Positions 1-64,000 of a stretch of DNA of 64,000 nucleotides are shown here, one piece after another; position 1 is the stretch's first letter, and each line of letters starts with the position of its first letter. The position numbers were made by a program, and so were the translations under genes. Under the pieces are notes generated by a model, which worked only from the letters and a program-made list of their open reading frames with translations, was not told the origin of the DNA and did not search any database. The stretch is from Haloterrigena alkaliphila (GTDB lineage Archaea; Halobacteriota; Halobacteria; Halobacteriales; Natrialbaceae), in the NCBI RefSeq assembly GCF_017352155.2, contig NZ_CP071462.1, forward strand, positions 3,038,001-3,102,000. The letters run 5' to 3'.

Positions 1-415
1 GGATATCGAGGGTTATGGTCGTCTGATCCGTCGACGACGTGTTCGGTTTCGTTTTCATTGTAAGGGATATCCTACGCTATCTACTTATAGTTTATACCAT
101 ACTCGGGAGTAGCTTATATACTACTGTCCGTTCTCGATCGAGTTCGGCCGGACATCTCGAGACGGTTTCAACGGCAAGTCATCCGAGCGCGGCAGCCGTC
201 CCGCGAGGTCGGACTGGATACTGTCGGTATCCACGGACACTGCCAGTATCCAGTCGGTGACGTGTGATCGAACGGCTACCGTCTCGAGCCACCCTCCCCT
301 ACCAATTGATCCTCGATGTGACAGGCACAAGTCAGGCGACACTGTCGAAGCAGCTACATTCGAACTTCAATCTCTTCTCCGACCGATAACTCGACGAACG
401 GTTCAAAGCAGTAGG
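1..415. other. Gene-free left edge, 415 bp
   Basis: I see no convincing gene here. Positions 50-130 are clearly more AT-rich than the rest of the window, which would suit a promoter for a gene lying to the left. The short open frames in both strands lack haloarchaeal codon and amino-acid bias (no Asp/Glu enrichment) and resemble nothing I recognise. The downstream end abuts the stop codon of the minus-strand nuclease gene. Confidence 0.5.
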
Positions 416-1762
416 TTACAGGATCTCTCGAAGTATATGCTCGAGATTGCGCTCCAACTCCGAGGCCTGCAGAATCGTCACCGGGTTCTCGGCCTGTTCC
501 TCGAGCGAGGGTGACTCGTCGTCGCGGTCCTGCACGACGAGAAGCCCGTTCCACCCCGAGCCGAAGTAGTCCTCCTCGTCGGGACCGAAGACGTGCTCCT
601 CGTTGACTCGGAGGAATGCGAGGTACTCCAGCGTCTCCTTGATCCCCCGACGGATCGTGTCGACGTTGGTGCTATTTTTGACCTCGACGATCAGGTACTC
701 GTGCTGATCGTCGTTCTCGGAGATGATCTCGAGGACGATCACGTCCGGGCGGCCGGTATGATTTCTGAACTCCCGATCGAAGTAGTCGTTCGCGATCTCC
801 TGGGCCTCGAGTTGGACCTTGTCCGTCCGCGAGAGATGTTCCTCTTCTTCGTCGGGTTCCGCGACGAACGACAGGTTTCGATCGCCCGCGGAGTTGTCGT
901 GATAGAGGACGATTTCCTTCTCGTCTTCGAACCGCGCAACTTCTTGCCGTCCCGTCGCGATCGTCTTGTACGTCGGCTGGCTCCCCCGCAGTCGCTCGAG
1001 TGTCGCGACGAACCGGAAGAGGACGAACAGTTCGAACAGCGAGTCCTGATCGTCGGGCGCGATCGCCGTCTCCTCGAGTAGCTCACGGATCGCGTCGGCG
1101 TCTCCGTTGAACAGTCGCTCTCGAACTCTGAGGAGCGACGCGGCCTCGCGATACACGGCGTGGCGCGAATTCGCGGCGGTCGTGAGCATTCGTTCCGTCG
1201 GTTCGTAGGTGTCCGGGTCGCGAATTCGTCGGATGTGGACGTTTCGCTCGACGATGCGCTGGAGTTCGTCGATCAGATCCTCGCTTCCTTTCCACGTCTC
1301 CCGTACCCAGTCGTAGTCGCCGCGGAGGTACTCCTCGGCCTCGCGAATCGTCGTGTGGACGATCGAGATCAGTCGTTTGAGAACGATGTTCTCGGGGATG
1401 TCGTAATCGATCGTCCGATCGTCGCAGACGAAGACCGACCGGTCTCGGGGGTGTTCGGAATACCGCTTTTTGATCGTCTCGTTCCAGTTGATTCGGCCGT
1501 CGACCGTCCCGCGCCGGGTCCGTGACGTCGTCCGCGTTTCGGTTCGGATGCTCCGCAAGTGGGTGGAGAGGTCCCGCACGAAATCGACGACGTCGGATTT
1601 GAGGACGAAGTGCAGATCGAGAAGAAGTTCGTACTCCTCGAACCGCTCGTCCAACTGCTCGGGTTTGATCGACTCCGCCAGTTCGCGCTCGGGAAACGAG
1701 CCTCGCATCACGTGCGCGAGGATGTCCTCGGTCAGTTGATCGAGGAGTTCCTCCCTATTCAT
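416..1762 (-). CDS. McrC-like restriction nuclease subunit (PD-(D/E)XK)
   Basis: The product (448 aa) looks like the nuclease partner of a McrBC-type, modification-dependent restriction system. The N-terminal 150 residues are helical with the patch GRINWNETI followed by DIPENIVLKRL, which resembles the DUF2357/McrC 'stalk' region. The C-terminal third (about residues 335-400) carries a PD-(D/E)XK nuclease pattern: RPDVIVLEI, then YLIVEVKNS, giving the Asp and the E-x-K catalytic residues. The start codon overlaps the end of the upstream AAA+ gene by 8 bp, so the two are translationally coupled and should form one complex. Inferred role: cleaving foreign DNA with modified bases once the AAA+ motor has located it. 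The family name rests on motif recognition only. Confidence 0.72.
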   Translation of the reverse strand: MNREELLDQLTEDILAHVMRGSFPERELAESIKPEQLDERFEEYELLLDLHFVLKSDVVDFVRDLSTHLRSIRTETRTTSRTRRGTVDGRINWNETIKKRYSEHPRDRSVFVCDDRTIDYDIPENIVLKRLISIVHTTIREAEEYLRGDYDWVRETWKGSEDLIDELQRIVERNVHIRRIRDPDTYEPTERMLTTAANSRHAVYREAASLLRVRERLFNGDADAIRELLEETAIAPDDQDSLFELFVLFRFVATLERLRGSQPTYKTIATGRQEVARFEDEKEIVLYHDNSAGDRNLSFVAEPDEEEEHLSRTDKVQLEAQEIANDYFDREFRNHTGRPDVIVLEIISENDDQHEYLIVEVKNSTNVDTIRRGIKETLEYLAFLRVNEEHVFGPDEEDYFGSGWNGLLVVQDRDDESPSLEEQAENPVTILQASELERNLEHILREIL

Positions 1763-4028
1763 TCTCGGCCAGCGTGACCTGCAGCATCTCTCGAGCAGCC
1801 TGCTCGAGTAGCGAGTCGTCGATTTCCCTGACGGCCGCGATATCGCGGACGATCTGTCGTCGCTTCGGAACGCCCTCGAGTTGCGGGAAGATATAGCTGA
1901 TAACGGCCTGCGTGAGGTGGTACTCGAGGGCCGATTCGGGGTGCTGGTCCACGTACCGGAGGACGTCCTCCACGATCGCCGGTCCGATCGATCGCTCCTC
2001 GACGGCGTTGTTCGTCTCTCGCCAGACGCGGCCGACCGTCATCGCCACGTTTCGATCGGGGTCGAGTTCCCACGCGCTCGCGTACTCGTAGACGAGGTCC
2101 TCCAACTGACCGTCGTCCGCGGGGAGTTCGGGGGCTGGAACGCGAATAAACGCGAACCGTCGCATGAACGCGTAGCTCATCTCGTAGAGCGACGTCTTGT
2201 CGTAGGTGTTCATCGTCGCGAAGATCCGCCACGAGTCCGGCACGAGATACTGGTGGTCCGCCGGTGGTCCCGATAGGTCGTCCGTCGTCGTGAGTTCGAT
2301 CTCGCGACCGTTCCTGGTGTAGGGAAGTTGGACCGACTGCCCGGAGAGGAGCGTGAAGAGCTGTCCGAACGCCTTGTCGATGTCGGCGCGGTTGAGTTCG
2401 TCGATGACGATCAACTCGTTCGACTGGGTCTCCGTCCGAGTGTCCTTGAGTCGGTTGAGGACGATTCCGGGCGTGAACGCGAGGTCGTCACCGTCGGTCT
2501 CGCTCGATTCGGTCGGCATGTAGCCGCCGACGGTGTCGAACGTCGACCAGTCGGCGGTCGCCGTCGTCACCTCGTATCCCGAGTACAGATACGGGTAGTC
2601 GTCCGCGAGCGCCGAACTGACCCGGCGAGCGATCTCCGTCTTGCCGGTCCCCGGCGGTCCCGTCAGGAGGATGTGCTTGCCCGACCGAAGAGCCGTCGCG
2701 ATCCCTTCGAGAATCCGCTCGCCCTGGTCGTCAGGGAAGTACAGTCCCTCGAGCGTTTCGCCGGAGATCGCCCCTCGGTATGACTCGTGGACGTGAATCG
2801 TCGAGACCTCGGTCAGCGCCTCGGCCATCGCCGAGACGAGCGCGATCGGTCGGTCGCGCTCGTCGGTTCCGTCGTCGGCCCGGAACGTCGCGTGCATCGA
2901 CTGGACCGGGAACTCGGTTCCGGTAGCCTCGGCACAGATGTCGTTCGCCCGGTCGGTCGGGAGGCGATCGGTCGTCAGCGCGTCGGTTTCCCGATCGATC
3001 GTCGCAGTCGACTTTTCGGCGACCGATCGAGACGTATCGATCCGGTCGATCGAGCCCGCGAGGAAGAGTCGATCGAACGCCGCGACCAGCGGGAACGACT
3101 CGCCGTACTCGTGTTCGTCGCGCCACCACGGTTCGTCCTTCTCGAATCGACGCCCGAGGATTCCAACGCCGACGATACCGCCCGGTCGGGGACTGAGTTC
3201 CTCGTCCGACGGCTCCGCTCGAGCGTGGAGGACGGCAACGTCGCCTTCCGAGAGTTCGGCCCACCGGTCCCGGTGTTCTTCCGCGAACGAGACCGACCCG
3301 TATTCGACGGTCGTGAGCCAGTATTCCGGCGGGGCAGTGAACGCGTACACGGTTGGCGAGGCCGATCGAATGTGCGAGATCACCGGATGGTCGACGTTCG
3401 TTGGACGCGAATCTGGACCTGGTGTCTCCTCGTCCTCGTCGGCTGATTCGGTCGGGTAGAGCTTCTCACCGCGGATCTCCTCGATGAACGTTGGGATCGA
3501 ATCGTACTCCGAGAAGAACGTCGACCCGGTACGGTCGAATTTGATCCGAGCGAAGGTGTTGTTCGGCCAGCCGTTGTATCCAACCGTCTCCCAGAACTCC
3601 TCCCTGTCGAGCGTTGTCTCGTACACCGGATCGAGGAACATGACGTGCTGATACGAGTCGTCGGATACCTCGCCCCAGCCGATCGCTTCCGTAAACGCTG
3701 CGGCCGTCTCCTCGTCGAGAATCGTCGCGTGTTCGATCCGGGCGAGGAGGGTGTACTCGCCCCCGTAGTGACCGTCGCGATCCGCGAACAGGAGATAGTC
3801 ACCGGTGTCAGCGGCCTTCGACGCCGTATTTCCCCACACCCGAACCGTCTCGTGATCGAGCGGAATTTCACAGATATCCTCGAGACGGTCCCGCTGGACA
3901 CTCGTGACGACGGTCCGGTCGAAATTGATCCGAATCGGTCCCTCGTCGTCCGTCGTTATCGGCACCTGATAGACGGCCGGATCAGGAGCAGTAGAATCGC
4001 CAGACTGTTCACGTTCCCCAGACGTCAT
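1755..4028 (-). CDS. McrB-like AAA+ GTPase with two N-terminal EVE/PUA-like domains
   Basis: The product (757 aa) is the motor and recognition subunit of a McrBC-like type IV restriction system. The AAA+ module starts near residue 430: Walker A GPPGTGKTEIARR (about 455), Walker B LIVIDELNRADI (about 545), and the McrB signature MNTYDKTSLYEMSYAFMRR (about 610-630), where McrB has NTAD for guanine-nucleotide specificity. Ahead of it lie two PUA/EVE-fold candidates: residues 10-170 (GDYLLFADRDGHYGGEYTLL, then VMFLDPVYE) and residues 225-335 (YWLTTVEYGSVSFAEE, then LSEGDVAVLHAR). EVE-type domains in McrB homologues read modified bases. It is the first gene of a two-gene operon with the nuclease; 440 bp of gene-free DNA precede it. 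Confidence 0.8.
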   Translation of the reverse strand: MTSGEREQSGDSTAPDPAVYQVPITTDDEGPIRINFDRTVVTSVQRDRLEDICEIPLDHETVRVWGNTASKAADTGDYLLFADRDGHYGGEYTLLARIEHATILDEETAAAFTEAIGWGEVSDDSYQHVMFLDPVYETTLDREEFWETVGYNGWPNNTFARIKFDRTGSTFFSEYDSIPTFIEEIRGEKLYPTESADEDEETPGPDSRPTNVDHPVISHIRSASPTVYAFTAPPEYWLTTVEYGSVSFAEEHRDRWAELSEGDVAVLHARAEPSDEELSPRPGGIVGVGILGRRFEKDEPWWRDEHEYGESFPLVAAFDRLFLAGSIDRIDTSRSVAEKSTATIDRETDALTTDRLPTDRANDICAEATGTEFPVQSMHATFRADDGTDERDRPIALVSAMAEALTEVSTIHVHESYRGAISGETLEGLYFPDDQGERILEGIATALRSGKHILLTGPPGTGKTEIARRVSSALADDYPYLYSGYEVTTATADWSTFDTVGGYMPTESSETDGDDLAFTPGIVLNRLKDTRTETQSNELIVIDELNRADIDKAFGQLFTLLSGQSVQLPYTRNGREIELTTTDDLSGPPADHQYLVPDSWRIFATMNTYDKTSLYEMSYAFMRRFAFIRVPAPELPADDGQLEDLVYEYASAWELDPDRNVAMTVGRVWRETNNAVEERSIGPAIVEDVLRYVDQHPESALEYHLTQAVISYIFPQLEGVPKRRQIVRDIAAVREIDDSLLEQAAREMLQVTLAENE

Positions 4029-4470
4029 TGCTTGCTAAATCGAGACAGTGCCGTCCCATAAATCCTGTTGCACCGTCGAAAGAGGAGTGCCGTCCAGCGC
4101 CTGACACGCGTGCAGGTCAGTTCTCGGAACGCCGTAGCGAACTGGACGACGATATCGAAAACTCGAGGTGTCGTTTAAAGTACAAATAACCACCTACTGA
4201 CGCAAAAGTAACCAGAACACTCATTGTGGCGCATGTTGTCCATTGACACAGCCGCTCGAAGAGCGGCTACCGGACGGATTCGAGCCCGTCCGGAATCACT
4301 GAGTTACTCGATCCCACAGGGCCCTTCGGCCCTGTTAAACCGAGTTCAGAATCTGGTGTGAGAAATTATCTGCGCACGGTCAGAGACGGCTGCCGACCCG
4401 CTGTTGCATCCAATCGACCCGATCGCGGTAGAGAGTAACCCTTTTGCGGGACCCCCGCACACGTCGGAGT
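4029..4470. other. Gene-free stretch with three consecutive hairpins
   Basis: No open frame here looks real. Between 4250 and 4335 there are three stable stem-loops in a row: an 8-bp stem with loop GAA (4250-4268), an 8-bp stem CCGGACGG/CCGTCCGG with an 8-nt loop (4270-4293), and an 8-bp stem ACAGGGCC/GGCCCTGT with loop CTTC (4316-4335). This could be a structured RNA, a remnant of an IS200/IS605-type element end, or a terminator cluster. The promoter of the DUF5785-like gene must lie in the last 100 bp. Confidence 0.55.
4250..4335. repeat. Triple stem-loop array (candidate structured RNA or IS end remnant)
   Basis: Three perfect 8-bp stems are seen at 4250-4257/4261-4268, 4270-4277/4286-4293 and 4316-4323/4328-4335. 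The first two are separated by a single base. No tRNA fold fits. IS200/IS605 elements carry terminal hairpins, so a mobile-element remnant is plausible, but no tnpA or tnpB fragment is visible on either side. Confidence 0.55.
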
Positions 4471-4797
4471 ATGAGCAGCAACTGGCCGGTCGATCCGGAC
4501 GGCGAGGAGGGCAGCGAGGGGATGCGCAAGTACGACATGCGGATCATCGCGGACAAGGTCGACGAGGGAGAGGACTTTCCGATGAACCGCGACGAGTTCG
4601 TCGCGGAGTATGGCGACTACCCGATCCGGATCAACCACGAGAAGGTCGTCGCGCTCAGCGAAATCTTCGAGTACGTCGAACCCGAGGAGTTCGAGACGAT
4701 GGTCGACATGCACAAGGCCGTCGGCGCGGCGATGCGCGCCGGCGACTTCTGGGAGTACCACCCGCAGGGTGCCGATCCCGAGAACAAACACGCCTGA
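4471..4797 (+). CDS. DUF5785-like haloarchaeal protein
   Basis: This is a short acidic protein (108 aa) that begins with NWPVDPDGEEGSEGMRKYDM and contains the segment DFPMNRDEFVAEYGDYPIRI. This is the pattern I associate with the haloarchaeal family DUF5785; no biochemical function is known to me. I chose the ATG at 4471 because it gives the family-like N-terminus and the upstream in-frame residues are basic and untypical. There are no membrane segments or signal peptide. A 19-bp tandem repeat starts inside its stop codon, which may form its 3' untranslated region. Confidence 0.8.
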   Translation: MSSNWPVDPDGEEGSEGMRKYDMRIIADKVDEGEDFPMNRDEFVAEYGDYPIRINHEKVVALSEIFEYVEPEEFETMVDMHKAVGAAMRAGDFWEYHPQGADPENKHA

Positions 4798-4852
4798 GAC
4801 ACGGACCCACGCTCGAGACACGGACCCACGCTCGAGACACGGACCCACGCTC
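4796..4852. repeat. Three perfect 19-bp tandem repeats
   Basis: The unit GAGACACGGACCCACGCTC occurs three times without a mismatch (4796-4814, 4815-4833, 4834-4852), followed by a degenerate fourth partial copy. The first unit begins in the stop codon of the upstream gene. The array fills most of the space between the stop and the next promoter and is probably variable between strains. Confidence 0.9.
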
Positions 4853-4949
4853 GAGGCGCGACTCGAGTCCCGCAACCCGTTTCTCGCAGTGCATCACGAA
4901 TCTGGATTACGTATCACTTATACGATGGCGTTCGAAAGGGTCACTCACC

Positions 4950-5711
4950 GTGACTAATACGCAGGTTACGCTCGTTCAGATCGACAACTACGGGCCGTGG
5001 ACGGTGACGCCCGAGCCTCGTCGGGAAGCCGACCTCCAGACCATGCAGTCCCGGCTCTACGCCGACATCTCGCAGTTCGTCGGGAACCGCGACGGCTACA
5101 CGTTCTTCACGCGATTCGACAACATGATCGCCGTCACGAACGGCGTCTCGATGGACGACCACGCGCTCCTCCAGGAGTCCGTCGGTAACCGGTATCCCGT
5201 GACGCTCAGCCTCGGCGTCGCGACCGGCACCTCGCCGGTGCAGGCGCTGGCCGACGCGACCACCCGCGTCCAGGAAGCCGGCAGCGCACAGGACAAGGAT
5301 CGGCGGGAGTGTCTCGAGGGTCGGGTCGTCGAGGACCCGCACCGGAGCGACGACGACGTCCAGATCGCCCACTTCGACGTCATCGACGCGACCGGCAACT
5401 ACACCGACGAACTGAACGCCTTCGACACGTTCATCGAGATCGAGCAGGGGTACGCCGAACTGATGCGCCACATGCGCTACGCCCACGACAGCCTCTCCTT
5501 CTTCGTCGGCGGCGACAACGTCATCGTCGTCTGTCCCGACCTCGAGGAGGCGGCCTACGAGGAGGCCATCCGCCACGTCGAGGAGGCCGTCGACGTCGAA
5601 CTGCAGGTCGGCGTCGGCCGCGGGAAGAGCGCCCACGAGGCCGGCTTCGCCGCGAAACACGCCCTCGAGACCTGTCGCGCCGACGGGACCCGCGTCGAAC
5701 TCGACTGGTAG
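4950..5711 (+). CDS. arfA: GTP cyclohydrolase III
   Basis: The enzyme (253 aa) hydrolyses GTP to 2-amino-5-formylamino-6-ribosylamino-4(3H)-pyrimidinone 5'-phosphate, the first archaeal step towards riboflavin/F420 (and, in some archaea, pterin) precursors. The N-terminus TQVTLVQIDNYGPWTVTPEP is characteristic of the family, as is the central FFVGGDNVIVVCPD (about residues 180-193), which matches the GGDN phosphate/metal-binding motif. Length agrees with the family (about 250 aa). I chose the GTG at 4950 because the longer frame upstream runs through the preceding gene and tandem repeat with no homology. It acts in the cytoplasm and appears to be a single-gene unit. Confidence 0.93.
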   Translation: MTNTQVTLVQIDNYGPWTVTPEPRREADLQTMQSRLYADISQFVGNRDGYTFFTRFDNMIAVTNGVSMDDHALLQESVGNRYPVTLSLGVATGTSPVQALADATTRVQEAGSAQDKDRRECLEGRVVEDPHRSDDDVQIAHFDVIDATGNYTDELNAFDTFIEIEQGYAELMRHMRYAHDSLSFFVGGDNVIVVCPDLEEAAYEEAIRHVEEAVDVELQVGVGRGKSAHEAGFAAKHALETCRADGTRVELDW

Positions 5712-5826
5712 CCGAGCCACGACCCGGCGGTACGGGCCTCGAGAACGCGAATCTCGAAACTTCGAGACGAACTCGCTTAAACGTAGCGGGGGTAGCTTTT
5801 AGCACGTGAGCGGCCATTGGTCGCAC

Positions 5827-6441
5827 ATGGAATCGGAACTGTCGGTCAGGGACGTCCTGACGACCGAATACGTCGGCGTCAGCGAGTCAGACACCGTTCG
5901 CGGCGCCGTCCAACTCATGCGCGAGGAGCGCGCGAGTTGCGTCCTCGTCGTCCGCGGGACGGAGCCGGTCGGGATCATGACCGAGTGGGACGTACTCGGC
6001 GTCGTCGCCGACGACCGAACGCCGGGCGAGACGACCGTCGGCGACGTGATGACCTCGCCCGTCATCTCGTTCGGGCCGGACCGGTCGCTCACCGACGCCG
6101 CCACCACGATGGCCCGCGAGAACATCCGCAACGTCGTGGTCGAGGACGAAGACGGCGTGCTGGGGCTCGTGACCCAGCGGGACGTCATCGCCGCCGCGGG
6201 CTCGTTCCAGGCGACCATGACCCCGACGCGCTCGAGCGACGTCGCCCTCGAGGGAAACCGACCGAACGACGATCGCGCCCCGCAGCCGACGAGCGCGTCT
6301 GACGAGGACGAATCGCGAATGATGGCCAACGGCGGCGACGAGTACACGACCCAGGGCGTTTGCGAGGCCTGTGGTTCGCTCGCGGACGCGCTGTGGGACG
6401 CCAACGGCCAGCTGGTCTGTGCTGACTGCCGAACGGTGTGA
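5827..6441 (+). CDS. CBS-domain pair protein with C-terminal zinc ribbon
   Basis: The product (204 aa) has two CBS repeats: residues 1-60 (SVRDVLTTEYVGVSESDTV, then GIMTEWDVLG) and residues 65-125 (VGDVMTSPVISFGPDRSL, then GLVTQRDVIA). A Ser/Asp-rich linker follows, then a C-terminal treble-clef-like zinc ribbon, CEACGSLADALW with a second pair CADC (C-x2-C-x15-C-x2-C). CBS pairs bind adenine nucleotides or S-adenosyl ligands and usually regulate a partner; the partner here is unknown. The ATG at 5827 is preferred to a GTG seven codons upstream because it gives the typical MxSELSV start. A T-rich stretch at about 5790-5800 may be the TATA element. Confidence 0.85.
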   Translation: MESELSVRDVLTTEYVGVSESDTVRGAVQLMREERASCVLVVRGTEPVGIMTEWDVLGVVADDRTPGETTVGDVMTSPVISFGPDRSLTDAATTMARENIRNVVVEDEDGVLGLVTQRDVIAAAGSFQATMTPTRSSDVALEGNRPNDDRAPQPTSASDEDESRMMANGGDEYTTQGVCEACGSLADALWDANGQLVCADCRTV

Positions 6442-6586
6442 CCGCCCCGCCCAGTTGTCGAACACTCTCTCCGCTCGCCGTCGGAAGTTCGAAACCGGAT
6501 CAACACCAGTGCGCCGTGTCAACAGTCACCGACAGAGATCTCTCCGATAGAAAGACCTTTCGGGTGCCGCGGTGCACGCTTCGATA

Positions 6587-7813
6587 ATGATCGAGACCCT
6601 CGACGACTTGGACGTCGAAGGGACCACCGTCGGCGTCCGCGTCGACGTCAACAGCCCCATCGGCGACGACGGTACCCTCGCCGACGACGCCCGACTGCGC
6701 GCCCACGTCGACACGCTCTCGGAACTGCTCGAGCGTGGCGGCCGGGTCGCCGTCCTCGCCCATCAGGGTCGCCCCGGCGGTGACGACTTCGTCTCCCTCG
6801 AGTCCCACGCCGAGCGCCTCTCGGAACTGCTCGGACACCCCGTCGACTACGTGGACGCGACGTTCGGCGCCACCGCCCGCGAATCCGTCAGGACCCTCGG
6901 GAACGGCGACTGCGTCGTTCTCGAGAACACGCGCTTCTACAGCGAGGAGTACATGGAGTTCGAACCCGATCGCGCCGCCGAGACCCACCTCGTGGAAGGG
7001 CTGGCGCCGGTGCTCGACGCTTACGTCAACGACGCCTTCGCCGCGGCCCACCGCTCTCAGCCCTCGCTGGTCGGCTTCCCCACCGTTCTACCCGGCTACG
7101 CCGGCCGCGTGATGGAGGCCGAACTCGACGTACTGGGGTCGATCGAGGAGACCCCCGAACCGCGCGTCTACGTCCTCGGCGGCGCGAAGGTTTCCGATTC
7201 GATCGACGTCGCCTGGTCGGTCCTCGAGAAGGGGCTGGCCGACCACGTTCTGACCGCCGGCGTCGTCGGCAACGTTTTCCTCATCGCCGACGGCGTCGAT
7301 CTGGGCGACGCCAGTTCCGACTTCATCTACGATCAGGGCTACTGGGACGAGATCGACCGCGCGGCCGATCTGCTCGACGCCCACGGCGAGCACATCGCGC
7401 TCCCGCGGGACGTCGCGGTCGAGCGCGACGGCGACCGCCACGAACTCGGCGTCAACGCCCTCCCCCCCGAGAACGAGGAGGCCGCCATGGACATCGGCGA
7501 GTCGACGCTCGCCTACTACGAGCGCATTCTCGAGGACGCGGGCACGGTCATCCTCAACGGGCCGGCCGGCGTCTTCGAGGACGAGAACTTCGAGACGGGA
7601 ACCCGCCGACTCTACGGGGCCGCGACCGACGTCGACACGAGCATCGTCGGCGGCGGCGACACCGCCTCCGCGCTCCGCCGACTCGGCGTCGAGGGCTTCT
7701 CCCACGTCAGCACCGGCGGCGGCGCCGCCCTCCGGATGCTCACCGCGGAACCGCTGCCCGCCGTGACGGCACTCGAGGATGGTCCAAAGCAACAACAGCC
7801 AGCCGACGATTGA
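6587..7813 (+). CDS. pgk: Phosphoglycerate kinase
   Basis: This glycolysis/gluconeogenesis enzyme (408 aa) interconverts 1,3-bisphosphoglycerate plus ADP with 3-phosphoglycerate plus ATP. Diagnostic motifs are RVDVNSPIGDDGTL (about residues 19-32, substrate-binding Arg and Asp/Asn), LENTRFYSEE (about 110), VNDAFAAAHRSQPS (about 147), GGAKVSDSIDV (about 198) and the nucleotide-domain glycine loops VGGGDTASALRRLG and STGGGAALRML near the C-terminus. Length matches archaeal PGK. The ATG at 6587 is taken instead of the GTG five codons upstream. Its 3' end overlaps the following acetyltransferase gene by 35 bp, so the two are probably co-transcribed. Confidence 0.97.
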   Translation: MIETLDDLDVEGTTVGVRVDVNSPIGDDGTLADDARLRAHVDTLSELLERGGRVAVLAHQGRPGGDDFVSLESHAERLSELLGHPVDYVDATFGATARESVRTLGNGDCVVLENTRFYSEEYMEFEPDRAAETHLVEGLAPVLDAYVNDAFAAAHRSQPSLVGFPTVLPGYAGRVMEAELDVLGSIEETPEPRVYVLGGAKVSDSIDVAWSVLEKGLADHVLTAGVVGNVFLIADGVDLGDASSDFIYDQGYWDEIDRAADLLDAHGEHIALPRDVAVERDGDRHELGVNALPPENEEAAMDIGESTLAYYERILEDAGTVILNGPAGVFEDENFETGTRRLYGAATDVDTSIVGGGDTASALRRLGVEGFSHVSTGGGAALRMLTAEPLPAVTALEDGPKQQQPADD

Positions 7814-8300
7814 ACACGCCTCCTCGAGCGACATCGAGGCGGTCGCGGACCTGTGGGTCCAGTTGGCCCGCGATCAGCGCGCCTACGACTCCTACGTCCG
7901 GGCCGACGCCAACCGCGAGACGATGCGGGATACCCTCACGGCCCATCAGATCAACGAGAGTCTCCTCGTCGCCCGCGTCGACGGCGAGATCGTCGGCTTC
8001 GCGTCGTACTCCATCGAGCGCGGATCGCTCGAACTCGAGGCCACCCGGGGTCTCCTCTCGAACATCTACGTCGAACCCGCCTACCGCGACCGGGGCATCG
8101 GCGAGGCGCTGCTCGAGACCGTCGAGGAGGAACTGGCCGCCAACGGGGCGGAGGCCGCCGTCCTCGAGGTGATGGCCGAGAACGGAGCCGCGCGCCGATT
8201 CTACGAGCGACAGGGGTACGAGACCTACCGGATCGCGATGGAGCGGGACCTCGAGGACGAGCGATCAGAAAGCGATACACACTCAAAGGAGGACGGCTAA
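7779..8300 (+). CDS. GNAT family N-acetyltransferase
   Basis: The product (173 aa) is a single GNAT domain that transfers an acetyl group from acetyl-CoA to an unidentified amine. Motif A is clear: LSNIYVEPAYRDRGIGEALL (about residues 88-107), with the R-x-x-G-I-G pyrophosphate-binding loop. Motif B follows as VMAENGAARRFYERQGYE (about 130-147). It begins inside the pgk coding sequence in another frame, so it is likely translated from the pgk mRNA. The C-terminal tail after residue 155 is charged and probably disordered. Substrate cannot be inferred; protein N-terminal (RimI-like) or small-molecule acetylation are both possible. Confidence 0.88.
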   Translation: MVQSNNSQPTIEHASSSDIEAVADLWVQLARDQRAYDSYVRADANRETMRDTLTAHQINESLLVARVDGEIVGFASYSIERGSLELEATRGLLSNIYVEPAYRDRGIGEALLETVEEELAANGAEAAVLEVMAENGAARRFYERQGYETYRIAMERDLEDERSESDTHSKEDG

Positions 8301-8311
8301 CACGGACTCGC

Positions 8312-8385
8312 GCCAGGGGAGCATGGGTGGTTCATGCACTCGACTTGTAATCGAGACTCCCGGGGTTCAAATCCCCGCCCTGGCT
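8312..8385 (+). tRNA. tRNA-Thr (anticodon TGT)
   Basis: A complete cloverleaf can be folded: acceptor GCCAGGG/CCCTGGC, D-arm from GCATGGGTGGTTCATGC, anticodon stem CTCGA/TCGAG around loop CTTGTAA (anticodon TGT), and T-arm CGGGG-TTCAAAT-CCCCG. The discriminator base is T at 8385. No intron is seen and CCA is not encoded. Confidence 0.95.
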
Positions 8386-8630
8386 TCCTTGTTGTGATTG
8401 AATCCGTGAGCGACGCCGAACAGCCGAGTTCTCGAGAGTGAACGAAGCGAACGATCGAGCGGGTGAGTGGGAAACCCGCTTCAGACGATTCGAATTGCCC
8501 GTTCCGGTTGCTTATTGAAGTCCGAACATATCAACCACGAATCCGGAGGGAGCGACACCTGATAGCCGTTTTGACCGGTTCGCTAACACGTGGCCATGAA
8601 GACTAATGAGCGATCATCGAAATCGGTGGT

Positions 8631-8861
8631 ATGAAGAATCTCTATATCGCGATCTTTGCGGCGGAAGGGGTCGCCGCGGGAGTGCTCCTCTATTTAGGAC
8701 TTCGAGAGGTGGTCCGCCATTATTTCGACGTCGCCGATCTGATACCGCAGTTTCCCTACGTGGGCGTCGTGGCGAATCTCGTCGGCCTCTGTGTCGTCCT
8801 CCCGGTGATCGTCTTCGTGACGGTCACGGCCGTGAAGGGCCTCGGACTGGACAAAGCGTGA
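8631..8861 (+). CDS. Small two-helix membrane protein, unknown function
   Basis: The product (76 aa) has two clear hydrophobic segments, residues 4-26 (LYIAIFAAEGVAAGVLLYLG) and residues 46-68 (GVVANLVGLCVVLPVIVFV), joined by a short charged loop (REVVRHYFDVADL). It has no signal-peptidase site, cysteines or catalytic motif. The composition and the ATG start are typical of a genuine small haloarchaeal membrane protein. It lies alone between tRNA-Thr and a gene-free region. I do not recognise the family. Confidence 0.65.
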   Translation: MKNLYIAIFAAEGVAAGVLLYLGLREVVRHYFDVADLIPQFPYVGVVANLVGLCVVLPVIVFVTVTAVKGLGLDKA

Positions 8862-9193
8862 CGGCTGTCCCGATCTGCCGATGAACTGTTCTCCTCGCAC
8901 GGATGATGGGATCGGAGTGTCATCGTTCGACTCGCCACTCGAGCCACGTTTCCCGGTAGACGGAGAGCGACGACTACGGGTGGAGTACGGACGGCTACGA
9001 AAATGCCAGCCGGTACCGGCTGACGGTGGAACGATTGATGATCGTCTGACGAGGGACTGTCTCAGAGTCTGAACCCCCTTCGTGGCAACGACTGGCGTTC
9101 GACCCCCGTCGTTCGAATGAACGTGCCTATGATTGATAGTTCTACTTCCAATGTGTGTTGGTAATCGACCACCGGGCCGGCTTCGAGTCGCCG
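8862..9193. other. Gene-free stretch, 332 bp
   Basis: No supported gene. The only structure I see is a perfect 16-bp palindrome CAGCCGGTACCGGCTG at 9007-9022. The stretch separates two convergent genes (membrane protein on plus, universal stress protein on minus), so the palindrome might end transcription. Confidence 0.5.
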
Positions 9194-9817
9194 TCACGCC
9201 TCGCGTCGCGCGATCCGCGCCTCTCCCGAGAGCGCGTCGACGTGGACGTGGACCGTTCCGCGGTCGCTCTCGAAGGGCACGATCCAGGAGGCGCTGGTCC
9301 GGTGGGGGTCCTCGAGGGCGGTGATCTCGTCGGGGTCGACGCCGTCCTCGCCGGCGAGCGCCTTTCGGGCGATCCGCTCGGCCTCGGCTGAGTCTTCGAT
9401 CCTGATGTCGTCGGTCAGGCGGACCGTCACGACCGGCACGTCGGCCATGCGGACGATCCGCTCGGTGACGCTGCCGACCAGCACGCGATCGAGACCGGTC
9501 CGGCCCTGCGTTCCCATGACAATCATATCGACGCCGTGTTCCGCGGCGTACTCGAGGATTTTCTCGTGGGGAACGCCCTGTTCGACCGCCGTCTCGACGG
9601 GAACCCCCGCGCGTTCGGCCTCGGTCTCGATCCGCTCGACCGCGCGGTAGGCCGCCGGCGTCGCCGCGTCGTTCTGGAGCGTTCCGAAGGGGCCCTCCGG
9701 GACGACCGATAGGGCGTGGATCGTCGCGTCGAACCGCTCCGCGATCGTCACCCCGTGCGTGATCGACTGCCGGGTCCCGTCGCTCCCGTCCGTCGGAATG
9801 AGCACGTCCTGATACAT
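9194..9817 (-). CDS. Universal stress protein, UspA family, with C-terminal extension
   Basis: The product (207 aa) has an N-terminal UspA domain (residues 1-142) that starts MYQDVLIPTDGSDGTRQSI and ends in the ATP-binding signature MGTQGRTGLDRVLVGSVTER (G-x2-G-x9-G-S/T), so nucleotide binding is expected. Residues 145-207 form an extension not found in minimal UspA proteins (it includes SASWIVPFESDRGTVHVHVD); I do not recognise that part. Usp proteins are cytoplasmic stress-response factors. The gene is monocistronic, transcribed towards the gene-free stretch, and diverges from the VOC gene on the other side. Confidence 0.88.
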   Translation of the reverse strand: MYQDVLIPTDGSDGTRQSITHGVTIAERFDATIHALSVVPEGPFGTLQNDAATPAAYRAVERIETEAERAGVPVETAVEQGVPHEKILEYAAEHGVDMIVMGTQGRTGLDRVLVGSVTERIVRMADVPVVTVRLTDDIRIEDSAEAERIARKALAGEDGVDPDEITALEDPHRTSASWIVPFESDRGTVHVHVDALSGEARIARREA

Positions 9818-10010
9818 GGATATCGGACGTAAGGAACACGAACGTATATAGCCTCGAGTCGCGGTTCGGGTGTCTCGAGTCGGCTACTGCGGACTCCATA
9901 GCGCTACTCCGTCTCGAAGCGAACTGGAACTCAAAGCGAATCGGGACTCGAAGCGAATTGGCGGGGCGATCGATGAAACCGCTTATGCCGCCAGTCCGGG
10001 ATGCGAGCGT

Positions 10011-10394
10011 ATGGACATCCAGCACGCCGCGATCCGAGTCTCGGACCTCGAGGCGACCAGGGAGTTCTACGAGGAGGGACTCGGCCTCGAGTACAGTCAG
10101 GATTTCCACACCGACGAAGGCGTCCACAACTACTACGTTACCGGCGACGAACTCGACACCGAACTGCAGTTCGTCCACGACCCCGATTCGGACGCTGGCG
10201 CGCCCGAGCCGACCGGGATCGTCCACCTCGCGCTCCGCGTCGACGACGTCGATGCGGCGGTAGAGCGGGTCGTCGATCGGACGGACTGTCCCGTCGTGCA
10301 GGAACCGACGACGATCGAACCGGCCGACGCTCGGGCAGCCTTCGTCGCGGATCCCGACGGGTACGAAATCGAACTCTTCCGGCCGCTCGAGTAG
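10011..10394 (+). CDS. VOC-fold (glyoxalase/dioxygenase superfamily) protein
   Basis: The product (127 aa) is a single vicinal-oxygen-chelate domain built of two beta-alpha-beta-beta-beta modules. Visible features are IQHAAIRVSDLEATREFYEE at the N-terminus, GIVHLALRVDDVDAAVERV (about residues 68-86) and the closing FVADPDGYEIELFRP. The potential metal ligands are His at the start of module 1, Glu in ELQFVHD, His in VHLAL and Glu in YEIEL, which is the lactoylglutathione lyase-like arrangement. Substrate is not deducible. The ATG at 10011 gives the family start; the longer upstream frame is unsupported. Confidence 0.88.
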   Translation: MDIQHAAIRVSDLEATREFYEEGLGLEYSQDFHTDEGVHNYYVTGDELDTELQFVHDPDSDAGAPEPTGIVHLALRVDDVDAAVERVVDRTDCPVVQEPTTIEPADARAAFVADPDGYEIELFRPLE

Positions 10395-10507
10395 CGAAGC
10401 GCTCGTTCGAGCGGCTCGATCCCGCCACGAATCACAGCCGAAAACTGGCAGCCGTCGCCGTCTTTGATAATCTTTTTGAGGGTACGCGGCAAGGTATCGC
10501 ACGGACT

Positions 10508-12079
10508 ATGACAAATCTTGTCACTAACGTCGCGGAAGCCGTCGAGGAATACGGCGATAACACCGCGATCGGATATCAGGGCTCGGAGACGAGCTACGAG
10601 GAGTTCTGGGGGCAGACGGGTGCGTTCGCGGCCGCGCTCGAGGAGCGCGGACTGGGTACCGACGACCGGGTCGCCATCTATCTGCCGAACGTCCCGCCGT
10701 TCGTGATCGCCTTCCACGGGACGCTTCGCGCCGGTGGGGTCGTCGTGCCGATGAACCCGCAGTACAAGGCCCGCGAGATCGGGCACCTGCTCGGAGACAG
10801 CGAGGCCAAGGTCGTCGTCGCGCTGGCCGACCTCGTTCCCTTCGTCCGGGAGGTACAGGACGAGACGGACGTCGAGCACATCGTCAGCGTCGGCGGCGAC
10901 GCCGAGGGCGCCACCGAGTTCGAGGAATTCCTCGAGCCGGGCGATCCCGACATCGTCGACCGCGAGGACGACGACGACGCCGTCCAGCCGTACACGTCCG
11001 GAACGACGGGACAGCCCAAGGGAGTTCAGCTCACCCACGGCAACCTCGCGTCGAACGCGAACGCGGCGTCGAAACTCATCCCCGACGGCATCCGGCCGGA
11101 CGACAAGTCGCTGGGCGTCCTCCCGCTGTTCCACATCTACGGGATGACCGTCGTGATGAACGCGTCGCTGTTCCACGGCGGCGCCTACTACCCGATGGCC
11201 TCGTGGGACGCACAGGATGCCGTCTCGCTCATCGAGGACGAGGAGCTGACGATCATGCACGGCGTGCCGGCGATGTACAACGACGTCATCAACCAGCCGA
11301 ACGCCGAGGAGTTCGACATGTCCTCGCTGCGCCTCTGTGGCGTCGGCGGTTCGGGCATCCCCGTCGAGGTCTTGCGCCAGTTCGAGGAGCTCTACGAGCC
11401 GAAGATCTACGAGGGGTACGGCCTGACCGAGACCAGCCCGATCACCCACTTCAACAGCCCGATCGAGGGCCGTCGCGTCGGCAGCGTGGGCAAGACCGTC
11501 CCCGGCGTCGACTCGAAGGTCGTCGACGAGGAGTTCAACGAGGTTTCCCCGGTCGAGGAGGGGCCGATCGACGAAGAGGAGGCCGACCTCCGGGAGATCA
11601 CCGGCGAGATCGTCATCGCCGGGCCGAACGTGATGAAGGGCTACTACGGCCTGCCCGAGGCCAACGAGGAGGCCTTCACCGAGGAGGGCGGCCGGCGCTG
11701 GTTCCACACCGGCGACATCGGCTACCAGGACGAGGACGGCTTCTTCTACGTCGTCGACCGCGAGAAGCACATGATCGTCACCGGCGGCTACAACGTTTAC
11801 CCGCGGGAGGTCGAGGAGTTGCTCTTCGAGCACGAGGACGTCGCCGACGCCGCCGTCGCCGGCATCCCCGACGAACGCCGCGGAGAGACCGTCAAGGCGT
11901 TCATCGTCCGGACGCCCGACGGCGACGTGACCGAGGAGGAGATCAAAGAGTACTGTCTGACCAACATGGCGGAGTACAAGCACCCGCGTGAGGTCGAGTT
12001 CGTCGAGGAACTCCCCCGCACGACGACCGGGAAGGTCCAGAAGTTCAAACTCCGAGAGGAAGAAGGGGGTGCCCAATAA
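10508..12079 (+). CDS. Acyl-CoA synthetase (fatty-acid--CoA ligase, ANL superfamily)
   Basis: The enzyme (523 aa) adenylates a carboxylic acid and transfers it to CoA. All core motifs are present: A3 YTSGTTGQPKGVQLTH (about residue 160), A5 YEGYGLTETSP (about 300), A7 WFHTGDIGYQDEDG (about 398), A8 VDREKHMIVTGGYNVYPREV (about 415), and the A10 catalytic lysine in RTTTGKVQKFKL near the C-terminus. Length matches medium/long-chain CoA ligases. The stop and the next ATG overlap by one base (TAATG) with an enoyl-CoA hydratase-family gene, which points to joint use in fatty- or aromatic-acid breakdown. Chain-length preference cannot be read. Confidence 0.92.
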   Translation: MTNLVTNVAEAVEEYGDNTAIGYQGSETSYEEFWGQTGAFAAALEERGLGTDDRVAIYLPNVPPFVIAFHGTLRAGGVVVPMNPQYKAREIGHLLGDSEAKVVVALADLVPFVREVQDETDVEHIVSVGGDAEGATEFEEFLEPGDPDIVDREDDDDAVQPYTSGTTGQPKGVQLTHGNLASNANAASKLIPDGIRPDDKSLGVLPLFHIYGMTVVMNASLFHGGAYYPMASWDAQDAVSLIEDEELTIMHGVPAMYNDVINQPNAEEFDMSSLRLCGVGGSGIPVEVLRQFEELYEPKIYEGYGLTETSPITHFNSPIEGRRVGSVGKTVPGVDSKVVDEEFNEVSPVEEGPIDEEEADLREITGEIVIAGPNVMKGYYGLPEANEEAFTEEGGRRWFHTGDIGYQDEDGFFYVVDREKHMIVTGGYNVYPREVEELLFEHEDVADAAVAGIPDERRGETVKAFIVRTPDGDVTEEEIKEYCLTNMAEYKHPREVEFVEELPRTTTGKVQKFKLREEEGGAQ

Positions 12080-12879
12080 TGGCGCTCGGTGACGCGGTCC
12101 TCCTCGAGATCGAGGACGACGGCCCCGCGACCATCACGCTCAACCAGCCCGATCGCCGCAACGCCCTCTCCGCGGAGATCAGCGACGGCCTCCTCGAGGC
12201 CCTCGAGGAGATCAAAGACAGCGACGCCCGCTGCGTCGTCATCGAGGGCGCGGGCGGGTCGTTCTCCGCCGGCGGCGACATCCAGCGGATGACCGACGCC
12301 CTCGAGGAGGACGTTCCGGCCGACGAGCGGGTGCGCAGCCTCGAGCGCTCGACGAACGACATGATGACCACGCTGGTCGACTACCCGATCCCGACGATCG
12401 CGGCGATCGACGGGGCCGCCGTCGGGGCGGGCGCGAACCTCGCGATCGCCTGCGACGTGCAACTGGCCAGCGACCGGGCCGCCTTCGGCTTCGTCTTCCG
12501 GCAGGTCGGCCTGAGCGTCGACGCGGGGACCTCCTACCTGCTGCCCCGGATCGTCGGCGAGAACGTCGCCAAGGAACTCGTTCTGACCGGCGACATCTTC
12601 GGCGCCGACCGCGCGAAGGACCTCGGCCTGGTCAACCACGTCTACGGCGCCGAGGAGTTCGACGACCAGGTCGACGCGTTCGTCGAGAAGGTCGTCTCCG
12701 GACCGCCGATCGCTCTGCGACACGCCAACCGACTGGTCGGCGAAGGCCTCGAGAAGTCCCTCGACCAAGCCCTGACCGACGAGGCGGTCGCCCAGGGCAT
12801 CGTCTTCGACACGGAAGATCACGCGGAGGGCGTCAACGCCTTCCTCGAGGACCGCGATCCCGAGTTCGAAGGGCGATAA
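12079..12879 (+). CDS. Enoyl-CoA hydratase/isomerase family protein
   Basis: The product (266 aa) is a crotonase-fold protein that binds acyl-CoA thioesters. The oxyanion hole segments are GGSFSAGGDIQRM (about residues 58-70) and DGAAVGAGANLAIACD (about 110). Where classical hydratase has two catalytic Glu residues, this one reads FVFRQVGLSVDAGTSYLLPR: the first Glu is Gln or absent and the second is Asp. That resembles isomerase-type members such as PaaG more than a straightforward hydratase. It overlaps the acyl-CoA ligase stop by one base and so lies in the same transcript. Confidence 0.88.
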   Translation: MALGDAVLLEIEDDGPATITLNQPDRRNALSAEISDGLLEALEEIKDSDARCVVIEGAGGSFSAGGDIQRMTDALEEDVPADERVRSLERSTNDMMTTLVDYPIPTIAAIDGAAVGAGANLAIACDVQLASDRAAFGFVFRQVGLSVDAGTSYLLPRIVGENVAKELVLTGDIFGADRAKDLGLVNHVYGAEEFDDQVDAFVEKVVSGPPIALRHANRLVGEGLEKSLDQALTDEAVAQGIVFDTEDHAEGVNAFLEDRDPEFEGR

Positions 12880-12948
12880 CGGCGTTCCTCGTTTTCGGTT
12901 TGTTCGTGCGTCCGGGACCGGTTTTCGTCGCGATCGATTCTGGGCTCG

Positions 12949-13079
12949 AGTGTTCTGCTCAACGTGGCAACGGGGAGTGGCCACGCCCTCCCCAGCCGAT
13001 TCGCTCAGTCGCTCCGCTCCTTCGCTCATCCCTCGCGCGATTTCGTGCCGCGGCTCACCGCGGCACAGCACGCGCCACC
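12949..13079 (-). repeat. Dispersed repeat, copy A
   Basis: Read on the minus strand this copy contains GCGCGAGGGATGAGCGAA, then GAGCGAATCGGCTGGGGAGG and GTTGCCACG, followed by AGAACACTC. It is an inverted partner of copy B and shares long identical blocks with copy C at 31.6 kb. The ends nearest copy B carry CGCGCCACC. Confidence 0.8.
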
Positions 13080-13154
13080 GATCGATGGTTGGTCAGCCGG
13101 AGATAACCCGAGGATCGTCCGTCCACTCCACTTCGAACCGTGGGCCTGTCGTGG

Positions 13155-13302
13155 GGTGGCGCGCGCTGTCGATCGGGCGAGCGGAAGCGAAGACCGATCG
13201 ACAATACTGCTCGAGGGACGAGTGAGCGACTGCAAGGAGCGAACGAGTCGGTTGGGGAGGGCGTGGCTTCTCCCAGCCGCCAGTATACGCAGAGCACGTC
13301 GG
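13155..13302 (+). repeat. Dispersed repeat, copy B
   Basis: This copy starts GGTGGCGCGCGCTGTCG and includes a GAGGGACGAGTGAGCGA block and GTTGGGGAGGGCGTGGC. It lies head-to-head with copy A, giving an imperfect inverted repeat of about 350 bp with a spacer at 13080-13154. No transposase is present. Confidence 0.75.
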
Positions 13303-13450
13303 TGTTCGACTTCCCTACAACTCCCCTTCTCCTCCTCTCCGGATTTCCATTGAGCCATCCTCTCGAGAGTACGAACGTCCCGAGTCAGTATCGGATCCAG
13401 AGCCAACGCCGCTTCGAACCGACCGCCACGGCCGATCACTCGAGCGTTCT

Positions 13451-14116
13451 TTAGAACAACTCGACGCGGATCCCGTCGGCCTCGAGGTCCGTGGCGAACG
13501 CCTCGGCGTCGGTCTCGATCGGGTCGAAGGTGTCGTAGTGTTCGGGCAGCACGAGGTCCGCCTCGACGCTGCGGGCGAAGTCGGCGGCTTCGCGGCGATC
13601 CATCGTGAAGTGGCCGCCGATCGGCGGCACGAAGACGTCCGCGGTGATCGACTCGTGGTGCTCGAGGAAGTCCGTATCCGAGGCCATGAAGACGGTGGTC
13701 CCGTCGAGCGTCAGCAGGAGGCCGATCACCTCGCCCTCGGCGTGGAACGGCTCGCCGTCCTCGTCGACGTGCTCGCCGTCGGGGTCGTTGTAGGCGGGCA
13801 CCGACCGGACGTCGATCCCCTCGACGGTCGTCTCGCCCTTGTGGGGAAGATCGATCACGTCGGACGCGAGGTCGCTCGTGTCGATGTCCTCGTAGGCGGC
13901 GACGGTGACGTCCGGCCCCGCGACCGCCTCGATCGCCTCCGGATCGTAGTGATCGAAGTCGTCGTGCGTGACGAGGACGACGTCGCCGTCGCCCGGTTCC
14001 CCCTCGAGTTGCTCGCCCCACGGGTCGACGTAGATAACGAGGCCCTCGGGGGTCTCGATACGCTTGCTCGCGTGGCCGAGTCGCTCGAACGTGATCCCCT
14101 CGTAGGTGGCGGACAT
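13451..14116 (-). CDS. MBL-fold metal-dependent hydrolase, UlaG-like
   Basis: The product (221 aa) is a single metallo-beta-lactamase-fold domain of the compact L-ascorbate-6-phosphate-lactonase-like type. The metal motif is VTHDDFDHYDPEAI (about residues 49-62), i.e. H-x-D-x-D-H in place of the usual H-x-H-x-D-H; the later ligands appear as PAYNDPDG, FMASDTDF and LPEHYDTFDP. Similar haloarchaeal and methanogen proteins are annotated only as predicted Zn-dependent hydrolases. It is monocistronic and converges on the repeat region. Substrate unknown. Confidence 0.88.
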   Translation of the reverse strand: MSATYEGITFERLGHASKRIETPEGLVIYVDPWGEQLEGEPGDGDVVLVTHDDFDHYDPEAIEAVAGPDVTVAAYEDIDTSDLASDVIDLPHKGETTVEGIDVRSVPAYNDPDGEHVDEDGEPFHAEGEVIGLLLTLDGTTVFMASDTDFLEHHESITADVFVPPIGGHFTMDRREAADFARSVEADLVLPEHYDTFDPIETDAEAFATDLEADGIRVELF

Positions 14117-14176
14117 GGTCGTCTCGAGCGTACGTCGCGTTCGGTCTTATAGGTCGGCGGCTCCTTCGCCCTCGAG

Positions 14177-15112
14177 TCAGCCGTCCTCGAGCGCGTCGGC
14201 GAGATCGCCGGCGACGGTCGCGATCGCGTCGTGGGCGCGGTCGACGTCGCGGAGCGTCAGGAAGCCGTGAGGCATGGCCTCGTAGTTCTCGTAGCGCGTG
14301 GGGACGCCGTCGCGGACGAGCTGTTCGGCGTAGGCCTTCCCGCCGTCCCGTAGCGGGTCGAAACCGGCGGTGACGACCGTCGCCGGAGCGACGCCGGAGA
14401 CGTCGCAGGCGTTCGTCGGGTCGGCGTAGGGGTTGCGCTCGTCGATCTCGCTCTCGTAGTAGCACTCCCGGAACCACGCCATATCGTCCTCCGCGAGGAC
14501 GATGCCGGCGTGCTCTCTGACCGACGGCTGGTCGGCTTCGATGCCGACGCTCGGATAGACGAGCGCCTGATAGTCGATCTCCGGACCGCCGTGCTCGGCG
14601 GCCATGAGCGCGACGACGGCGGCAAGCGCCCCGCCGGCGGAGTCGCCCGCGACCGCGATCGTCCCGTTCCCGGCGATCGCTTCGGGGTTCGCGGCCGCCC
14701 ACTCGACGGCCGCGGAGGCGTCCTCGACCGCCGCGGGGAAGGGGTCTTCAGGGGCGAGTCGGTAGTCGACGGACAGGACCGCGCAGCCGCTCTCTCGAGT
14801 CAGGTGCCGGCAGAGCCAGTCGTGGGTCTCGATACTCCCCAGGACGTACCCGCCCCCGTGGAAGAAGACGACCGTGGGGTACGGCCCCTTCGCGTCGGGG
14901 AGGTAGAGCCGAACGTCGAGGTCGCCCGCCGGACCGGGGATCGTCCGGTCGATCGTCCGCCCGACGCTCGGGCCGTTTCGGTTCCGCAGTCGCATCACCG
15001 GGCGAGTGAGGAGCCGGAAGAGCTTCAGCCCGTAGCGGTTGTGCGGCATCGGAATCCGCTGCTGGCGCTCGAGCGCGTCCTTGGCCTGCGGATCGATCCT
15101 GTCAGCCTCCAT
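14177..15112 (-). CDS. Alpha/beta hydrolase, hormone-sensitive-lipase-type esterase
   Basis: The product (311 aa) is a serine esterase of the HSL/family IV type. It has the oxyanion-hole motif FFHGGGYVLGS (about residue 83), the nucleophile elbow VAGDSAGGALA (about 155), a catalytic Asp in VTAGFDPLRDGG (about 250) and a His in YEAMPHGFLTL (about 283). No signal peptide is present, so it should act in the cytoplasm on short-chain acyl esters or related xenobiotics. The ATG at 15112 starts MEADRIDPQAKDALERQ, typical of the family; the longer frame is basic and improbable. Confidence 0.9.
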   Translation of the reverse strand: MEADRIDPQAKDALERQQRIPMPHNRYGLKLFRLLTRPVMRLRNRNGPSVGRTIDRTIPGPAGDLDVRLYLPDAKGPYPTVVFFHGGGYVLGSIETHDWLCRHLTRESGCAVLSVDYRLAPEDPFPAAVEDASAAVEWAAANPEAIAGNGTIAVAGDSAGGALAAVVALMAAEHGGPEIDYQALVYPSVGIEADQPSVREHAGIVLAEDDMAWFRECYYESEIDERNPYADPTNACDVSGVAPATVVTAGFDPLRDGGKAYAEQLVRDGVPTRYENYEAMPHGFLTLRDVDRAHDAIATVAGDLADALEDG

Positions 15113-15293
15113 AGCGGACCGTCCGGCGAACTGAACTAAGCTGTTCCGGTCCGGTATCGGCTCCGACGAGGCTGTCTCGAGGCGGGCCCGGTAGCGTGGC
15201 CGCCTGTGAGACGCTACCAATGACTCAGCGTAACTTTCTCACCATATGAAATGACACGTAGTACCTATATTTGAACCAATAGTTCGGACAGAC

Positions 15294-15509
15294 ATGCTTG
15301 GTGGAACCAACGCATCGCTCGAGGCGCTGGGTGCACAGGCAGCGATCCTGGGGGCGTCGCTCGTCCAACTCGTCGTCGGCTGCGCAGTCCTCGTCGGTTC
15401 GGTCTACACGCTCACGCGCGTCGTCGAGAGCGGCGACGAGACGCCCGACGATACCGATGCTCGTGAGGGGGATATCGACCTCGAGGCGCTGGATCCGTCC
15501 GCGCTGTAG
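15294..15509 (+). CDS. Small single-pass membrane protein, unknown function
   Basis: The product (71 aa) has one hydrophobic helix (about residues 12-39, QAAILGASLVQLVVGCAVLV) followed by an acidic tail ending IDLEALDPSAL. The tail would face the cytoplasm if the N-terminus is outside. The ATG at 15294 lies close behind an AT-rich segment (about 15240-15280) that could be its promoter. It converges with tRNA-Lys. Composition is consistent with a genuine haloarchaeal gene; I do not recognise the family. Confidence 0.65.
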   Translation: MLGGTNASLEALGAQAAILGASLVQLVVGCAVLVGSVYTLTRVVESGDETPDDTDAREGDIDLEALDPSAL

Positions 15510-15572
15510 ACGCAGTAACCGGCCCTCCAAGCAGTCTGTTCGTGAGTGTGGCTCAGCGTCGTGGCGGAGAAC

Positions 15573-15819
15573 GCGGGCCGGGCGCGATTTGAACTACGCC
15601 CAGAAATGCTCGCTTCGCTGCGCCTTTCTGGTCTACTTCAAATCCCGCCGGTTCCGATGCTCGCCGCTCGCGGAGTTGCTCGCGGCGAGAAGCGGGCCGG
15701 GCGCGATTTGAACACACGGTCGATCGCTTCCTCGCTCACTCCGTTCGCGAGACTGCGCTCTCCCTGCGTTCAAATCCCGCTAGCCGCTTCGCTCCTCGCG
15801 TAATTGCTCGGAGCAGAAG
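15573..15819 (-). repeat. Two extra copies of the tRNA-Lys 3' end with hairpin linkers
   Basis: The 20-bp sequence GGGCCGGGCGCGATTTGAAC (the 3' end of the tRNA-Lys gene seen on the plus strand) recurs at 15575-15594 and 15694-15713 besides its place in the gene at 15821-15840, at spacings of 119 and 127 bp. Each extra copy is paired with an inverted TTCAAATCCCGC about 45-70 bp away, and the intervening DNA contains AGAAATG...CTTTCT-type and CTCGC-rich hairpins. This is the pattern of repeated attachment sites left by tRNA-targeting integrases, or of a tRNA-3'-end-derived repeat family. No integrase is present. Confidence 0.75.
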
Positions 15820-15893
15820 CGGGCCGGGCGCGATTTGAACACGCGACCGTCTGATTAAGAGTCAGACGCTCTGCCGGACTGAGCTACCGGCCC
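15820..15893 (-). tRNA. tRNA-Lys (anticodon CTT)
   Basis: On the minus strand the gene reads acceptor GGGCCGG/CCGGCCC, D-arm GCTCAGTCCGGCAGAGC, anticodon stem TCTGA/TCAGA around loop CTCTTAA (anticodon CTT), and T-arm with GTTCAAATC. The discriminator is G. No intron and no encoded CCA. Copies of its 3' 20 bp lie downstream. Confidence 0.95.
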
Positions 15894-16065
15894 TGTACCT
15901 GCGAGTTTTCGTCGGTTGGTGAAATACGTTTCCCTTGGCACCCGTTGTGGCAACGCCGGGCACACGTCCGCCAACGAACACCACACGATCCCGCCAGACG
16001 GCGGCGTCTTCGCCCAATAACAATCTTCGGGAGCGTTAAGTGTGGCCGCTCCGACCACACGTGTA

Positions 16066-17517
16066 ATGAGCACGGGGGTTACGATCTCGTCGATCTCTGA
16101 CTACGCGATCCTCGGCTGTGGGAGCGTCGGCTACGCCGTCGCGGAGGAACTCGTCGAACAGGGGAAGGACGTCCTCATCATCGACCGCGACGAGAGCCGC
16201 GTCGAGTCGCTCCGGGATCAGGACTTGGACGCCCGGACCGCCGACATCCGCGAACCCGAGGCCGCGGACCTCGTCGCCGACCGCGACGTCGTCCTCATCC
16301 TCGCCTCGGACGTCGAGTCGAACAAGCGCGCGGTCGAGCACATCCGCGAGATCGACGACACCCAGTTCGTCGTGGCCCGCGCGAGCGACCCCGTCTCCGG
16401 GGACGAACTCGAGGAACTGGGCGCCGATATCGTCATCAACCCCTCCTCGGTGATCGCCGAGTCCGCGCTCCGAGCGCTCGAGTCGGGCGAACTCGAGTAC
16501 AACGCGGGCAAACTCGCCCGACTCCTCGAGGAGACCCAGGAGCGGTTGGCGATCATCACGCAGGACAGCCCGGATCCGGACTCGATCGCCAGCGCGGCGG
16601 CGCTGCAGGCGATCGCCGAGCACCTCGGCATCGAGTCCGACATCATCTATCTGGGCGACGTCGGCCACCAGGAGAACCGCGCGTTCGTCAACCTGCTGGG
16701 GATCGATCTGGTCCAGTGGGACGAGATCGAGGACTACTCCGTCTACGACACCGTCACGTTGGTCGATCACGCGACGAGGGGGGAGATGGACCTGCCCGTC
16801 GACATCATCATCGACCATCACGAACCCGAGGAGGAGGTCGAACCCGAGTTCGTCGACATCCGGCCCAACATGTCCTCGACGTCGACGATCATGACCAAGT
16901 ACATCCAGGAGTTCGACATGAACGTCTCCGAGGAGGTCGCCACCGCCCTTCTCTACGGGATCCGCGCCGAGACCCTGGATTTCAAACGCGACACCACCCC
17001 CGCCGACCTCACCGCCGCGGCCTACCTCTACCCGTTCGCGAACCACGACACCTTGGAGCAGGTCGAGTCGCCGTCGATGTCCCCCGAGACCTTAGACGTC
17101 CTCGCGGAGGCCATCACCAACCGCGACGTCCAGGGGAGCCACCTCGTCTCCAACGCGGGCTTCGTCCGCGACCGCGAGGCACTCACGCAGGCCGCCAGCC
17201 ACCTGCTGAACCTCGAGGGCGTCACCACGACCGCCGTCTTCGGCATCGCCGACGAGACCATCTTCCTCGCCGGCCGCTCGAAGGACATCCGGATCAACAT
17301 CGGCAAGGTGCTCGAGGACGCCTACGGCGAGATGGGCGAGACGGCGGGCCACTCGACGCAGGCCAGCGCGGAGATCCCGCTGGGCATCTTCACCGGGATC
17401 GAAATCTCCGACGACACCCGCGACACCTTGCTCGATCTCACCGAGGAGGCGGTCAAGCGCACGCTGTTCGACGCGATGGGCGTCGAGGGCAGCAACGAAG
17501 GGTCGAACGGAAACTGA
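16066..17517 (+). CDS. TrkA-N / DHH-family phosphoesterase fusion
   Basis: The product (483 aa) joins an N-terminal Rossmann nucleotide-binding domain (residues 8-135, AILGCGSVGYAVAEELVEQG, RCK/TrkA-N type) to a DHH-DHHA1 phosphoesterase (residues 165-470). The phosphoesterase motifs are TQDSPDPDSIASAAAL, TLVDHAT and IIIDHHEPEEE, with the glycine-poor DHHA1 region at the end. Proteins of this layout occur throughout haloarchaea and may hydrolyse cyclic dinucleotides or nano-RNA; the true substrate is unknown. The ATG at 16066 is preferred; eight further codons upstream are open but lack similarity. A PRC-barrel gene converges from the other side. Confidence 0.88.
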   Translation: MSTGVTISSISDYAILGCGSVGYAVAEELVEQGKDVLIIDRDESRVESLRDQDLDARTADIREPEAADLVADRDVVLILASDVESNKRAVEHIREIDDTQFVVARASDPVSGDELEELGADIVINPSSVIAESALRALESGELEYNAGKLARLLEETQERLAIITQDSPDPDSIASAAALQAIAEHLGIESDIIYLGDVGHQENRAFVNLLGIDLVQWDEIEDYSVYDTVTLVDHATRGEMDLPVDIIIDHHEPEEEVEPEFVDIRPNMSSTSTIMTKYIQEFDMNVSEEVATALLYGIRAETLDFKRDTTPADLTAAAYLYPFANHDTLEQVESPSMSPETLDVLAEAITNRDVQGSHLVSNAGFVRDREALTQAASHLLNLEGVTTTAVFGIADETIFLAGRSKDIRINIGKVLEDAYGEMGETAGHSTQASAEIPLGIFTGIEISDDTRDTLLDLTEEAVKRTLFDAMGVEGSNEGSNGN

Positions 17518-17649
17518 ACCCGTCGCGTCGCTCCGGGCGTATTCTGGACGGAAAGAGTCTGAGAGTGAGAGTACGGAACTGCAGTTGCGAGCCACTCGAC
17601 GAGTAACCGCCGGCCGAGAACCGCAGCGACGGACTCGGAGACTCGAGAG

Positions 17650-17943
17650 TTACGCGACGAGCTGTTCTTCTTCCTCGTCGGGCTGGCGGACCCGCTCAAC
17701 GACGTCGTTGATCAGGATTACGTCGCCGACCGCGCGGACCCAGCGGTAGGGAACGATGACGCCCTGCCCGCTGCGGGCGGCGTCGGCGAGCAGTTCGGTG
17801 TTCAGGTCGCCGAGTGCGAGTCCGGTGACGGCCTGGCCGTCGACGTCCAGTCGCAGGTCTTCGACTTCGCCGACGAAGACGCCGTTGTTCGAGTAGACCT
17901 CACGTCCGACGAGGGAGGTAATTTCTTGCGGAGTGTCGTCCAT
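17650..17943 (-). CDS. PRC-barrel protein, CdpB-like
   Basis: The product (97 aa) is almost entirely one PRC-barrel domain: ITSLVGREVYSNNGVFVGEV, then DLRLDVDGQAVTGLAL, GVIVPYRWVRAVGDVILI and a short acidic tail. Stand-alone PRC barrels of this size in haloarchaea include CdpB1 and CdpB2, which join CdpA, SepF and FtsZ at the division site. The fit to that group is by length and domain only, so assignment to CdpB1 or CdpB2 is inference; an RNA-processing (RimM-like) role is the alternative. The ATG at 17943 gives MDDTPQEITSL. Confidence 0.82.
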   Translation of the reverse strand: MDDTPQEITSLVGREVYSNNGVFVGEVEDLRLDVDGQAVTGLALGDLNTELLADAARSGQGVIVPYRWVRAVGDVILINDVVERVRQPDEEEEQLVA

Positions 17944-18105
17944 GTCCGACCTCATGTGCGGTGGACTCTTAACTTTTGGTCAGACGTCACAGTCGGCGGG
18001 AGTGATACCAGTGGAACCGGTACCCGGCCCCACCGTTCGCGGGCGCCGGCGACCTGACAGCAGCGGGCCCGACACCAGTCCGCAGATCCGAAACGACCCC
18101 GTCGC

Positions 18106-19302
18106 TCACCCGCTCGAGCCCAGAATCGAATCGACGGCGGCGTGATCGGTCAGCAGTTCCGCCATGCGCTCGACCGTCTCGGCGTCGCGCGTTCGGCCGC
18201 TCCGGACGATGTCCTCGGCGCGTTCGACGGTCGTCAGCGTGTCCGTCTGCACCGAGAGGATCGGCATCCCCCGCTTCGCCGCCTGTCCGGTGACCGCCCC
18301 CGACGGTCGGTGGCCGCCGGTCAGGATGAGACAGCGCACGCCGGGCGCCTCGAGCGCGGCGGTGTGGATCTCGGCGCGGTCGCCGCCGGTGATCACGGCG
18401 GCGTCTTTCGTCCGCCGGAAGTGCCGCAGGGCGCTGTCGGCGCCCATCGCGCCGACGGAGAACCGCTCGACGTACTCGTCGGCGCCGTCCTCGACGAGCA
18501 TCGACGCGCCGAGTTCGTCGGCGAGTTCGCGAACCGTCACGCCCGAGAGCGTCCGCTCGCTGGGGAGCACGCCGAAGACCGGGATCCCCCGTCCTTCGAG
18601 GAACGGAACGACGTCGGTCTCGAGGGGATCGTAGGCCGCGTCGGCGACGTCGTTGAAAACGACGCCGGCGAGGCGGTCGCCGAACGCGTCGGCCGCGGCG
18701 AGCACCGCGTCGACGTCGGCCGGGATCTCGTAGGGGGCGACGAGGACGACGCGCGCGTCGAACAGGTCGGCGACGTCGACGTCGGTCAGGTCGACGATGC
18801 CGCCGACGTCGTAGCGGCCGCCGCCCTCGACGAACAGGCGGTCGCGGCCCTCGGCGAGCGTCTCGGCGGCCTCGACCACCCGCTCGCGCACCTCCGCGGG
18901 GTCCTCGCGGCCGCGGATCGCCTGTTCGACGAACGTCGGCGAGTAGACCACCGGCTCGAGGTCGTGCATCTCGGCCTCGAGGTCGAGCAGTTCGCGGGCC
19001 AGCAGCGGGTCCTCGTCGAGGGTCTTCCCGACGTTGCTCTGCAGGCGGGTCCCTTTCGGTTTCATGTAGCCGACTCTGTCGCCCTCTTCGGCCGCGAGGC
19101 TGGCCAGCGCCATCGCGATCGCCGTCTTGCCGGTGCTCTCCTCGAGGGAACTGACGAGAACGACGTCGGCGTCGATCTCAGCGGTGGTGGTTCCGTCGGT
19201 TGGTTGGTCGTCAGTCGGCCGGTCGTCAGTCGACTGGCTGTCGACCGGCTGGCTGTCTGCGTCGGTGTCGGTATCGGTGTCCGTGGGATCAGTGTCGCTC
19301 AT
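18106..19302 (-). CDS. Phosphotransacetylase-like N-domain (P-loop) plus DRTGG protein
   Basis: The product (398 aa) opens with a Thr/Asp-rich low-complexity leader (residues 1-45, repeated DTDTD, QSTDD and QPTD units). A BioD/CobQ-like P-loop domain follows (VLVSSLEESTGKTAIAMALA, Walker A variant S-x4-S-T-G-K-T; VEGGGRYDVGGIVDL), then a DRTGG domain (about residues 255-360), resembling the non-catalytic N-terminal half of long Pta enzymes. The catalytic phosphotransacetylase domain is missing, so a regulatory or ligand-sensing role in acetyl-CoA/acetate metabolism is the inference. Its start overlaps the stop of the ADP-forming acetate-CoA ligase gene by 4 bp, so the two are coupled. Confidence 0.85.
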   Translation of the reverse strand: MSDTDPTDTDTDTDADSQPVDSQSTDDRPTDDQPTDGTTTAEIDADVVLVSSLEESTGKTAIAMALASLAAEEGDRVGYMKPKGTRLQSNVGKTLDEDPLLARELLDLEAEMHDLEPVVYSPTFVEQAIRGREDPAEVRERVVEAAETLAEGRDRLFVEGGGRYDVGGIVDLTDVDVADLFDARVVLVAPYEIPADVDAVLAAADAFGDRLAGVVFNDVADAAYDPLETDVVPFLEGRGIPVFGVLPSERTLSGVTVRELADELGASMLVEDGADEYVERFSVGAMGADSALRHFRRTKDAAVITGGDRAEIHTAALEAPGVRCLILTGGHRPSGAVTGQAAKRGMPILSVQTDTLTTVERAEDIVRSGRTRDAETVERMAELLTDHAAVDSILGSSG

Positions 19303-21422
19303 AGTTCCTCCGTGTCGTCCGTCGGCTCGAGTGCGTCCGTATCGACGGTGAGCCTGAGGTCGATCGCCTGTACGCCGTCGGGGCCGGCCACGAGCGGGTT
19401 GACGTCGAGTTCGAGAATCGCCGGGAACTCCGTCACGAGCTGGGAGAGCCGCTGGATCGTCTCGACGACGCCCTCGACGTCAGCCGGCTCGCGCCCGCGG
19501 GCGCCGCGCAACAGCGGCGCCGCCTGGATCTCGTCGACCATCTCGCGGGCCTCTCCCTCGCCGATCGGGGCGACGCGGACCGACGTGTCCTCAAGAATTT
19601 CGACGAAGATGCCGCCGAGGCCGAACAGGAGCAGCGGGCCGAACTGCGGATCGCGGTTCATCCCGACGATCGTCTCGGTTGCGCGCTCGAGGTCGAGCAG
19701 TTCCTGGACCTGCACGCCGAGGATCGTCGCGTCCGGCTGGTAGTTGCGCGCGCGAGCGACGAGGTCCTCGTAGGCGTCGTAGACCTCCTCGTCGGGGACG
19801 CCGACCTTGACGCCGCCGATGTCCGATTTATGCGAGATGTCGGGGCTGACGATCTTCATCACGACGTCACCCGCGATCGATTCGGCGACCTCTCGTGCTC
19901 GGCCCGGATCGTCGACGATCTCGCCCTGCGGCGTCGGGATTCCGTAGGCATCGAGCAGGTCCATGGACTCGACGCCGAGCCGGTTGTCGTCGCTGCGGTC
20001 TGCCCGGGCCAGGATCTCGCGGGCGCGCTCGCGGTCGACGTCGAACCGCTCGGGTTCGTCGATCGTGCGCTCGCGGATGTCGCGGAACCGCGCCAGCGCG
20101 TCCAGTCCCGAAACCGCTCTGGAGGGATCGAAGTAGTTCGGAATCCCCGACTCGCGCAGCGTCTCCTCGGCGTCGCGGGCCCGCTTGCCGCCCATGAGAC
20201 AGGTGACGACCGGGGTGTCGTGGGCCTCGAGTTCGTCGATCACCCGCTCGGCCAGTTCGTCGTAGGAGAGGACGGCCGTCGGCGCCGCGACGACGACCGC
20301 GCTGCCCACGTTGGGGTCCTCGAGCGCGATCTCGAGGGCCTCGCCGAATCGATCCACGTCCGCGTCGCCGATCGCGTCGATCGGGTTGTAGACGTTGGCC
20401 TCGTCGGGCATCGCTTCAGCGAGTCGGGCGATCGTCTCGTCGGTAAAATTCGCCATCTCGAGGGTCGAATCGCCGACGGCGTCGGTCGTCAGCACGCCGG
20501 GGCCACCGGCGTTGGTCACGACGGCGACGCCGTCCGATTCCGGCTCCGGCAGGCCGGCGAGGGCCCGCGCGTAGTCGAACAGTTCCTGCACCGAGCGAGC
20601 GCGGAGAACGCCGGCCTGCTCGAGGCCCGCCTCGTAGGCGCGCTCGCTGCCGGCGATGGCGCCGGTGTGCGAGGAGGCCGCCTGCGCGCCCGCGTCGGTC
20701 CGCCCGGACTTGACGAGGACGATCGGCGTGTCGTCGGTCACCTCGCGGGCGGCCTCGAGGAAGCCCTGGCCGTCGGCGACGTCCTCGAGATAGCCGATGA
20801 CGACGTCGGTGTTCGGATCGTCGCCCCACTCGCGGACGAAGTCGGTCTCGTCGAGGACGGTCTTGTTCCCCAGCGAGACGACGTCCTGAAAGCCGATCCC
20901 CTGCTCGTTGGCCCAGTCGAGGACGGCCGTGATGAACGCGCCCGACTGGCTCATGAAGGAGATCGAGCCCTCGAGTGCGTTCTCGGGGCCGAACGTGGCG
21001 TTCATGCCCGTCGGCGTGGACATGACCCCGAGGCTGTTCGGGCCGACGACGTTGAGGTCGTACTCGTCGGCGACCTCGCGCAACTGCCGCTCGCGCTCGG
21101 CGCCCTCGCCGCCGGTCTCGGAGAAGCCGGCGGTGATGACGACGACGTCTCGCGTCCCGGCCTCGCCGAGTTCGCGCAGCGAGTCGATGACGATATCGGG
21201 CGGTACGACGAGCACCGCCAGATCGATCGGCGGCGCACTCGACACGTCGGGATAGCACTCGAGCCCGAGCACCTCGTCGCGGCCGGGGTTGATCGGCACG
21301 ACCTCGCCGTCGAACCCGTCCAGGAGGTTCTCCGTGATCGCGCGGCCGACGGCGCCCTCGCGGTCGGTCGCCCCGACCACGGCGACGGTCTCGGGATCGA
21401 AGAGTTCGGCTAACCGTCCCAT
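19299..21422 (-). CDS. acd: Acetate--CoA ligase (ADP-forming), fused alpha-beta
   Basis: The enzyme (707 aa) converts acetyl-CoA, ADP and phosphate to acetate, CoA and ATP, the archaeal route for energy gain from sugar or amino-acid overflow. The N-terminal CoA-binding domain (AVVGATDREGAVGRAI, about residue 14) and succinyl-CoA-ligase-like domains carry the phosphorylatable His in QAASSHTGAIAGSE (about 242). The C-terminal ATP-grasp part (from about 470) has the second conserved His in DISHKSDIGGVKVGV. Alpha and beta subunits are fused as in other haloarchaea. It is the first gene of a two-gene operon with the Pta-N/DRTGG protein. Confidence 0.94.
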   Translation of the reverse strand: MGRLAELFDPETVAVVGATDREGAVGRAITENLLDGFDGEVVPINPGRDEVLGLECYPDVSSAPPIDLAVLVVPPDIVIDSLRELGEAGTRDVVVITAGFSETGGEGAERERQLREVADEYDLNVVGPNSLGVMSTPTGMNATFGPENALEGSISFMSQSGAFITAVLDWANEQGIGFQDVVSLGNKTVLDETDFVREWGDDPNTDVVIGYLEDVADGQGFLEAAREVTDDTPIVLVKSGRTDAGAQAASSHTGAIAGSERAYEAGLEQAGVLRARSVQELFDYARALAGLPEPESDGVAVVTNAGGPGVLTTDAVGDSTLEMANFTDETIARLAEAMPDEANVYNPIDAIGDADVDRFGEALEIALEDPNVGSAVVVAAPTAVLSYDELAERVIDELEAHDTPVVTCLMGGKRARDAEETLRESGIPNYFDPSRAVSGLDALARFRDIRERTIDEPERFDVDRERAREILARADRSDDNRLGVESMDLLDAYGIPTPQGEIVDDPGRAREVAESIAGDVVMKIVSPDISHKSDIGGVKVGVPDEEVYDAYEDLVARARNYQPDATILGVQVQELLDLERATETIVGMNRDPQFGPLLLFGLGGIFVEILEDTSVRVAPIGEGEAREMVDEIQAAPLLRGARGREPADVEGVVETIQRLSQLVTEFPAILELDVNPLVAGPDGVQAIDLRLTVDTDALEPTDDTEEL

Positions 21423-21509
21423 CGCTCGAGGGTTTGCCGAGGGGCGTGTTAAGGGTGTGGCATGTTCCCGCTGCGTGGCGAGTCCGATCGGCCAGCGGCG
21501 GGACTACAG

Positions 21510-22523
21510 TCAGTGCGTCGAAATCGCCGCCGTCGACCGACTCGAGGCGAGGATCGCGAGCAGGTAACAGGCGATCGCCACGACGACGATCGAGCCGCCG
21601 GTGGGAAGCCCGCCGGAGATCGACAGCGCGAAGCCGCCGAGGATCGAGAGCTGGCCGAAGAGGATCGAGCAGAACAGCGTCTCGCGGAAGCTGTGGGCGA
21701 TCTGGGTGGCGGCCGCGACCGGGACGACGAGCATCGCGGCGACGAGGATGACGCCGAGGATCTGCATCGCACCGACGACGACGACGGCCGTCATGACGAT
21801 CAACAGGGTGTTGTACCAGGTGACGTTGAGCCGCGCGACGCGGGCGGCCTGCTCGTCGAACGTGATGAACAGGAGCTGTTTGTACGTCGCGACGACGACG
21901 GCGACGACGAGGACGCTGAGCACGGCCACCAGCCGCGCGCCGCCGGGGGTGACCACGGAGATGCTCCCGAAGAGGTAGTCCTCGACGTTGATCCCGGTCA
22001 TGCCGCGGCCGTAGCTGATGATGAGCGTCCCGACGGCGAAGCTGCCGGTCAGCATGATCGCGATCGGCACGTCGCCGTAGGTGTCCGTGTGTTCGGCGAG
22101 CCACTGGACGCCCAGCGCGCCGCAGATGCCGACGACCAGCGCCGCGAGCAGCAGCGAGACGCCCAGATCCGTCGTGGCGCTGAACAGCAGGCCGATCGCG
22201 ACGCCGGCGAACGCGGTGTGGGCCAGCGTCTCGCCGATCAGCGCCATCTCGCGGTGGACGAGGTAGGTCCCGACCAGCGGCGCGACGATCCCGATCAGGA
22301 CCCCCGTCGCGAGCGAGCGCCACATGAACGGATGTCTGAAGACGTTCGTCCCGAAGACGCGGTCCGCGATTCGACCGGCGATACGGAACTGCTCGTACAG
22401 CGCGCCCGCGACGGGATACGCCTGCAGGTAGTCGAGGGCGAGAAACGCGATCATCACGACCGCGAGCAGTCCCGTCGCGGTGATGCCCCCGAGTTCCAGG
22501 CGGCGTCTCGTCTCGCGGTGCAT
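21510..22523 (-). CDS. znuB: Zinc/manganese-type ABC transporter permease
   Basis: The product (337 aa) is an integral membrane permease of the ABC-3 (ZnuB/TroC) family with eight or nine predicted helices. Recognisable segments are LVGTYLVHREMALIGETLAH (about residues 84-103, the family signature with Glu/His), LLAALVVGICGALGVQWLAE and GVILVAAMLVVPVAAATQIA. The start overlaps the stop of the ATPase gene by one base. With the binding protein and ATPase it forms a complete metal importer; the metal is likely zinc given the His-rich partner, though manganese cannot be ruled out. Confidence 0.9.
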   Translation of the reverse strand: MHRETRRRLELGGITATGLLAVVMIAFLALDYLQAYPVAGALYEQFRIAGRIADRVFGTNVFRHPFMWRSLATGVLIGIVAPLVGTYLVHREMALIGETLAHTAFAGVAIGLLFSATTDLGVSLLLAALVVGICGALGVQWLAEHTDTYGDVPIAIMLTGSFAVGTLIISYGRGMTGINVEDYLFGSISVVTPGGARLVAVLSVLVVAVVVATYKQLLFITFDEQAARVARLNVTWYNTLLIVMTAVVVVGAMQILGVILVAAMLVVPVAAATQIAHSFRETLFCSILFGQLSILGGFALSISGGLPTGGSIVVVAIACYLLAILASSRSTAAISTH

Positions 22524-23260
22524 CAGTGGTGGTGGTGGACGACCTGTCCCGTCGCCCCGTAGGCCTCGGTGAGCGCGTCGCTCTCGACGAACGACTCCGT
22601 GTCACCGTGGTGGTACAGTTCCGTGTTGATACAGGCGATCCGGTTCGCGCGATCCGTGACGACGCCGATGTCGTGCTCGATCAGGATGATCGTGATCTCG
22701 TCGTCGTTGAGCGACTCGAGCAACTGGTAGAAGGCGTCTCGCGATTCGGCGTCGACGCCGACGGTCGGTTCGTCGAGCGCGAGCAGGTCGGCCTCGGAGG
22801 CCAGCGCCCGCGCGATGTAGGCGCGCTGTCGCTGGCCGCCCGAGAGCTGGTTGACCTGCCGATCGGCCAGTTCGTCGATGCCGACCGTCTCGAGGGCGTC
22901 GGCGACGATCTCGCGGTCGTCCTCGCGGATCCGCCCGTGGCCGACGTGGGCGAATCGACCCATGGTCACGGCCTCGCGGACGGTGACCGGCATCGTCCCC
23001 CCGCGGCTGGTCGCCTGCTGGGAGACGTAGCCGATCCGCTCGCCGTCGTCGAAGGCGTCGACCGGTTCGTCGAAGAGTTCGATCCGGCCGCTGTCGGGCT
23101 CGAGCAGGCCGAGCATGAGGTGTAGCAGCGTCGTCTTGCCCGAGCCGTTGGGACCGATCAGCCCCAGAAAGTCGCCCTCCTCGACGGTCAGCGAGACGTC
23201 GCGGACCGCGGGTTGGTCGTCGTAGGCGAAAGTCACGTGGTCGAGATCGACGACGGTCAC
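22523..23260 (-). CDS. znuC: Zinc/manganese-type ABC transporter ATP-binding protein
   Basis: The product (245 aa) is a cytoplasmic ABC ATPase with Walker A IGPNGSGKTTLLH (about residue 34), Q-loop at GYVSQQ, signature NQLSGGQRQRAYIARAL (about 138), Walker B LLALDEPTVGVD and the switch His in LIEHDIG. It ends in four consecutive His residues (VVHHHH), an unusual C-terminus that could bind the transported metal. The start is the GTG at 23260, which overlaps the upstream stop (GTGA); the longer frame would run into that gene. Confidence 0.92.
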   Translation of the reverse strand: MTVVDLDHVTFAYDDQPAVRDVSLTVEEGDFLGLIGPNGSGKTTLLHLMLGLLEPDSGRIELFDEPVDAFDDGERIGYVSQQATSRGGTMPVTVREAVTMGRFAHVGHGRIREDDREIVADALETVGIDELADRQVNQLSGGQRQRAYIARALASEADLLALDEPTVGVDAESRDAFYQLLESLNDDEITIILIEHDIGVVTDRANRIACINTELYHHGDTESFVESDALTEAYGATGQVVHHHH

Positions 23261-24342
23261 TGTGCGTCTAGTGCATTTCTGAACGCGGGGATGTTTATTG
23301 CTTCCATTTGCTCCCGGTAGCCCCAGTCCTTCTCCGCCCACGAGGCGAGGGTGCCCGACGCGGTCGCGAGGGGCATCGCGTTCGTCGCGTCGCTTCCGTC
23401 GAGGATCGTCGCGACCTCGTCCGGGTACTCCCCTCCGGGGGCGTCGAAGGCGTCGTAGAGGATCGTATCGATCCCCTCGTCGTCGATGTACGTGATCGTC
23501 TCCGAGATGGCGTTCTGGCTCATGCCCTCGTTGGGTGAGACGCCGACCGGCGTGTGGAGTTCGAACCCGTAGCGCTCCTCGAGGTAGGTGAAGGAGTCGT
23601 GGCTGACGAGGACGGCGGTGTCGCGGTCGGCCTCGTCGACCAGTTGCTCGAACTGGGCGTCGATTTCCTCGAGGACGCCCGCGTACTCGTCGGCGCGGTC
23701 CCGGAACGTCGACTCCTCGTCGGGATGGGCCTCGGCGAGTCCGTCGACGATATTCGCGACGATGTCCTGGGCGAGGACGGGATCGAGCCAGGCGTGGGGG
23801 TCGACCCCGGTGCGGTCGTGATCGTGGCCCTGTTCGTCCTCGTGGTTGTGGTCCTCCTGACCGTCCTCGTGATCGTGATCGCCGCCCTCGTCGCCGTGAT
23901 CATGACCACCGCTCTCGTCCTCGCCCCCGTGGTCGTGACCGCCGCCCTCGTGATCCCACTCGAGCAACTGATCGTCGAGGCCCGCGAAGCCGTCGACGAC
24001 GACCACGTCGTTGTAATCCGCCTCGAGGGTCGTCGCGATGTCCTGTGCCCAGCCGAACTCGGGCGTGTCGAGGTAGACGAAGAGGCCGGCGTCGGCGACG
24101 TCGCGAGTGAGGTCGCCGCGGGGGTTCCAGCCGTGGCCGGATTCCCCCGTGCCCACCGGGTTTTCGACGTCGATGACGTCGCCGCTGATCTGGTCCGCCC
24201 AGTCGTACAGAGCGAAGAGCGCGGCGTACCCCGAGTCGTACTCGCGCTCGGCGAGGCCGACGTCGTCGAGGCAGCCGGCGAAGGTCGTCGCCGCGAGGAG
24301 GCCCGCCCCGCTTCCCAGCAGGGACCGTCGTGTCCGGTTCAT
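23257..24342 (-). CDS. znuA: Zinc-type ABC transporter substrate-binding lipoprotein
   Basis: The product (361 aa) is a cluster A-I metal-binding receptor. The N-terminus MNRTRRSLLGSGAGLL followed by FAGCLDD is a Tat signal with a lipobox, so the protein is exported folded and lipid-anchored. A His/Asp/Glu-rich loop (about residues 130-180, many HDH and DHDH groups) is typical of ZnuA and probably gathers Zn(II). Metal ligands of the fold include TGVDPHAWLDPV and VLVSHDSFTYLEERYGF. It heads the znuACB operon. The promoter region has an inverted GAGTTGTTAT / GTTAATAACTC pair, a possible metal-regulator site. Confidence 0.92.
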   Translation of the reverse strand: MNRTRRSLLGSGAGLLAATTFAGCLDDVGLAEREYDSGYAALFALYDWADQISGDVIDVENPVGTGESGHGWNPRGDLTRDVADAGLFVYLDTPEFGWAQDIATTLEADYNDVVVVDGFAGLDDQLLEWDHEGGGHDHGGEDESGGHDHGDEGGDHDHEDGQEDHNHEDEQGHDHDRTGVDPHAWLDPVLAQDIVANIVDGLAEAHPDEESTFRDRADEYAGVLEEIDAQFEQLVDEADRDTAVLVSHDSFTYLEERYGFELHTPVGVSPNEGMSQNAISETITYIDDEGIDTILYDAFDAPGGEYPDEVATILDGSDATNAMPLATASGTLASWAEKDWGYREQMEAINIPAFRNALDAQ

Positions 24343-24370
24343 ATCCGAACGTACGCCCACTCGGATAAAA

Positions 24371-24404
24371 GAGTTGTTATCTGACTCCACCTAGTTAATA
24401 ACTC
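24371..24404. promoter_or_regulatory. Inverted repeat upstream of the zinc-transporter operon
   Basis: GAGTTGTTAT at 24371-24380 faces GTTAATAACTC at 24394-24404 (imperfect inversion of GAGTTATTAAC). It lies 29-62 bp upstream of the znuA start codon in the only AT-rich part of the intergenic region. It could hold the TATA element and a repressor site; which regulator binds is unknown. Confidence 0.45.
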
Positions 24405-24483
24405 GTGGCAGCTATAGGGCGGGTCGCTAGTAACTCCGGCCGAACTGAGCCCCGTGGCGGCCCCAAGCGACGTGCGAAGCGGC

Positions 24484-24939
24484 TCACTCGGCGACGGCCG
24501 CCGGCTCACCGTCGGCGTACCGTCGCAGTTCGTCCGGGTCGATCGGGAAGACCGCTTCCGGGGTTCCCGCGGCCGCCCAGACGGTCCCGAACTCGAGGAG
24601 CGTCTCGTCGACGATGACCGGGACGGGCCGGTCGTGACAGAACGGTGGGACGCCACCGATCGACCAGCCGAGTTCGTCCGTGATCCGGCCCGCGTCGGCC
24701 ATCGACACGGCGTCGGCCGGCGCCTCGAAGGCCCGTCCGAGCGCGCCCTCGTCGACCCGATTGGCGCCGCTGGTTACCGAGACGGCGAGCGAGCCGTCGA
24801 CGTCGAAGACGAGCGAACTGGCGATCTGTGCGACGTCGCAGCCGACCGCGTCGGCCGCGTCCGCCGCCGTCTTCGTTCCCTCCGGGAACTCCTCGACGGC
24901 GGGATCGAATCCGTACGCCTCACGGTTCGCTCCGCTCAC
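24484..24939 (-). CDS. YbaK/EbsC-type aminoacyl-tRNA deacylase, 5' end disrupted
   Basis: Proteins of this family hydrolyse mischarged tRNAs (for example Cys- or Ala-tRNA-Pro). The body (residues 8-151 from the GTG at 24939) is intact: AYGFDPAVEEFPEGTKTAAD, VAQIASSLVFDVDGSLAV, VTSGANRVDEGAL and the signature GWSIGGVPPFCHDRPVPVIV. The normal N-terminus (MHPRATAFAERARE) is found 133 bp upstream, starting at 25093, but is separated from the body by an inserted repeat that brings an immediate in-frame TAG and a frameshift. Translation could restart at the GTG at 24939 inside the insert, losing the first helix. It may be a pseudogene or a shortened working gene. Confidence 0.8.
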   Translation of the reverse strand: MSGANREAYGFDPAVEEFPEGTKTAADAADAVGCDVAQIASSLVFDVDGSLAVSVTSGANRVDEGALGRAFEAPADAVSMADAGRITDELGWSIGGVPPFCHDRPVPVIVDETLLEFGTVWAAAGTPEAVFPIDPDELRRYADGEPAAVAE

Positions 24940-25054
24940 CGTTCGGTTTCCGCGGTTCTCACTCGCTTCGCTCGCTCGCGGCGCTGCCGCTCCCAGTTCG
25001 CGGTTCTCGGCCCGTCGGGCCTCCGAACCGCGCTCGTTCCGAACCGCGCTACTC
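24922..25054. repeat. 133-bp repeat-like insertion inside the YbaK gene
   Basis: Removing 133 bp (about 24922-25054, flanked by CTC on both sides, a possible 3-bp duplication) joins MHPRATAFAERARE directly to AYGFDPAVEEF in one frame. The insert is made of inverted GCGGTTC/GAACCGC units (24952, 25000, 25025, 25041), a GGCCCGTCGGGCC hairpin (25009-25021) and CTCGCTTCGCTCGCTCG. It encodes nothing. Exact borders are uncertain by a few bases. Confidence 0.75.
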
Positions 25055-25150
25055 GCGAGCGCGTTCTGCGAACGCCGTTGCGCGCGGATGCATCGCTCGA
25101 CCGTTGCCGCGGCAGCGACAAAAGGATTCACTGAGCGAGATCCCGAGCGC

Positions 25151-25573
25151 TCACTCGAGCGAGATTCCGAGTTCGACGCCGTTACCACGCCGGTAGGCCG
25201 GCGGCTTACCGGGTTCCGCGTCTCGGACGATATCGAACACGTCGAACCGAAGGACGAGCCGTCCGGGATCGATCGTCGCCCGCAGGACGGGGCCGCGGCT
25301 CGTGACGACCACGTACGGCGGGGCGGCCACCGGTTCGACCGGCAACTCGTGGCCCGTCGCGGCGACGACGTCGGACAGCACAAGCGGCAATCGCTCGAGG
25401 AGCCCGGTCTCCGCGAACGTCGCGCGAAGGCCGTCGGCGACCGCGTCGGGATCGGTGGTCCGGGCGGTGTCCCAGGGCTCGGCGACCCGATCGGCACAGC
25501 GATCGATTTCCTCGAGGACCCCGACGTGTTCGGCCCGGATCCGACGACGCGCGTCTCGTACCGGATACGACAC
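25151..25573 (-). CDS. Haloarchaeal protein of unknown function
   Basis: The product (140 aa) is soluble and begins MSYPVRDARRRIRAEHVGVL. It has an alpha-helical first half and a beta-rich second half (PPYVVVTSRGPVLRATIDPG, then LVLRFDVFDIVR). It has no signal, membrane segment, cysteine or catalytic motif that I can name. The acidic composition, the ATG start and the position just upstream of the broken YbaK gene in the same direction support a real gene. I do not recognise the family. Confidence 0.7.
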   Translation of the reverse strand: MSYPVRDARRRIRAEHVGVLEEIDRCADRVAEPWDTARTTDPDAVADGLRATFAETGLLERLPLVLSDVVAATGHELPVEPVAAPPYVVVTSRGPVLRATIDPGRLVLRFDVFDIVRDAEPGKPPAYRRGNGVELGISLE

Positions 25574-25662
25574 GAGTGTGAGTGGCGGCGGGAATCACTA
25601 AGTTGTCTCGACTCTCCTTTCGAACGGAGTATGCCGCCGGCTCGGTCGACGGCTGTCAGGCG

Positions 25663-26841
25663 CTACTTCCGGCGCTCGACGGTGCCGACGTTCAGGGTCT
25701 CGACGTGACGCAGCCCCGTTCGGATCGCGCGTCGCCACGCCGGATCGTGCGCTCGCCGCTCGTCGAGTTCGCGTCGCAGGCGTTCGTTCTCCGCCTCGAG
25801 TTCGTCGACGGTCGCCTCGAGGCTCGTCGCGGTCGCCTCGAGATCGTCGACCCGATCCTCGAGTCGGTAGCGGCGCTCGCGCTGCGCCGTCAGGTCGTTT
25901 CGCAACTGGTCGCGTTCCCGCTCGAGGGTCTCGGCGCGGTCGGCGAGGCGCTCGTGCTCGCGTGCCGCGTCGTCGACGAACTGGTCGCGGTCCGTCGCCG
26001 CGATGGAATCGTCTGCGAGGGCGCTTTCGTCGTCCGCCGCCTCGTCCGCACCGGGCTCGAGGTAGCCCGTCCCGATCGCGTTGACGACGGCGCCGAACAG
26101 CAGGATCATCCCGCCGAAGTAGAGCCACGTCAACAGGAGAAGGATGGCTCCGAGGGGACCCGCCGACTCCGAACTCGAGGCGAAGGAGACGTACACCCGG
26201 AACAGCGTCTGGAGCAGCGTCCAGCCGACGGCCGCGACGACGACGCCGGGGATCACCTGTCGCTTCGAGGAGTCGACGTCGGGGAAGTAGTAGTACATCG
26301 GGAAGAACGCGATCGCGAGGACGACGAACAGCAGGATCGATTGCGCGACGCCGAGGAACGGAATGTCGGGCAGGAACGCGACGATCGCGGTCGCGGCGGC
26401 TGCGAAGATCAGGGCGGCGCCGATGACGCCGAAGACGATCAGCGCGTCGTGAATCTGGTCGAGAAACGAGTTCTCGTCGGACGTGCCGTAGATCTCCGAA
26501 AACGCCGTGTCCAGTCCCCGGAAGATCTTCAGCGACCCCCACAGGAGCACGACGAGTCCGACGATCGTCGATCCGGCCGACGCCGGCGAGTCCGTGATCG
26601 CGTTCTCGACCAGTAGCTGGCCGCTATCGGGGAGGAACCCTTCCGTCGTGGTCGAGACCTGTTCGGCGAACGCCTCGTCACCCACGAACGTGACGAGGAA
26701 GAATACGAGGACGAGCAACGGCAACAGCGAGATGAACGCCTGGTAGGCGATGCTCGCCGCCATGAACGGCACGTTCTTCTCCTTGATACCGGCGACGACC
26801 GCCTTTCCAAAAGAGAGGCCGTCGCGAAGGTCGCTAGACAT
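25663..26841 (-). CDS. YihY/BrkB-family membrane protein with C-terminal coiled coil
   Basis: The product (392 aa) has six hydrophobic helices in the first 260 residues in the YihY (formerly RNase BN-like) pattern: FMAASIAYQAFISLLPLLVL, the GSLKIFRGLDTAFSEIY segment, and LLLLTWLYFGGMILLFGAVV. YihY proteins are inner-membrane proteins of unclear function (they are not tRNases). From about residue 270 to 365 follows a long heptad-rich helix (DRDQFVDDAAREHERLADRA and onwards, rich in Leu, Glu and Arg), a probable coiled coil that most family members lack. It would project into the cytoplasm and could mediate oligomerisation. Confidence 0.87.
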   Translation of the reverse strand: MSSDLRDGLSFGKAVVAGIKEKNVPFMAASIAYQAFISLLPLLVLVFFLVTFVGDEAFAEQVSTTTEGFLPDSGQLLVENAITDSPASAGSTIVGLVVLLWGSLKIFRGLDTAFSEIYGTSDENSFLDQIHDALIVFGVIGAALIFAAAATAIVAFLPDIPFLGVAQSILLFVVLAIAFFPMYYYFPDVDSSKRQVIPGVVVAAVGWTLLQTLFRVYVSFASSSESAGPLGAILLLLTWLYFGGMILLFGAVVNAIGTGYLEPGADEAADDESALADDSIAATDRDQFVDDAAREHERLADRAETLERERDQLRNDLTAQRERRYRLEDRVDDLEATATSLEATVDELEAENERLRRELDERRAHDPAWRRAIRTGLRHVETLNVGTVERRK

Positions 26842-26979
26842 AGGAGAGGAAGCGTTCTGGAGGCCGTTAGGCCGTCGGCTTGCAGCAACCGTGTCGGTTT
26901 CCGTTCGGCGTCGCCGTCGGTTTACCCCCGTCCAAGGCGCCGCCTCCGTCGCCGTCGCCCCGCGACTCTATCATCACCT

Positions 26980-27999
26980 TCACGACGCGTCCTCGAGGAT
27001 CGATTCGACCATGTCTCGAGTCGGCAACGTCGCCATCGCTCCCGCGCCGGTCGTCGCCGACGCGGCGACCGCGTTCGCGAACCCGAGCGTCGCCTGCAGC
27101 GACCGACCGTCCCGCATCCCTGCGATCAGACCAGCCACGAACGCGTCGCCGGCGCCGGTCGTGTCGACGACGTCGACGTCGAACCCCGGCTGGCTCGCGA
27201 CGCGCGGCCCCTCGTCGCGCGAATCGCCCGCGGTCCACGGTCCACGCGCCGACGTGGCCGCGACGGCCCCATCGCTCCCGCGCGTCACGAAGACCGTGTG
27301 CGGACCGCCGGCGTCGGTGCCGGTCTCGAGAACCGCTCGAGCGACCGCCGCCGGCGTCGATTCGGTGTCGGCGGCCGCCTCGACCCCGAATCCGAGCCGT
27401 CGAAGCTCCGCGACGGTCGCCTTGCAGACGTCGACGTGCGCCAGCGCCTCCCGACCGACGTGCTCGAACGCCCCGTCGTCGGACCACAGTTCGGGTCGGA
27501 AGTTCGGATCGAACGAGGTCGTACAGTCCGCCTCGGCGGCCCGCTCGAGCAGGTCGAGCGTCGCCGTCCGCGCCGGCTCGCTGGCGAGGGTGACGCCCCC
27601 GACGTGGACCCACTCGCAGTCGGCGAGGGTCTCGTCGTCGATCCGGCCCTGCTCGAGGCGGGTATCGGCGGTGTCCTCGCGGTAGAAGGTGAATTCGCGG
27701 TCGCCCGCCTCGTCGTGGGTGACGAACGCGAGCGTCGTCTTCGCGACGGGGTCGCGCTCGACGAACCGATCCGGGATGCCCGCGTCCTCGAGGACGGTCT
27801 CGAGGTACCGGCCGAACGGATCGGCGCCGACGCGGGTCCAGAACAGCGGCGGCTCCTCGAGGCGGGCGAGGCCGACGGCGACGTTCGCCGGCGCGCCGCC
27901 GGGTCGGCGGTCGAAGCCGGCGACGTCCTCGAGCGGGCCGGGGCGGTCGGGGATGAAGTCGATCAGCGTTTCGCCGGCGACGAGGACGGAGGACGCCAT
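26980..27999 (-). CDS. PfkB-family sugar kinase (fructokinase-like)
   Basis: The enzyme (339 aa) is a ribokinase-fold ATP-dependent carbohydrate kinase. Substrate-side motif: RRPGGAPANVAVGLARL (about residues 32-48). C-terminal signature: VVDTTGAGDAFVAGLIAGM (about 285), where the Asp of GAGDAF is the catalytic base. SFDPNFRPELW (about 175) is typical of fructokinases and KDG kinases. Length is normal. The ATG at 27999 gives MASSVLVAGETLIDFIP, the canonical start; the much longer frame upstream is basic and spurious. Specificity (fructose, ribose or 2-keto-3-deoxygluconate) is unresolved. Confidence 0.9.
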   Translation of the reverse strand: MASSVLVAGETLIDFIPDRPGPLEDVAGFDRRPGGAPANVAVGLARLEEPPLFWTRVGADPFGRYLETVLEDAGIPDRFVERDPVAKTTLAFVTHDEAGDREFTFYREDTADTRLEQGRIDDETLADCEWVHVGGVTLASEPARTATLDLLERAAEADCTTSFDPNFRPELWSDDGAFEHVGREALAHVDVCKATVAELRRLGFGVEAAADTESTPAAVARAVLETGTDAGGPHTVFVTRGSDGAVAATSARGPWTAGDSRDEGPRVASQPGFDVDVVDTTGAGDAFVAGLIAGMRDGRSLQATLGFANAVAASATTGAGAMATLPTRDMVESILEDAS

Positions 28000-28169
28000 C
28001 GGCTCGTCGTTCGAGCGACGACGAGTTAATAGTTGGTCGGGACGACCGGGCCTCGAGCGCCGGCGGCTGTGGGAGCCGCGCAGTCGACTACGAGCGGACG
28101 CGAACCGCTGTCCCCCCCGTTCAGGGGCCACAACATCCAAGATACCGTGATCGGTTGGTATCAGTGACA

Positions 28170-29126
28170 ATGGATTCGCGACGAACGCGACGCGACGTGA
28201 TGAGTGTGGCGGCGGGACTCGGGCTGGTACTGGCGGGCTGCCTCGACGGGGGAGCGAACGAAGCCGGTGACGGCAACGGAGGCAACGATGGAGACGGCGG
28301 CCGACCGACGTATCAGGAGTGGGTCCTCGCCGCGTCCGCCTCGAGCGAGGTCGATCTCTCGGAGCTGACGTTCGTCGAGTTCGATCTGACCGCGGTCGAC
28401 GCGGTCTCGGAGTCGCTTCCCGACGAGCAGGCACAGGGCCTGCGGGATGCGGCGTACGCGGACGCCGGCCAGTTGGCCGAGGAACTGGGAACCGACGGGA
28501 TCGACGCGACGTTCTCGTTCCGCACTCGCGGTGCAACCGACGGAACCGAACCCGTGAACTGTCTGGGACTGGAGGGAACGTTCGACGTGGAACCGGTACG
28601 GGAAGCGATCGAGGCCGAGACCGACATGGCCCACCAGCGGATCGAGGAATTCGACGTGTACAGCGGCTCCGGGTCGTCGATCGCGCTCAGTTCGGCGTTC
28701 GTCGTCGACGTCAGCGGAGGGGTCAGCGCCGAGGAGATGGCCTCGCTACTCGAGCGCGTCGAATCTGGCGACTTCGAGAGCGACGACGGCGGTGACGGCG
28801 ACGGCAATAGCGTCGATTTCGAGACCCTCGTGAGCCATCTCGACGACGGCGCGACCGCCATCGGCGACTTCCGATCGTCGATGAACACGGCCGACGTGAG
28901 CGGGTGGGGCGGGTCAGTCGCGTTCGACGATGGCGAGGCGACGATTCGACTGGTGGAACTCTACGAGGACGCTCCGGACGACGAGACCGTCGCCGACGCC
29001 GAGAGCGACGCGGCCGAGGGATACGGGTTGGGCGCCTACGAAGACGCGTCCGTCGACGCGGACGGACGGGCGATCGTCACCACTGCACGGGTCGACACCG
29101 AGGAATACCGCGGGATTCCCTGGTAA
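28170..29126 (+). CDS. Tat-exported lipoprotein of unknown function
   Basis: The product (318 aa) starts MDSRRTRRDVMSVAAGLGLV and then LAGCLDGG: a Tat-like signal with a lipobox Cys, followed by a Gly/Asn/Asp-rich linker (residues 30-50). The mature part is strongly acidic with mixed alpha/beta content (TFVEFDLTAVDAVSESLPDE; YSGSGSSIALSSAFVVDVSG) and one Cys. No enzymatic motif is visible. It probably sits on the outer face of the membrane as a binding or scaffold protein. A second short low-complexity stretch (DDGGDGDGNS) splits the domain. It is transcribed away from the PfkB kinase gene. Confidence 0.75.
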   Translation: MDSRRTRRDVMSVAAGLGLVLAGCLDGGANEAGDGNGGNDGDGGRPTYQEWVLAASASSEVDLSELTFVEFDLTAVDAVSESLPDEQAQGLRDAAYADAGQLAEELGTDGIDATFSFRTRGATDGTEPVNCLGLEGTFDVEPVREAIEAETDMAHQRIEEFDVYSGSGSSIALSSAFVVDVSGGVSAEEMASLLERVESGDFESDDGGDGDGNSVDFETLVSHLDDGATAIGDFRSSMNTADVSGWGGSVAFDDGEATIRLVELYEDAPDDETVADAESDAAEGYGLGAYEDASVDADGRAIVTTARVDTEEYRGIPW

Positions 29127-29220
29127 CGGGTCGGTCACCGATCGCGGCGAGGGCGATCGACGGCTCGGTGGCGTGGGATACTCGGGGGAAAGACGATCGA
29201 CACTCGAAACGCGCTCGAGC

Positions 29221-30690
29221 CTACAGGATGATGCTCTTCTCGCGCATCATCGAGTGGATCGAGGCGTCGAGGCCCTCGCGGCCGATGCCCGAATCCTTGT
29301 TGCCGCCGAAGGGGATGTCGCCCAGCCCGTGGCTGGGAGCGCCGTTGATCCGGACGGCGCCGGCGTCGACGCGGTTGGCGACGTTCATCGCTCGTTTGTG
29401 ATCGTTGGTGAAGACGGCGGCGTCGAGCGCCAGATCGGAGCTGTTGGCGATCTCGATGGCCTCCTCCTCGTCGCTGAACGTGGTGACGACGGCGACGGGG
29501 CCGAACTGCTCCTCGTCGACGATCCGGGCGTCGTGGGGGACGTTCGCCAGCAGCGTCGGTTCGAAGAACTGGTCGCCGAGTTCGGAGGGGATACCTTCGG
29601 GCGCGCGGCGCTCCCCGCCGCGGACGAGATCGGCGCCCTTCTCGAGGGCGTCCTCGACGAGCGTCTCGACCCAGTCGGCCTGCTCGACGCTGATGAGCGG
29701 GCCGAAGGCGGTGTCCTCCTCGAAGAGGTCGCCGGCCGTCCAGGCGTCCATCTGGCCGTCGATCAGGTCCACGAGGTCGTCGTGGACCGACTCGTGGGCG
29801 AGTACGCGGGAGATGGCCGAACAGCGCTGACCGGCGTACTTGAACGAGCCCTTGGCGCAGTTGCCCGCGACGTCGGCGAGGTCGGCGTCCTCGAAGACGA
29901 TCGCCGGAGCGTTGCCGCCCAGTTCCATGTGCAGGTTGACCATGCCGCTCTCGCGGGCGACGTGTTTGCCCGCGCCCGAGGAACCGGTCATGGCGATGGC
30001 GTTGATACGGTCGTCGCCCGCGAGGAGGTCGCCGATTTCGCTGGCCTCCCCCGGGACGAAGTTGAACGCGCCGTCCGGAATCCCGTCGACGTCGGCGATG
30101 ACCTCGGACAGGATCGCCGCCGAGATGGGCGTCTTGCTCGCGGGTTTGAGCAGTACGCTGTTCCCCGCGGCGAGTGCAGGGGCAACCTGTAATGCCGTCG
30201 TGGCCAGGGGATAATTGTAGGGCGTGATACACAGCACCGCGCCGATCGGCTCGTGCTTGACGATCGCCTGCCAGCCTTCGTGGCCGGCCGTCGAGCCCTC
30301 GCGGAACTCGCCCTTGCTGACGATGTTGCGGGCCTCCTCCGCGGCGCGGTCGAACCGCTCGGCCGCCTGGCCCACCTCGCCGCGGGCCGAGGAGATCGGC
30401 TTGCCCGCCTCGCGGACGATGACCTCGGCGAGTTCCTCCTCGCGCTGGCGAAGCCCCTCGGCGATCGCCTCACACCACGCGGCGCGCTCGACGACCGTCG
30501 TCTCGCGCATCCGCGGCTTGATCTCGTGGGCGGCCTCGAGCGCGGCCTGGACGGCGGCCGGATCCGCGGCGCTGATCTGTGCGAAGGCGCCGCCGTCGGC
30601 GAGGTCCGAGACCGAGAGGACGGAATCGGTCTCGAGCCACTCGCCGTCGACGTACAGCCGCTCTCTCCGCTGTGCGGTGCTAGTTGCCAT
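29221..30690 (-). CDS. NAD(P)-dependent aldehyde dehydrogenase
   Basis: The enzyme (489 aa) is an ALDH-superfamily member with the catalytic Cys in FKYAGQRCSAISRVL (about residue 290), the general base Glu in HMELGGNAPAIVFEDADL (about 255), the oxyanion Asn in CITPYNYPLA (about 158) and the cofactor-binding AMTGSSGAGKHV. The sequence PIGAVLCITPYNYPL and GINGAPSHGLGDIPFGG-like ending (INGAPSHGLGDIPFGGNKDS) place it near lactaldehyde/non-phosphorylating GAPDH types. It may support glyceraldehyde-3-phosphate or succinate-semialdehyde oxidation. The ATG at 30690 is chosen; the frame runs on upstream without homology. Divergent from dpsA. Confidence 0.9.
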   Translation of the reverse strand: MATSTAQRRERLYVDGEWLETDSVLSVSDLADGGAFAQISAADPAAVQAALEAAHEIKPRMRETTVVERAAWCEAIAEGLRQREEELAEVIVREAGKPISSARGEVGQAAERFDRAAEEARNIVSKGEFREGSTAGHEGWQAIVKHEPIGAVLCITPYNYPLATTALQVAPALAAGNSVLLKPASKTPISAAILSEVIADVDGIPDGAFNFVPGEASEIGDLLAGDDRINAIAMTGSSGAGKHVARESGMVNLHMELGGNAPAIVFEDADLADVAGNCAKGSFKYAGQRCSAISRVLAHESVHDDLVDLIDGQMDAWTAGDLFEEDTAFGPLISVEQADWVETLVEDALEKGADLVRGGERRAPEGIPSELGDQFFEPTLLANVPHDARIVDEEQFGPVAVVTTFSDEEEAIEIANSSDLALDAAVFTNDHKRAMNVANRVDAGAVRINGAPSHGLGDIPFGGNKDSGIGREGLDASIHSMMREKSIIL

Positions 30691-30839
30691 ACCTACTCTT
30701 GGAGCCCCACACTGAAAATGTTTACTCACTCTTGAAAAAACAACACGCCAGTTGATGCTACCGTTCGGCGACGGGTTCACTGTCGGTACGGCAAAACTGA
30801 ACGCCACCATTTGACAAGAAACATTTTCGATACCGGAAT

Positions 30840-30895
30840 AAATCTTTCCGCATGGATAACCTTTAAGTGGGAAGCACGCGTACGTATAAAACACG
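30840..30895 (+). promoter_or_regulatory. dpsA promoter region
   Basis: A TATA-like CTTTAAGT lies about 30 bp before the dpsA ATG, and ACGTATAAAAC directly precedes it, consistent with a leaderless or very short-leader haloarchaeal transcript. The whole 205-bp gap to the divergent aldehyde dehydrogenase gene is AT-rich with several A runs. Confidence 0.5.
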
Positions 30896-31441
30896 ATGAG
30901 CACCCAAAAGACCGTCCGTCAATCGGCAGACAGCGTCGAGGAGAACGAGCTTCGCCTCGAGCAGGAGAAGGCCGAGCAGATCGTCGACGCGCTGAACTCC
31001 GAACTCGCGAACTCGTACGTCCTCTACCACCAGCTCAAGAAACACCACTGGGTCGTCGAGGGCGCCGAGTTCCTGCCCCTCCACGAGTTCCTCGAGGAAG
31101 CCTACGAAAACGTCGAGGAGGGCGCCGACGTCATCGCCGAGCGCGCCCAGGCGCTGGGCGGCGTCCCCGTCTCCGGACCGACCAACCTCGAGGAGCGCGC
31201 GACCGTCGAGTTCGAGGGCGAGGACGTCTACGACGTCCGCACGATGTTCGAGAACGACCTCGAGATGTACGGCGACATCATCGAGTCGATGCGCGGCAGC
31301 ATCGAACTCGCCGAGAACCTCGGCGATCCCGCCACGAGCGAGATCCTCCGCGAGATCCTCGTCCACCTCGAGGAAGACGGCCACCACTTCGAACACTACC
31401 TCGAGGACGACACGCTGGTCCTCGAAGAAGCCACGAAGTAA
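30896..31441 (+). CDS. dpsA: DNA-protecting ferritin DpsA
   Basis: The product (181 aa) is a Dps-type mini-ferritin that forms a dodecamer, oxidises Fe(II) and stores Fe(III), protecting DNA against peroxide. The interfacial ferroxidase residues are in YHQLKKHHWVVEGAEFLPLH (His, about residue 51) and LHEFLEEAYENVEEGADVIA (Glu/Asp, about 66-82), followed by ERAQALGGVP, the canonical Dps order. Length and start agree with haloarchaeal DpsA. It is monocistronic; 3' of it lies a dispersed repeat copy. Confidence 0.96.
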   Translation: MSTQKTVRQSADSVEENELRLEQEKAEQIVDALNSELANSYVLYHQLKKHHWVVEGAEFLPLHEFLEEAYENVEEGADVIAERAQALGGVPVSGPTNLEERATVEFEGEDVYDVRTMFENDLEMYGDIIESMRGSIELAENLGDPATSEILREILVHLEEDGHHFEHYLEDDTLVLEEATK

Positions 31442-31970
31442 TCGGACGCGTCGTCGCTCGAGTCACCACGCAGCGTCGTCGATCGAATTCCCGTTTTGTT
31501 GTCGCGTCGATTCGACAGCGACCGGTTTCGCCGCTGATACGCGTATCCGACGCGCGGTCAGTAGGGGCTGAGAACGTACTACGCTCGGCTGATGAACCGG
31601 CCCGCTGTGGCGCGCGCTGTCGGAGGACCGAGCGACAGCGAGGGGCGCCGACGTAATTGCGCGAGGGATGAGCGAACGAGCCTGCGAGTGAGCGAATCGG
31701 CTGGGGAGGGTGTGAGAATTCCCTGTTGCCACGATAGTAGAACACTGGTTTTCGATTACTTTCCATCTAAATACTCCGTTCAATAAGCACGTATACAAAA
31801 CGGATGAAGACGAACCCACCGGTGAGACAATGGATCGAGGCGCCAGGTGAAAACGGAAGAGAGAGTGGCGTGAGTGCGTGTCGGCGTGGCGATTCGATCC
31901 GTCGGGACCAGTGACGGACGAGCGGTTCGCTCGAGTCGCGCGTCTCGGATCGGGAACCCGTCCCGACGCG
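31442..31970. other. Gene-free stretch with dispersed repeat copy C
   Basis: About 530 bp between convergent genes. The middle (31605-31764) is the repeat copy C; the rest shows no supported gene. Reading frames that cross it carry repeat-derived peptides only. Confidence 0.7.
31605..31764 (+). repeat. Dispersed repeat, copy C
   Basis: This copy begins CTGTGGCGCGCGCTGTCGG, continues GCGCGAGGGATGAGCGAA and GAGCGAATCGGCTGGGGAGG, and ends GTTGCCACG, then AGAACACTGG. These blocks match the reverse complement of copy A and the forward strand of copy B about 18 kb away. No coding capacity. Confidence 0.85.
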
Positions 31971-32138
31971 TCAGCGCTCGAGGTCGACGGTGAGGTCGGT
32001 CGCGATCCAGCCGTCGCAGTTGTCGCGCTCGGTGAAGACGACCTTGCCGGGGCGGGTCTCGTGGCTAGTCACGACCGCCGCCGGCTCCTCGAGGTCCTCG
32101 TCGGTATCGGAATCCTGCCTGCGGGCGGGTACGTCCAT
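31971..32138 (-). CDS. Small acidic protein (55 aa) under a DtxR-like operator
   Basis: The frame ATG 32138 to TGA 31971 encodes a 55-residue protein, MDVPARRQDSDTDEDLEEPA and then VVTSHETRPGKVVFTERDNC with DGWIATDLTVDLER at the end. The second half looks folded and resembles a small conserved haloarchaeal protein type I have seen (TSHE...GKxVF(T)E...DGWI), of unknown function; a single Cys is present. It is too short for usual gene finders. The promoter carries a TATA-like element flanked by two TTAGG-type boxes, so expression is probably controlled by metal availability. Confidence 0.75.
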   Translation of the reverse strand: MDVPARRQDSDTDEDLEEPAAVVTSHETRPGKVVFTERDNCDGWIATDLTVDLER

Positions 32139-32146
32139 CACGTGGA

Positions 32147-32188
32147 CTTAGGTGCACCTAAATCTAAAAAGGTTTTGGTCGGCCTAAG
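32147..32188 (-). promoter_or_regulatory. Twin DtxR/IdeR-like operator boxes around a TATA element
   Basis: Box 1, TTAGGTGCACCTAA (32148-32161), is a perfect 14-bp palindrome. Box 2 (32173-32188) reads TTTTGGTCGGCCTAAG, a degraded copy with the same N6-N4-N6 layout. Between them AATCTAAAAAGG is, on the minus strand, a BRE/TATA-like CCTTTTTAGATT centred about 29 bp before the ATG at 32138. Half-site TTAGG matches DtxR/IdeR-family boxes, so a metal-dependent repressor is the likely ligand. Confidence 0.7.
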
Positions 32189-32343
32189 TCTCTGCGAGGC
32201 GACCCGACCGCGGGGACACGTTCACAGTGCTGGACCTCGTTCGGGACACCATCGCCGTATTATCGCTTCGATCCCCTCGATCCGTCTTAAAGACACCAAC
32301 TGTGTTCGGAAACGATCTTCCGCGATCGTGCGAATCCGAGCGT

Positions 32344-32817
32344 ATGGAGCGACACGTACTGGTGGCGATGGATCGGACCGACGCGTCGGACGCGGCCCTC
32401 GAGTACGCGTTCGAGGAGTATCCCGCGGCGCGGGTCTCCGTCGTGCACGTCACCGTCCCGGCCGGCCCGCTCGCCCGGTTCGGCGGGCGGGATCCGTGCG
32501 AGTACGTGGTTCCCGAACTGACCGCCGACCGGAACGCGGAGCCGCTACCGACGCCGGACCGCTTCACGCGAGCCCAGTGTCGACGGGCCGAGGGCGCACT
32601 CGCTCGCGCCCACGAACTCGCCGAGCGCTACGACAGGGAGATCGAACCGGTCGTCCGCTCCGGCCGCGCGGCGACGGAGATCGCCGCCTACGCGGACGAA
32701 CGCGCGGTCGACCGGATCGTCATCGCGGACCACCCGGCCACGACGTTCCGACCGATTTTCCGGTCGGTCCCCGATGCAGTCGCGAACACCACGGCCACAC
32801 CGGTCACGTCCCTGTAA
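32344..32817 (+). CDS. UspA-fold protein lacking the ATP-binding loop
   Basis: The product (157 aa) has the Usp fold: MERHVLVAMDRTDASDAALE at the N-terminus and RVSVVHVTVP as strand 2. At the C-terminus, where ATP-binding Usp proteins have G-x2-G-x9-G-S/T, it reads IADHPATTFRPIFRSVPDAV, so nucleotide binding is doubtful. Such haloarchaeal UspA-like proteins are common and of unknown role. The ATG at 32344 is the natural start. Its own promoter must lie in the 150 bp shared with the divergent small gene, so the DtxR-like boxes might affect both. Confidence 0.82.
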   Translation: MERHVLVAMDRTDASDAALEYAFEEYPAARVSVVHVTVPAGPLARFGGRDPCEYVVPELTADRNAEPLPTPDRFTRAQCRRAEGALARAHELAERYDREIEPVVRSGRAATEIAAYADERAVDRIVIADHPATTFRPIFRSVPDAVANTTATPVTSL

Positions 32818-32827
32818 CCCGCCGCGC

Positions 32828-33829
32828 TCAGGACAGCGAGAGTCCGCGAATTTCGACCGAATTCCCGTCCTCGACGCGGCCGATGACCCGTCCGTCGGTC
32901 TCGGCGACGAGGTCGTCGGCCCGGTCCGCGGGCAGCGCGACGACGAATCCGGTGCCCATGTTGAACGCCCGATGCATCTCCTCGTCGGTCACGTTTCCTT
33001 CCGCCTGGACGAACTCGAAGACCGACTGCACGGGGAAGGGATCGTCGACGACGTACTCGAACTCGCCCATTCGGAGCAGGTTCGTCCACCCGCCGCCAGT
33101 CACGTGGGCCGCCGCGCGCACGCCGTGCTCGCGCATCGGCTCGAGCAGGTCCGTGTAGATCCGGGTCGGTCGAAGCAGTTCCTCCCCGATCGTCCGCTCG
33201 GGGTTCGGCGGGAACGCGTCGGTGTAGTCGTGCTCCCGCGTGACGGCCTCGCGGGCCAGCGTCAGCCCGTTCGAGTGGATCCCGTTCGAGGGGAAGCCCA
33301 CGAGGGCGTCGCCGACTTCGGCCTCGCCCTCGAGCACCTCGTCCTTGCCTGCGAGGCCGGCGCAGGTCCCCGCCAGATCGAACCCCTTCACGACCTCGGG
33401 CATGACGGCCGTCTCGCCCCCGAGCATCGTCAGGTCGGCCTTCTCGAGGCCCACCGCGAGCCCCTCGCCGATCTCGTTCGTGAGGGTCTCGTCGGGTTCG
33501 TCGATCGCGAGGTAGTCGACGAAGGCGACGGGTTCGACGCCCGCTGCGACGAGATCGTTGACGTTCATCGCGATGCAGTCGATGCCGATCGTCGAGTAGT
33601 CCTCGATCGCTTCGGCCACGAGCAGTTTGGTCCCGACGCCGTCGGTCGCCAGCGCGAGGTAGCGGTCGCCGATGTCGAGCAGGCCCGCGTACTCGGTCCG
33701 CAGATCGCTGCCGAACGCCTCGAGCAGGGCCGCGGTCGCGTCCTCGCTGGCCTCGATGTCGACGCCCGTCTCGGCGTAGGTGAGCCGTTCCTCGTCCGCG
33801 TCGTCCGCCGGATCCGCACGGTCGGTCAT
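32828..33829 (-). CDS. purM: Phosphoribosylformylglycinamidine cyclo-ligase
   Basis: The enzyme (333 aa) converts FGAM and ATP to AIR in purine biosynthesis. Diagnostic segments are YAETGVDIEASEDATAALL (N-terminus), ALATDGVGTKLLVAE (about residue 55), CIAMNVNDLVAAGVEPV (about 80), MLGGETAVMPEVV (about 128) and AAHVTGGGWTNLLRM (about 240). Length matches the family. The ATG at 33829 is chosen over nine further upstream codons. The stop lies only 11 bp from the convergent Usp gene. It follows the membrane protease pair in the same direction with a 69-bp gap. Confidence 0.96.
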   Translation of the reverse strand: MTDRADPADDADEERLTYAETGVDIEASEDATAALLEAFGSDLRTEYAGLLDIGDRYLALATDGVGTKLLVAEAIEDYSTIGIDCIAMNVNDLVAAGVEPVAFVDYLAIDEPDETLTNEIGEGLAVGLEKADLTMLGGETAVMPEVVKGFDLAGTCAGLAGKDEVLEGEAEVGDALVGFPSNGIHSNGLTLAREAVTREHDYTDAFPPNPERTIGEELLRPTRIYTDLLEPMREHGVRAAAHVTGGGWTNLLRMGEFEYVVDDPFPVQSVFEFVQAEGNVTDEEMHRAFNMGTGFVVALPADRADDLVAETDGRVIGRVEDGNSVEIRGLSLS

Positions 33830-33898
33830 GTCTGAACGACCTCTCGGGGTGAGCAAAAGGTCACCGGTCCGTTCGAACGGGCGCGACCCCTCGAGCGG

Positions 33899-34531
33899 TC
33901 AGAACGGACCGACGAACACGATCACGTAGCCCGCGACGAGAGCGGTCGGCACGAAGACGGCGAGGAACACGCCCTTGTGCCAGTCGTAGACCGACTTCCC
34001 GTCGAGCGGGCCGAAGGGGATCATGTTGAACGCGGCCAGGAAGAGGTTGATCCAGACGCCCATCTGGCCGACGGTCCCGACGATGCCGGGGAAGATCATC
34101 AGCGGCAGGAACATGAGCGCCAGCAGGTGGTTGGTGATCGGCCCCGCGAGGGCGACCATCGCGTTCTCCCGCTGGGAGATTTGGCCCCGGTGGTAGACGG
34201 CTCCCGGCGCGGCGAAGAGGAAGCCGACGAGCGCGCCCATCAGCGCCAGGAACAGCATCTGGTAGTCCGCGCGGAACTCGGCGATCTGTCCGTGCTCGAT
34301 CGCGACGACCTTGTGGGCGAGTTCGTGCAGGAGGAACGCGACGCCGACGGTGACGAAACTCAGCGCGACCATCGCCAGAAAGTAGCCGACGTCGATCCCG
34401 CCCCGATGGATCGGGGCGAACAGCAAGGCGAACGCGACCGACAGGGTCACCCACGCCAGCGCGAGATCGATCAGTTCCCTGTCGCTGAAGGTCAGTTCCG
34501 TCTCCGACCGGCGATTCGTTTCGACGCTCAT
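33899..34531 (-). CDS. Site-2-protease-type zinc metalloprotease (M50)
   Basis: The product (210 aa) is an intramembrane metalloprotease with about six helices. The zinc motif HELAHKVVAIEHG (about residue 68; HExxH) lies in a membrane segment, and the third ligand in FNMIPFGPLDGKSV (about 168; N-x-x-P-x-x-x-L-D-G). It lacks PDZ or CBS domains and is a minimal archaeal S2P. The ATG overlaps the stop of the TraB-family gene by 4 bp (ATGA), so the two are translated from one mRNA. Likely role: cleaving membrane-anchored regulators or signal peptide remnants. Confidence 0.9.
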   Translation of the reverse strand: MSVETNRRSETELTFSDRELIDLALAWVTLSVAFALLFAPIHRGGIDVGYFLAMVALSFVTVGVAFLLHELAHKVVAIEHGQIAEFRADYQMLFLALMGALVGFLFAAPGAVYHRGQISQRENAMVALAGPITNHLLALMFLPLMIFPGIVGTVGQMGVWINLFLAAFNMIPFGPLDGKSVYDWHKGVFLAVFVPTALVAGYVIVFVGPF

Positions 34532-36300
34532 GTCAGCAGCCCCCGGAGGAGCTCGAGCGTGTTCCGGGCCCCGTTGAAGAGTTCGCCGATGAGGGCGCCG
34601 ACGCCGCCGATCTCGGGTGCCAGCCACGGCAACACGACGACCGGGAACAGGAACGAGGCGATCATGCTCCCCACGTTGGTCAGCGCGACGATCATGATGA
34701 GCCGGAACAGCGGCACGTCGAACATCTCGGTCAGCGCCTCGTCGATCGGCCGCTCGGTGTCGCCGATGATCTCGTTGAGCGTCTGGATGTCCCGCACGTT
34801 GACCGGCCGGTGTTTGAGTTCGACGTAGCCGGCGAACCAGCCGGGCGCCAGCAGCGGATTGATGCTGGTCAGCCAGGCGACGGCGCCGCCGACGCCGGCG
34901 CTGGTCCAGCGGGCGCCCGCGAGTCGGGCAAGCGTGAACGCGAAGATCCCGTTGAACAGGAACCAGGCCGCGAACAACTGGAGCAGGAACGCGTTCTGGA
35001 CGCCCGCCATGACCAGCAGGAAGAAGAACGCGACGAACCCGAACATGAGCAGGTAGCCGACGATCTTCAGCGGCGAGAACCGACGGCCCGAGGCGACCCC
35101 GGTCAGCGACTCGCGCGGGGGGATCTCCGACGGGTTGGCCAGGTGGCGTTCGATACCCGCCTTGTGACCGGCGCCGACGACCGCGAGGACGTCGTACCCC
35201 TGCTCGCGGAGTTCGTGGAGGTGCTCGGCGATGTAGGCGTCGCGTTCGTCGATCAGCGCGTTCGCGCCGCGGGGGCTGAACTGGCGGAACTCCTCCATCA
35301 TCGCGCCGACGACGTCGCCGTCGGTCATCTCCTCGAGGTCGACCTCGTCGATCTCCTCGACATCGCCGCTGTTCGCGTCGAGGAAGAGTCCGACGACGGC
35401 GCCGACGGCGACGCCGACGCCGAGGCCGGCGAGCACGCCGACGGTCCCGCGGATCGCGTAGGTTCCGGCGCCCGCGAACGTCGCCGCGGAGAACGGGCCG
35501 ACGAAGGTTTCGGTCGCGACGAGCGCGAGACAGGCCGCGATTCCGAGGCCGACCCCGGCGAGGATTCGCAACGAGAGGCCACTGAGGAAGCCCCCGGTCG
35601 ACTTGCTGGCCGACTCGATCGACGGGAGCACGAGCAGGCCGAGGAGCGCACCGCCGAGGGCGCCGACGGCGACGGCGCCGACGTACGGTACCGCCGCAGT
35701 GCCGGAGAGACCGAGCATCAGTAGCTCGCCGAGTCCGAACAGCGGGGCGAGGAACGCGGCGAAGACGAGCCCGAGTAAGATGCCGCCGACCGCGCCGAAG
35801 GTGAGGCCGATCGTGCGCGGATCGGTGACGCCGAGCGCGAGGCCGCCGACCATCTTCAGCTTCTCGGTGAACGACAGCCCGCGCCAGAACCGCTGGATCG
35901 TGATCTGGATGTCGCGGTCGACGAGCGCGACGCCGCTGCCGTTGCGTTCGGCGGCCTCGATGGCCGCGCGCATGTCCGCACCGGGCTCGATATCGAATCG
36001 CTCGCCGAGACGAGACTGGACGTAGGAGAGCATCCAGTAGGCCAGAAACTGGAAGACGGTGTTCCCCGAGAGGAGATCCTTCGCCTCGATGTCGTCCGGC
36101 GCGCCGCCCTGCATCTGCCGGTAGCGGTTCTCGTCGAGTTCGACGGCGACGACGTCCGGGTTCTCGCGATCGATCGTTTCGTGAACTTCGTCGACGCTCG
36201 CTTTCGAGACGTGGGCCGTCCCGAGGACGTGCACGGATCCCCGACCCTCCGCCGGTGGGGTCGGCGGTTCCGGCACGTCGGCGTCGCCTGCATCGCTCAT
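34528..36300 (-). CDS. TraB/PrgY-family membrane protein
   Basis: The product (590 aa) joins a soluble TraB-type (EreA/ChaN-like) domain to multiple membrane helices. The TraB domain has GTAHVSKASVDEVHETI (about residue 27), NPDVVAVELDENRYRQM (about 48) and, after an inserted glycine-zipper membrane block (about 165-320), VVGAGHKAGIERHLAN (about 395); these give the GxxH, ExDxxR and second GxxH elements. Seven or more helices follow. TraB relatives inactivate pheromone peptides in Enterococcus or act as putative metalloproteases. Here, coupling to an S2P protease supports a role in membrane proteolysis. Confidence 0.88.
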   Translation of the reverse strand: MSDAGDADVPEPPTPPAEGRGSVHVLGTAHVSKASVDEVHETIDRENPDVVAVELDENRYRQMQGGAPDDIEAKDLLSGNTVFQFLAYWMLSYVQSRLGERFDIEPGADMRAAIEAAERNGSGVALVDRDIQITIQRFWRGLSFTEKLKMVGGLALGVTDPRTIGLTFGAVGGILLGLVFAAFLAPLFGLGELLMLGLSGTAAVPYVGAVAVGALGGALLGLLVLPSIESASKSTGGFLSGLSLRILAGVGLGIAACLALVATETFVGPFSAATFAGAGTYAIRGTVGVLAGLGVGVAVGAVVGLFLDANSGDVEEIDEVDLEEMTDGDVVGAMMEEFRQFSPRGANALIDERDAYIAEHLHELREQGYDVLAVVGAGHKAGIERHLANPSEIPPRESLTGVASGRRFSPLKIVGYLLMFGFVAFFFLLVMAGVQNAFLLQLFAAWFLFNGIFAFTLARLAGARWTSAGVGGAVAWLTSINPLLAPGWFAGYVELKHRPVNVRDIQTLNEIIGDTERPIDEALTEMFDVPLFRLIMIVALTNVGSMIASFLFPVVVLPWLAPEIGGVGALIGELFNGARNTLELLRGLLT

Positions 36301-36412
36301 TAGCGGGTCAACTCGGCGACGACTTTTACCAGTATCGGAGTGGCTAGAAAAATAAATGCGACGGGTTCCGCGGTGCATATATCGGCATACAGCGGTGGAC
36401 CGACCGGCGTCG

Positions 36413-36484
36413 GACTCGAGTGAGTGGACGGGTTGGACTCGAGTCAGTAGCCGGACCTGACTCGAGTCGGTGGACGGATTTGCC
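36413..36484. repeat. Three degenerate 23-bp tandem repeats
   Basis: GACTCGAGT recurs at 36413, 36436 and 36459 with similar flanks (GAGTGGACGGGTT, CAGTAGCCGGACCT, CGGTGGACGGATT), a 23-bp period. The array lies immediately upstream of the thioesterase gene, where its promoter should be, so it may affect initiation or simply be slippage-generated DNA. Confidence 0.75.
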
Positions 36485-36504
36485 TCCTCGCACAACGGCG
36501 ACCG

Positions 36505-36948
36505 ATGACCGATCTGCTGGAGACGCTGGTCGAGAACCGCGAGATGGTGCAACCCAACCACGCGAACATGCTCGAGACGGCCCACGGCGGGAACGTGATG
36601 AAGTGGATGGACGAAGTTGGGGCGATGTCGGCGATGTTGTTCTCCGGTGAAACCTGCGTCACCGCACGCGTCAATCAGATGAACTTCGAGCGGGCGATTC
36701 ACGTGGGCGATACGGCGTTTATCACCGCTTACGTCTACGACGCCGGCACCTCGAGCGTGAAGGTCCGGCTGGTCACCGAGCGCGAGGACCTGCGGACGCG
36801 GGAACGCGAGCAGACGACCGAGTCCTACTTCGTCTACGTGGCGATCGACGAGCACAACGAGCCGACGACGGTCCCCGAGCTAACGGTGAACAGCGAGGAG
36901 GGCGAGTGTCTTCGTCGGGCCGCGCTCGAGGGCGACGACGATCACTGA
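36505..36948 (+). CDS. Acyl-CoA thioesterase, hotdog fold
   Basis: The enzyme (147 aa) hydrolyses acyl-CoA to free acid and CoA. It is a single hotdog domain of the YciA/BFIT (cytosolic acyl-CoA hydrolase) type: NHANMLETAHGGNVMKWMDE (about residues 17-36), with the Asp of the HGGxxMKWMDEV segment as the usual catalytic acid, then TARVNQMNFERAIHVGD and TTESYFVYVAIDE. Length is typical for the monomodular members. It is monocistronic between a repeat-rich promoter and a second tandem repeat. Confidence 0.9.
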   Translation: MTDLLETLVENREMVQPNHANMLETAHGGNVMKWMDEVGAMSAMLFSGETCVTARVNQMNFERAIHVGDTAFITAYVYDAGTSSVKVRLVTEREDLRTREREQTTESYFVYVAIDEHNEPTTVPELTVNSEEGECLRRAALEGDDDH

Positions 36949-36998
36949 TTGCATCGCGCCCTTGGCTCGAACCGGGGCGAACTGACCGCGCCGGTCAC

Positions 36999-37094
36999 CG
37001 CCACTCGGGTCGGAGCGCTTGCCATTACTCGAATCGGGTCGCTCGCCATTACTCGAGTCGGGACGGCCACCGTTACTCGAATCGGATCGTCTCG
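36999..37094. repeat. Four 24-bp tandem repeats crossing the LD-carboxypeptidase stop codon
   Basis: Units start at 36999, 37023, 37047 and 37071 with consensus CATTACTCGAATCGGGTCG plus five variable bases. Unit 4 encodes, on the minus strand, the last residues and the TAA stop of the peptidase gene (37073-37075). Units 2 and 3 carry the same TTA, so repeat loss or gain would preserve a stop. Confidence 0.85.
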
Positions 37095-38176
37095 GTCCCC
37101 GGATCGATCTCGACGCGGCCGCCGATCGGGATCGGTGTCGTCGGCCACGTGTGCCCGAAGTCGAGATCGAAGACGACCGGCGCGTCGGGGTTGAAGCGCT
37201 CGAGGACGGTCCGGATGGCCTCCCGCTGGTCCGCCCGGTAGGCCTCGCGTTCCGCCGGCGGCCGGTCCTCGAGGTGCGAGCGCGCCGCCGGGCGGCCGAC
37301 CAGCACGCCGTCGAAGCGCTCGAGGAGTCCGCGCTCGCCCAGGGCTGCGAGTACACGCGCGACCCAGGTGTGGGGCGGGACCTCCTCGGACGTCTCGATG
37401 GCGAGGATCGCCCCCTCGAGGGCGTCGGCGTCGGGCAGCTCCCGGTCGGCGAGCAGGCGCTGCTCGATGCTCTCGAGACAGCCGCCCCAGACGCGGCCCG
37501 AAACGGCCTCGTGACCTCGCGGCTGCTCGCCGCTCGTGTCGTTCGAGGCTGTCGCCTCGCTTTCGCCGCCGAACCACGTCCAGCCCGGGTTCGGTTCGGT
37601 CCCGCGGGGCGTCTCGAGCGAGTCCGGATCGGCCCAGTCGCCGGGTTCGTCGGTGAACTCGTCGGCCGGCTCGAGGCGGCCGAACGACTCGTCGAAGAAC
37701 GCGCGTCGGGTGTACTCGACCGTGTGGTCGAACAGGTGGCCGTCCATCCCGAGTTCGACGATGACGCTCGGCCCGTAGTAGGAGACGATGCCGAGGTTCC
37801 ACAGCGAGAGCGCGAGTTGCGTGTTGTCGCTGTAGCCGTAGAACCGGGTCGGGTTCGCCCGGAGCACCTCGGGATCGAGGTGCTCGAGGATCCGGATCTG
37901 ATCGTCGCCGCCGATGGTGGTGATCACGCCCCGAACGTCGGGGTCGGCGAAGGCGTCCATCACGTCCCGGGCGCGTTCCTCGGGGTGATCGGCGAGGTAC
38001 TCGTCGTCTTTCGACGCCGTCGGATACTCGACCGGTTCGAGGTCGAAGGTCTCGCGGAGGCGCTCGAGTCCGAGCTCGTAGACGTGCGGGTAGTCGGTCG
38101 CGCGGTTCGAAGCGGGCGCGACGACGGCGATCCGATCGCCGGGCTCGAGCGGTGGCGGCGTGACGAACTCGACCAT
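37073..38176 (-). CDS. LD-carboxypeptidase family protein (S66 peptidase)
   Basis: The product (367 aa) belongs to peptidase family S66 (LdcA/MccF). The Ser nucleophile sits in FYGYSDNTQLALSLW (about residue 108), the Glu in GAILAIETSEEVPPH (about 250) and the His in DLDFGHTWPTTPIPIGG (about 340), giving a complete Ser-Glu-His triad. Archaea lack murein, so the substrate is more likely a peptide conjugate of the microcin C7 (MccF) kind or another amide. The insert EATASNDTSGEQPRGHEAVS (about residue 200) is a low-complexity loop. The ATG at 38176 gives MVEFVTPPPLEPGDRI. Confidence 0.9.
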   Translation of the reverse strand: MVEFVTPPPLEPGDRIAVVAPASNRATDYPHVYELGLERLRETFDLEPVEYPTASKDDEYLADHPEERARDVMDAFADPDVRGVITTIGGDDQIRILEHLDPEVLRANPTRFYGYSDNTQLALSLWNLGIVSYYGPSVIVELGMDGHLFDHTVEYTRRAFFDESFGRLEPADEFTDEPGDWADPDSLETPRGTEPNPGWTWFGGESEATASNDTSGEQPRGHEAVSGRVWGGCLESIEQRLLADRELPDADALEGAILAIETSEEVPPHTWVARVLAALGERGLLERFDGVLVGRPAARSHLEDRPPAEREAYRADQREAIRTVLERFNPDAPVVFDLDFGHTWPTTPIPIGGRVEIDPGTETIRFE

Positions 38177-38291
38177 ACCCGATTGTATCAAACGAAGAAA
38201 CTATTCGTTTCGGTGAGTCGCCCGTCGGACGCCGACACTCGAGACCGCGGGGCGGACGCGAGTCGGAGCGGCCGAGCGAGCGATTGACGAT

Positions 38292-38525
38292 TCAGTTCTC
38301 GGCGTCGCCGTCGGAGAGCGGGTTGAGGTCCGTCTCCGTGGCCTCCTCGAGGAACGTCGTCGCGGTGTCGCGGGTGTCCGCGACCGTCGCGCCGACCATG
38401 GCACCGATCGCACCGCCGGTACTCGCGGCGTTTCGACTGAAGACCGATCCGATCGCGGCGCCGACCGCTGCACCGATCGCAGCGTACCGGGCCCGGAGCA
38501 GAACGCGTTTGATACGAGACTTCAT
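38292..38525 (-). CDS. Small glycine-zipper membrane protein
   Basis: The product (77 aa) has a basic N-terminus (MKSRIKRVLLRARY), then a Gly/Ala-rich hydrophobic stretch (YAAIGAAVGAAIGSVFS, then GGAIGAMVGATVAD, about residues 14-50) and an acidic tail. The small-xxx-small spacing is typical of helix-packing glycine zippers. The ATG at 38525 is used instead of a start 11 codons upstream. No family is recognised; composition and position support a real gene. Confidence 0.68.
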   Translation of the reverse strand: MKSRIKRVLLRARYAAIGAAVGAAIGSVFSRNAASTGGAIGAMVGATVADTRDTATTFLEEATETDLNPLSDGDAEN

Positions 38526-38656
38526 ACGTCGACTATTGTGAGTATCGGTGATAAACATACGTCCTCCATACAGGATTTGCGACGAACGGCGGCCGTCTCT
38601 CGAAAAGTTAGTTCGTTGATATGACCTTCGAACGCGTCCGATCCCGACGGCGTTCG

Positions 38657-39046
38657 CTACAGTTCTTCCTCGAGTCGCGCAGCGAGCCAGACCGCCGGCG
38701 GCAGGTCCTCGGATTCCACGAACCGGGCGACCTCCTCGCCGGCGTCGGCCGCGCCGCCGGGCGCGCGCTCCACCACGATGGTCGGAATGAGTTCGACGTC
38801 GTACTCCTCGACGCCGGGCCCCTGCTTGTCCCGGTCGAGGGAGAACTCCTGGATTCGATCCTCGGGAACGTCGGCGGCCTCGAGGGTCGCGCCGAAATCC
38901 GGCAGGAGTTTCCGGCAGTCCTTACACCAGTCGCCGCCCCACACCTTGTAGACGAGTTCGTCGTTGTGCGCTTCGAGCGTGTCGACCGCGTCCTCGTAGG
39001 AGGCGGCGTCCCACGTGGGATTCGGTCGCATGGTCTCGAGACTCAT
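38657..39046 (-). CDS. Thioredoxin-fold protein with WCKDC active site
   Basis: The product (129 aa) is a single thioredoxin domain: VYKVWGGDWCKDCRKLLPDF (about residues 33-52) carries the C-x-x-C redox centre, with a cis-Pro in VELIPTIVVER (about 88). No signal peptide is present, so it should act in the cytoplasm. The active-site dipeptide KD is unlike the GP of thioredoxin and suggests a different partner. The ATG at 39046 is favoured; the longer frame is basic. Confidence 0.88.
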   Translation of the reverse strand: MSLETMRPNPTWDAASYEDAVDTLEAHNDELVYKVWGGDWCKDCRKLLPDFGATLEAADVPEDRIQEFSLDRDKQGPGVEEYDVELIPTIVVERAPGGAADAGEEVARFVESEDLPPAVWLAARLEEEL

Positions 39047-39197
39047 ACGTCTCGGTAGCGAGTCCGACGGCTTAACGACGGTGTTTCTGGCAGCGGTTTC
39101 CCGATTCGTCCGACGGCATCGAAGGACGAGCCGACGAGGGCCCGGAGCGCTCGAGCGATCCGAAGCAATTTTCACACTAAACAAAAGATATATTACT

Positions 39198-40250
39198 ATG
39201 GTATTCGAGCTGACGGCCGATTCGGGACACGAACAGGTATCCTATTTCACCGATCCCGAGACGGGATTGCGAGCGATCGTCGCGATCCACGACACGAGCC
39301 TCGGCCCCAGTCTCGGCGGAACCCGCATTTTCGACTACGATACGGAGGACGACGCGCTCGCGGACGTCTGTCGCCTCTCGCAGGCGATGACCTACAAGGC
39401 GGCCGCGGCGGACCTGCCACTCGGCGGCGGCAAGGCCGTCATCGTCGGCGACCCGCCGGCGATAAAGACGGAGGCGCTGCTCGAGGCCTACGGTCGGGCC
39501 ATCGACTGCCTGGGCGGGCGCTATATCACGTCGGTCGACGTCAACTCCAGCGTCGAGGACATGGACGTCATCGCGCAAACGACCGACTCCGTCGTCGGCA
39601 CGAGCGACGGACTGGGCGATCCGTCGCCGATCACGGCTCACGGCGCGTTCCACGGCATTCGGGCCTGCGCGGAGGCCGTTTACGGCACCGGCTCGCTGTC
39701 CGACCGCGAAGTCGTGATTCAGGGGCTCGGCAAGGTCGGCCGATCGCTCGCCGAGGAACTGCTCGCGGAGGGCGCCGCGGTGACCGTCAGCGACATCGAT
39801 GCCGACGCGGTCGAAGCGTTCGCTCGTGACCACGACGTCGAGACGGTGGCGCCCGAGGCGGTGTACGAACGGGACTGCGACGTCTTCGCGCCCTGTGCGG
39901 TCGGCGGCGTCGTCAACGACGACACGATCCCGACGCTCGAGTGCGACATCGTCGCCGGAGCGGCGAACAACGTGCTCGCCGAGCGACGACACGCGAACGA
40001 ACTCCGCGACCGTGGCGTGCTGTACGCGCCGGACTACGTGCTCAACGCCGGCGGCCTGATCACGGTCGCAAAGGAGCACCTCGGCGGGACTCGCGAGGAG
40101 GCCTACGACGAGGCGGCCGCGATCGGCGACCGCCTGCTCGAGTTGATCGAACGCGCCGACGATCGGGGAACGACGGTCCTGGACGCGGCCGACGCGTACG
40201 CGGAGGAGCGAATCGACGGGGCGGAGACGACGCTAGCTTCCTCGGCGTAA
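39198..40250 (+). CDS. Glu/Leu/Phe/Val dehydrogenase, leucine-dehydrogenase-like
   Basis: The enzyme (350 aa) catalyses reversible oxidative deamination of an amino acid with NAD(P). It is of the short hexameric/octameric LeuDH type: SLGPSLGGTRIFDYDTEDDA (about residues 33-52), the catalytic Lys in LPLGGGKAVIVGDPP (about 78), and the Rossmann loop IQGLGKVGRSLAEELL (about 183). SDIDADAVEAF after the second strand indicates NAD preference. An AT-rich segment directly before the ATG (ATATATTACT) leaves little or no leader. The branched-chain specificity is inferred from the LeuDH-like motifs. Confidence 0.92.
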   Translation: MVFELTADSGHEQVSYFTDPETGLRAIVAIHDTSLGPSLGGTRIFDYDTEDDALADVCRLSQAMTYKAAAADLPLGGGKAVIVGDPPAIKTEALLEAYGRAIDCLGGRYITSVDVNSSVEDMDVIAQTTDSVVGTSDGLGDPSPITAHGAFHGIRACAEAVYGTGSLSDREVVIQGLGKVGRSLAEELLAEGAAVTVSDIDADAVEAFARDHDVETVAPEAVYERDCDVFAPCAVGGVVNDDTIPTLECDIVAGAANNVLAERRHANELRDRGVLYAPDYVLNAGGLITVAKEHLGGTREEAYDEAAAIGDRLLELIERADDRGTTVLDAADAYAEERIDGAETTLASSA

Positions 40251-40355
40251 TCGGCGCTCGAGCGGACGATTCGCCCGACCGTGTTGCCGTTTCGGTGATC
40301 GCACGACGCCGCCACCGGTACACCGCCACGTCCTGCCTCCGTCCAGTATCGGGTT

Positions 40356-40434
40356 TATACTGTTTACTGTACGTCAGTGAGCGAATTCACCGACTATCGG
40401 TGAATTCGCATAACTCGGTACAATAAACAGTATA
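40356..40434. promoter_or_regulatory. Nested 79-bp palindrome upstream of cysteine synthase
   Basis: Outer arms TATACTGTTTACTGTAC (40356-40372) and GTACAATAAACAGTATA (40418-40434) are complementary with one mismatch. Inner arms GCGAATTCACCGA (40381-40393) and TCGGTGAATTCGC (40397-40409) are perfectly complementary around loop CTA. Both are centred on 40395, and the right outer arm ends 25 bp before the ATG. It could be an operator, an attenuator-like structure or a small mobile element (MITE). Confidence 0.8.
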
Positions 40435-40459
40435 TGGCTCGACTCCCTAGGGGTTGCCA

Positions 40460-41437
40460 ATGAAGGGCAGCATCCTGGACACTATCGGCTCGCCGCTCGT
40501 CCAGGTCGACTCGCCGGAGGGCGTGACGGTCGCCGCCAAGATCGAATCGTTCAACCCCGGTGGCTCGGCCAAGGACCGGCCGGCCCGCGAGATGATCCGG
40601 GCCGCCGAGCGCGACGGCCTGATCGAACCCGGTGACCGGCTCGTGGAACCGACCAGCGGCAACACCGGCATCGGCCTCGCGCTGGTCGCGGCCGCCCGCG
40701 ACTACGACCTGACGATCGTGATGCCGGCGGACAAGTCCGAAGAGCGCCGGCGAATCATGGCCGCCTACGGCGCCGAACTCGAGCTCGTCGAGGGCGACAT
40801 GGAGGACGCCCGCGCTCGAGCGGACGAACTCGAGGCCGAGGGCGCGATCCTACTGGGCCAGTTCGAGAACCCCGCCAACCCCGAGGCCCACTACGAGACG
40901 ACCGGCGAGGAGATCGTCGAACAGGTTGGCGACCGGGAGATCGACGCCTTCGTCGCGGGCGTCGGCACCGGCGGCACCATCTCGGGCACTGGTAGACGGC
41001 TCCGCGAGGAGTTCCCCGAGATGGACGTCGTCGCCGTCGAACCGGCGCGCAACGCCGTCCTCTCGACGGGCGAGTCCGGCAGCGACGACTTCCAGGGGAT
41101 GGGGCCGGGCTTCGTCAGCGACAACCTCGACCTCGACCTGCTCGACCGCGTCGAGACGGTGAAACTCGAGGACGCCGAGGACGAGTGTCGGCGCCTCGCT
41201 CGCGAGGAAGGGATCCTCGTGGGCCAGTCCAGCGGTGCGACGAGTCTGGTCTCTCAGCGGATCGCCCGCGAGATCGCCGAGCCGGACCTCGACTGCCCGA
41301 CCGTCTCCGGCGCGTTCGACGACTCCGCTGCGACGCCCGAACCCGACGGCGGCCGGCAGGCCGACGACTGTCCGCTCGTGGTCACCGTCTTCTGGGACAG
41401 CGGCGAGCGGTACCTCTCGACCGGGCTGTTCGACTGA
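40460..41437 (+). CDS. cysK: Cysteine synthase family PLP enzyme
   Basis: The enzyme (325 aa) makes cysteine from O-acetyl- or O-phosphoserine and sulfide. The PLP lysine is in FNPGGSAKDRPAREMI (about residue 35), followed by PTSGNTGIGLALVAA (phosphate/substrate loop, about 65), VAGVGTGGTISGTGRRL (about 172) and GQSSGATSLVS near residue 258. Beta-replacing CBS/CysM relatives share these motifs, so donor specificity is open. The acidic linker before the C-terminus (ATPEPDGGRQADD) is a haloarchaeal feature. The ATG at 40460 gives MKGSILDTIGSPLVQV, the family start. A strong nested palindrome precedes it. Confidence 0.92.
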   Translation: MKGSILDTIGSPLVQVDSPEGVTVAAKIESFNPGGSAKDRPAREMIRAAERDGLIEPGDRLVEPTSGNTGIGLALVAAARDYDLTIVMPADKSEERRRIMAAYGAELELVEGDMEDARARADELEAEGAILLGQFENPANPEAHYETTGEEIVEQVGDREIDAFVAGVGTGGTISGTGRRLREEFPEMDVVAVEPARNAVLSTGESGSDDFQGMGPGFVSDNLDLDLLDRVETVKLEDAEDECRRLAREEGILVGQSSGATSLVSQRIAREIAEPDLDCPTVSGAFDDSAATPEPDGGRQADDCPLVVTVFWDSGERYLSTGLFD

Positions 41438-41557
41438 CGGCCGGCTCGCCTGGTCCGACGCTTCGAGCGGCCACCGATCGGGTCTCGAGCCGCGTAGCGA
41501 AAATCGTTCTTTTACCTTGGCCAACCCCTTTGCGGTGTGCGCGTCTCACTGCGAGTA

Positions 41558-42262
41558 ATGACGGATCGATCGCGACGAACGGTCCTGTGTGGAACCGCCG
41601 GCCTGGTCGCCCTCACCGCCGGCTGCCTCGACCAGATGGGCACGTCGGGGAACGGCGAGAACGACGACGGCAACGGTGACAGCCCCAGCGACGACGGGCC
41701 GGGATCCGCCGGGTCCGACGGTGAATCCGACGACGGAACCGGATCGAGCAGCCTCGAGACGTACGACGCCACCGCCTTCACCCGAAACAAGCCCGTCGAT
41801 CCCGCCGGGACGCTCTTCGTCGACGCCGACCGCGCCGATAGCTGGCTCGCGGAACGCGGTCTCGACGAGGAGGAGTACCTCGAGTTCGTCGCCGACACCG
41901 TGTTCGACGACTCGGTCCTGCTGGCCCTCGAGGCCGAAGCGCCGCAACTGAACTACGAACTCGCGCTCGAGACGGTGGCGGTTGACGCGCCAACTGAAGA
42001 GGGTAGAGACGGCGACGGAGACCACGAGGGGACCCTCACCATCGAAGCGGCCGTCACCGAGACGTCGGACGACGAGGGATCGAGCGACGTCGGCGGGACG
42101 CAGATGATCTCCGTCGGTCAACTCGTCCGGGCGACGTTCGACGGCGAACCGCTAACCGAGGCGTCCGTAACGATCGTCGGCCACGACGGCACCTCGCACG
42201 AGTTCGGTATGGCCGTCGATAGTTCGAGCGAATCGGCGCCCGAGCCGGACGAAGACGCGTGA
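41558..42262 (+). CDS. Tat-exported acidic lipoprotein of unknown function
   Basis: The product (234 aa) starts MTDRSRRTVLCGTAGLVALT and AGCLDQ, a Tat signal with lipobox. Residues 25-65 are a Ser/Gly/Asp-rich linker. The mature domain begins TYDATAFTRNKPVDPAGTLF and contains VDADRADSWLAERGLDEEEY. It has no cysteines after the lipobox and no metal or catalytic motif. It resembles other anonymous surface lipoproteins of haloarchaea. Confidence 0.75.
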   Translation: MTDRSRRTVLCGTAGLVALTAGCLDQMGTSGNGENDDGNGDSPSDDGPGSAGSDGESDDGTGSSSLETYDATAFTRNKPVDPAGTLFVDADRADSWLAERGLDEEEYLEFVADTVFDDSVLLALEAEAPQLNYELALETVAVDAPTEEGRDGDGDHEGTLTIEAAVTETSDDEGSSDVGGTQMISVGQLVRATFDGEPLTEASVTIVGHDGTSHEFGMAVDSSSESAPEPDEDA

Positions 42263-42384
42263 TCTCGGCAGAACGAGACGACTGAGGAAGCGAGCATTTT
42301 GCCGACGACCTCGAGACGCCCGCACGTCTCGAGCGCGAGACGAACGGTGCCCTCGTGTCGGCTATCGGTTTGGGAGACGGAGCC

Positions 42385-43068
42385 TCACGGCGAGTGTTCG
42401 GCCTCGGTTACGCGAACGACGAGCGTGTCCTCGACGTCCCGGAGGTCGTACTCGGGAAGCTCGCCGCCGGTCCGGCGCACGTACAGCGGTTCGACCAGCC
42501 GCCAGGTCGTGTCGTGGGTTGGCGTCGCGTCGTCTGCGGTCGCGTCGTCGTCTGCTGTCGTGTCGTCGTCTGCTGTCGTGTCGTCGTCTGCGGTCGCGTC
42601 GTCGTCTGCTGTCGTGTCGACGCTCGAGTCGGCCGAATCGTTCGAGTCGGTCCCGCCGCTTCCGTTCCTCGAATCGCTCGAATCCGCAGTGGCGGCGCCG
42701 TCCGCGTCGGTGTCGGCTACCGGCTCCGGGCCGACCCGCTCGAGGCCGTAGATCTTGCAGAACTCGGCGGTCCCGGCGGGTTCGATCTCGCCGTTGCGCA
42801 ACGCCTTCGCCAGCGGCCGCGAGAGCCACTCCTCCTCGCTGACGCTGGGCTCTAAGACGAGCGCCTCGTCGACGAAGCGGATGAGGTACCAGTTCAGGTC
42901 GTTCAGCAAGGAGACGGCAGCGCCGACGCTGACCGTCCGCAGCGCGAGCGAGTTTTCGAAGGGGCGCGTCAGGTCGTAGGTCGCGAGCGCCTCGCGGGAC
43001 GTCTCTCGGGAGAGGAGTTCGTACTGAAGGTTGCAGTCGTCCTTCCCGATGAGACAGACGCGGGTCAC
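42385..43068 (-). CDS. DUF5804-like protein with DDDTTA repeats
   Basis: The product (227 aa) begins MTRVCLIGKDDCNLQYELLS and continues SREALATYDLTRPFENSLAL, then SVGAAVSLLNDLNWYLIRFV, a pattern I associate with haloarchaeal DUF5804. Residues 118-190 are a low-complexity insert made of Ser/Asp/Asn runs and about four hexapeptide repeats (ADDDTT/ADDDAT), after which the fold resumes (WRLVEPLYVRRTGGELPEYD). The nucleotide repeats (18 bp, 42535-42620) are nearly identical, so the length of the insert should vary between strains. Function unknown. Confidence 0.78.
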   Translation of the reverse strand: MTRVCLIGKDDCNLQYELLSRETSREALATYDLTRPFENSLALRTVSVGAAVSLLNDLNWYLIRFVDEALVLEPSVSEEEWLSRPLAKALRNGEIEPAGTAEFCKIYGLERVGPEPVADTDADGAATADSSDSRNGSGGTDSNDSADSSVDTTADDDATADDDTTADDDTTADDDATADDATPTHDTTWRLVEPLYVRRTGGELPEYDLRDVEDTLVVRVTEAEHSP

Positions 43069-43180
43069 TAGCTTGCAGTGCGTGCGTCGGCGTAATGGGG
43101 ATTACGGAACGTCGCCAAACCTGAGATGTCGACGTCGGATCGGGACCCTCCCGATCGAAACGCGGTTTCTCGCGATCGAC

Positions 43181-44359
43181 TCACGGCTCGACCAGTTCCG
43201 CGTTCCGCGCCGCTTCCTCGGCGCGCTCGAGCAGGTCGTCGGGTTCGTGCTCGAGCAGCGGCTCGAGGCGGGCGTTGGTCTCGACGCGGTCGGGGGTGAC
43301 GCGGTTGCAGCCGGCGTTGATCGTCGACTGGGTGTACGTGCCGATCTCGCGGGCCTGAGCCACGATGTCCTGTTTGTCGCTGGTGAGCAGCGGGCGGTGG
43401 ATCGGGAGGTCGGTGACGCGGCTGGTCACCCCGAGGTTCTGGACGGTCTGACTGGACTTCTGGCCGACCGACTCGCCGGTGACGATGCCGTGGGCGTCGA
43501 CGCGCTCGGCGAGCGTCTCGGCGGCCCGGTAGAAGAAGCGCCGGAGCGAGAGCATCCGTCCCTGTTCCATCTCCGCGACCAGCAGGTCGACGGCCTCGCC
43601 GCCCGGAATCTCGTAGACCTGCATGTCGAAGTTGGGCGCGTATTCCGAAAGCGTCCGGACGGTGTCCATCGCGCGGGCCACGTGGTCGACTCCGCCGTAG
43701 TCGCCGAGATCCACGTACGCCGGGACGATCGGACTCCCGCGCTTCATCATCTCGTAGGCTGCGACGGGCGAGTCGATCCCGCCGCTGACCAGCGCGACGA
43801 CCGGTTCCTGGGCGCCGAGGGGGAGTCCGCCCGGCCCCGGGGCCTTTTCGAGGTAGACGAAGGCGCTCTCGTCGCGAACTTCGACGCCGAAGGTGACGTC
43901 GGGGTCGTCGAGGTCGACTTCGGGCTCGAACTCGTCCTCGACGGCCTCCCAGATAGCGGTACCGCCCTCGCGGGCCAGCTCCTCGCTGTCGTAGGGTACC
44001 TGCTTGTTCGCCCGACGCGCGTCGACCGCGAACGTCCCGCCGTCGTACCGCTCGCGGGCGATTTCGGCCAGCGCGTCGACGATGGTCGCCTTCTCGGTGC
44101 CGACGGTCAGGGCTGGACTCGCGGAGACCACGCCGAAGGCGTCGGTCACGGCGTCGGTCGCGTCCGCGACGGCGTCCTCGGTCGTGTGGACCAGCGGTCG
44201 ATTCCACCGGCGTTCGACCTCGCCGGGGATCGACCGGTCGGCCAGCAGGGCCTCGACGTTCTCGGCGAGAATCCCCACCATGTACCGCTTGACGGTGTCG
44301 CTCTTGGTGTTGAGGTCCCCGTGGCGGACGAGGACGGTATCGGCTCCCGGAGGGTGCAT
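43181..44359 (-). CDS. thiI: tRNA 4-thiouridine synthase ThiI
   Basis: The enzyme (392 aa) activates uridine-8 of tRNA with ATP and transfers sulfur; it is also used in thiazole formation in some organisms. Order: N-terminal ferredoxin-like and THUMP domains (residues 1-165), then the PP-loop ATP pyrophosphatase VALVSGGIDSPVAAYEMMKR (about 187) and the conserved GIVTGESVGQKSSQT (about 290). A Cys occurs in STINAGCNRVTPDRV (about 348). The rhodanese domain of E. coli ThiI is missing, as is usual in archaea. Start ATG 44359 is natural. Confidence 0.94.
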   Translation of the reverse strand: MHPPGADTVLVRHGDLNTKSDTVKRYMVGILAENVEALLADRSIPGEVERRWNRPLVHTTEDAVADATDAVTDAFGVVSASPALTVGTEKATIVDALAEIARERYDGGTFAVDARRANKQVPYDSEELAREGGTAIWEAVEDEFEPEVDLDDPDVTFGVEVRDESAFVYLEKAPGPGGLPLGAQEPVVALVSGGIDSPVAAYEMMKRGSPIVPAYVDLGDYGGVDHVARAMDTVRTLSEYAPNFDMQVYEIPGGEAVDLLVAEMEQGRMLSLRRFFYRAAETLAERVDAHGIVTGESVGQKSSQTVQNLGVTSRVTDLPIHRPLLTSDKQDIVAQAREIGTYTQSTINAGCNRVTPDRVETNARLEPLLEHEPDDLLERAEEAARNAELVEP

Positions 44360-44445
44360 GGACTGTGATAGTCGGCCCCGGCTATAAGGGGATTACGAGG
44401 GTGGCGCGGATTGCGGGCGCGCTCGAGTCGAAGACGGGCGGGCGC

Positions 44446-44931
44446 CTACCGCGGACCGGTCAGTTTCCGCCACGCCAGTTTCGGCAGCTGTCCCAGGATT
44501 GCCGGGACGTCGAGGCCGAGTTGCGTCCGGACCTCGGCCACGTCCCAGTACGCGCGATCCGCCACGAGTTTGTCGTCCTCGAGGCGGTGGATCGACATCC
44601 CCCGAACCTGTAGCCGACGGCCGGTCGGCGGAATCACACCCATCGGCCCGTCGTGGATCGCCGTGAGCGTCCACTCGGACGCGACGACGTCGCCCTCGGC
44701 GACGAGCGCGTCGATCGCGACGTGAAAGTCCGAGAACGACGATTTCGTTCGGCGGAGGTGCGCGTACAACTCGCGGGGTCCCCGGACCGGCGTCGATAGC
44801 GTGGGGTCGTCGTAGATGACCGAGTCGGCGACGAACTCCGGCACCCGGTCGAACCGGTGGTCCTGCCAGATCTCGGTCACGTAGTCGCGGACGATCCGTA
44901 CGTTCTCCCGTTCGATCGCTGTTGCTGCCAT
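44446..44931 (-). CDS. SnoaL-like ester cyclase / polyketide cyclase fold protein
   Basis: The product (161 aa) is an NTF2-like SnoaL domain: VRDYVTEIWQDHRFDRVPEF (about residues 13-32), VAEGDVVASEWTLTAIHDGP (about 82) and VRGMSIHRLEDDKLVADRAY (about 110). Such proteins bind small hydrophobic molecules in a cone-shaped pocket; catalysis cannot be assumed. The C-terminus GQLPKLAWRKLTG is amphipathic. It is transcribed on its own. Confidence 0.87.
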   Translation of the reverse strand: MAATAIERENVRIVRDYVTEIWQDHRFDRVPEFVADSVIYDDPTLSTPVRGPRELYAHLRRTKSSFSDFHVAIDALVAEGDVVASEWTLTAIHDGPMGVIPPTGRRLQVRGMSIHRLEDDKLVADRAYWDVAEVRTQLGLDVPAILGQLPKLAWRKLTGPR

Positions 44932-45091
44932 GGTATTCCTCCTGAATACGCCCTCGCGTCGCTCGCGGGCTCTCGAGGAGACGGGGCGGCGAGAACGTGT
45001 CCCACTAGAGGCGGCCAGAATAGATAGCTGTTACCACACGCCAGTAGATGGGTCGCGAGGGAGCGGCCGTCCGACGGTGAACCTCGAGCCG

Positions 45092-46387
45092 TCAGCCGAC
45101 GGACTCGCCGACGGTCGGACTTACGCTGCCGGTGTGGACGTAGATACCGATGACCAGTACCACGCCGGCGAGCATCGGCACGACGGCGCTGGCCGCGTAG
45201 ATGAACTCGAAGCCGAGCGTATCGACCAGCGGGAGGGAGACCATCGGTCCGAGGCCGCCGCCGACGTCGCCGAAGACGTTGTTCGTTCCCATGGCGCGGC
45301 CGACGCGCTCCTCGGGCGTGAGATCGGCCAGCAGCGCCGTCAGCGGGCCGCCGACCCCGCCCTGTCCGGCGCCGATCAGGAGGCACGCGAGGACCAGCAC
45401 CTCGAACCGCGAGCCGAAGGCGAGGACGGCGAAGCCGACGCAGGAGGTGACCAGAAAGGCGAGCATGACGGGGACGCGCGCGCCGACGGCGTCCGAGAGC
45501 GCGCCGCCGCCGAGCGTGAACACCGATCCCGCCAGCACCGTGACGGCCATCAGCATCCCCGACGAGCCCTGCGCGTCGAGCCCGAAGATGGAGACGGCCC
45601 GCGCGTCGAGCAGCAGGACCAGCGTCGAGAAGAGGACGCCGATGTACGCGAAGTAGAGCCCGAAGTTGACGAGTCCGATCGTCAGCGCCGGGACGCTCCG
45701 TTCGACGTCCCAGGGTTTGATCGCCCGCTGCTCGCCCTCGACGTGCGTCTCGGGAACGATGACGTACGCGATCACGCTCGCGAGTCCGGCGAAGGAGGCC
45801 GCGAGGACGAACGCCTCGACGTTGCCCCAGAGGTCGCTGACGACGCCGCCCAGCACCAGCCCCGCGGGGAAGCCGAAGGTGATCCCCGCGCGAACGATCC
45901 CCATGCTCGTCCCCCGCGACTCGGCCTCGCTGACGTCGGCGGTGATCGTGTAGGCGGTCGCGAAGACGAGCGCGCTGCCGATCCCCCAGAGGATCCGGGC
46001 GACCATGAACCAGAACTCGGGGAACGACGAGAGGATCGCCACGACGTACATGAACGTCGCGACGCCCTCGATCGCCAGTCCCGCGATGAACGGCGTCCGG
46101 GTGCCGATCCGGTCGACGAGGACGCCGGCCGGCGCGTTGGCCACGAGTCGCGTGAACCGGTTGGCGCTCAGGATGAGGCCGACCATGAACGCCGAGATTC
46201 CGAGCACCTCGCCCAGATTCGGCAGGATCGGAAAGATCACGCCGCCGCCGAAGCCGACGAAGAAGGTACTGGCGACGACGGCGAGGACGACGCGGTTCGA
46301 ACCTGACGCGGGGCGTTTCACTGGCGATCGCTCTCGAGACGTTTCGATTCGTAACTCGCTATGCGAAGGCCACTCCGCCGCGGCCAA
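45092..46387 (-). CDS. MFS transporter
   Basis: The product (431 aa) has twelve hydrophobic helices in two halves. The first half contains GFGGGVIFPILPNLGEVLGI and the loop 2-3 motif GVLVDRIGTRTPFIAG (G-x3-D-R-x-G-R/T type); the second half has ALSDAVGARVPVMLA at the equivalent position. It belongs to a drug/metabolite efflux-like subgroup; substrate unknown. The start is uncertain: the ATG at 46387 adds a polar 22-residue leader, and a GTG at 46321 (VKRPASGSNRVVLAV) would place the first helix close to the N-terminus. Confidence 0.88.
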   Translation of the reverse strand: MAAAEWPSHSELRIETSRERSPVKRPASGSNRVVLAVVASTFFVGFGGGVIFPILPNLGEVLGISAFMVGLILSANRFTRLVANAPAGVLVDRIGTRTPFIAGLAIEGVATFMYVVAILSSFPEFWFMVARILWGIGSALVFATAYTITADVSEAESRGTSMGIVRAGITFGFPAGLVLGGVVSDLWGNVEAFVLAASFAGLASVIAYVIVPETHVEGEQRAIKPWDVERSVPALTIGLVNFGLYFAYIGVLFSTLVLLLDARAVSIFGLDAQGSSGMLMAVTVLAGSVFTLGGGALSDAVGARVPVMLAFLVTSCVGFAVLAFGSRFEVLVLACLLIGAGQGGVGGPLTALLADLTPEERVGRAMGTNNVFGDVGGGLGPMVSLPLVDTLGFEFIYAASAVVPMLAGVVLVIGIYVHTGSVSPTVGESVG

Positions 46388-46497
46388 AGGGTCTGTCGGA
46401 ACCGGTCACCGTGACCGACTCGAGACGACCGTCTCGGCCGGGCAAGCGCCGTTACGGCGGGGCCCTGTAGTCGACCAAGATCGAACGCCCGGCCTCG

Positions 46498-47703
46498 TCA
46501 GAACGTCGAGAGTTCGCCCTCGATCACGCGACGGGTGACCCCCGTGACGTCGGCGAGTTCCCGATCGACGATGGTCTCGACCTCGCCCTCGACGTCGCCC
46601 AGCGCGACGCCCTCGTCCGTGACGACCTCGACGTCGGCGACGTGGGGCTGATCGATCGGGCGCCCGATCTGGGAGAGCAGTCGCACGCGCAGGTCGCGGA
46701 TGCCGTCGACGTCGTCGACGACCGACTCCGCGATCTCCGTCGAGAGCAGGTTGTAGATCTTCCCGATGTGATTCACGGGGTTCTTGCCGCTGGTGGCCTC
46801 CATCGACATCGAGCGATTGGGGGTGATGAGGCCGTTCGCGCGGTTACCCCGACCGACGGAACCGTCGTCGCCCTGTTCGGCGGAGGTCCCGGTGACGGTG
46901 AGGTAGATCGAGCCCTCGTCGTAGTCGTCGGCCGTGTTGACGTGGATGTCGACCGCGCGGTCGGTGTGCTCGTTCGCGACGCTCGAGACGAACTCGCGGA
47001 CGGATTCGACGGCGTCGACGTAGGCGTCCATGTCCGCGATGTGCTCGTCGACCATCGCCGCGGCGACGGTGACGTCGATCTTGTCGCCCTCGCGCTTGCC
47101 CATGAGCTTCACGTCGGGACCCAGATACGGGTTCTCCTCGGCGAACTCGCCGTTGAGCCGCCGCTCGGCCTCGAGGACGATCTGCTCGGTCTCGGTCAGG
47201 GGCGCGTGGCCGACGCCGAAACTGGTGTCGTTGGCCATCGGGACGCTCACTTCGTCCTCGCCGAAGACCTCCTGCAGGTCGCCGCTGCCCTCGCCGAGTT
47301 TCACGTCGACGACGATCTCCTCGCCGACGGTGAGTTGGGGGATCTCGGACTCGAGGTACTCGCGGGCGGCCCGCAGCGCGATGGTCTCGGCGGGGATCAT
47401 CTGGCCCTCGTAGCGTTTCGTCGCGCGGCCGACGATCAGCAGATAGATGGGGTCGACGACCTCGCCGCCGCCGAACGCGGGGGCCGCTTCGCCGGCGACC
47501 AGTTGCGTCTCGTCGGTGTTGAAGTGCAGGACCTCGCCGACCCGATCGAGGTACTCGCGGGCCAGCGCGCCGGCGACGGCCTCGGCGATGCCGTCACAGA
47601 TCGAGTCGGGATGACCGATCCCTTTTCGCTCGACGATTTCGACTTGCTGATCCTCCACTGCCTGTCGGTCGATCGATTCGACCCGAATGTTCCGCTCGCT
47701 CAT
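46498..47703 (-). CDS. mat: Methionine adenosyltransferase, archaeal type
   Basis: The enzyme (401 aa) makes S-adenosylmethionine from ATP and methionine. It belongs to the archaeal family that is only distantly related to bacterial Met[21 protein letters not shown] (about residues 28-47), [20 protein letters not shown] (about 60-79) and [20 protein letters not shown] (about 312) are diagnostic. Length is typical (about 400 aa). The ATG at 47703 starts MSERNIRVE. It is separated from the MFS gene by 110 bp and appears monocistronic. Confidence 0.96.
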
Positions 47704-47832
47704 TACAGGCCGTTGGCGAGGCGTCGTTCTATAACTTGCGGATATGATTTCGGAGTCGTCTCATAACTGCGGGGAGTTATCGACCAATTTACTGTCACTA
47801 ATACCTGCGCGTCACGTCGCCCGGTGATGAGG

Positions 47833-48402
47833 TCAGGAGTCCAGCAGCAATCCGAGGTACGACGTTCGGATCTGGTCGTCGGAATCCAGCCCCAGTCGCT
47901 CGAGCACCTCGTAGGCGCCCTCGCGGGCCGACTCGAGGTCGGCTTCGTCCTCGACCTCCCGCTCGACCTCGACGTATTCGCCGACGTCGTCGACCGCGTC
48001 GAGCGTGACCGTGTACCCCTCGAGGCTGAAGCGCTCGCGCTCCTTGCGGACCGTCGCGGCGGCCTCGAAGCCGAGGTTCGTCAGGACCGCGTCCATCGTC
48101 TCGCCGTTCTCGACGCCGGTCTCGTGTTCCTCGCGGCTCTTGGACTCGTCGTCCAGCAGCGGCCCCTTGTAGGTGATCCGGGTCTCCTCGACCGCCTCGC
48201 TGCCGCCGGCGGTCCACGTCTCCGCGCGCAGGCGCAGCGCCTCGTCGGTCTCGGGGAACGACCGGTGGGGCGCGTCGTAGTAGGTGTCCGCCTGCACGAC
48301 GGTCCCCAGCGACGTCGGTTCGGCGTCGTCGGACTCGAGCGCCTCGAGTCGATCCCGGACGGCCGTCAGGTCCGCTGGAACCTTCACTTCGACCTCGTAC
48401 AT
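47833..48402 (-). CDS. cyaB: CyaB-like class IV adenylyl cyclase / CYTH protein
   Basis: The product (189 aa) is a CYTH-fold triphosphate tunnel protein. The ExExK signature is in MYEVEVKVPADL at the N-terminus; acidic and basic tunnel residues follow in ALRLRAETW, TRITYKGPLLDDESKSREEH and YTVTLDAVDDVGEYVEVERE. CyaB enzymes cyclise ATP, but many relatives are thiamine-triphosphatases or inorganic triphosphatases, so the reaction is open. It diverges from the FKBP gene with a 94-bp shared promoter region. Confidence 0.88.
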   Translation of the reverse strand: MYEVEVKVPADLTAVRDRLEALESDDAEPTSLGTVVQADTYYDAPHRSFPETDEALRLRAETWTAGGSEAVEETRITYKGPLLDDESKSREEHETGVENGETMDAVLTNLGFEAAATVRKERERFSLEGYTVTLDAVDDVGEYVEVEREVEDEADLESAREGAYEVLERLGLDSDDQIRTSYLGLLLDS

Positions 48403-48496
48403 GGGCGGAGAGACGGTCAGCGCTCGTAAGTATCGGTCGCTCTCGATCTCGCGTGAAAACGTGTACCTTAAATGTTGACGGCGGGACGTACAACGT

Positions 48497-49474
48497 ATGA
48501 CCGAGGAACAGGAGGCCGAGCTCGAGGAGCAGGCCGATGACGTCGAAGATGAGGTAGCCGAAGACGAGGACGAGTCCGAGACCGAAGCCGAGGGGCTTCA
48601 GGAGGGCGACTTCGTCGAACTCGACTACACGGCGTACACCGCCGACGACGACCAGCTGGTCGACACGACCGACCCCGAGGTCGCCGAGGAGGAGGGCGTC
48701 GACGACCAGGGTCAGGAGTTCAAACCGCGGACGATCGTCCTCGGCGAGGGCCACATCTTCGAGGGCGTCGAGGATGCGGTCGTCGGCTCCGAACCCGGCG
48801 ACACCGGGACCGTGACCGTCCCCGCCGAGGAGGCCTTCGGCGAGTACGACCCCGACGACGTCCAGACCGTCAGCGCCGAGAAGATCGACGAGGACGACCG
48901 CTACCCCGGCGCGAACGTGCAGATCGACGGCCAGCAGGGCTACATCAGCACGATCATCGGCGGCCGCGCACGCGTCGACTTCAACCACCCGCTGGCCGGC
49001 GAGGACGTCGAGTACGAGTACGAGGTCCTCGAGGAGGTCGACGACCGCGAACAGCAGGCCGCCGGCCTGTTCGAGATGTACCTCGGGATGGAGCCCGAGC
49101 TCTGGATCGAGACGGACGAGGTCGAGGAGGAGGTCCCCGTCGAACCCGACGAAGATGACGACGAGGACGCCGAGCCCGAGTTCGAGACCGAAACCGTCGA
49201 GAAGGAGACGCTCTACCTCGAGGCCACGCCCCAGATGACGATGAACCAGCAGTGGATGATGGGCAAACAGCAGATCGGCCAGGACGTCATCGAGAAGGTC
49301 GGCGTCGACCGCGTCATCGTCCAGGAGGTCATCGACGGCATGGGCGGCATGGGCATGGGCGGTATGATGGGCGGCATGGGCGGTATGGGCGGCGGCGACA
49401 TCGAGGAGGCCCTCGAGGACGCCGACGTCGACGCCGACGAGATCGTCGAAGAACTCGAAGGCGCCGAGGAGTAA
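48497..49474 (+). CDS. FKBP-type peptidyl-prolyl isomerase (SlyD-like) with GGM-rich tail
   Basis: The product (325 aa) has an acidic leader (residues 1-32) and then an FKBP domain interrupted by an insert-in-flap (IF) domain: VELDYTAYTADDDQLVDTTD, VLGEGHIFEGVEDAVVGSEP, AEEAFGEYDPDDVQTVSAEK. A C-terminal part (about 225-325) is not typical of short SlyD and contains METTQ-like MNQQWMMGKQQIGQDVIEK and the repeat MGGMGMGGMMGGMGGM (about 281-296). This resembles the GGM tails of group I/II chaperonins. A TATA-like CCTTAAATG lies about 25 bp before the ATG, which would give a leaderless mRNA. Confidence 0.88.
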   Translation: MTEEQEAELEEQADDVEDEVAEDEDESETEAEGLQEGDFVELDYTAYTADDDQLVDTTDPEVAEEEGVDDQGQEFKPRTIVLGEGHIFEGVEDAVVGSEPGDTGTVTVPAEEAFGEYDPDDVQTVSAEKIDEDDRYPGANVQIDGQQGYISTIIGGRARVDFNHPLAGEDVEYEYEVLEEVDDREQQAAGLFEMYLGMEPELWIETDEVEEEVPVEPDEDDDEDAEPEFETETVEKETLYLEATPQMTMNQQWMMGKQQIGQDVIEKVGVDRVIVQEVIDGMGGMGMGGMMGGMGGMGGGDIEEALEDADVDADEIVEELEGAEE

Positions 49475-49683
49475 GCAGATCCGGTTCGTTTTTCGCGGTT
49501 TTTGGTCGTCACCGAGAGCCGTTGCTGTCGAAACGCTCGAGCAGACCCACGAGGGCAAGTATCCGTTCCAGCGACCTCATCGACCGATCAGTACAGGCGG
49601 AGAAGTGTGCACTCACCGCGAGCGACCGAAGGGAGCGAGCGGGCCGACGACCGACCCGTAGGGGAGGGAGGAGTGCTTTTAAT

Positions 49684-49736
49684 CAACATTTTGCCGAGCG
49701 ACCGAGCGAAACGAGGGAGCGCAGAGCAAAATGTTG
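49684..49736. terminator. Hairpin between convergent genes, possible bidirectional terminator
   Basis: CAACATTTTGC at 49684-49694 and GCAAAATGTTG at 49726-49736 form a perfect 11-bp stem with a 31-nt loop rich in CGAGCGA and ACGAGGGAGC. A CTTTTAATC run precedes it on the plus strand. It lies between the convergent FKBP and RecA-like genes, the right place to stop both, though archaeal termination mainly depends on T runs. Confidence 0.55.
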
Positions 49737-49753
49737 GCAGGAGAAGTTGCCGA

Positions 49754-50377
49754 TCAGGCGATGTCCCGGCTCGTGTCGATCGCGACTTCCTCCGTCAACT
49801 CGAGTTTGATCGCGTCGGTCGGCTGGGCGCCGCCGCGGAACTTGGGGATCGTCAGGTGGTTCTCGAGTTCGGTGCCGGCGATCTCGGTCCGGAGATCGAA
49901 GACGGCGTCGGCGGCGTGTTGGGTCCGCGACCGGTTCGTCGGCGCGTTGCCCTTCAGGCAGTGGAGGACGGCGATGGAGCCGGTGTCGAGCATCTGGGAC
50001 TTGAGTTCGTTGAGGAAGTCGATGTACGCGCCGGTGTCGGACCGCTCGAGGACGTCCATCGTGTCGACGATGAGGTTCGCGCCGTCGGGGAGGGCCCCGA
50101 TCAGGCGGGTCGCCTCCTCGAGGGGGTCGTCGCCGGTGACCTGGCGGACGGTCGGGCTACCGACCTCCGAGGGGGAGGATTCGATCGCGTGACGGACGGC
50201 GTCGTCCGAGCGCTCGGTCGTCAGATACAGGGTGCCGCGAGCGGCCGTCAGCTCGTAGAGCAGGAGCTCCGACTGGCTGGCTGCTTCGGCTGTGTACGCG
50301 ACGATACAGCCCGGTGGAAGCCCGCCGTCGAGTTTGCGATCGAGAACGTCGATCCCGGTATCCAACCGACCGACCAT
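49754..50377 (-). CDS. RecA/KaiC-fold haloarchaeal protein without Walker A
   Basis: The product (207 aa) has the RecA-superfamily core: DTGIDVLDRKLDGGLPPGCI at the N-terminus (KaiC-like), NLIVDTMDVLERSDTGAYID at the Walker B position and VLHCLKGNAPTNRSRTQHAA after it. At the P-loop position, where KaiC has G-x4-GKT, it reads AYTAEAASQSELLLYEL with no Gly or Lys, so ATP binding in the usual way is unlikely. It resembles haloarchaeal 'HTR-like' proteins of unknown function. The ATG at 50377 gives MVGRLDTGIDVL; the longer frame lacks similarity. Confidence 0.82.
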   Translation of the reverse strand: MVGRLDTGIDVLDRKLDGGLPPGCIVAYTAEAASQSELLLYELTAARGTLYLTTERSDDAVRHAIESSPSEVGSPTVRQVTGDDPLEEATRLIGALPDGANLIVDTMDVLERSDTGAYIDFLNELKSQMLDTGSIAVLHCLKGNAPTNRSRTQHAADAVFDLRTEIAGTELENHLTIPKFRGGAQPTDAIKLELTEEVAIDTSRDIA

Positions 50378-50631
50378 ACAATTGAGACCAATTACCGAAG
50401 CGCCCGCATAACTCTTTGGCTTCGACTCAGTCGCGCAGATATGACTATACTTTCCACTGATCAAAACGCCATCGCCGGGCCATCACCGCGCCATCAGCGG
50501 ATCCAGTCAACCGGATACCGGCCCTCGAGGACGATCGGTGCCGTCGGCGGTCTGTGGAACCGGCGTCGACCGGCCGGCCGACGACGCCGAATGGAGAGAT
50601 TCAAGAGGGCGCCAAGAGCTAACACGAACGA

Positions 50632-51585
50632 ATGCGCCACGATCACCTCATCACGAGCAAACAGCTCTCGCGGGAGGACATCGAGACCGTCCTCGACCGG
50701 GCGGCCGAGATCGACGCCGACCCGTCGGCCGTCGCCGACCGCCACGCGAACACGTTGCTCGGACTGCTCTTCTTCGAGCCGAGTACGCGGACGAAGATGA
50801 GCTTCGAGACCGCGATGAAACGCCTCGGGGGCGACGTCGTCGACATGGGTTCGGTCGAGTCCTCGAGCGTGAAGAAAGGGGAGACGCTCGCCGACACCGT
50901 CCGCGTCATCGAGGGGTACGCCGACGCGCTCGTCCTGCGCCATCCCAAGCAGGGGGCGGCGACGATGGCCAGCGAGTACGTCGACGTGCCGCTGTTGAAC
51001 GCGGGCGACGGAGCGGGCCACCACCCCACGCAGACGCTGCTGGATCTCTACACGATCCGGGAGAACGCCGGGCTGGACGACCTCACCGTCGGAATCATGG
51101 GCGATCTGAAGTACGGCCGGACCGTCCACTCGCTGGCCCACGCGCTGACGAACTTCGACGTCCGCCAGCACTTCGTCAGCCCGGAGAGCCTGCAGCTGCC
51201 CCGCGAGGTCGTCTACGACCTCCATCAGGCCGACGACGGCGCCGGAATCCGCGAACACGACTCGCTCGAGGAAGTCCTGCCGTCGCTGGACGTCCTCTAC
51301 GTGACCCGGATCCAGCGCGAGCGGTTCCCCGACGAGCAGGAGTACCAGAAGGTCGCCGGCGAGTACCAGATCGGCCCCGAGGACCTCGAGGCGGCGAGCG
51401 ACGACCTGACGATCATGCACCCGCTCCCGCGAGTCGACGAGATCGCGCCGGCGATCGACGAGACCGATCACGCGGCCTACTTCGATCAGGCCCACAACGG
51501 CGTCCCGGTTCGGATGGCGCTGCTCGATCTGTTTTTGAGCGACGACGGGGCCGGCGGCGCGCTCGGAGGTGATGGTGATGAGTGA
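50632..51585 (+). CDS. pyrB: Aspartate carbamoyltransferase catalytic subunit
   Basis: The enzyme (317 aa) condenses carbamoyl phosphate and aspartate in pyrimidine synthesis. Motifs: carbamoyl-phosphate loop [13 protein letters not shown] (about residue 46), [11 protein letters not shown] (about 80), [32 protein letters not shown] (about 128) and the closing [14 protein letters not shown] (about 262). Length and start agree with the family. The stop overlaps the start of pyrI by 8 bp, as in archaea that form the ATCase c6r6 holoenzyme. Confidence 0.97.
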
Positions 51586-52066
51586 CGATCACGAGCACCA
51601 CGACGGGAACGACGATCACGAACTCCGGGTCAGCAAGATCCGCGACGGGACCGTGATCGACCACGTCCGCGGCGGGCAGGCGCTGAACGTGCTGGCGATT
51701 CTCGGCATCGACGGTAGCGAGGGCGAGGAGCTCTCGGTCGGGATGAACGTCCCCTCCGATCGACTCGGGCGCAAGGACATCGTGAAGGTCGAGGGGCGGG
51801 AACTCAGCCAGGACGAGGTCGACGTGCTCTCGTTGATCGCGCCGGACGCGACGATCAACATCGTCCGCGACTACGAGGTGATCGAGAAACACCGCGTCGA
51901 ACCCCCCGAGATCGTCGAAGGGGTGTTGTCCTGTCCCAACACCGGCTGTATCACGACCGGCGACGAACCGGTCACCTCCCGGTTCGAGGTGCTCGAGGAC
52001 GGCGTGCGCTGTAGCTACTGCGGGACGATCGCCCGGGAAGAACTCGCGTCGCTGATCGAAACCTGA
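51578..52066 (+). CDS. pyrI: Aspartate carbamoyltransferase regulatory subunit
   Basis: The product (162 aa) binds nucleotide effectors and the catalytic subunit. An N-terminal allosteric domain ([20 protein letters not shown], about residues 16-35; [11 protein letters not shown]) precedes the zinc domain with four Cys: CPNTGC (about 116) and CSYC (about 147). An acidic/His-rich leader ([14 protein letters not shown]) is an addition relative to bacterial PyrI. The ATG at 51578 starts within the pyrB coding region, so the two subunits are made in step. Confidence 0.96.
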
Positions 52067-52259
52067 TCGGGTCGGTTACCGTCGATCGCCACGCGCACCC
52101 GCCATCGCATCGGCGTCGTCGGCTCTGCGGTACCATTGACGACTCGAGGCGACGCCGGAACGAGTTCGGTCCCGCGGGTCCCAACCGGCAAACCGTTCTT
52201 CATTTTGAGCGACGTATCCAGAATATCTAAGTGGATGCCGAGAGACCGTTCGGACGTAC

Positions 52260-52379
52260 ATGTCCCGTACAGTGAAAATCGTCATCGCCCTGTTCGTCAT
52301 CGCCGTCCTGTGGAAAGTCGTCTCGAGCGGCTCTTCCGACGTCGACATCGAAGAGGTCGAGTACGAACCGGTCGAATAA
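52260..52379 (+). CDS. Very small single-helix membrane protein (39 aa)
   Basis: ATG 52260 to TAA 52379 encodes MSRTVKIVIALFVIAVLWKV followed by VSSGSSDVDIEEVEYEPVE. The first 22 residues form one membrane helix preceded by basic residues; the rest is acidic, as in many haloarchaeal micropeptides. An AT-rich TATA-like AATATCTAAGTG lies about 30 bp upstream. It is too short for normal gene finders but has good codon bias. Function unknown. Confidence 0.6.
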   Translation: MSRTVKIVIALFVIAVLWKVVSSGSSDVDIEEVEYEPVE

Positions 52380-52515
52380 CCCCGCAAACAGATCGCTCGC
52401 CACCGCGACCGCGCGGGACGCGTCGTCTCCGCGCGGTCGAGCCGTCGGTGACCGTCCGCGGACGATCACCGGTCGATTCCGAACGGCTTACGGGCGCGGC
52501 ACCGTACTCCAAGGT

Positions 52516-53355
52516 ATGTACGGCGTCGTCACGCGCAACGCTGCGGAAGTCCGGTGGCCGGAGTTCGATCGCGGCTTCTACGAGGTCAAGGACGTCACCG
52601 GCCGGTCCGCCGAACCGATCGAAGACGGCGTGAACATGGTCTCCTGTTTCGGCGACAACGCCGCCGCGGACGCCGATCCGTCGCTGGTTCCCGTCGACGA
52701 CATGGGACGGCCGGCCGACCGGGAGCGGGAGTACTTCGACTGGGCCTACATCTGTCCCTCCCGCGAGGACTACCGCGAGGGCCTGTTCGACATCATCGAC
52801 GACTGCGTCGACGCGAACCCGGACGTCCGCCTCGACGACATCGGCTTTCCGCGGGCGGAGTACTGTCGCTGCGGCGTTTGCGAGCGGGAATTCGAGCGGA
52901 GCGAGTACGACGACCGCATGGAGTGGCGGGCGAGCGTCATCACGGCGTTCGTCGAAGACGCCGTCGACCGCATCCCCGGCGACGTCTACATGACGCTCTA
53001 CCCCGATCCCTACCCGGGCCACCTCTACGAACGGGCCGGCATCGACCTCGCGGCCGTCGAGGAGCACGTCGACGAGTTCGTCGTCCCCCTCTACGACACC
53101 GCCTACGAGACGACCTACTGGCTCGAGACCATCGCGAAGGGGTTCGAGAGCGCGCTCGAGACGCCGTTCGATATCGAGCTGTACGCGGTAAACGTCGACA
53201 TCGACAACCTGATTCACGCGATCGAAGTCGCGGAGAACTACGGCAACGACGTCTTCTTCGGCTACGAGGCCAGCAACGCGCGCGCCGCCCTGCGACGCAT
53301 GCGCGCCGACGACCGCGACGGCGTGACCCACGGCCAACCGGATTCGGAGTCCTGA
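52516..53355 (+). CDS. Haloarchaeal protein of unknown function, TIM-barrel-like
   Basis: The product (279 aa) begins MYGVVTRNAAEVRWPEFDRG and has alternating strand/helix segments: WAYICPSREDYREGLFDIID (about residues 76-95), LDDIGFPRAEYCRCGVCERE (about 113), GDVYMTLYPDPYPGHLYERA (about 155), FVVPLYDTAYETTYWLETIA and VFFGYEASNARAALRRM. The C-x-C-x2-C cluster (YCRCGVCE) may bind metal. The layout recalls glycoside-hydrolase-like barrels with invariant acidic residues, but I cannot name a substrate or family. No signal peptide, so it is cytoplasmic. Confidence 0.78.
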   Translation: MYGVVTRNAAEVRWPEFDRGFYEVKDVTGRSAEPIEDGVNMVSCFGDNAAADADPSLVPVDDMGRPADREREYFDWAYICPSREDYREGLFDIIDDCVDANPDVRLDDIGFPRAEYCRCGVCEREFERSEYDDRMEWRASVITAFVEDAVDRIPGDVYMTLYPDPYPGHLYERAGIDLAAVEEHVDEFVVPLYDTAYETTYWLETIAKGFESALETPFDIELYAVNVDIDNLIHAIEVAENYGNDVFFGYEASNARAALRRMRADDRDGVTHGQPDSES

Positions 53356-53519
53356 CACCTCACGGCGGTCCTCGAGGGGCGCCCTATCGGCCGATCGACG
53401 CGCTCGACACTCCGGACAGCCGGTGCGATCGACGAATCGGGAGCGGACGTGACCGCGAAAAAACGACTCGGCTCGAGAACCGACCGGGAGACGTCGGCGA
53501 ACGTCGACGGGACGACCGG

Positions 53520-54269
53520 CTATCGGGTGTCGCTGCCGATCGTATCGTCGTCGTCGGAGCGGCGGTCGTCATCGTCGCCCAGCAACGAATCGTCGTCATC
53601 GTCATCGTCGCCGATGAAGCCATCATCGTCGGAGCGGCTATCGTCGTCGCCGATCAGGCCGTCGTCGTCGGATCGGCGATCGTTGTCGTCCCCAATGAGA
53701 TCGTCGTCATTGGTGCCGCGATTGTCGTCGTCGCCGATCAGGCCATCGTCGTCCGAGCGGCGGTCGTTGTCGTCACCGATCAGCGAACCGTCGTCGCTGT
53801 CGTCACCGATCAGCCCATCGTCATCGGAGCGGCGATCGTTGTCATCTCCTATCAGGGAATCGTCGTCATTGTCGTCACCGATAAGGCCGTCATCGTCGGA
53901 GCGACGGTCGTCGTCGCCGATCAGGTCATCGTCGCCGCGGTCGGTACCGGTATCGGTCGTTCCCGTCGCGCCCGCGTCGAGGTCGGTCGTGCCACCGGCG
54001 CTCGTCGCGCCGCCGCCGGCGCTGCTCGAGAGTTCGCTCTCGAGGCGGACCTCGTCGTCCGTTACGCGGGCTACCGACTCCTCCTGGAGCGGGTAGGAGT
54101 CTTCGTCGGTGCCGCCCCAGCCGAGTTTAGCCTTGATCGTGTCTGTAATTCCGGGGTCCGGTTCGACGTGTGCTGTGCCGTGTTCGACGTCCGCGATGAG
54201 GCCGACCTCGTCGCCGTTCGCGTTGACGACGGTCTTGCCGACGTCGTCGTCGGTAAACTGTGGAGACAT
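53520..54269 (-). CDS. PRC-barrel-like protein with long acidic repeat tail
   Basis: The product (249 aa) has an N-terminal domain (residues 1-78, FTDDDVGKTVVNANGDEVGL, ADVEHGTAHVEPDPGITDTI, VARVTDDEVRLE) that fits haloarchaeal PRC-barrel/DUF2171-type proteins. From residue 112 to the end the chain consists of about ten units built on SDDDGLIGDD and RRSDDD, almost only Asp, Gly, Leu, Ile, Ser and Arg. Such a tail would be disordered, strongly anionic and able to bind Ca(II) or Mg(II). DNA repeats within the gene (positions 53570-53940) suggest expansion by slippage. Confidence 0.8.
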   Translation of the reverse strand: MSPQFTDDDVGKTVVNANGDEVGLIADVEHGTAHVEPDPGITDTIKAKLGWGGTDEDSYPLQEESVARVTDDEVRLESELSSSAGGGATSAGGTTDLDAGATGTTDTGTDRGDDDLIGDDDRRSDDDGLIGDDNDDDSLIGDDNDRRSDDDGLIGDDSDDGSLIGDDNDRRSDDDGLIGDDDNRGTNDDDLIGDDNDRRSDDDGLIGDDDSRSDDDGFIGDDDDDDDSLLGDDDDRRSDDDDTIGSDTR

Positions 54270-54362
54270 TGCATTCTACTAGTATGACAACAAAAAGGAT
54301 GATTGTGGTGCTTGCGGTGGCTTGCGGCCCGAGTGACGGAAAATTGATGATTCGACGCCGGC

Positions 54363-55130
54363 TCAGGTGTCGAAATCGGGCTCTCGGTCCTCGAGGAAGG
54401 CGGCGACGCCTTCGGCGTGGTCGTCGGAGGTACGGGCCTGCACCTGGACGAGGTTCTCGTAGTCCAGCGCCTCCGACCAGTGGCGGCCGAGGTTCTCGTG
54501 CATCGCTCCCTTCATCATGCCGATGGTTTCGGTCGGCCGGCGGCGAAGTTGCTCGAGGGTCTCGTCGACCCGGTCGTCGAGTTCGTCGGCGGGAACCGCC
54601 TCGTTGAGCAAGTCGAGATCGGCCGCCCGCTCGGCGTCGAAGAACTCGCCGGTAAAGGCGAGCTTCTTGGCGGCCCGCAGGCCGACGATGCGGGGCAGCA
54701 TGAACGTGCCGCCGGTGTCGGGAATCAGGCCGATCCGGACGAACGCACAGGAGAAGGTCGCGTCCGCGGCGGCGTAGGCGATGTCGGCCAGCGCGACGAT
54801 CGACAACCCGGCGCCGATGGCGTCGCCGTTGACCTTCGCGACGATCGGGACGGGGCACTCGAGCATCGCCTCGACGACGCGACCGAAACTCTCCTCGACC
54901 TCCGTGTAGGCCTCGCGGGTCGTCTCGGGCTGCTCGGAGAGCGACTCGAGGTCGCCGCCGGCGCTGAACGCGTCGCCCTCGCCGGTGATGACGATCGCGT
55001 CGTACGCCGCGGGAGAGGCGTCCTCGATGGTGTCGGCCAGCGTTACGGCGATCTCTTTCGTCATGGCGTTGAGCGCAGCCGGTCGGTCGAACGCGATCCG
55101 GAGGACGTCGTCCTCGCTATCGACGTGCAT
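54363..55130 (-). CDS. Enoyl-CoA hydratase/isomerase family protein, PaaG-like
   Basis: The product (255 aa) is a crotonase-fold protein: oxyanion segments EGDAFSAGGDLESLSE (about residue 52) and NGDAIGAGLSIVALAD (about 102), and the active-site stretch FVRIGLIPDTGGTFMLPRIV (about 128-147). As in PaaG, the first catalytic Glu is missing and Asp stands at the second place, favouring double-bond isomerisation over hydration. It is probably part of beta-oxidation or aromatic-acid breakdown but has no pathway neighbours here. Start ATG 55130. Confidence 0.88.
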   Translation of the reverse strand: MHVDSEDDVLRIAFDRPAALNAMTKEIAVTLADTIEDASPAAYDAIVITGEGDAFSAGGDLESLSEQPETTREAYTEVEESFGRVVEAMLECPVPIVAKVNGDAIGAGLSIVALADIAYAAADATFSCAFVRIGLIPDTGGTFMLPRIVGLRAAKKLAFTGEFFDAERAADLDLLNEAVPADELDDRVDETLEQLRRRPTETIGMMKGAMHENLGRHWSEALDYENLVQVQARTSDDHAEGVAAFLEDREPDFDT

Positions 55131-55350
55131 ACTCGAGGATCGTCCGCCGGATTCTTAACGGTAGTTGGTACGTCGGCTTCGGACGACCCGAGCGCATTCG
55201 GAACGCTGCGGCGCGGAGATGGCTCTCGGAGGAACTAAAACGGCTATCCGGACGCCAACGCTGGGAACGGCGACGTCGGTGCGAAAACATCGAGCGTGTC
55301 CGGGACCGAGTTGGACGGACCCGAGACGGCGTGACGGCACTGCGGCCGCG

Positions 55351-56019
55351 TCAGTTCGAGGGGACCGGGGGTGCGACGGTCTCGTCCTCGGAAACGTTCA
55401 GTTCCGAGGTGACCAGCGCGCGGTAGGCCCGGCGGAGTCGCTCCGAGAGGGCCTGGTGGGAGATGCCCAGTTCCTCGGACAGTTCCTGCATCGATACCTC
55501 GCGGGGGATCTCGAAGTAGCCGTGGTCGATGGCCGCGACGAGCGTTTCGTACTGTCGAGCGGTGAGGCCACACTGGCTGTGGGTCTCTTCCTCGAGGTCG
55601 AACAGGCGAACGATCGTCGGCGTGACGTCCGCCTCGTCGAGGCGGTCGTACAGCGAACTGACGCCCTCCCGCTCGGCAAACCGGATACTCAACAGCCACG
55701 TTTCTCCCGAGGCCGAGGCGCTCAGCACCGTGCCGCCCTTCTCCAGGACCAGTTCGAAGACGTCGACGGCGTCGGGTTCGAACTCGATGTCGTAGAGCCA
55801 GCGGTCGTCCTCGCTGTTGATCAGCGAGTACGCCCCGATGGCGGACGCATCGTCGAGCGCCGTCTCGATCTCGTCCTGCGAGGGGCCCGAAAGCCAGAGC
55901 CCGTGGCCGCTCGAGGCGATCACCCGCTCCATTTCACAGGTCAGTGACGGTACGGCCTCGAACAGTTCGCCGGTCCCGGTTCCGTCCGCCGGAATCTCGA
56001 TGTCTGCGATCGATGTCAT
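55351..56019 (-). CDS. Bat/HTH-10-family transcriptional regulator
   Basis: The product (222 aa) has a C-terminal HTH-10 (bacterio-opsin activator) DNA-binding domain: LTARQYETLVAAIDHGYFEI (about residues 152-171), then VSMQELSEELGISHQALSER (about 176-195). The N-terminal 140 residues form the GAF-and-HTH-10-associated sensor-like region (WLYDIEFEPDAVDVFELVLE, WLLSIRFAEREGVSSLYDRL). No known ligand. It lies downstream of the molybdenum-module genes in the same direction with a gap of 133 bp, so control of that module is possible but unproven. Confidence 0.9.
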   Translation of the reverse strand: MTSIADIEIPADGTGTGELFEAVPSLTCEMERVIASSGHGLWLSGPSQDEIETALDDASAIGAYSLINSEDDRWLYDIEFEPDAVDVFELVLEKGGTVLSASASGETWLLSIRFAEREGVSSLYDRLDEADVTPTIVRLFDLEEETHSQCGLTARQYETLVAAIDHGYFEIPREVSMQELSEELGISHQALSERLRRAYRALVTSELNVSEDETVAPPVPSN

Positions 56020-56152
56020 GAGTCTCAACTGTGGATACGACGGGATGTCCAATAACCCCGTTTCCAAAGAGATTAGCGACGATGAAGTCGAATTTCAGTA
56101 TCTAAAGTCTGTACCGAATCGATGTATTTCGTCCGAGGAAATCATTATAGTG

Positions 56153-57016
56153 TCAGTAGCGGCCGGAGCGCCCGACCAGCAGGTGGACGAGGCCGACGAC
56201 CACGACCGTGATCGCGAGCAACGCCAGCGCGATCGGGACGATCGCCTCGAGTCCCCGGGAGATCCGCAACACCTCGATCCGGGTCGGCATCGTCCGGGGG
56301 TTGTAGGCGACCATCGTGGTGGCGCCGAACTCGCCGATCGCGCGCACGAACGTCAGGACGATGCCGGCGGCGATGGCGTTACGCGCGAGCGGCAGCGAGA
56401 CCCGTCGCGCCGTCTCGATGCGACCGTGGCCGAGCGTTCGGGCGGCCTCCTCGAGGCGCGGGTCGACGTCGTCGAACCCGGCGCGGGCGGTGACGACGAG
56501 AAACGGGGCGGCGACGAACGTCTGGGCGAGGATCACGCCGGCGTAGCTGTCGGTCAGCGGGACGCCGAGCGCCGCCGCCGCGGCGCCGATCGGGGTGTGG
56601 CGCCCGGCGACGGTCAGCAACATGACGCCGCCCACGATCGGCGGCAGGACGAGCGGCAGGAGAACGGCGGCCTCGACGAGGCGTTTCCCGCGGAAGGTGG
56701 CCCGCGAGAGGACGTACGCGAGCGGGACGCCGAGGACGGTCGCGATCGCCGTCGAGATCGACGCCGTCACCAGCGAGGTTCCGATCGCGTCTCGAGTCGC
56801 CGGCTCGCCCAGCCCGTCGAGCACGTCGGCCGAACCGACCTGCCCGAAGAAGAGCGCGAAGGGGACGACGAAGTACGCGAGCAATACGGCCGCCAGCAGC
56901 GCAGGGATTGCCATCCCGCCGGTCAGTCGCTCGAGGGCGTTCCCGCCCGCCGTAGCCGCGTTCGGGGGTCGATTCGTGCCACCGTTCGTCTCGGCCGTCT
57001 GCGAGCCGTCGGTCAC
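56153..57016 (-). CDS. Tungstate/molybdate-type ABC transporter permease
   Basis: The product (287 aa) is a type I importer permease with about six helices. The EAA loop FDDVDPRLEEAARTLGHGRI (about residues 175-194) followed by RAIGEFGATTMVAYNPRTMP (about 225) is typical of molybdate/tungstate permeases (ModB/WtpB). Residues 1-30 are a polar Thr/Asn/Gly leader. The start is the GTG at 57016, which overlaps the upstream stop by 4 bases (GTGA). No ATP-binding gene follows; the next gene is the Bat regulator. Confidence 0.9.
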   Translation of the reverse strand: MTDGSQTAETNGGTNRPPNAATAGGNALERLTGGMAIPALLAAVLLAYFVVPFALFFGQVGSADVLDGLGEPATRDAIGTSLVTASISTAIATVLGVPLAYVLSRATFRGKRLVEAAVLLPLVLPPIVGGVMLLTVAGRHTPIGAAAAALGVPLTDSYAGVILAQTFVAAPFLVVTARAGFDDVDPRLEEAARTLGHGRIETARRVSLPLARNAIAAGIVLTFVRAIGEFGATTMVAYNPRTMPTRIEVLRISRGLEAIVPIALALLAITVVVVGLVHLLVGRSGRY

Positions 57017-57984
57017 GGTTCGATCGCCTCCGGGGCGGCGCCGTGGAGTCGGGGAAGCGACCCGCCGACGCGCAGGCCGTGCTCCTCGAGCAGCGCCGGT
57101 CGCTCCAGCAGGAAGGAGACGAACTCGCGGCCGTACTCGGGAGCATCGGCGTCGGTGGCGACCGTCGCGTTGTAGACCGCGGGTCGCCCCTCGATCGTCC
57201 GTCCCTCGTCGGTCGTGTACGTCGCCTCGGCGTACTGCGACGCGTATTCCGGATTCGCGAAGTTGTAGGCGTCCGGCAGCGAGCGGAAGGGGAGGTCGTG
57301 GTCGAGGGCCATGTTCCGGTAGGTAACCGCGCAGGCCCGCGTGCCGGATTCGACGCCCGTGAGCAACTGCGGTTCGTCGGGAACCAGCGCGACGCGTTCG
57401 AGCATCGCGTCGCGAAATTCCTCGAGGCCCTCGGCCCGTTCGACGAGTTCGAACAGGTGGACGGCGCGGTAGCCCAGCGGATCCAGATCGGGGTCGCTGA
57501 TCGCGACGTCGCCCGCGTCGGCGTCGGCGAACGCCTCGTACCACGGCTCGTCGCTATCGAGTCGCGCGCCGAGGTCGGTCTCGGGAGCGTACGCGATGCC
57601 GACCTCGTTGGCCGCGAAGGTCACGTCCCAGTCGGCCTGCTGGGGATAGAGCCGATCCCGCAGCAGTTGCGCGTCGGCGCTGACGACCACGTCGGGGTGT
57701 TTGGTCCCCTCCTCGAGCAGTCGCATGACGGCGTTCGAGCCGTGGTACTCCCCTCCGTAGCTGACGTCCTGCGCCGCCTCGAACGCCGGACCGACGTGTT
57801 CCTCGAGGACGACGGCGAGGCTCCCCGCCGCGAGGACGCGGACCCGGTCCGACGAGCCGAGACAGCCCGCGACGCCGACGAGTCCCGCGACCGCAGACCC
57901 TGCGGCAGCGAGGAACGAACGGCGTCCACGGGAGTGGGGCCCGAGTCCGGGTGTCGCTCCGGACGCGCCGTCGTCACTCTTCAT
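57013..57984 (-). CDS. Tungstate/molybdate-type ABC transporter binding protein (Tat lipoprotein)
   Basis: The product (323 aa) is a WtpA/ModA-like periplasmic-binding-protein fold receptor for an oxyanion. The N-terminus carries a Tat signal RRSFLAAAGSAVAGLVGVAG with lipobox Cys, so it is exported folded and membrane-anchored. Ligand-side segments are VRVLAAGSLAVVLEEHVGPA, VVVSADAQLLRDRLYPQQ, FAANEVGIAYAPETDLG and ISDPDLDPLGYRAVHLFELV, the WtpA pattern. The ATG at 57984 gives MKSDDGASG. Tungstate versus molybdate cannot be decided. It is encoded directly ahead of the permease and after mobB. Confidence 0.88.
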   Translation of the reverse strand: MKSDDGASGATPGLGPHSRGRRSFLAAAGSAVAGLVGVAGCLGSSDRVRVLAAGSLAVVLEEHVGPAFEAAQDVSYGGEYHGSNAVMRLLEEGTKHPDVVVSADAQLLRDRLYPQQADWDVTFAANEVGIAYAPETDLGARLDSDEPWYEAFADADAGDVAISDPDLDPLGYRAVHLFELVERAEGLEEFRDAMLERVALVPDEPQLLTGVESGTRACAVTYRNMALDHDLPFRSLPDAYNFANPEYASQYAEATYTTDEGRTIEGRPAVYNATVATDADAPEYGREFVSFLLERPALLEEHGLRVGGSLPRLHGAAPEAIEP

Positions 57985-58150
57985 ACGTTCCCCTCGACTT
58001 CCCACGTCAATATAACTGGTTTCCGTTCCAACCTTGTGGGAACATAACCGGAATTGGTTTCGGTGGTGGGTGAGTGCGCCTTCGGTCAGTGGTCTCGACT
58101 CCGCTCGTCGACTGCCGGCAATAGCACCGATCAGTCGCAATCAGTCACGA

Positions 58151-58672
58151 TCAGTCGCGATCGACGAGGGGCTCGAGGCCCCGAATCGCCGCGACGAGGG
58201 CGTCGACGTCGTCCTCGCCGCGGCCGATCACGTCACCGCCGACGGCCGCGGGTTCGCGGTCGCCGACGAGGACGGTCGGCAGCGGCGCAGCGGAGAACCC
58301 CTCGACGACGACGAACGCGTACCCCTGCCGCTCGAGTCGCGTGAGCGTACTTCCCAGCGCCCGGATTTCGGGATCCTCGGACTCGAGGAGCGCTGTGCCG
58401 TCGGGTCGATCCGGCGGGTCGCGCTTGCCGTGCGTGCTGATATCGAACGTCAGCTCGGGAGTGATGCCGACCACGGTGTCGGCCCCGGCGGTCCGGTGGC
58501 GGTGCGTGTCGGTCCCCGGCGTGTCGATTTCGATATCGTGGTGGATCGACTTGACCGTCGCGACGCGACCGTGCTCGCTCAGTCGCGAGACGAGTTCCTC
58601 GACGAGCGTCGTCTTCCCCGAATCGCTCGGGCCGGCGAGACAGACGACGCGGAACGGAGCGTTTCGGTTCAT
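58151..58672 (-). CDS. mobB: Molybdopterin-guanine dinucleotide adapter MobB
   Basis: The product (173 aa) is a P-loop GTPase-like adapter that assists attachment of GMP to molybdopterin. Walker A is CLAGPSDSGKTTLVEELVSR (about residues 11-30); downstream ATVKSIHHDIEIDTPGTDTH (about 42) is the conserved MobB segment, and GYAFVVVEGFSAAPLPTVLV (about 115) the Walker B-like region. Length matches the family. It lies between the chaperone and the Mo/W importer, so the whole cluster serves one molybdoenzyme. The ATG at 58672 is preferred to one three codons upstream. Confidence 0.92.
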   Translation of the reverse strand: MNRNAPFRVVCLAGPSDSGKTTLVEELVSRLSEHGRVATVKSIHHDIEIDTPGTDTHRHRTAGADTVVGITPELTFDISTHGKRDPPDRPDGTALLESEDPEIRALGSTLTRLERQGYAFVVVEGFSAAPLPTVLVGDREPAAVGGDVIGRGEDDVDALVAAIRGLEPLVDRD

Positions 58673-58797
58673 CGCTAGCACAGTCGGGTCGGTGAGACGG
58701 ACGGGAAACTCGTTCGAACGGACGATCGGGGTTCGCGGCTGCGACGGCTGCGACTGCCGATCCGAACGGGGCGGATTCGGTCCTGCGCCCGCTGTCG

Positions 58798-59628
58798 TCA
58801 GTACGGCCCGTCGCGATCCCCCATCGGGAACTGCTGCGTCCCCGACCGCGGCTGCTTGGGCGGTCGTCCGCCCTCGGCCGACGACGGGTTCGAACCACAG
58901 GTCCCGCAGCGGAAGTCGCCGTCACCGCCGCCGGTGAGCCCCTCGGTCGGGGCCGGCGGCTCCTCGGGGAAGACGTTCGGCTCGACGCCGAACCGGTCGG
59001 CGTCGGCCTCGACGAGCGCCACGACCAGGTCAGCGAGCGCTCGGTAGAACGCGTCGTCGGCGCCCTCGTGGACGGTATCGCGGAATCGCGGGAGCCACCG
59101 TCCGGGGTGGTCCTCGAGGAAGTCGGCCTGCGCGTTCGTCACGACGTCGACGCCCGCCTGATCGCCGGTTCGCTCGAGGTAGGCCGTCTGCAGGGCCAGG
59201 TGGGAGACGAACTCGAGTTCGATACAGAGGTGATCGACCCGTTCGCGGTTGCCCGCCTCGAGTTCGAGGTCGAACGCGCCGTAGAAACCGGCGATATCGG
59301 CGAGCGCGTCGGTGCTCGTCACGAGCGTCCCCGGCCCGTACTCGACCTCGTACTGCTGAATCTCGCCGCCCTGCTCGAAGCCGAACAGCATGGCGTACCT
59401 CGAGTAGCAGTCTTCGATCTCGTCGGCGTCGTCGGGGCTCTCGGCGGCGACCGTCTCGGCGTGGTCGCGCAGTCGGTCGTCCTCGAGGGCCGCGGCGGAC
59501 TCGACGAGTTGCTCGTCGAACTCGTCAGATCGCATCGCCTCGCGGAGGTCGTCGGTCGGTCGGTCGAACGCCATCGACGCGAGCTTGTACAGCCGCGCGC
59601 GGTGGACGTGGTGTTCTGGGTCTGCCAT
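58798..59628 (-). CDS. TorD/NarJ-type maturation chaperone
   Basis: The product (276 aa) is an all-helical TorD/DmsD/NarJ-family chaperone that binds the catalytic subunit and aids cofactor insertion. The N-terminal ARLYKLASMAFDRPTDDLRE (about residues 11-30) and the central YSRYAMLFGF and YEVEYGPG segments are typical, as is HLCIELEFVSHLALQTAYLE (about 130). A C-terminal extension contains CGTCGSNPSSAEGG, a C-x2-C pair not usual in the family that may bind metal. It lies 69 bp after the Fe-S subunit gene. Confidence 0.88.
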   Translation of the reverse strand: MADPEHHVHRARLYKLASMAFDRPTDDLREAMRSDEFDEQLVESAAALEDDRLRDHAETVAAESPDDADEIEDCYSRYAMLFGFEQGGEIQQYEVEYGPGTLVTSTDALADIAGFYGAFDLELEAGNRERVDHLCIELEFVSHLALQTAYLERTGDQAGVDVVTNAQADFLEDHPGRWLPRFRDTVHEGADDAFYRALADLVVALVEADADRFGVEPNVFPEEPPAPTEGLTGGGDGDFRCGTCGSNPSSAEGGRPPKQPRSGTQQFPMGDRDGPY

Positions 59629-59697
59629 TGGTGGATCGGTGTGTGTCGGTGTCTGGTTGTGTTGCCAGGCGGTCCCGGCGGTATCGCGCTTCGGCCG

Positions 59698-60891
59698 TTA
59701 CGTGATGTCTAGTCGGTAGGCGTCGTGCTGGCCGTCGAACCGGTCGCGTTCGTACTGCGGTTCTTCCATCGGGACGCGGGCGACGGTGCGGCCGTCCTTG
59801 TCGTAGCCGATGGCCTCCTCGTCGGTGACCTCGAACTCCTCGATGCGCCACTCCGTCGAGCCCATCAGGTGGAGGACGCCGCGGAGCTTGCGGTACTCCT
59901 CGTCGCCCCGGCGGGCCTTCCGGTAGGTCTCCTGGGCCCGCTCGGCCCGCGGGCCGAACATTTGCTCGAGGTAGTCCGTCGGAACGTTGATCGGCGGGAT
60001 GTAGTAGACGTTGGGCTCGAGCCCCAGCTGCGGGTACAGCGGGAGCGCGACCTCCGCCTCGTGGACCATGTAGTCGACGGGCGCGGAGGTGTTGGCGTTC
60101 TGTGGCTGGTTGACCCAGCCGTGCATCCGGATCTTGCCCAGGCAGTTCTCGAAACACTGCGGGACTTTCCCCTGCTCGACCTTCGGATAGCAGCCGACGC
60201 ACTTCTGGGAGTTCATCTCGACGGGGTTGTAGATCGACTTCCCGTAGGGACAGGCGCGAACGCACTCCTGGAAGGACTGACAGCTGTCCTCGTCGAGCAG
60301 GACGATGCCGTCCTCCTGGCGCTTGTAGATGGCCTGGACGGGACAGCCGCCGGCACACGCCGCGAACGTGCAGTGGTTGCACACCCGCGGGAGGTAGAAG
60401 AACCACGTCGGGTGGTGGTCCTCGTCGATGTGGGTGTCGGATTCGAACTCCTGCCCGGCGGGTTCGTCCTCGCCGAGGTTCGGCTGGGCCCAGTCCTCGT
60501 CGGCGGGGCGGAAGCCCTCGATCCCCTCGCTGTGCATGGTCTCGGGATCGTCGTCGATCGCCATCGACTCCCAGTCGAAGTCCCGGGCCTCGAAGATCGT
60601 CTTGCCCTCGTAGACGCCGTCGGAGCCCCACTCCTGTACGCCGAGCCGGTCGAGGATCTCGACGTCCCACTGGAGCGGGTAGGAGCCGTAGGGCTTGGTC
60701 TCGACGTTGTTCCAGAACATGTGCTCCTGGCCCTCGTTGTTGGTCCAGGTCGTCTTACACGACAGCGAGCACGTCTGGCACGCGATACACTTGTTCAGGT
60801 CGAACACGGCGCCCCACTGCCGTTCCGGTCGCGCTTCCGGGTAGGGGTACTCCATCTCTCGGCCGATCTGCCAGTTGTAGACTTCTGCCAT
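59698..60891 (-). CDS. Four-cluster Fe-S subunit of a type II DMSO-reductase-family enzyme (NarH-like)
   Basis: The product (397 aa) passes electrons to or from the molybdenum subunit. It has four cysteine groups: CIACQTCSLSCKTTW (about residue 35), CNHCTFAACAGGCPVQAIYK (about 170), CQSFQECVRACPYGK (about 205) and KCVGCYPKVEQGKVPQCFEN (about 230). The order and the WNNVETKPYGSYPLQWDVE stretch match NarH, SerB, ClrB and EbdB proteins rather than the shorter DmsB. No membrane helix. The start lies 11 bp after the stop of the catalytic subunit gene, so the two are co-translated. Confidence 0.9.
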   Translation of the reverse strand: MAEVYNWQIGREMEYPYPEARPERQWGAVFDLNKCIACQTCSLSCKTTWTNNEGQEHMFWNNVETKPYGSYPLQWDVEILDRLGVQEWGSDGVYEGKTIFEARDFDWESMAIDDDPETMHSEGIEGFRPADEDWAQPNLGEDEPAGQEFESDTHIDEDHHPTWFFYLPRVCNHCTFAACAGGCPVQAIYKRQEDGIVLLDEDSCQSFQECVRACPYGKSIYNPVEMNSQKCVGCYPKVEQGKVPQCFENCLGKIRMHGWVNQPQNANTSAPVDYMVHEAEVALPLYPQLGLEPNVYYIPPINVPTDYLEQMFGPRAERAQETYRKARRGDEEYRKLRGVLHLMGSTEWRIEEFEVTDEEAIGYDKDGRTVARVPMEEPQYERDRFDGQHDAYRLDIT

Positions 60892-60902
60892 TGGTGGTCA
60901 CC

Positions 60903-63900
60903 TCAGTCTGATTCGCTCGTGAAACCGCCCTGCAGGTACTGTTTCATCCGGTCGTCCTCCTGGGTCGGCCGGACGCCCTCGTCGACCGGTCGCCAGTTGC
61001 CCTCGCCCTCGAGGCCGCCGTCTTCGGCCTTCTCGATCTTCACGAAGGACTCCTTGGGTGCGCCGTTGGCGGCGTGGACGTCCGGTTCGAACCCGACATC
61101 CATGTTCTGCCCGAGCATGTCCTTGCGGGGCATCGAGTCGGTCAGCCAGGTACGGCGCAGCCACGTCGACGTCATCGACTGGTGGCCGCCGCTGCGGTAC
61201 ATCGAGACGTAGTTCGTGTCCTCGGACTGGGCCTTCCCGTCGTCGCGCTCCTGCTGAGCCTCGTAGGACTTGTGGGAGGTCTGGCTGACGTTCATCCAGC
61301 TCCGCGTGACGCCCTCGGGGAGACTCGGCTGGTAGCGGATCCGCATCAGCGCACGCGTGTACTCGGTCTCCTCGTCGTCGGGGTCGTAGCCCGGGAACGG
61401 CCGATCCGAGGGGTCGGCGTCGACCCACACGTAGTCGCCGTCCTGAAACCCTTCCTCGCGGGCGTCCGCGGGGTTCATCTCGACGTAGCCCTCGCCGACG
61501 AACGGCTTGCGCTCGTCGAAGGAATCGCGCCCCGTCTTCCGGCCCTGGTCGCCGAAGTTGCTCCACCAGACCGCCATCTCCTCGAGGTCGGCGCCGAAGG
61601 TGTGGGTCCCGTGGCGGTACTTCGGCGTCATGTAGACGTAGTCGTACCCCTCGTCGAGGTCGGTCAGCGGGTGGCTCGTGTCGACCAGCTCGCTCGGCGA
61701 CCGGACCTCGTTGCGGACCTGCCGGTCGTTGGTGTCGCGAGCCTTCGCCGCGCTGTCCCAGTCGCGGTCGGCGGGCGTCTCCGGTGCGACCACGGGACTG
61801 TCGCTGTCGTCGACGATGACGTTCGGCTCGTAGGGCGTCGCGTCCATCGGCTCCCGGTGGAGGGGGATGTGTTCGCCGGCCTCGGCGAACTCCTCCTCCT
61901 CGCGGAAGAACTCGAGGCGCCCGGTCTTCGTGTACCAGGGCTGGGAGTCCTGGGTCTGCTCGTTGCCGACGTGTTTGGGGTAGGTCCGGGTCATGATGAT
62001 CGCCGGGGTCCCCTCGCGGGCGTCCGCCAGCAACTCCTCGACGTCGTACCCCTTGACGGCGTTCGAGTTGTCGAGGATGCGCTGGAGGTACGGCTTGGCG
62101 CGGTGTTCCTCCTCGTCGATGAATTCCCAGTAGTCGGCGAAGCGGTCGTCGCCGGTCAGTTCGGCGAGCTTCTCGGCGACCCCCTTGTAGTGCTGGGTGT
62201 CGTTCAGCGTGTTGTAGATCCGGTCGATCTCCGTCTCCGGCATCGTCGTGATGAACGGGTTCGTGACGGAGGCGGTGATGTCGTGGACGTGGTGTTCCGC
62301 CCACGAGTCCGCCGGGAAGACGATGTCGGAGTACTCGCAGGTCATCGACCACCACCACTCGTTGGTGAAGAACGCCTCGATCTTCCCGGTGCGCAGGGCC
62401 TTCTCGATGATCTTGTAGGCCCCCTTCGCGTTGCCGAGGATGGAGTTCGACCCCGACACCCAGATCGATTTCGTGGGGGTGTGCATGTGCGAGTCGCCCT
62501 GGAAGTACTCGCCGTCGACCTTCAGCGGCTTGTCGAGGTTCGTGTAGAAGTGCGCCGAGTGGGCGTCCCAGCGCTTGTCGGTCCGGGCCGGCTTCTCGGG
62601 ATCGAGTTCGGGGTCGAACGGGTCCTCGTTGGCGTACTGGCCGACGCCGTTGAAGTACGCCATCCGGTAGTTCCCCGAATAGCTGCCGACGTTCCCGGTC
62701 CGGTAGCCGACGTTTCGCGTCAGCGACGCCAGCAGGAACGCCGCGCGGCCGTGCTGGTCGGCGTTCGCGTAGTGGTTCGGCCCCATCCCGGTCAGCAACA
62801 TCGTGCTCTGTTGGTTGTCGGCGAAGTCCCGGGCCAGGTTCTCGATCGCCTGGGGGTCCGTCCCCGTGACCTCTGCGGCCGACTCGAGGTCCCAGGTCCC
62901 GACCAGGTGTTCCTTGATCAGGTCGAACACCGTCCGGACTTCGACGGTCTCGCCGTCGGCGAGTTCGACCTCGAACGCGCCCTCGATCGTCGCGGGAACG
63001 TCGAAGTCGTCGCCGATGTCGTCGCGCGTGACCGGCACGAACTCGCCGTTCTCGGCGTCGTGGACGACGAAGTCGCCCCACTCGCGGCGCAGTTCTTCGG
63101 TGATGACCTGGTCGTCGATATTCGTCACGTCGACGCCGGGTCGGTCCGCGTCGTCGCCGACGGAGTTCGTCTTCTCGAGGTCCGCGGGCTCGTAGTCCTC
63201 GGAGACGTCGCTGGCCCGGAGCAGTTCGTTGTCGTCCATCCGGACCAGCAGCGGCAGGTCCGTGTGCTTGCGGACGTACGCTTCGTCGTACAGCTCCTCC
63301 TCGATGAGGACGCGGGCCGCGCCGAGGAACAGGGCCGTGTCCGACGCCGGGCGGACCGTAATGAGTTCGTCGCACTTCGAGGCCGTCGCGTTGTAGTCGG
63401 TGAAGATCCCGGTGACCTTCGACCCCTTCAGCTTGGCCTCGGTCAGCCAGTGGCAGTCGGCCATCTTCGAGGTAAGGTAGTTGATCCCGTCGAGCACGAT
63501 GTGGTCGGCGTACTCGATGCTCGCGAGGTCGAAGTCGACCGTCTGCTGGCCGGTGACCATCGTGTGCCCCGGCGGCAGGTCGGTGTGGAACGAGTAGTTG
63601 TCCAGCCCCATCGCGCCCAGCGCCTCGTCCTCGGAGACGTCGCGGACGTAGTTGTCCAGCAGCGCCATCGAGTTGGCGTTGCGGTACTGGCCGAACAGCT
63701 TGATGACGCCGAGCAGCGGCATCCCGCCGCGGAACTTCATCGTCCGGACGCCGGCGCCCTGGGTCTCCTCGACGACCCGTTCGTCGTACCCCTGCTCGAG
63801 CAGCGACTGGACCCCGCTCTCGCCGCTGTAGTGGTCGGCGAGTTCGAGGAACGCCCGGGCCGCGTACTCGTGGGCCACCTCGTGGTCGACCTCGACGAAG

Positions 63901-64000
63901 TCGTCCTCGCCCCGCTCGGCGTACTCCTCGGGCATCGAGCCGTCGTCGTCGCGGGGGAAGCCGTCGTCGACCCACCGTTTGAACCCCGCGCGGATCATCG
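60903..64000 (-). CDS. Molybdopterin oxidoreductase catalytic subunit (NarG-like), 5' end outside the window
   Basis: At least 1031 residues are visible; the gene runs off the right edge, so the Tat signal, Fe-S motif and Mo ligand cannot be checked. Molybdopterin-domain segments include TGQQTVDFDLASIEYADHIV, ITVRPASDTALFLGAARVLI, LTGMGPNHYANADQHGRAAF, VGSYSGNYRMAYFNGVG, FTNEWWWSMTCEYSDIVFPA and, at the C-terminus, MRIRYQPSLPEGVTRSWMNV. With the NarH-like partner this is a type II DMSO-reductase-family enzyme; nitrate, chlorate, selenate or a similar acceptor are all possible. A distance of 11 bp to the Fe-S subunit gene and the downstream chaperone and MobB confirm the assignment to a molybdoenzyme operon. 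Confidence 0.9.
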   Translation of the reverse strand, partial: MIRAGFKRWVDDGFPRDDDGSMPEEYAERGEDDFVEVDHEVAHEYAARAFLELADHYSGESGVQSLLEQGYDERVVEETQGAGVRTMKFRGGMPLLGVIKLFGQYRNANSMALLDNYVRDVSEDEALGAMGLDNYSFHTDLPPGHTMVTGQQTVDFDLASIEYADHIVLDGINYLTSKMADCHWLTEAKLKGSKVTGIFTDYNATASKCDELITVRPASDTALFLGAARVLIEEELYDEAYVRKHTDLPLLVRMDDNELLRASDVSEDYEPADLEKTNSVGDDADRPGVDVTNIDDQVITEELRREWGDFVVHDAENGEFVPVTRDDIGDDFDVPATIEGAFEVELADGETVEVRTVFDLIKEHLVGTWDLESAAEVTGTDPQAIENLARDFADNQQSTMLLTGMGPNHYANADQHGRAAFLLASLTRNVGYRTGNVGSYSGNYRMAYFNGVGQYANEDPFDPELDPEKPARTDKRWDAHSAHFYTNLDKPLKVDGEYFQGDSHMHTPTKSIWVSGSNSILGNAKGAYKIIEKALRTGKIEAFFTNEWWWSMTCEYSDIVFPADSWAEHHVHDITASVTNPFITTMPETEIDRIYNTLNDTQHYKGVAEKLAELTGDDRFADYWEFIDEEEHRAKPYLQRILDNSNAVKGYDVEELLADAREGTPAIIMTRTYPKHVGNEQTQDSQPWYTKTGRLEFFREEEEFAEAGEHIPLHREPMDATPYEPNVIVDDSDSPVVAPETPADRDWDSAAKARDTNDRQVRNEVRSPSELVDTSHPLTDLDEGYDYVYMTPKYRHGTHTFGADLEEMAVWWSNFGDQGRKTGRDSFDERKPFVGEGYVEMNPADAREEGFQDGDYVWVDADPSDRPFPGYDPDDEETEYTRALMRIRYQPSLPEGVTRSWMNVSQTSHKSYEAQQERDDGKAQSEDTNYVSMYRSGGHQSMTSTWLRRTWLTDSMPRKDMLGQNMDVGFEPDVHAANGAPKESFVKIEKAEDGGLEGEGNWRPVDEGVRPTQEDDRMKQYLQGGFTSESD

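Follow-up and report, generated by a model that had tools for sequence, protein, structure and literature searches.

The DNA analyzed here, referred to below as the window, is a 64,000-nucleotide stretch of the Haloterrigena alkaliphila genome. Halfway along it lies a small gene whose promoter carries two TTAGG-type boxes and which converges on dpsA:

30896..31441, plus strand: dpsA, encoding a Dps-type ferritin (NCBIfam NF041388 DpsA, 288 bits against a cut-off of 170), convergent neighbor of the small gene
31971..32138, minus strand: small gene of 55 amino acids plus stop, a divergent DUF7331 relative by sequence, identified from its ORF, its orthologues and its dN/dS
32148..32161, palindromic: proximal box, perfect palindrome TTAGGTGCACCTAA, between TATA and ATG; perfect in 128/144 orthologous promoters
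32162..32170, minus strand: TATA-like element TTTTTAGAT, between the boxes, with high information content in 128 aligned promoters
32174..32187, minus strand: distal box TTAGGCCGACCAAA, which deviates from the consensus at one position and overlaps the presumed BRE; paired at 26 bp in 102/144 promoters

An unannotated 55-aa gene had been proposed at this position from the letters of the DNA (the sequence-only reading). We confirmed a 55-codon ORF on the minus strand, with its ATG at 32138 and its stop codon at 31973-31971. Judged by its conservation this ORF is a real gene, since orthologues occur throughout the family and most of the order and the dN/dS is around 0.27. Relatives of the protein were detected above threshold in all 121 sampled genomes of the family, in 74 of the 79 genomes of a second family and in 252 of the 293 sampled Halobacteriales genomes, a count in which a few matches may be paralogues; a sample covering the phylum gave no relative beyond the order. 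The closest named relatives belong to Natrialbaceae, e.g., Halobiforma and Haloterrigena. Because the sampled genomes share ancestry and the same strain in some cases appears under both a named and an unnamed record, neither these counts nor those of the promoters below are independent events, and the weight is carried by the depth of divergence, which reaches about 40% protein identity among orthologues. The median dN/dS is 0.27 for the whole protein and 0.17 for its C-terminal part, while synonymous sites vary freely; by this measure, selection on the coding sequence is clearly purifying.

The encoded protein has an acidic and variable N-terminus followed by a conserved core, VxxHETxPGRxVFTExxNxDGWIATDLTVDLER, in which N40 and W44 are invariant among 68 orthologue sequences. 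In the same 68 sequences we found no conserved metal ligands: there is no conserved cysteine and the histidine is only partly conserved, so that direct metal binding is not suggested by the alignment. According to our profile searches, the protein scores 26.9 bits against Pfam DUF7331, for which the curated cut-off is 27. Some orthologues exceed this value (e.g., 28.1 and 29 bits), and DUF7331 matches 25 of 26 orthologues (E up to 0.1). Both are of equal length and share the conserved C-terminal core, and at the sequence level the small protein and its orthologues appear to form a divergent DUF7331 subfamily. A sequence search of the PDB found no relative. The only element that AlphaFold2 predicted, with 26 or with 68 sequences, was a hairpin of low confidence at residues 23-37 (mean pLDDT around 65, pTM around 0.35), and the structure prediction is uninformative.

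On the gene's strand, the promoter consists of the distal box TTAGGCCGACCAAA (32187-32174), ACC, the TATA-like element TTTTTAGAT (32170-32162), the proximal palindrome TTAGGTGCACCTAA (32161-32148), nine bases and the ATG. The proximal palindrome ends 9 bp before the ATG, and on the forward strand the distal box reads TTTGGTCGGCCTAA. The two boxes are 26 bp apart, start to start, and enclose the TATA-like TTTTTAGA; the element TTTTTAGAT is centered about 28 nt before the ATG. This is the arrangement that the sequence-only reading had described, namely a perfect palindrome with TTAGG half-sites, a second, weaker box 26 bp away and, between them, a TATA-like element about 29 bp before the ATG. 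Since the usual haloarchaeal TATA-to-start distance places the transcription start within a few bases of the ATG here, the mRNA is probably leaderless or nearly so.

Each of the 144 distinct orthologous promoters carries the box no more than 90 nt from its ATG, with one mismatch at the most, and it was present in 0/144 of the control stretches at -200 to -120. This conservation at the same position decides that the box is significant, and it extends across the order. Of the refuting condition set with the sequence-only reading, the part that concerns sequence, a box that is not kept before orthologues, thus does not hold. The pair of boxes occurs in 106 of the 144 promoters, with a spacing of exactly 26 bp in 102 of them; further upstream than the distal box, the information profile of the orthologous promoters is almost flat. 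Among 100 related genomes, 51 contain the exact twin pattern, one copy each, while the reversed control gave none; by comparison of coordinates, these matches lie directly in front of the orthologue. That a palindrome arose by chance before a spurious ORF would be compatible with short ORFs being common in GC-rich DNA and with the relaxed box (2 mismatches allowed), which is found twice in the window against 3.7 expected, i.e., at chance level. However, neither the box in every distinct promoter, nor the protein's presence in all sampled genomes of the family, nor its purifying selection fits this explanation, which the conservation and the dN/dS refute and to which we give practically no credence.

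The pair is not uniform across lineages. Part of the second family and a few other lineages have lost the proximal box and kept the box on the BRE side, sometimes with a new partner box about 20 bp further upstream; in a few lineages only the proximal box is kept. In one genus (g76, loci L265-L269), the pair is shifted upstream: the BRE box remains and is joined, about 20 bp further upstream, by a new TTTAGGTCGGCCTAC-type box; the one preceding the ATG has disappeared.

The genome scan for TTAGG-N4-CCTAA that had been proposed with the sequence-only reading gave 12 exact sites in the 4.27-Mb genome, compared with 0 for the reversed control and about 1.2 predicted from base composition. The box was present in 96 of 100 related genomes, mostly in clear excess over the control. 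The genes directly downstream of the genomic boxes include a FecCD permease, two Fe-siderophore-type Peripla_BP_2 binding proteins, an SBP_bac_6 binding protein and a ferric/spermidine-type ABC ATPase, together with less obvious genes for a cupin, DUF7090, an RGP-type protein and a GMC oxidoreductase with a gluconate-dehydrogenase subunit. From the predicted functions, the set looks like mainly an iron-uptake regulon. The other 11 exact sites lack the 26-bp twin layout around a TATA element.

Four of the exact boxes fall within 11 kb (C1:561000-578000, L140), where they adjoin an SBP_bac_6 ABC transporter, the RGP-type protein and the GMC oxidoreductase with its gluconate-dehydrogenase subunit. 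Paired boxes also occur at C1:1356312/1356346 and C1:2332973/2333008, with a spacing of 34-35 bp instead of 26 bp.

As candidate repressors, the genome encodes four DtxR-family (PF02742) proteins. In Natribaculum breve, a DtxR-family gene and the small gene diverge from the twin boxes between them, and the product of the former is 81% identical to that of one of these four genes. In another genus (g70), a 147-aa DtxR-type gene lies directly upstream, giving the order regulator, small gene, dpsA. Haloarchaeal iron genes are controlled by DtxR-family repressors, Idr1 and Idr2 in Halobacterium, and Haloferax volcanii has Idr (HVO_0538), SirR and TroR (both as summarised in PMC11349517). The DtxR-type repression suggested by the sequence-only reading is thus supported by the box conserved before the orthologues and recurring before iron/siderophore-type transport genes, and we consider it quite probable that the small gene belongs to an iron regulon under DtxR/Idr-type repression and encodes an iron-starvation small protein. 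Several observations fit this assignment less well. The best matches of the genome's DtxR proteins are manganese-regulator models, the regulators adjoining the orthologue differ in type between the two lineages (long in Natribaculum, short in g70), dpsA carries no such box, some box-bearing loci, such as those of the cupin and DUF7090, have no obvious iron role, and the small protein lacks conserved metal ligands.

The same operators could instead respond to manganese, through a SirR/MntR-type repressor controlling a small manganese-homeostasis protein that works like bacterial MntS. The genome's DtxR proteins obtain their best scores against manganese-regulator models, all below cut-off, and the three long ones match an MntR model best, again well below its cut-off; moreover, haloarchaeal manganese and iron regulators overlap (PMC5605881). 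However, the families behind the box are FecCD, Fe-siderophore-binding and ferric-type ABC proteins, and the partner gene dpsA encodes a ferritin. Iron is therefore likelier than manganese by the content of the regulon, which is what the preference rests on, and we hold the manganese explanation to be decidedly improbable.

Two further observations concern the DtxR family. A palindrome-like, wider-spaced TTTAGGGGTAGATGGGTCTAAAC lies just before the start of the DtxR-family gene at C1:3642796 (L078) and, from its position, may be an autoregulatory site of that gene. The small, incomplete genomes of about 1 Mb from one group (f2; G037, G053, G150, and G159) are without the TTAGG box, no small gene was seen in them, and three of the four carry a DtxR gene. 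A shared absence of box, gene and repressor, which we considered, would at most be tentative, given these DtxR genes and the incompleteness of the genomes.

Neither the linkage to dpsA nor the relationship to DUF7331 was part of the sequence-only reading. In 107 of the 114 loci with both genes within reach, dpsA is convergent with the small gene and lies downstream of it. The gap between them has a median of 165 bp, is at most 300 bp in 85 cases, ranges from 7 to more than 2800 bp and measures about 530 bp here. Outside the family, the arrangement is kept in 28 of 40 sampled loci, whereas purM and an aldehyde dehydrogenase gene, frequent neighbors inside the family, accompany the small gene in 0/40 and 1/40. 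A divergent usp gene was considered as part of the unit and rejected, as it was seen in only 4 loci. In Haloferax volcanii, where Idr is HVO_0538 (PMC11349517), we take DpsA to be HVO_0536, so that HVO_0537 may be the orthologue of the small gene there.

The storage gene and the putative starvation gene thus stand back to back, which suggests that the small protein tunes iron storage. That DpsA is its target is a speculative idea which we regard as doubtful. Control of dpsA itself by the same box was rejected, since no match lies near its start. We regard as similarly doubtful the more specific proposal of a dedicated DpsA partner, made only when iron is scarce, that would block iron deposition in DpsA or promote iron release. 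Closer to an even chance is an arrangement in which the regulation is as proposed and the target is a sensor, a transporter or an iron-sparing target unrelated to DpsA, the neighborhood being inherited. In its favor, dpsA is out of reach in about 20% of sampled loci, which nevertheless keep the small gene and its box, and paralogous DUF7331 genes are found away from dpsA; against it, most loci outside the family retain dpsA next to the small gene but not the other neighbors.

The transcript could also matter instead of, or besides, the protein: at low iron, read-through into the convergent dpsA would yield an antisense RNA that lowers DpsA. The tail-to-tail arrangement is kept across the order with a short median gap, and we found no terminator-like site in the stretch 31400-32400. 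However, the protein is under purifying selection with synonymous sites free to vary, the gap differs widely between loci, and some loci with dpsA elsewhere still keep the boxes; we judge this possibility improbable. Both the antisense explanation and the unrelated target bear on the output, and either could go with the same regulation.

For the preferred reading, a DtxR/Idr-type iron regulon, we infer the identity of the repressor, iron as its metal and the direction of regulation. When metal is plentiful, the metal-loaded repressor would occupy both TTAGG boxes: at the distal box it would cover the BRE side of the TATA element, at the proximal box the stretch from TATA to the start, so that TBP/TFB and RNA polymerase would be excluded from both sides. 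A drop in iron would release the repressor and allow transcription of a nearly leaderless mRNA encoding the 55-aa protein. The protein would then be made alongside the iron-uptake genes that share the box and would work during iron starvation, adjusting iron storage, for which an action on DpsA would be the simplest route.

Known systems resemble this arrangement in part. In bacteria, two dimers bind the DtxR/IdeR operator, a palindrome of 19 bp; the haloarchaeal box has the same TTAGG/CCTAA half-sites but is 14 bp long with a 4-bp center. Bacterial MntS and the Bacillus Fbp proteins are very short, metalloregulator-repressed, metal-economy proteins made at metal starvation. The small protein is likewise very short and predicted to be under metalloregulator repression, but it belongs to a different domain of life and we claim no sequence relation. 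Bfd, the bacterioferritin-associated ferredoxin, is small, iron-repressed and encoded beside a ferritin-family gene, as is predicted here. Unlike Bfd, the haloarchaeal protein has no conserved cysteines and hence no iron-sulphur cluster, and a Bfd-like iron-sulphur protein was rejected for this reason. If the DpsA-partner proposal is true, the partner would be a cysteine-free archaeal functional counterpart of the bacterial ferritin-mobilising factors. Among haloarchaeal small proteins, Brz of Halobacterium has a zinc-finger motif and is encoded next to its target, the gene it controls, in the same orientation (as outlined in PMC2253796); the protein described here is also encoded beside another gene but has no such motif, and its neighbor is convergent. 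Haloarchaeal DtxR-family iron regulons, as summarised in PMC11349517, share with our candidate regulon the type of regulator and a common box before iron/siderophore-type transport genes; they differ in that the target here is a small protein whose promoter has its two boxes at a spacing of exactly 26 bp, one on either side of the TATA element.

The small gene is close to universal among Halobacteriales, its promoter layout is rigid, and it has stayed by dpsA while other neighbors changed, which raises the question of an archaeal small protein that shifts cells from iron storage to iron use. These features suggest that the protein is an unstudied part of the haloarchaeal response to iron shortage. 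An order-wide small target, a rigid twin operator and the dpsA link appear to be new within a limited literature search, which found no paper on DUF7331 or HVO_0537; the gene may have been listed earlier as an Idr or TroR target.

The canonical members of DUF7331 differ from the small gene in their promoters: the TTAGG box is absent there, and many of them have another conserved palindrome. Judging from their promoters, the DUF7331 genes may answer to more than one regulator. One canonical gene of the same genome (L028, C1:2953375-2953536) has its own conserved TATA-box element, AAGACATATAATGTGGTAACACATAnCAT. This near-palindrome bears no relation to the TTAGG box and is conserved in 22 of 30 loci (L013-L042).
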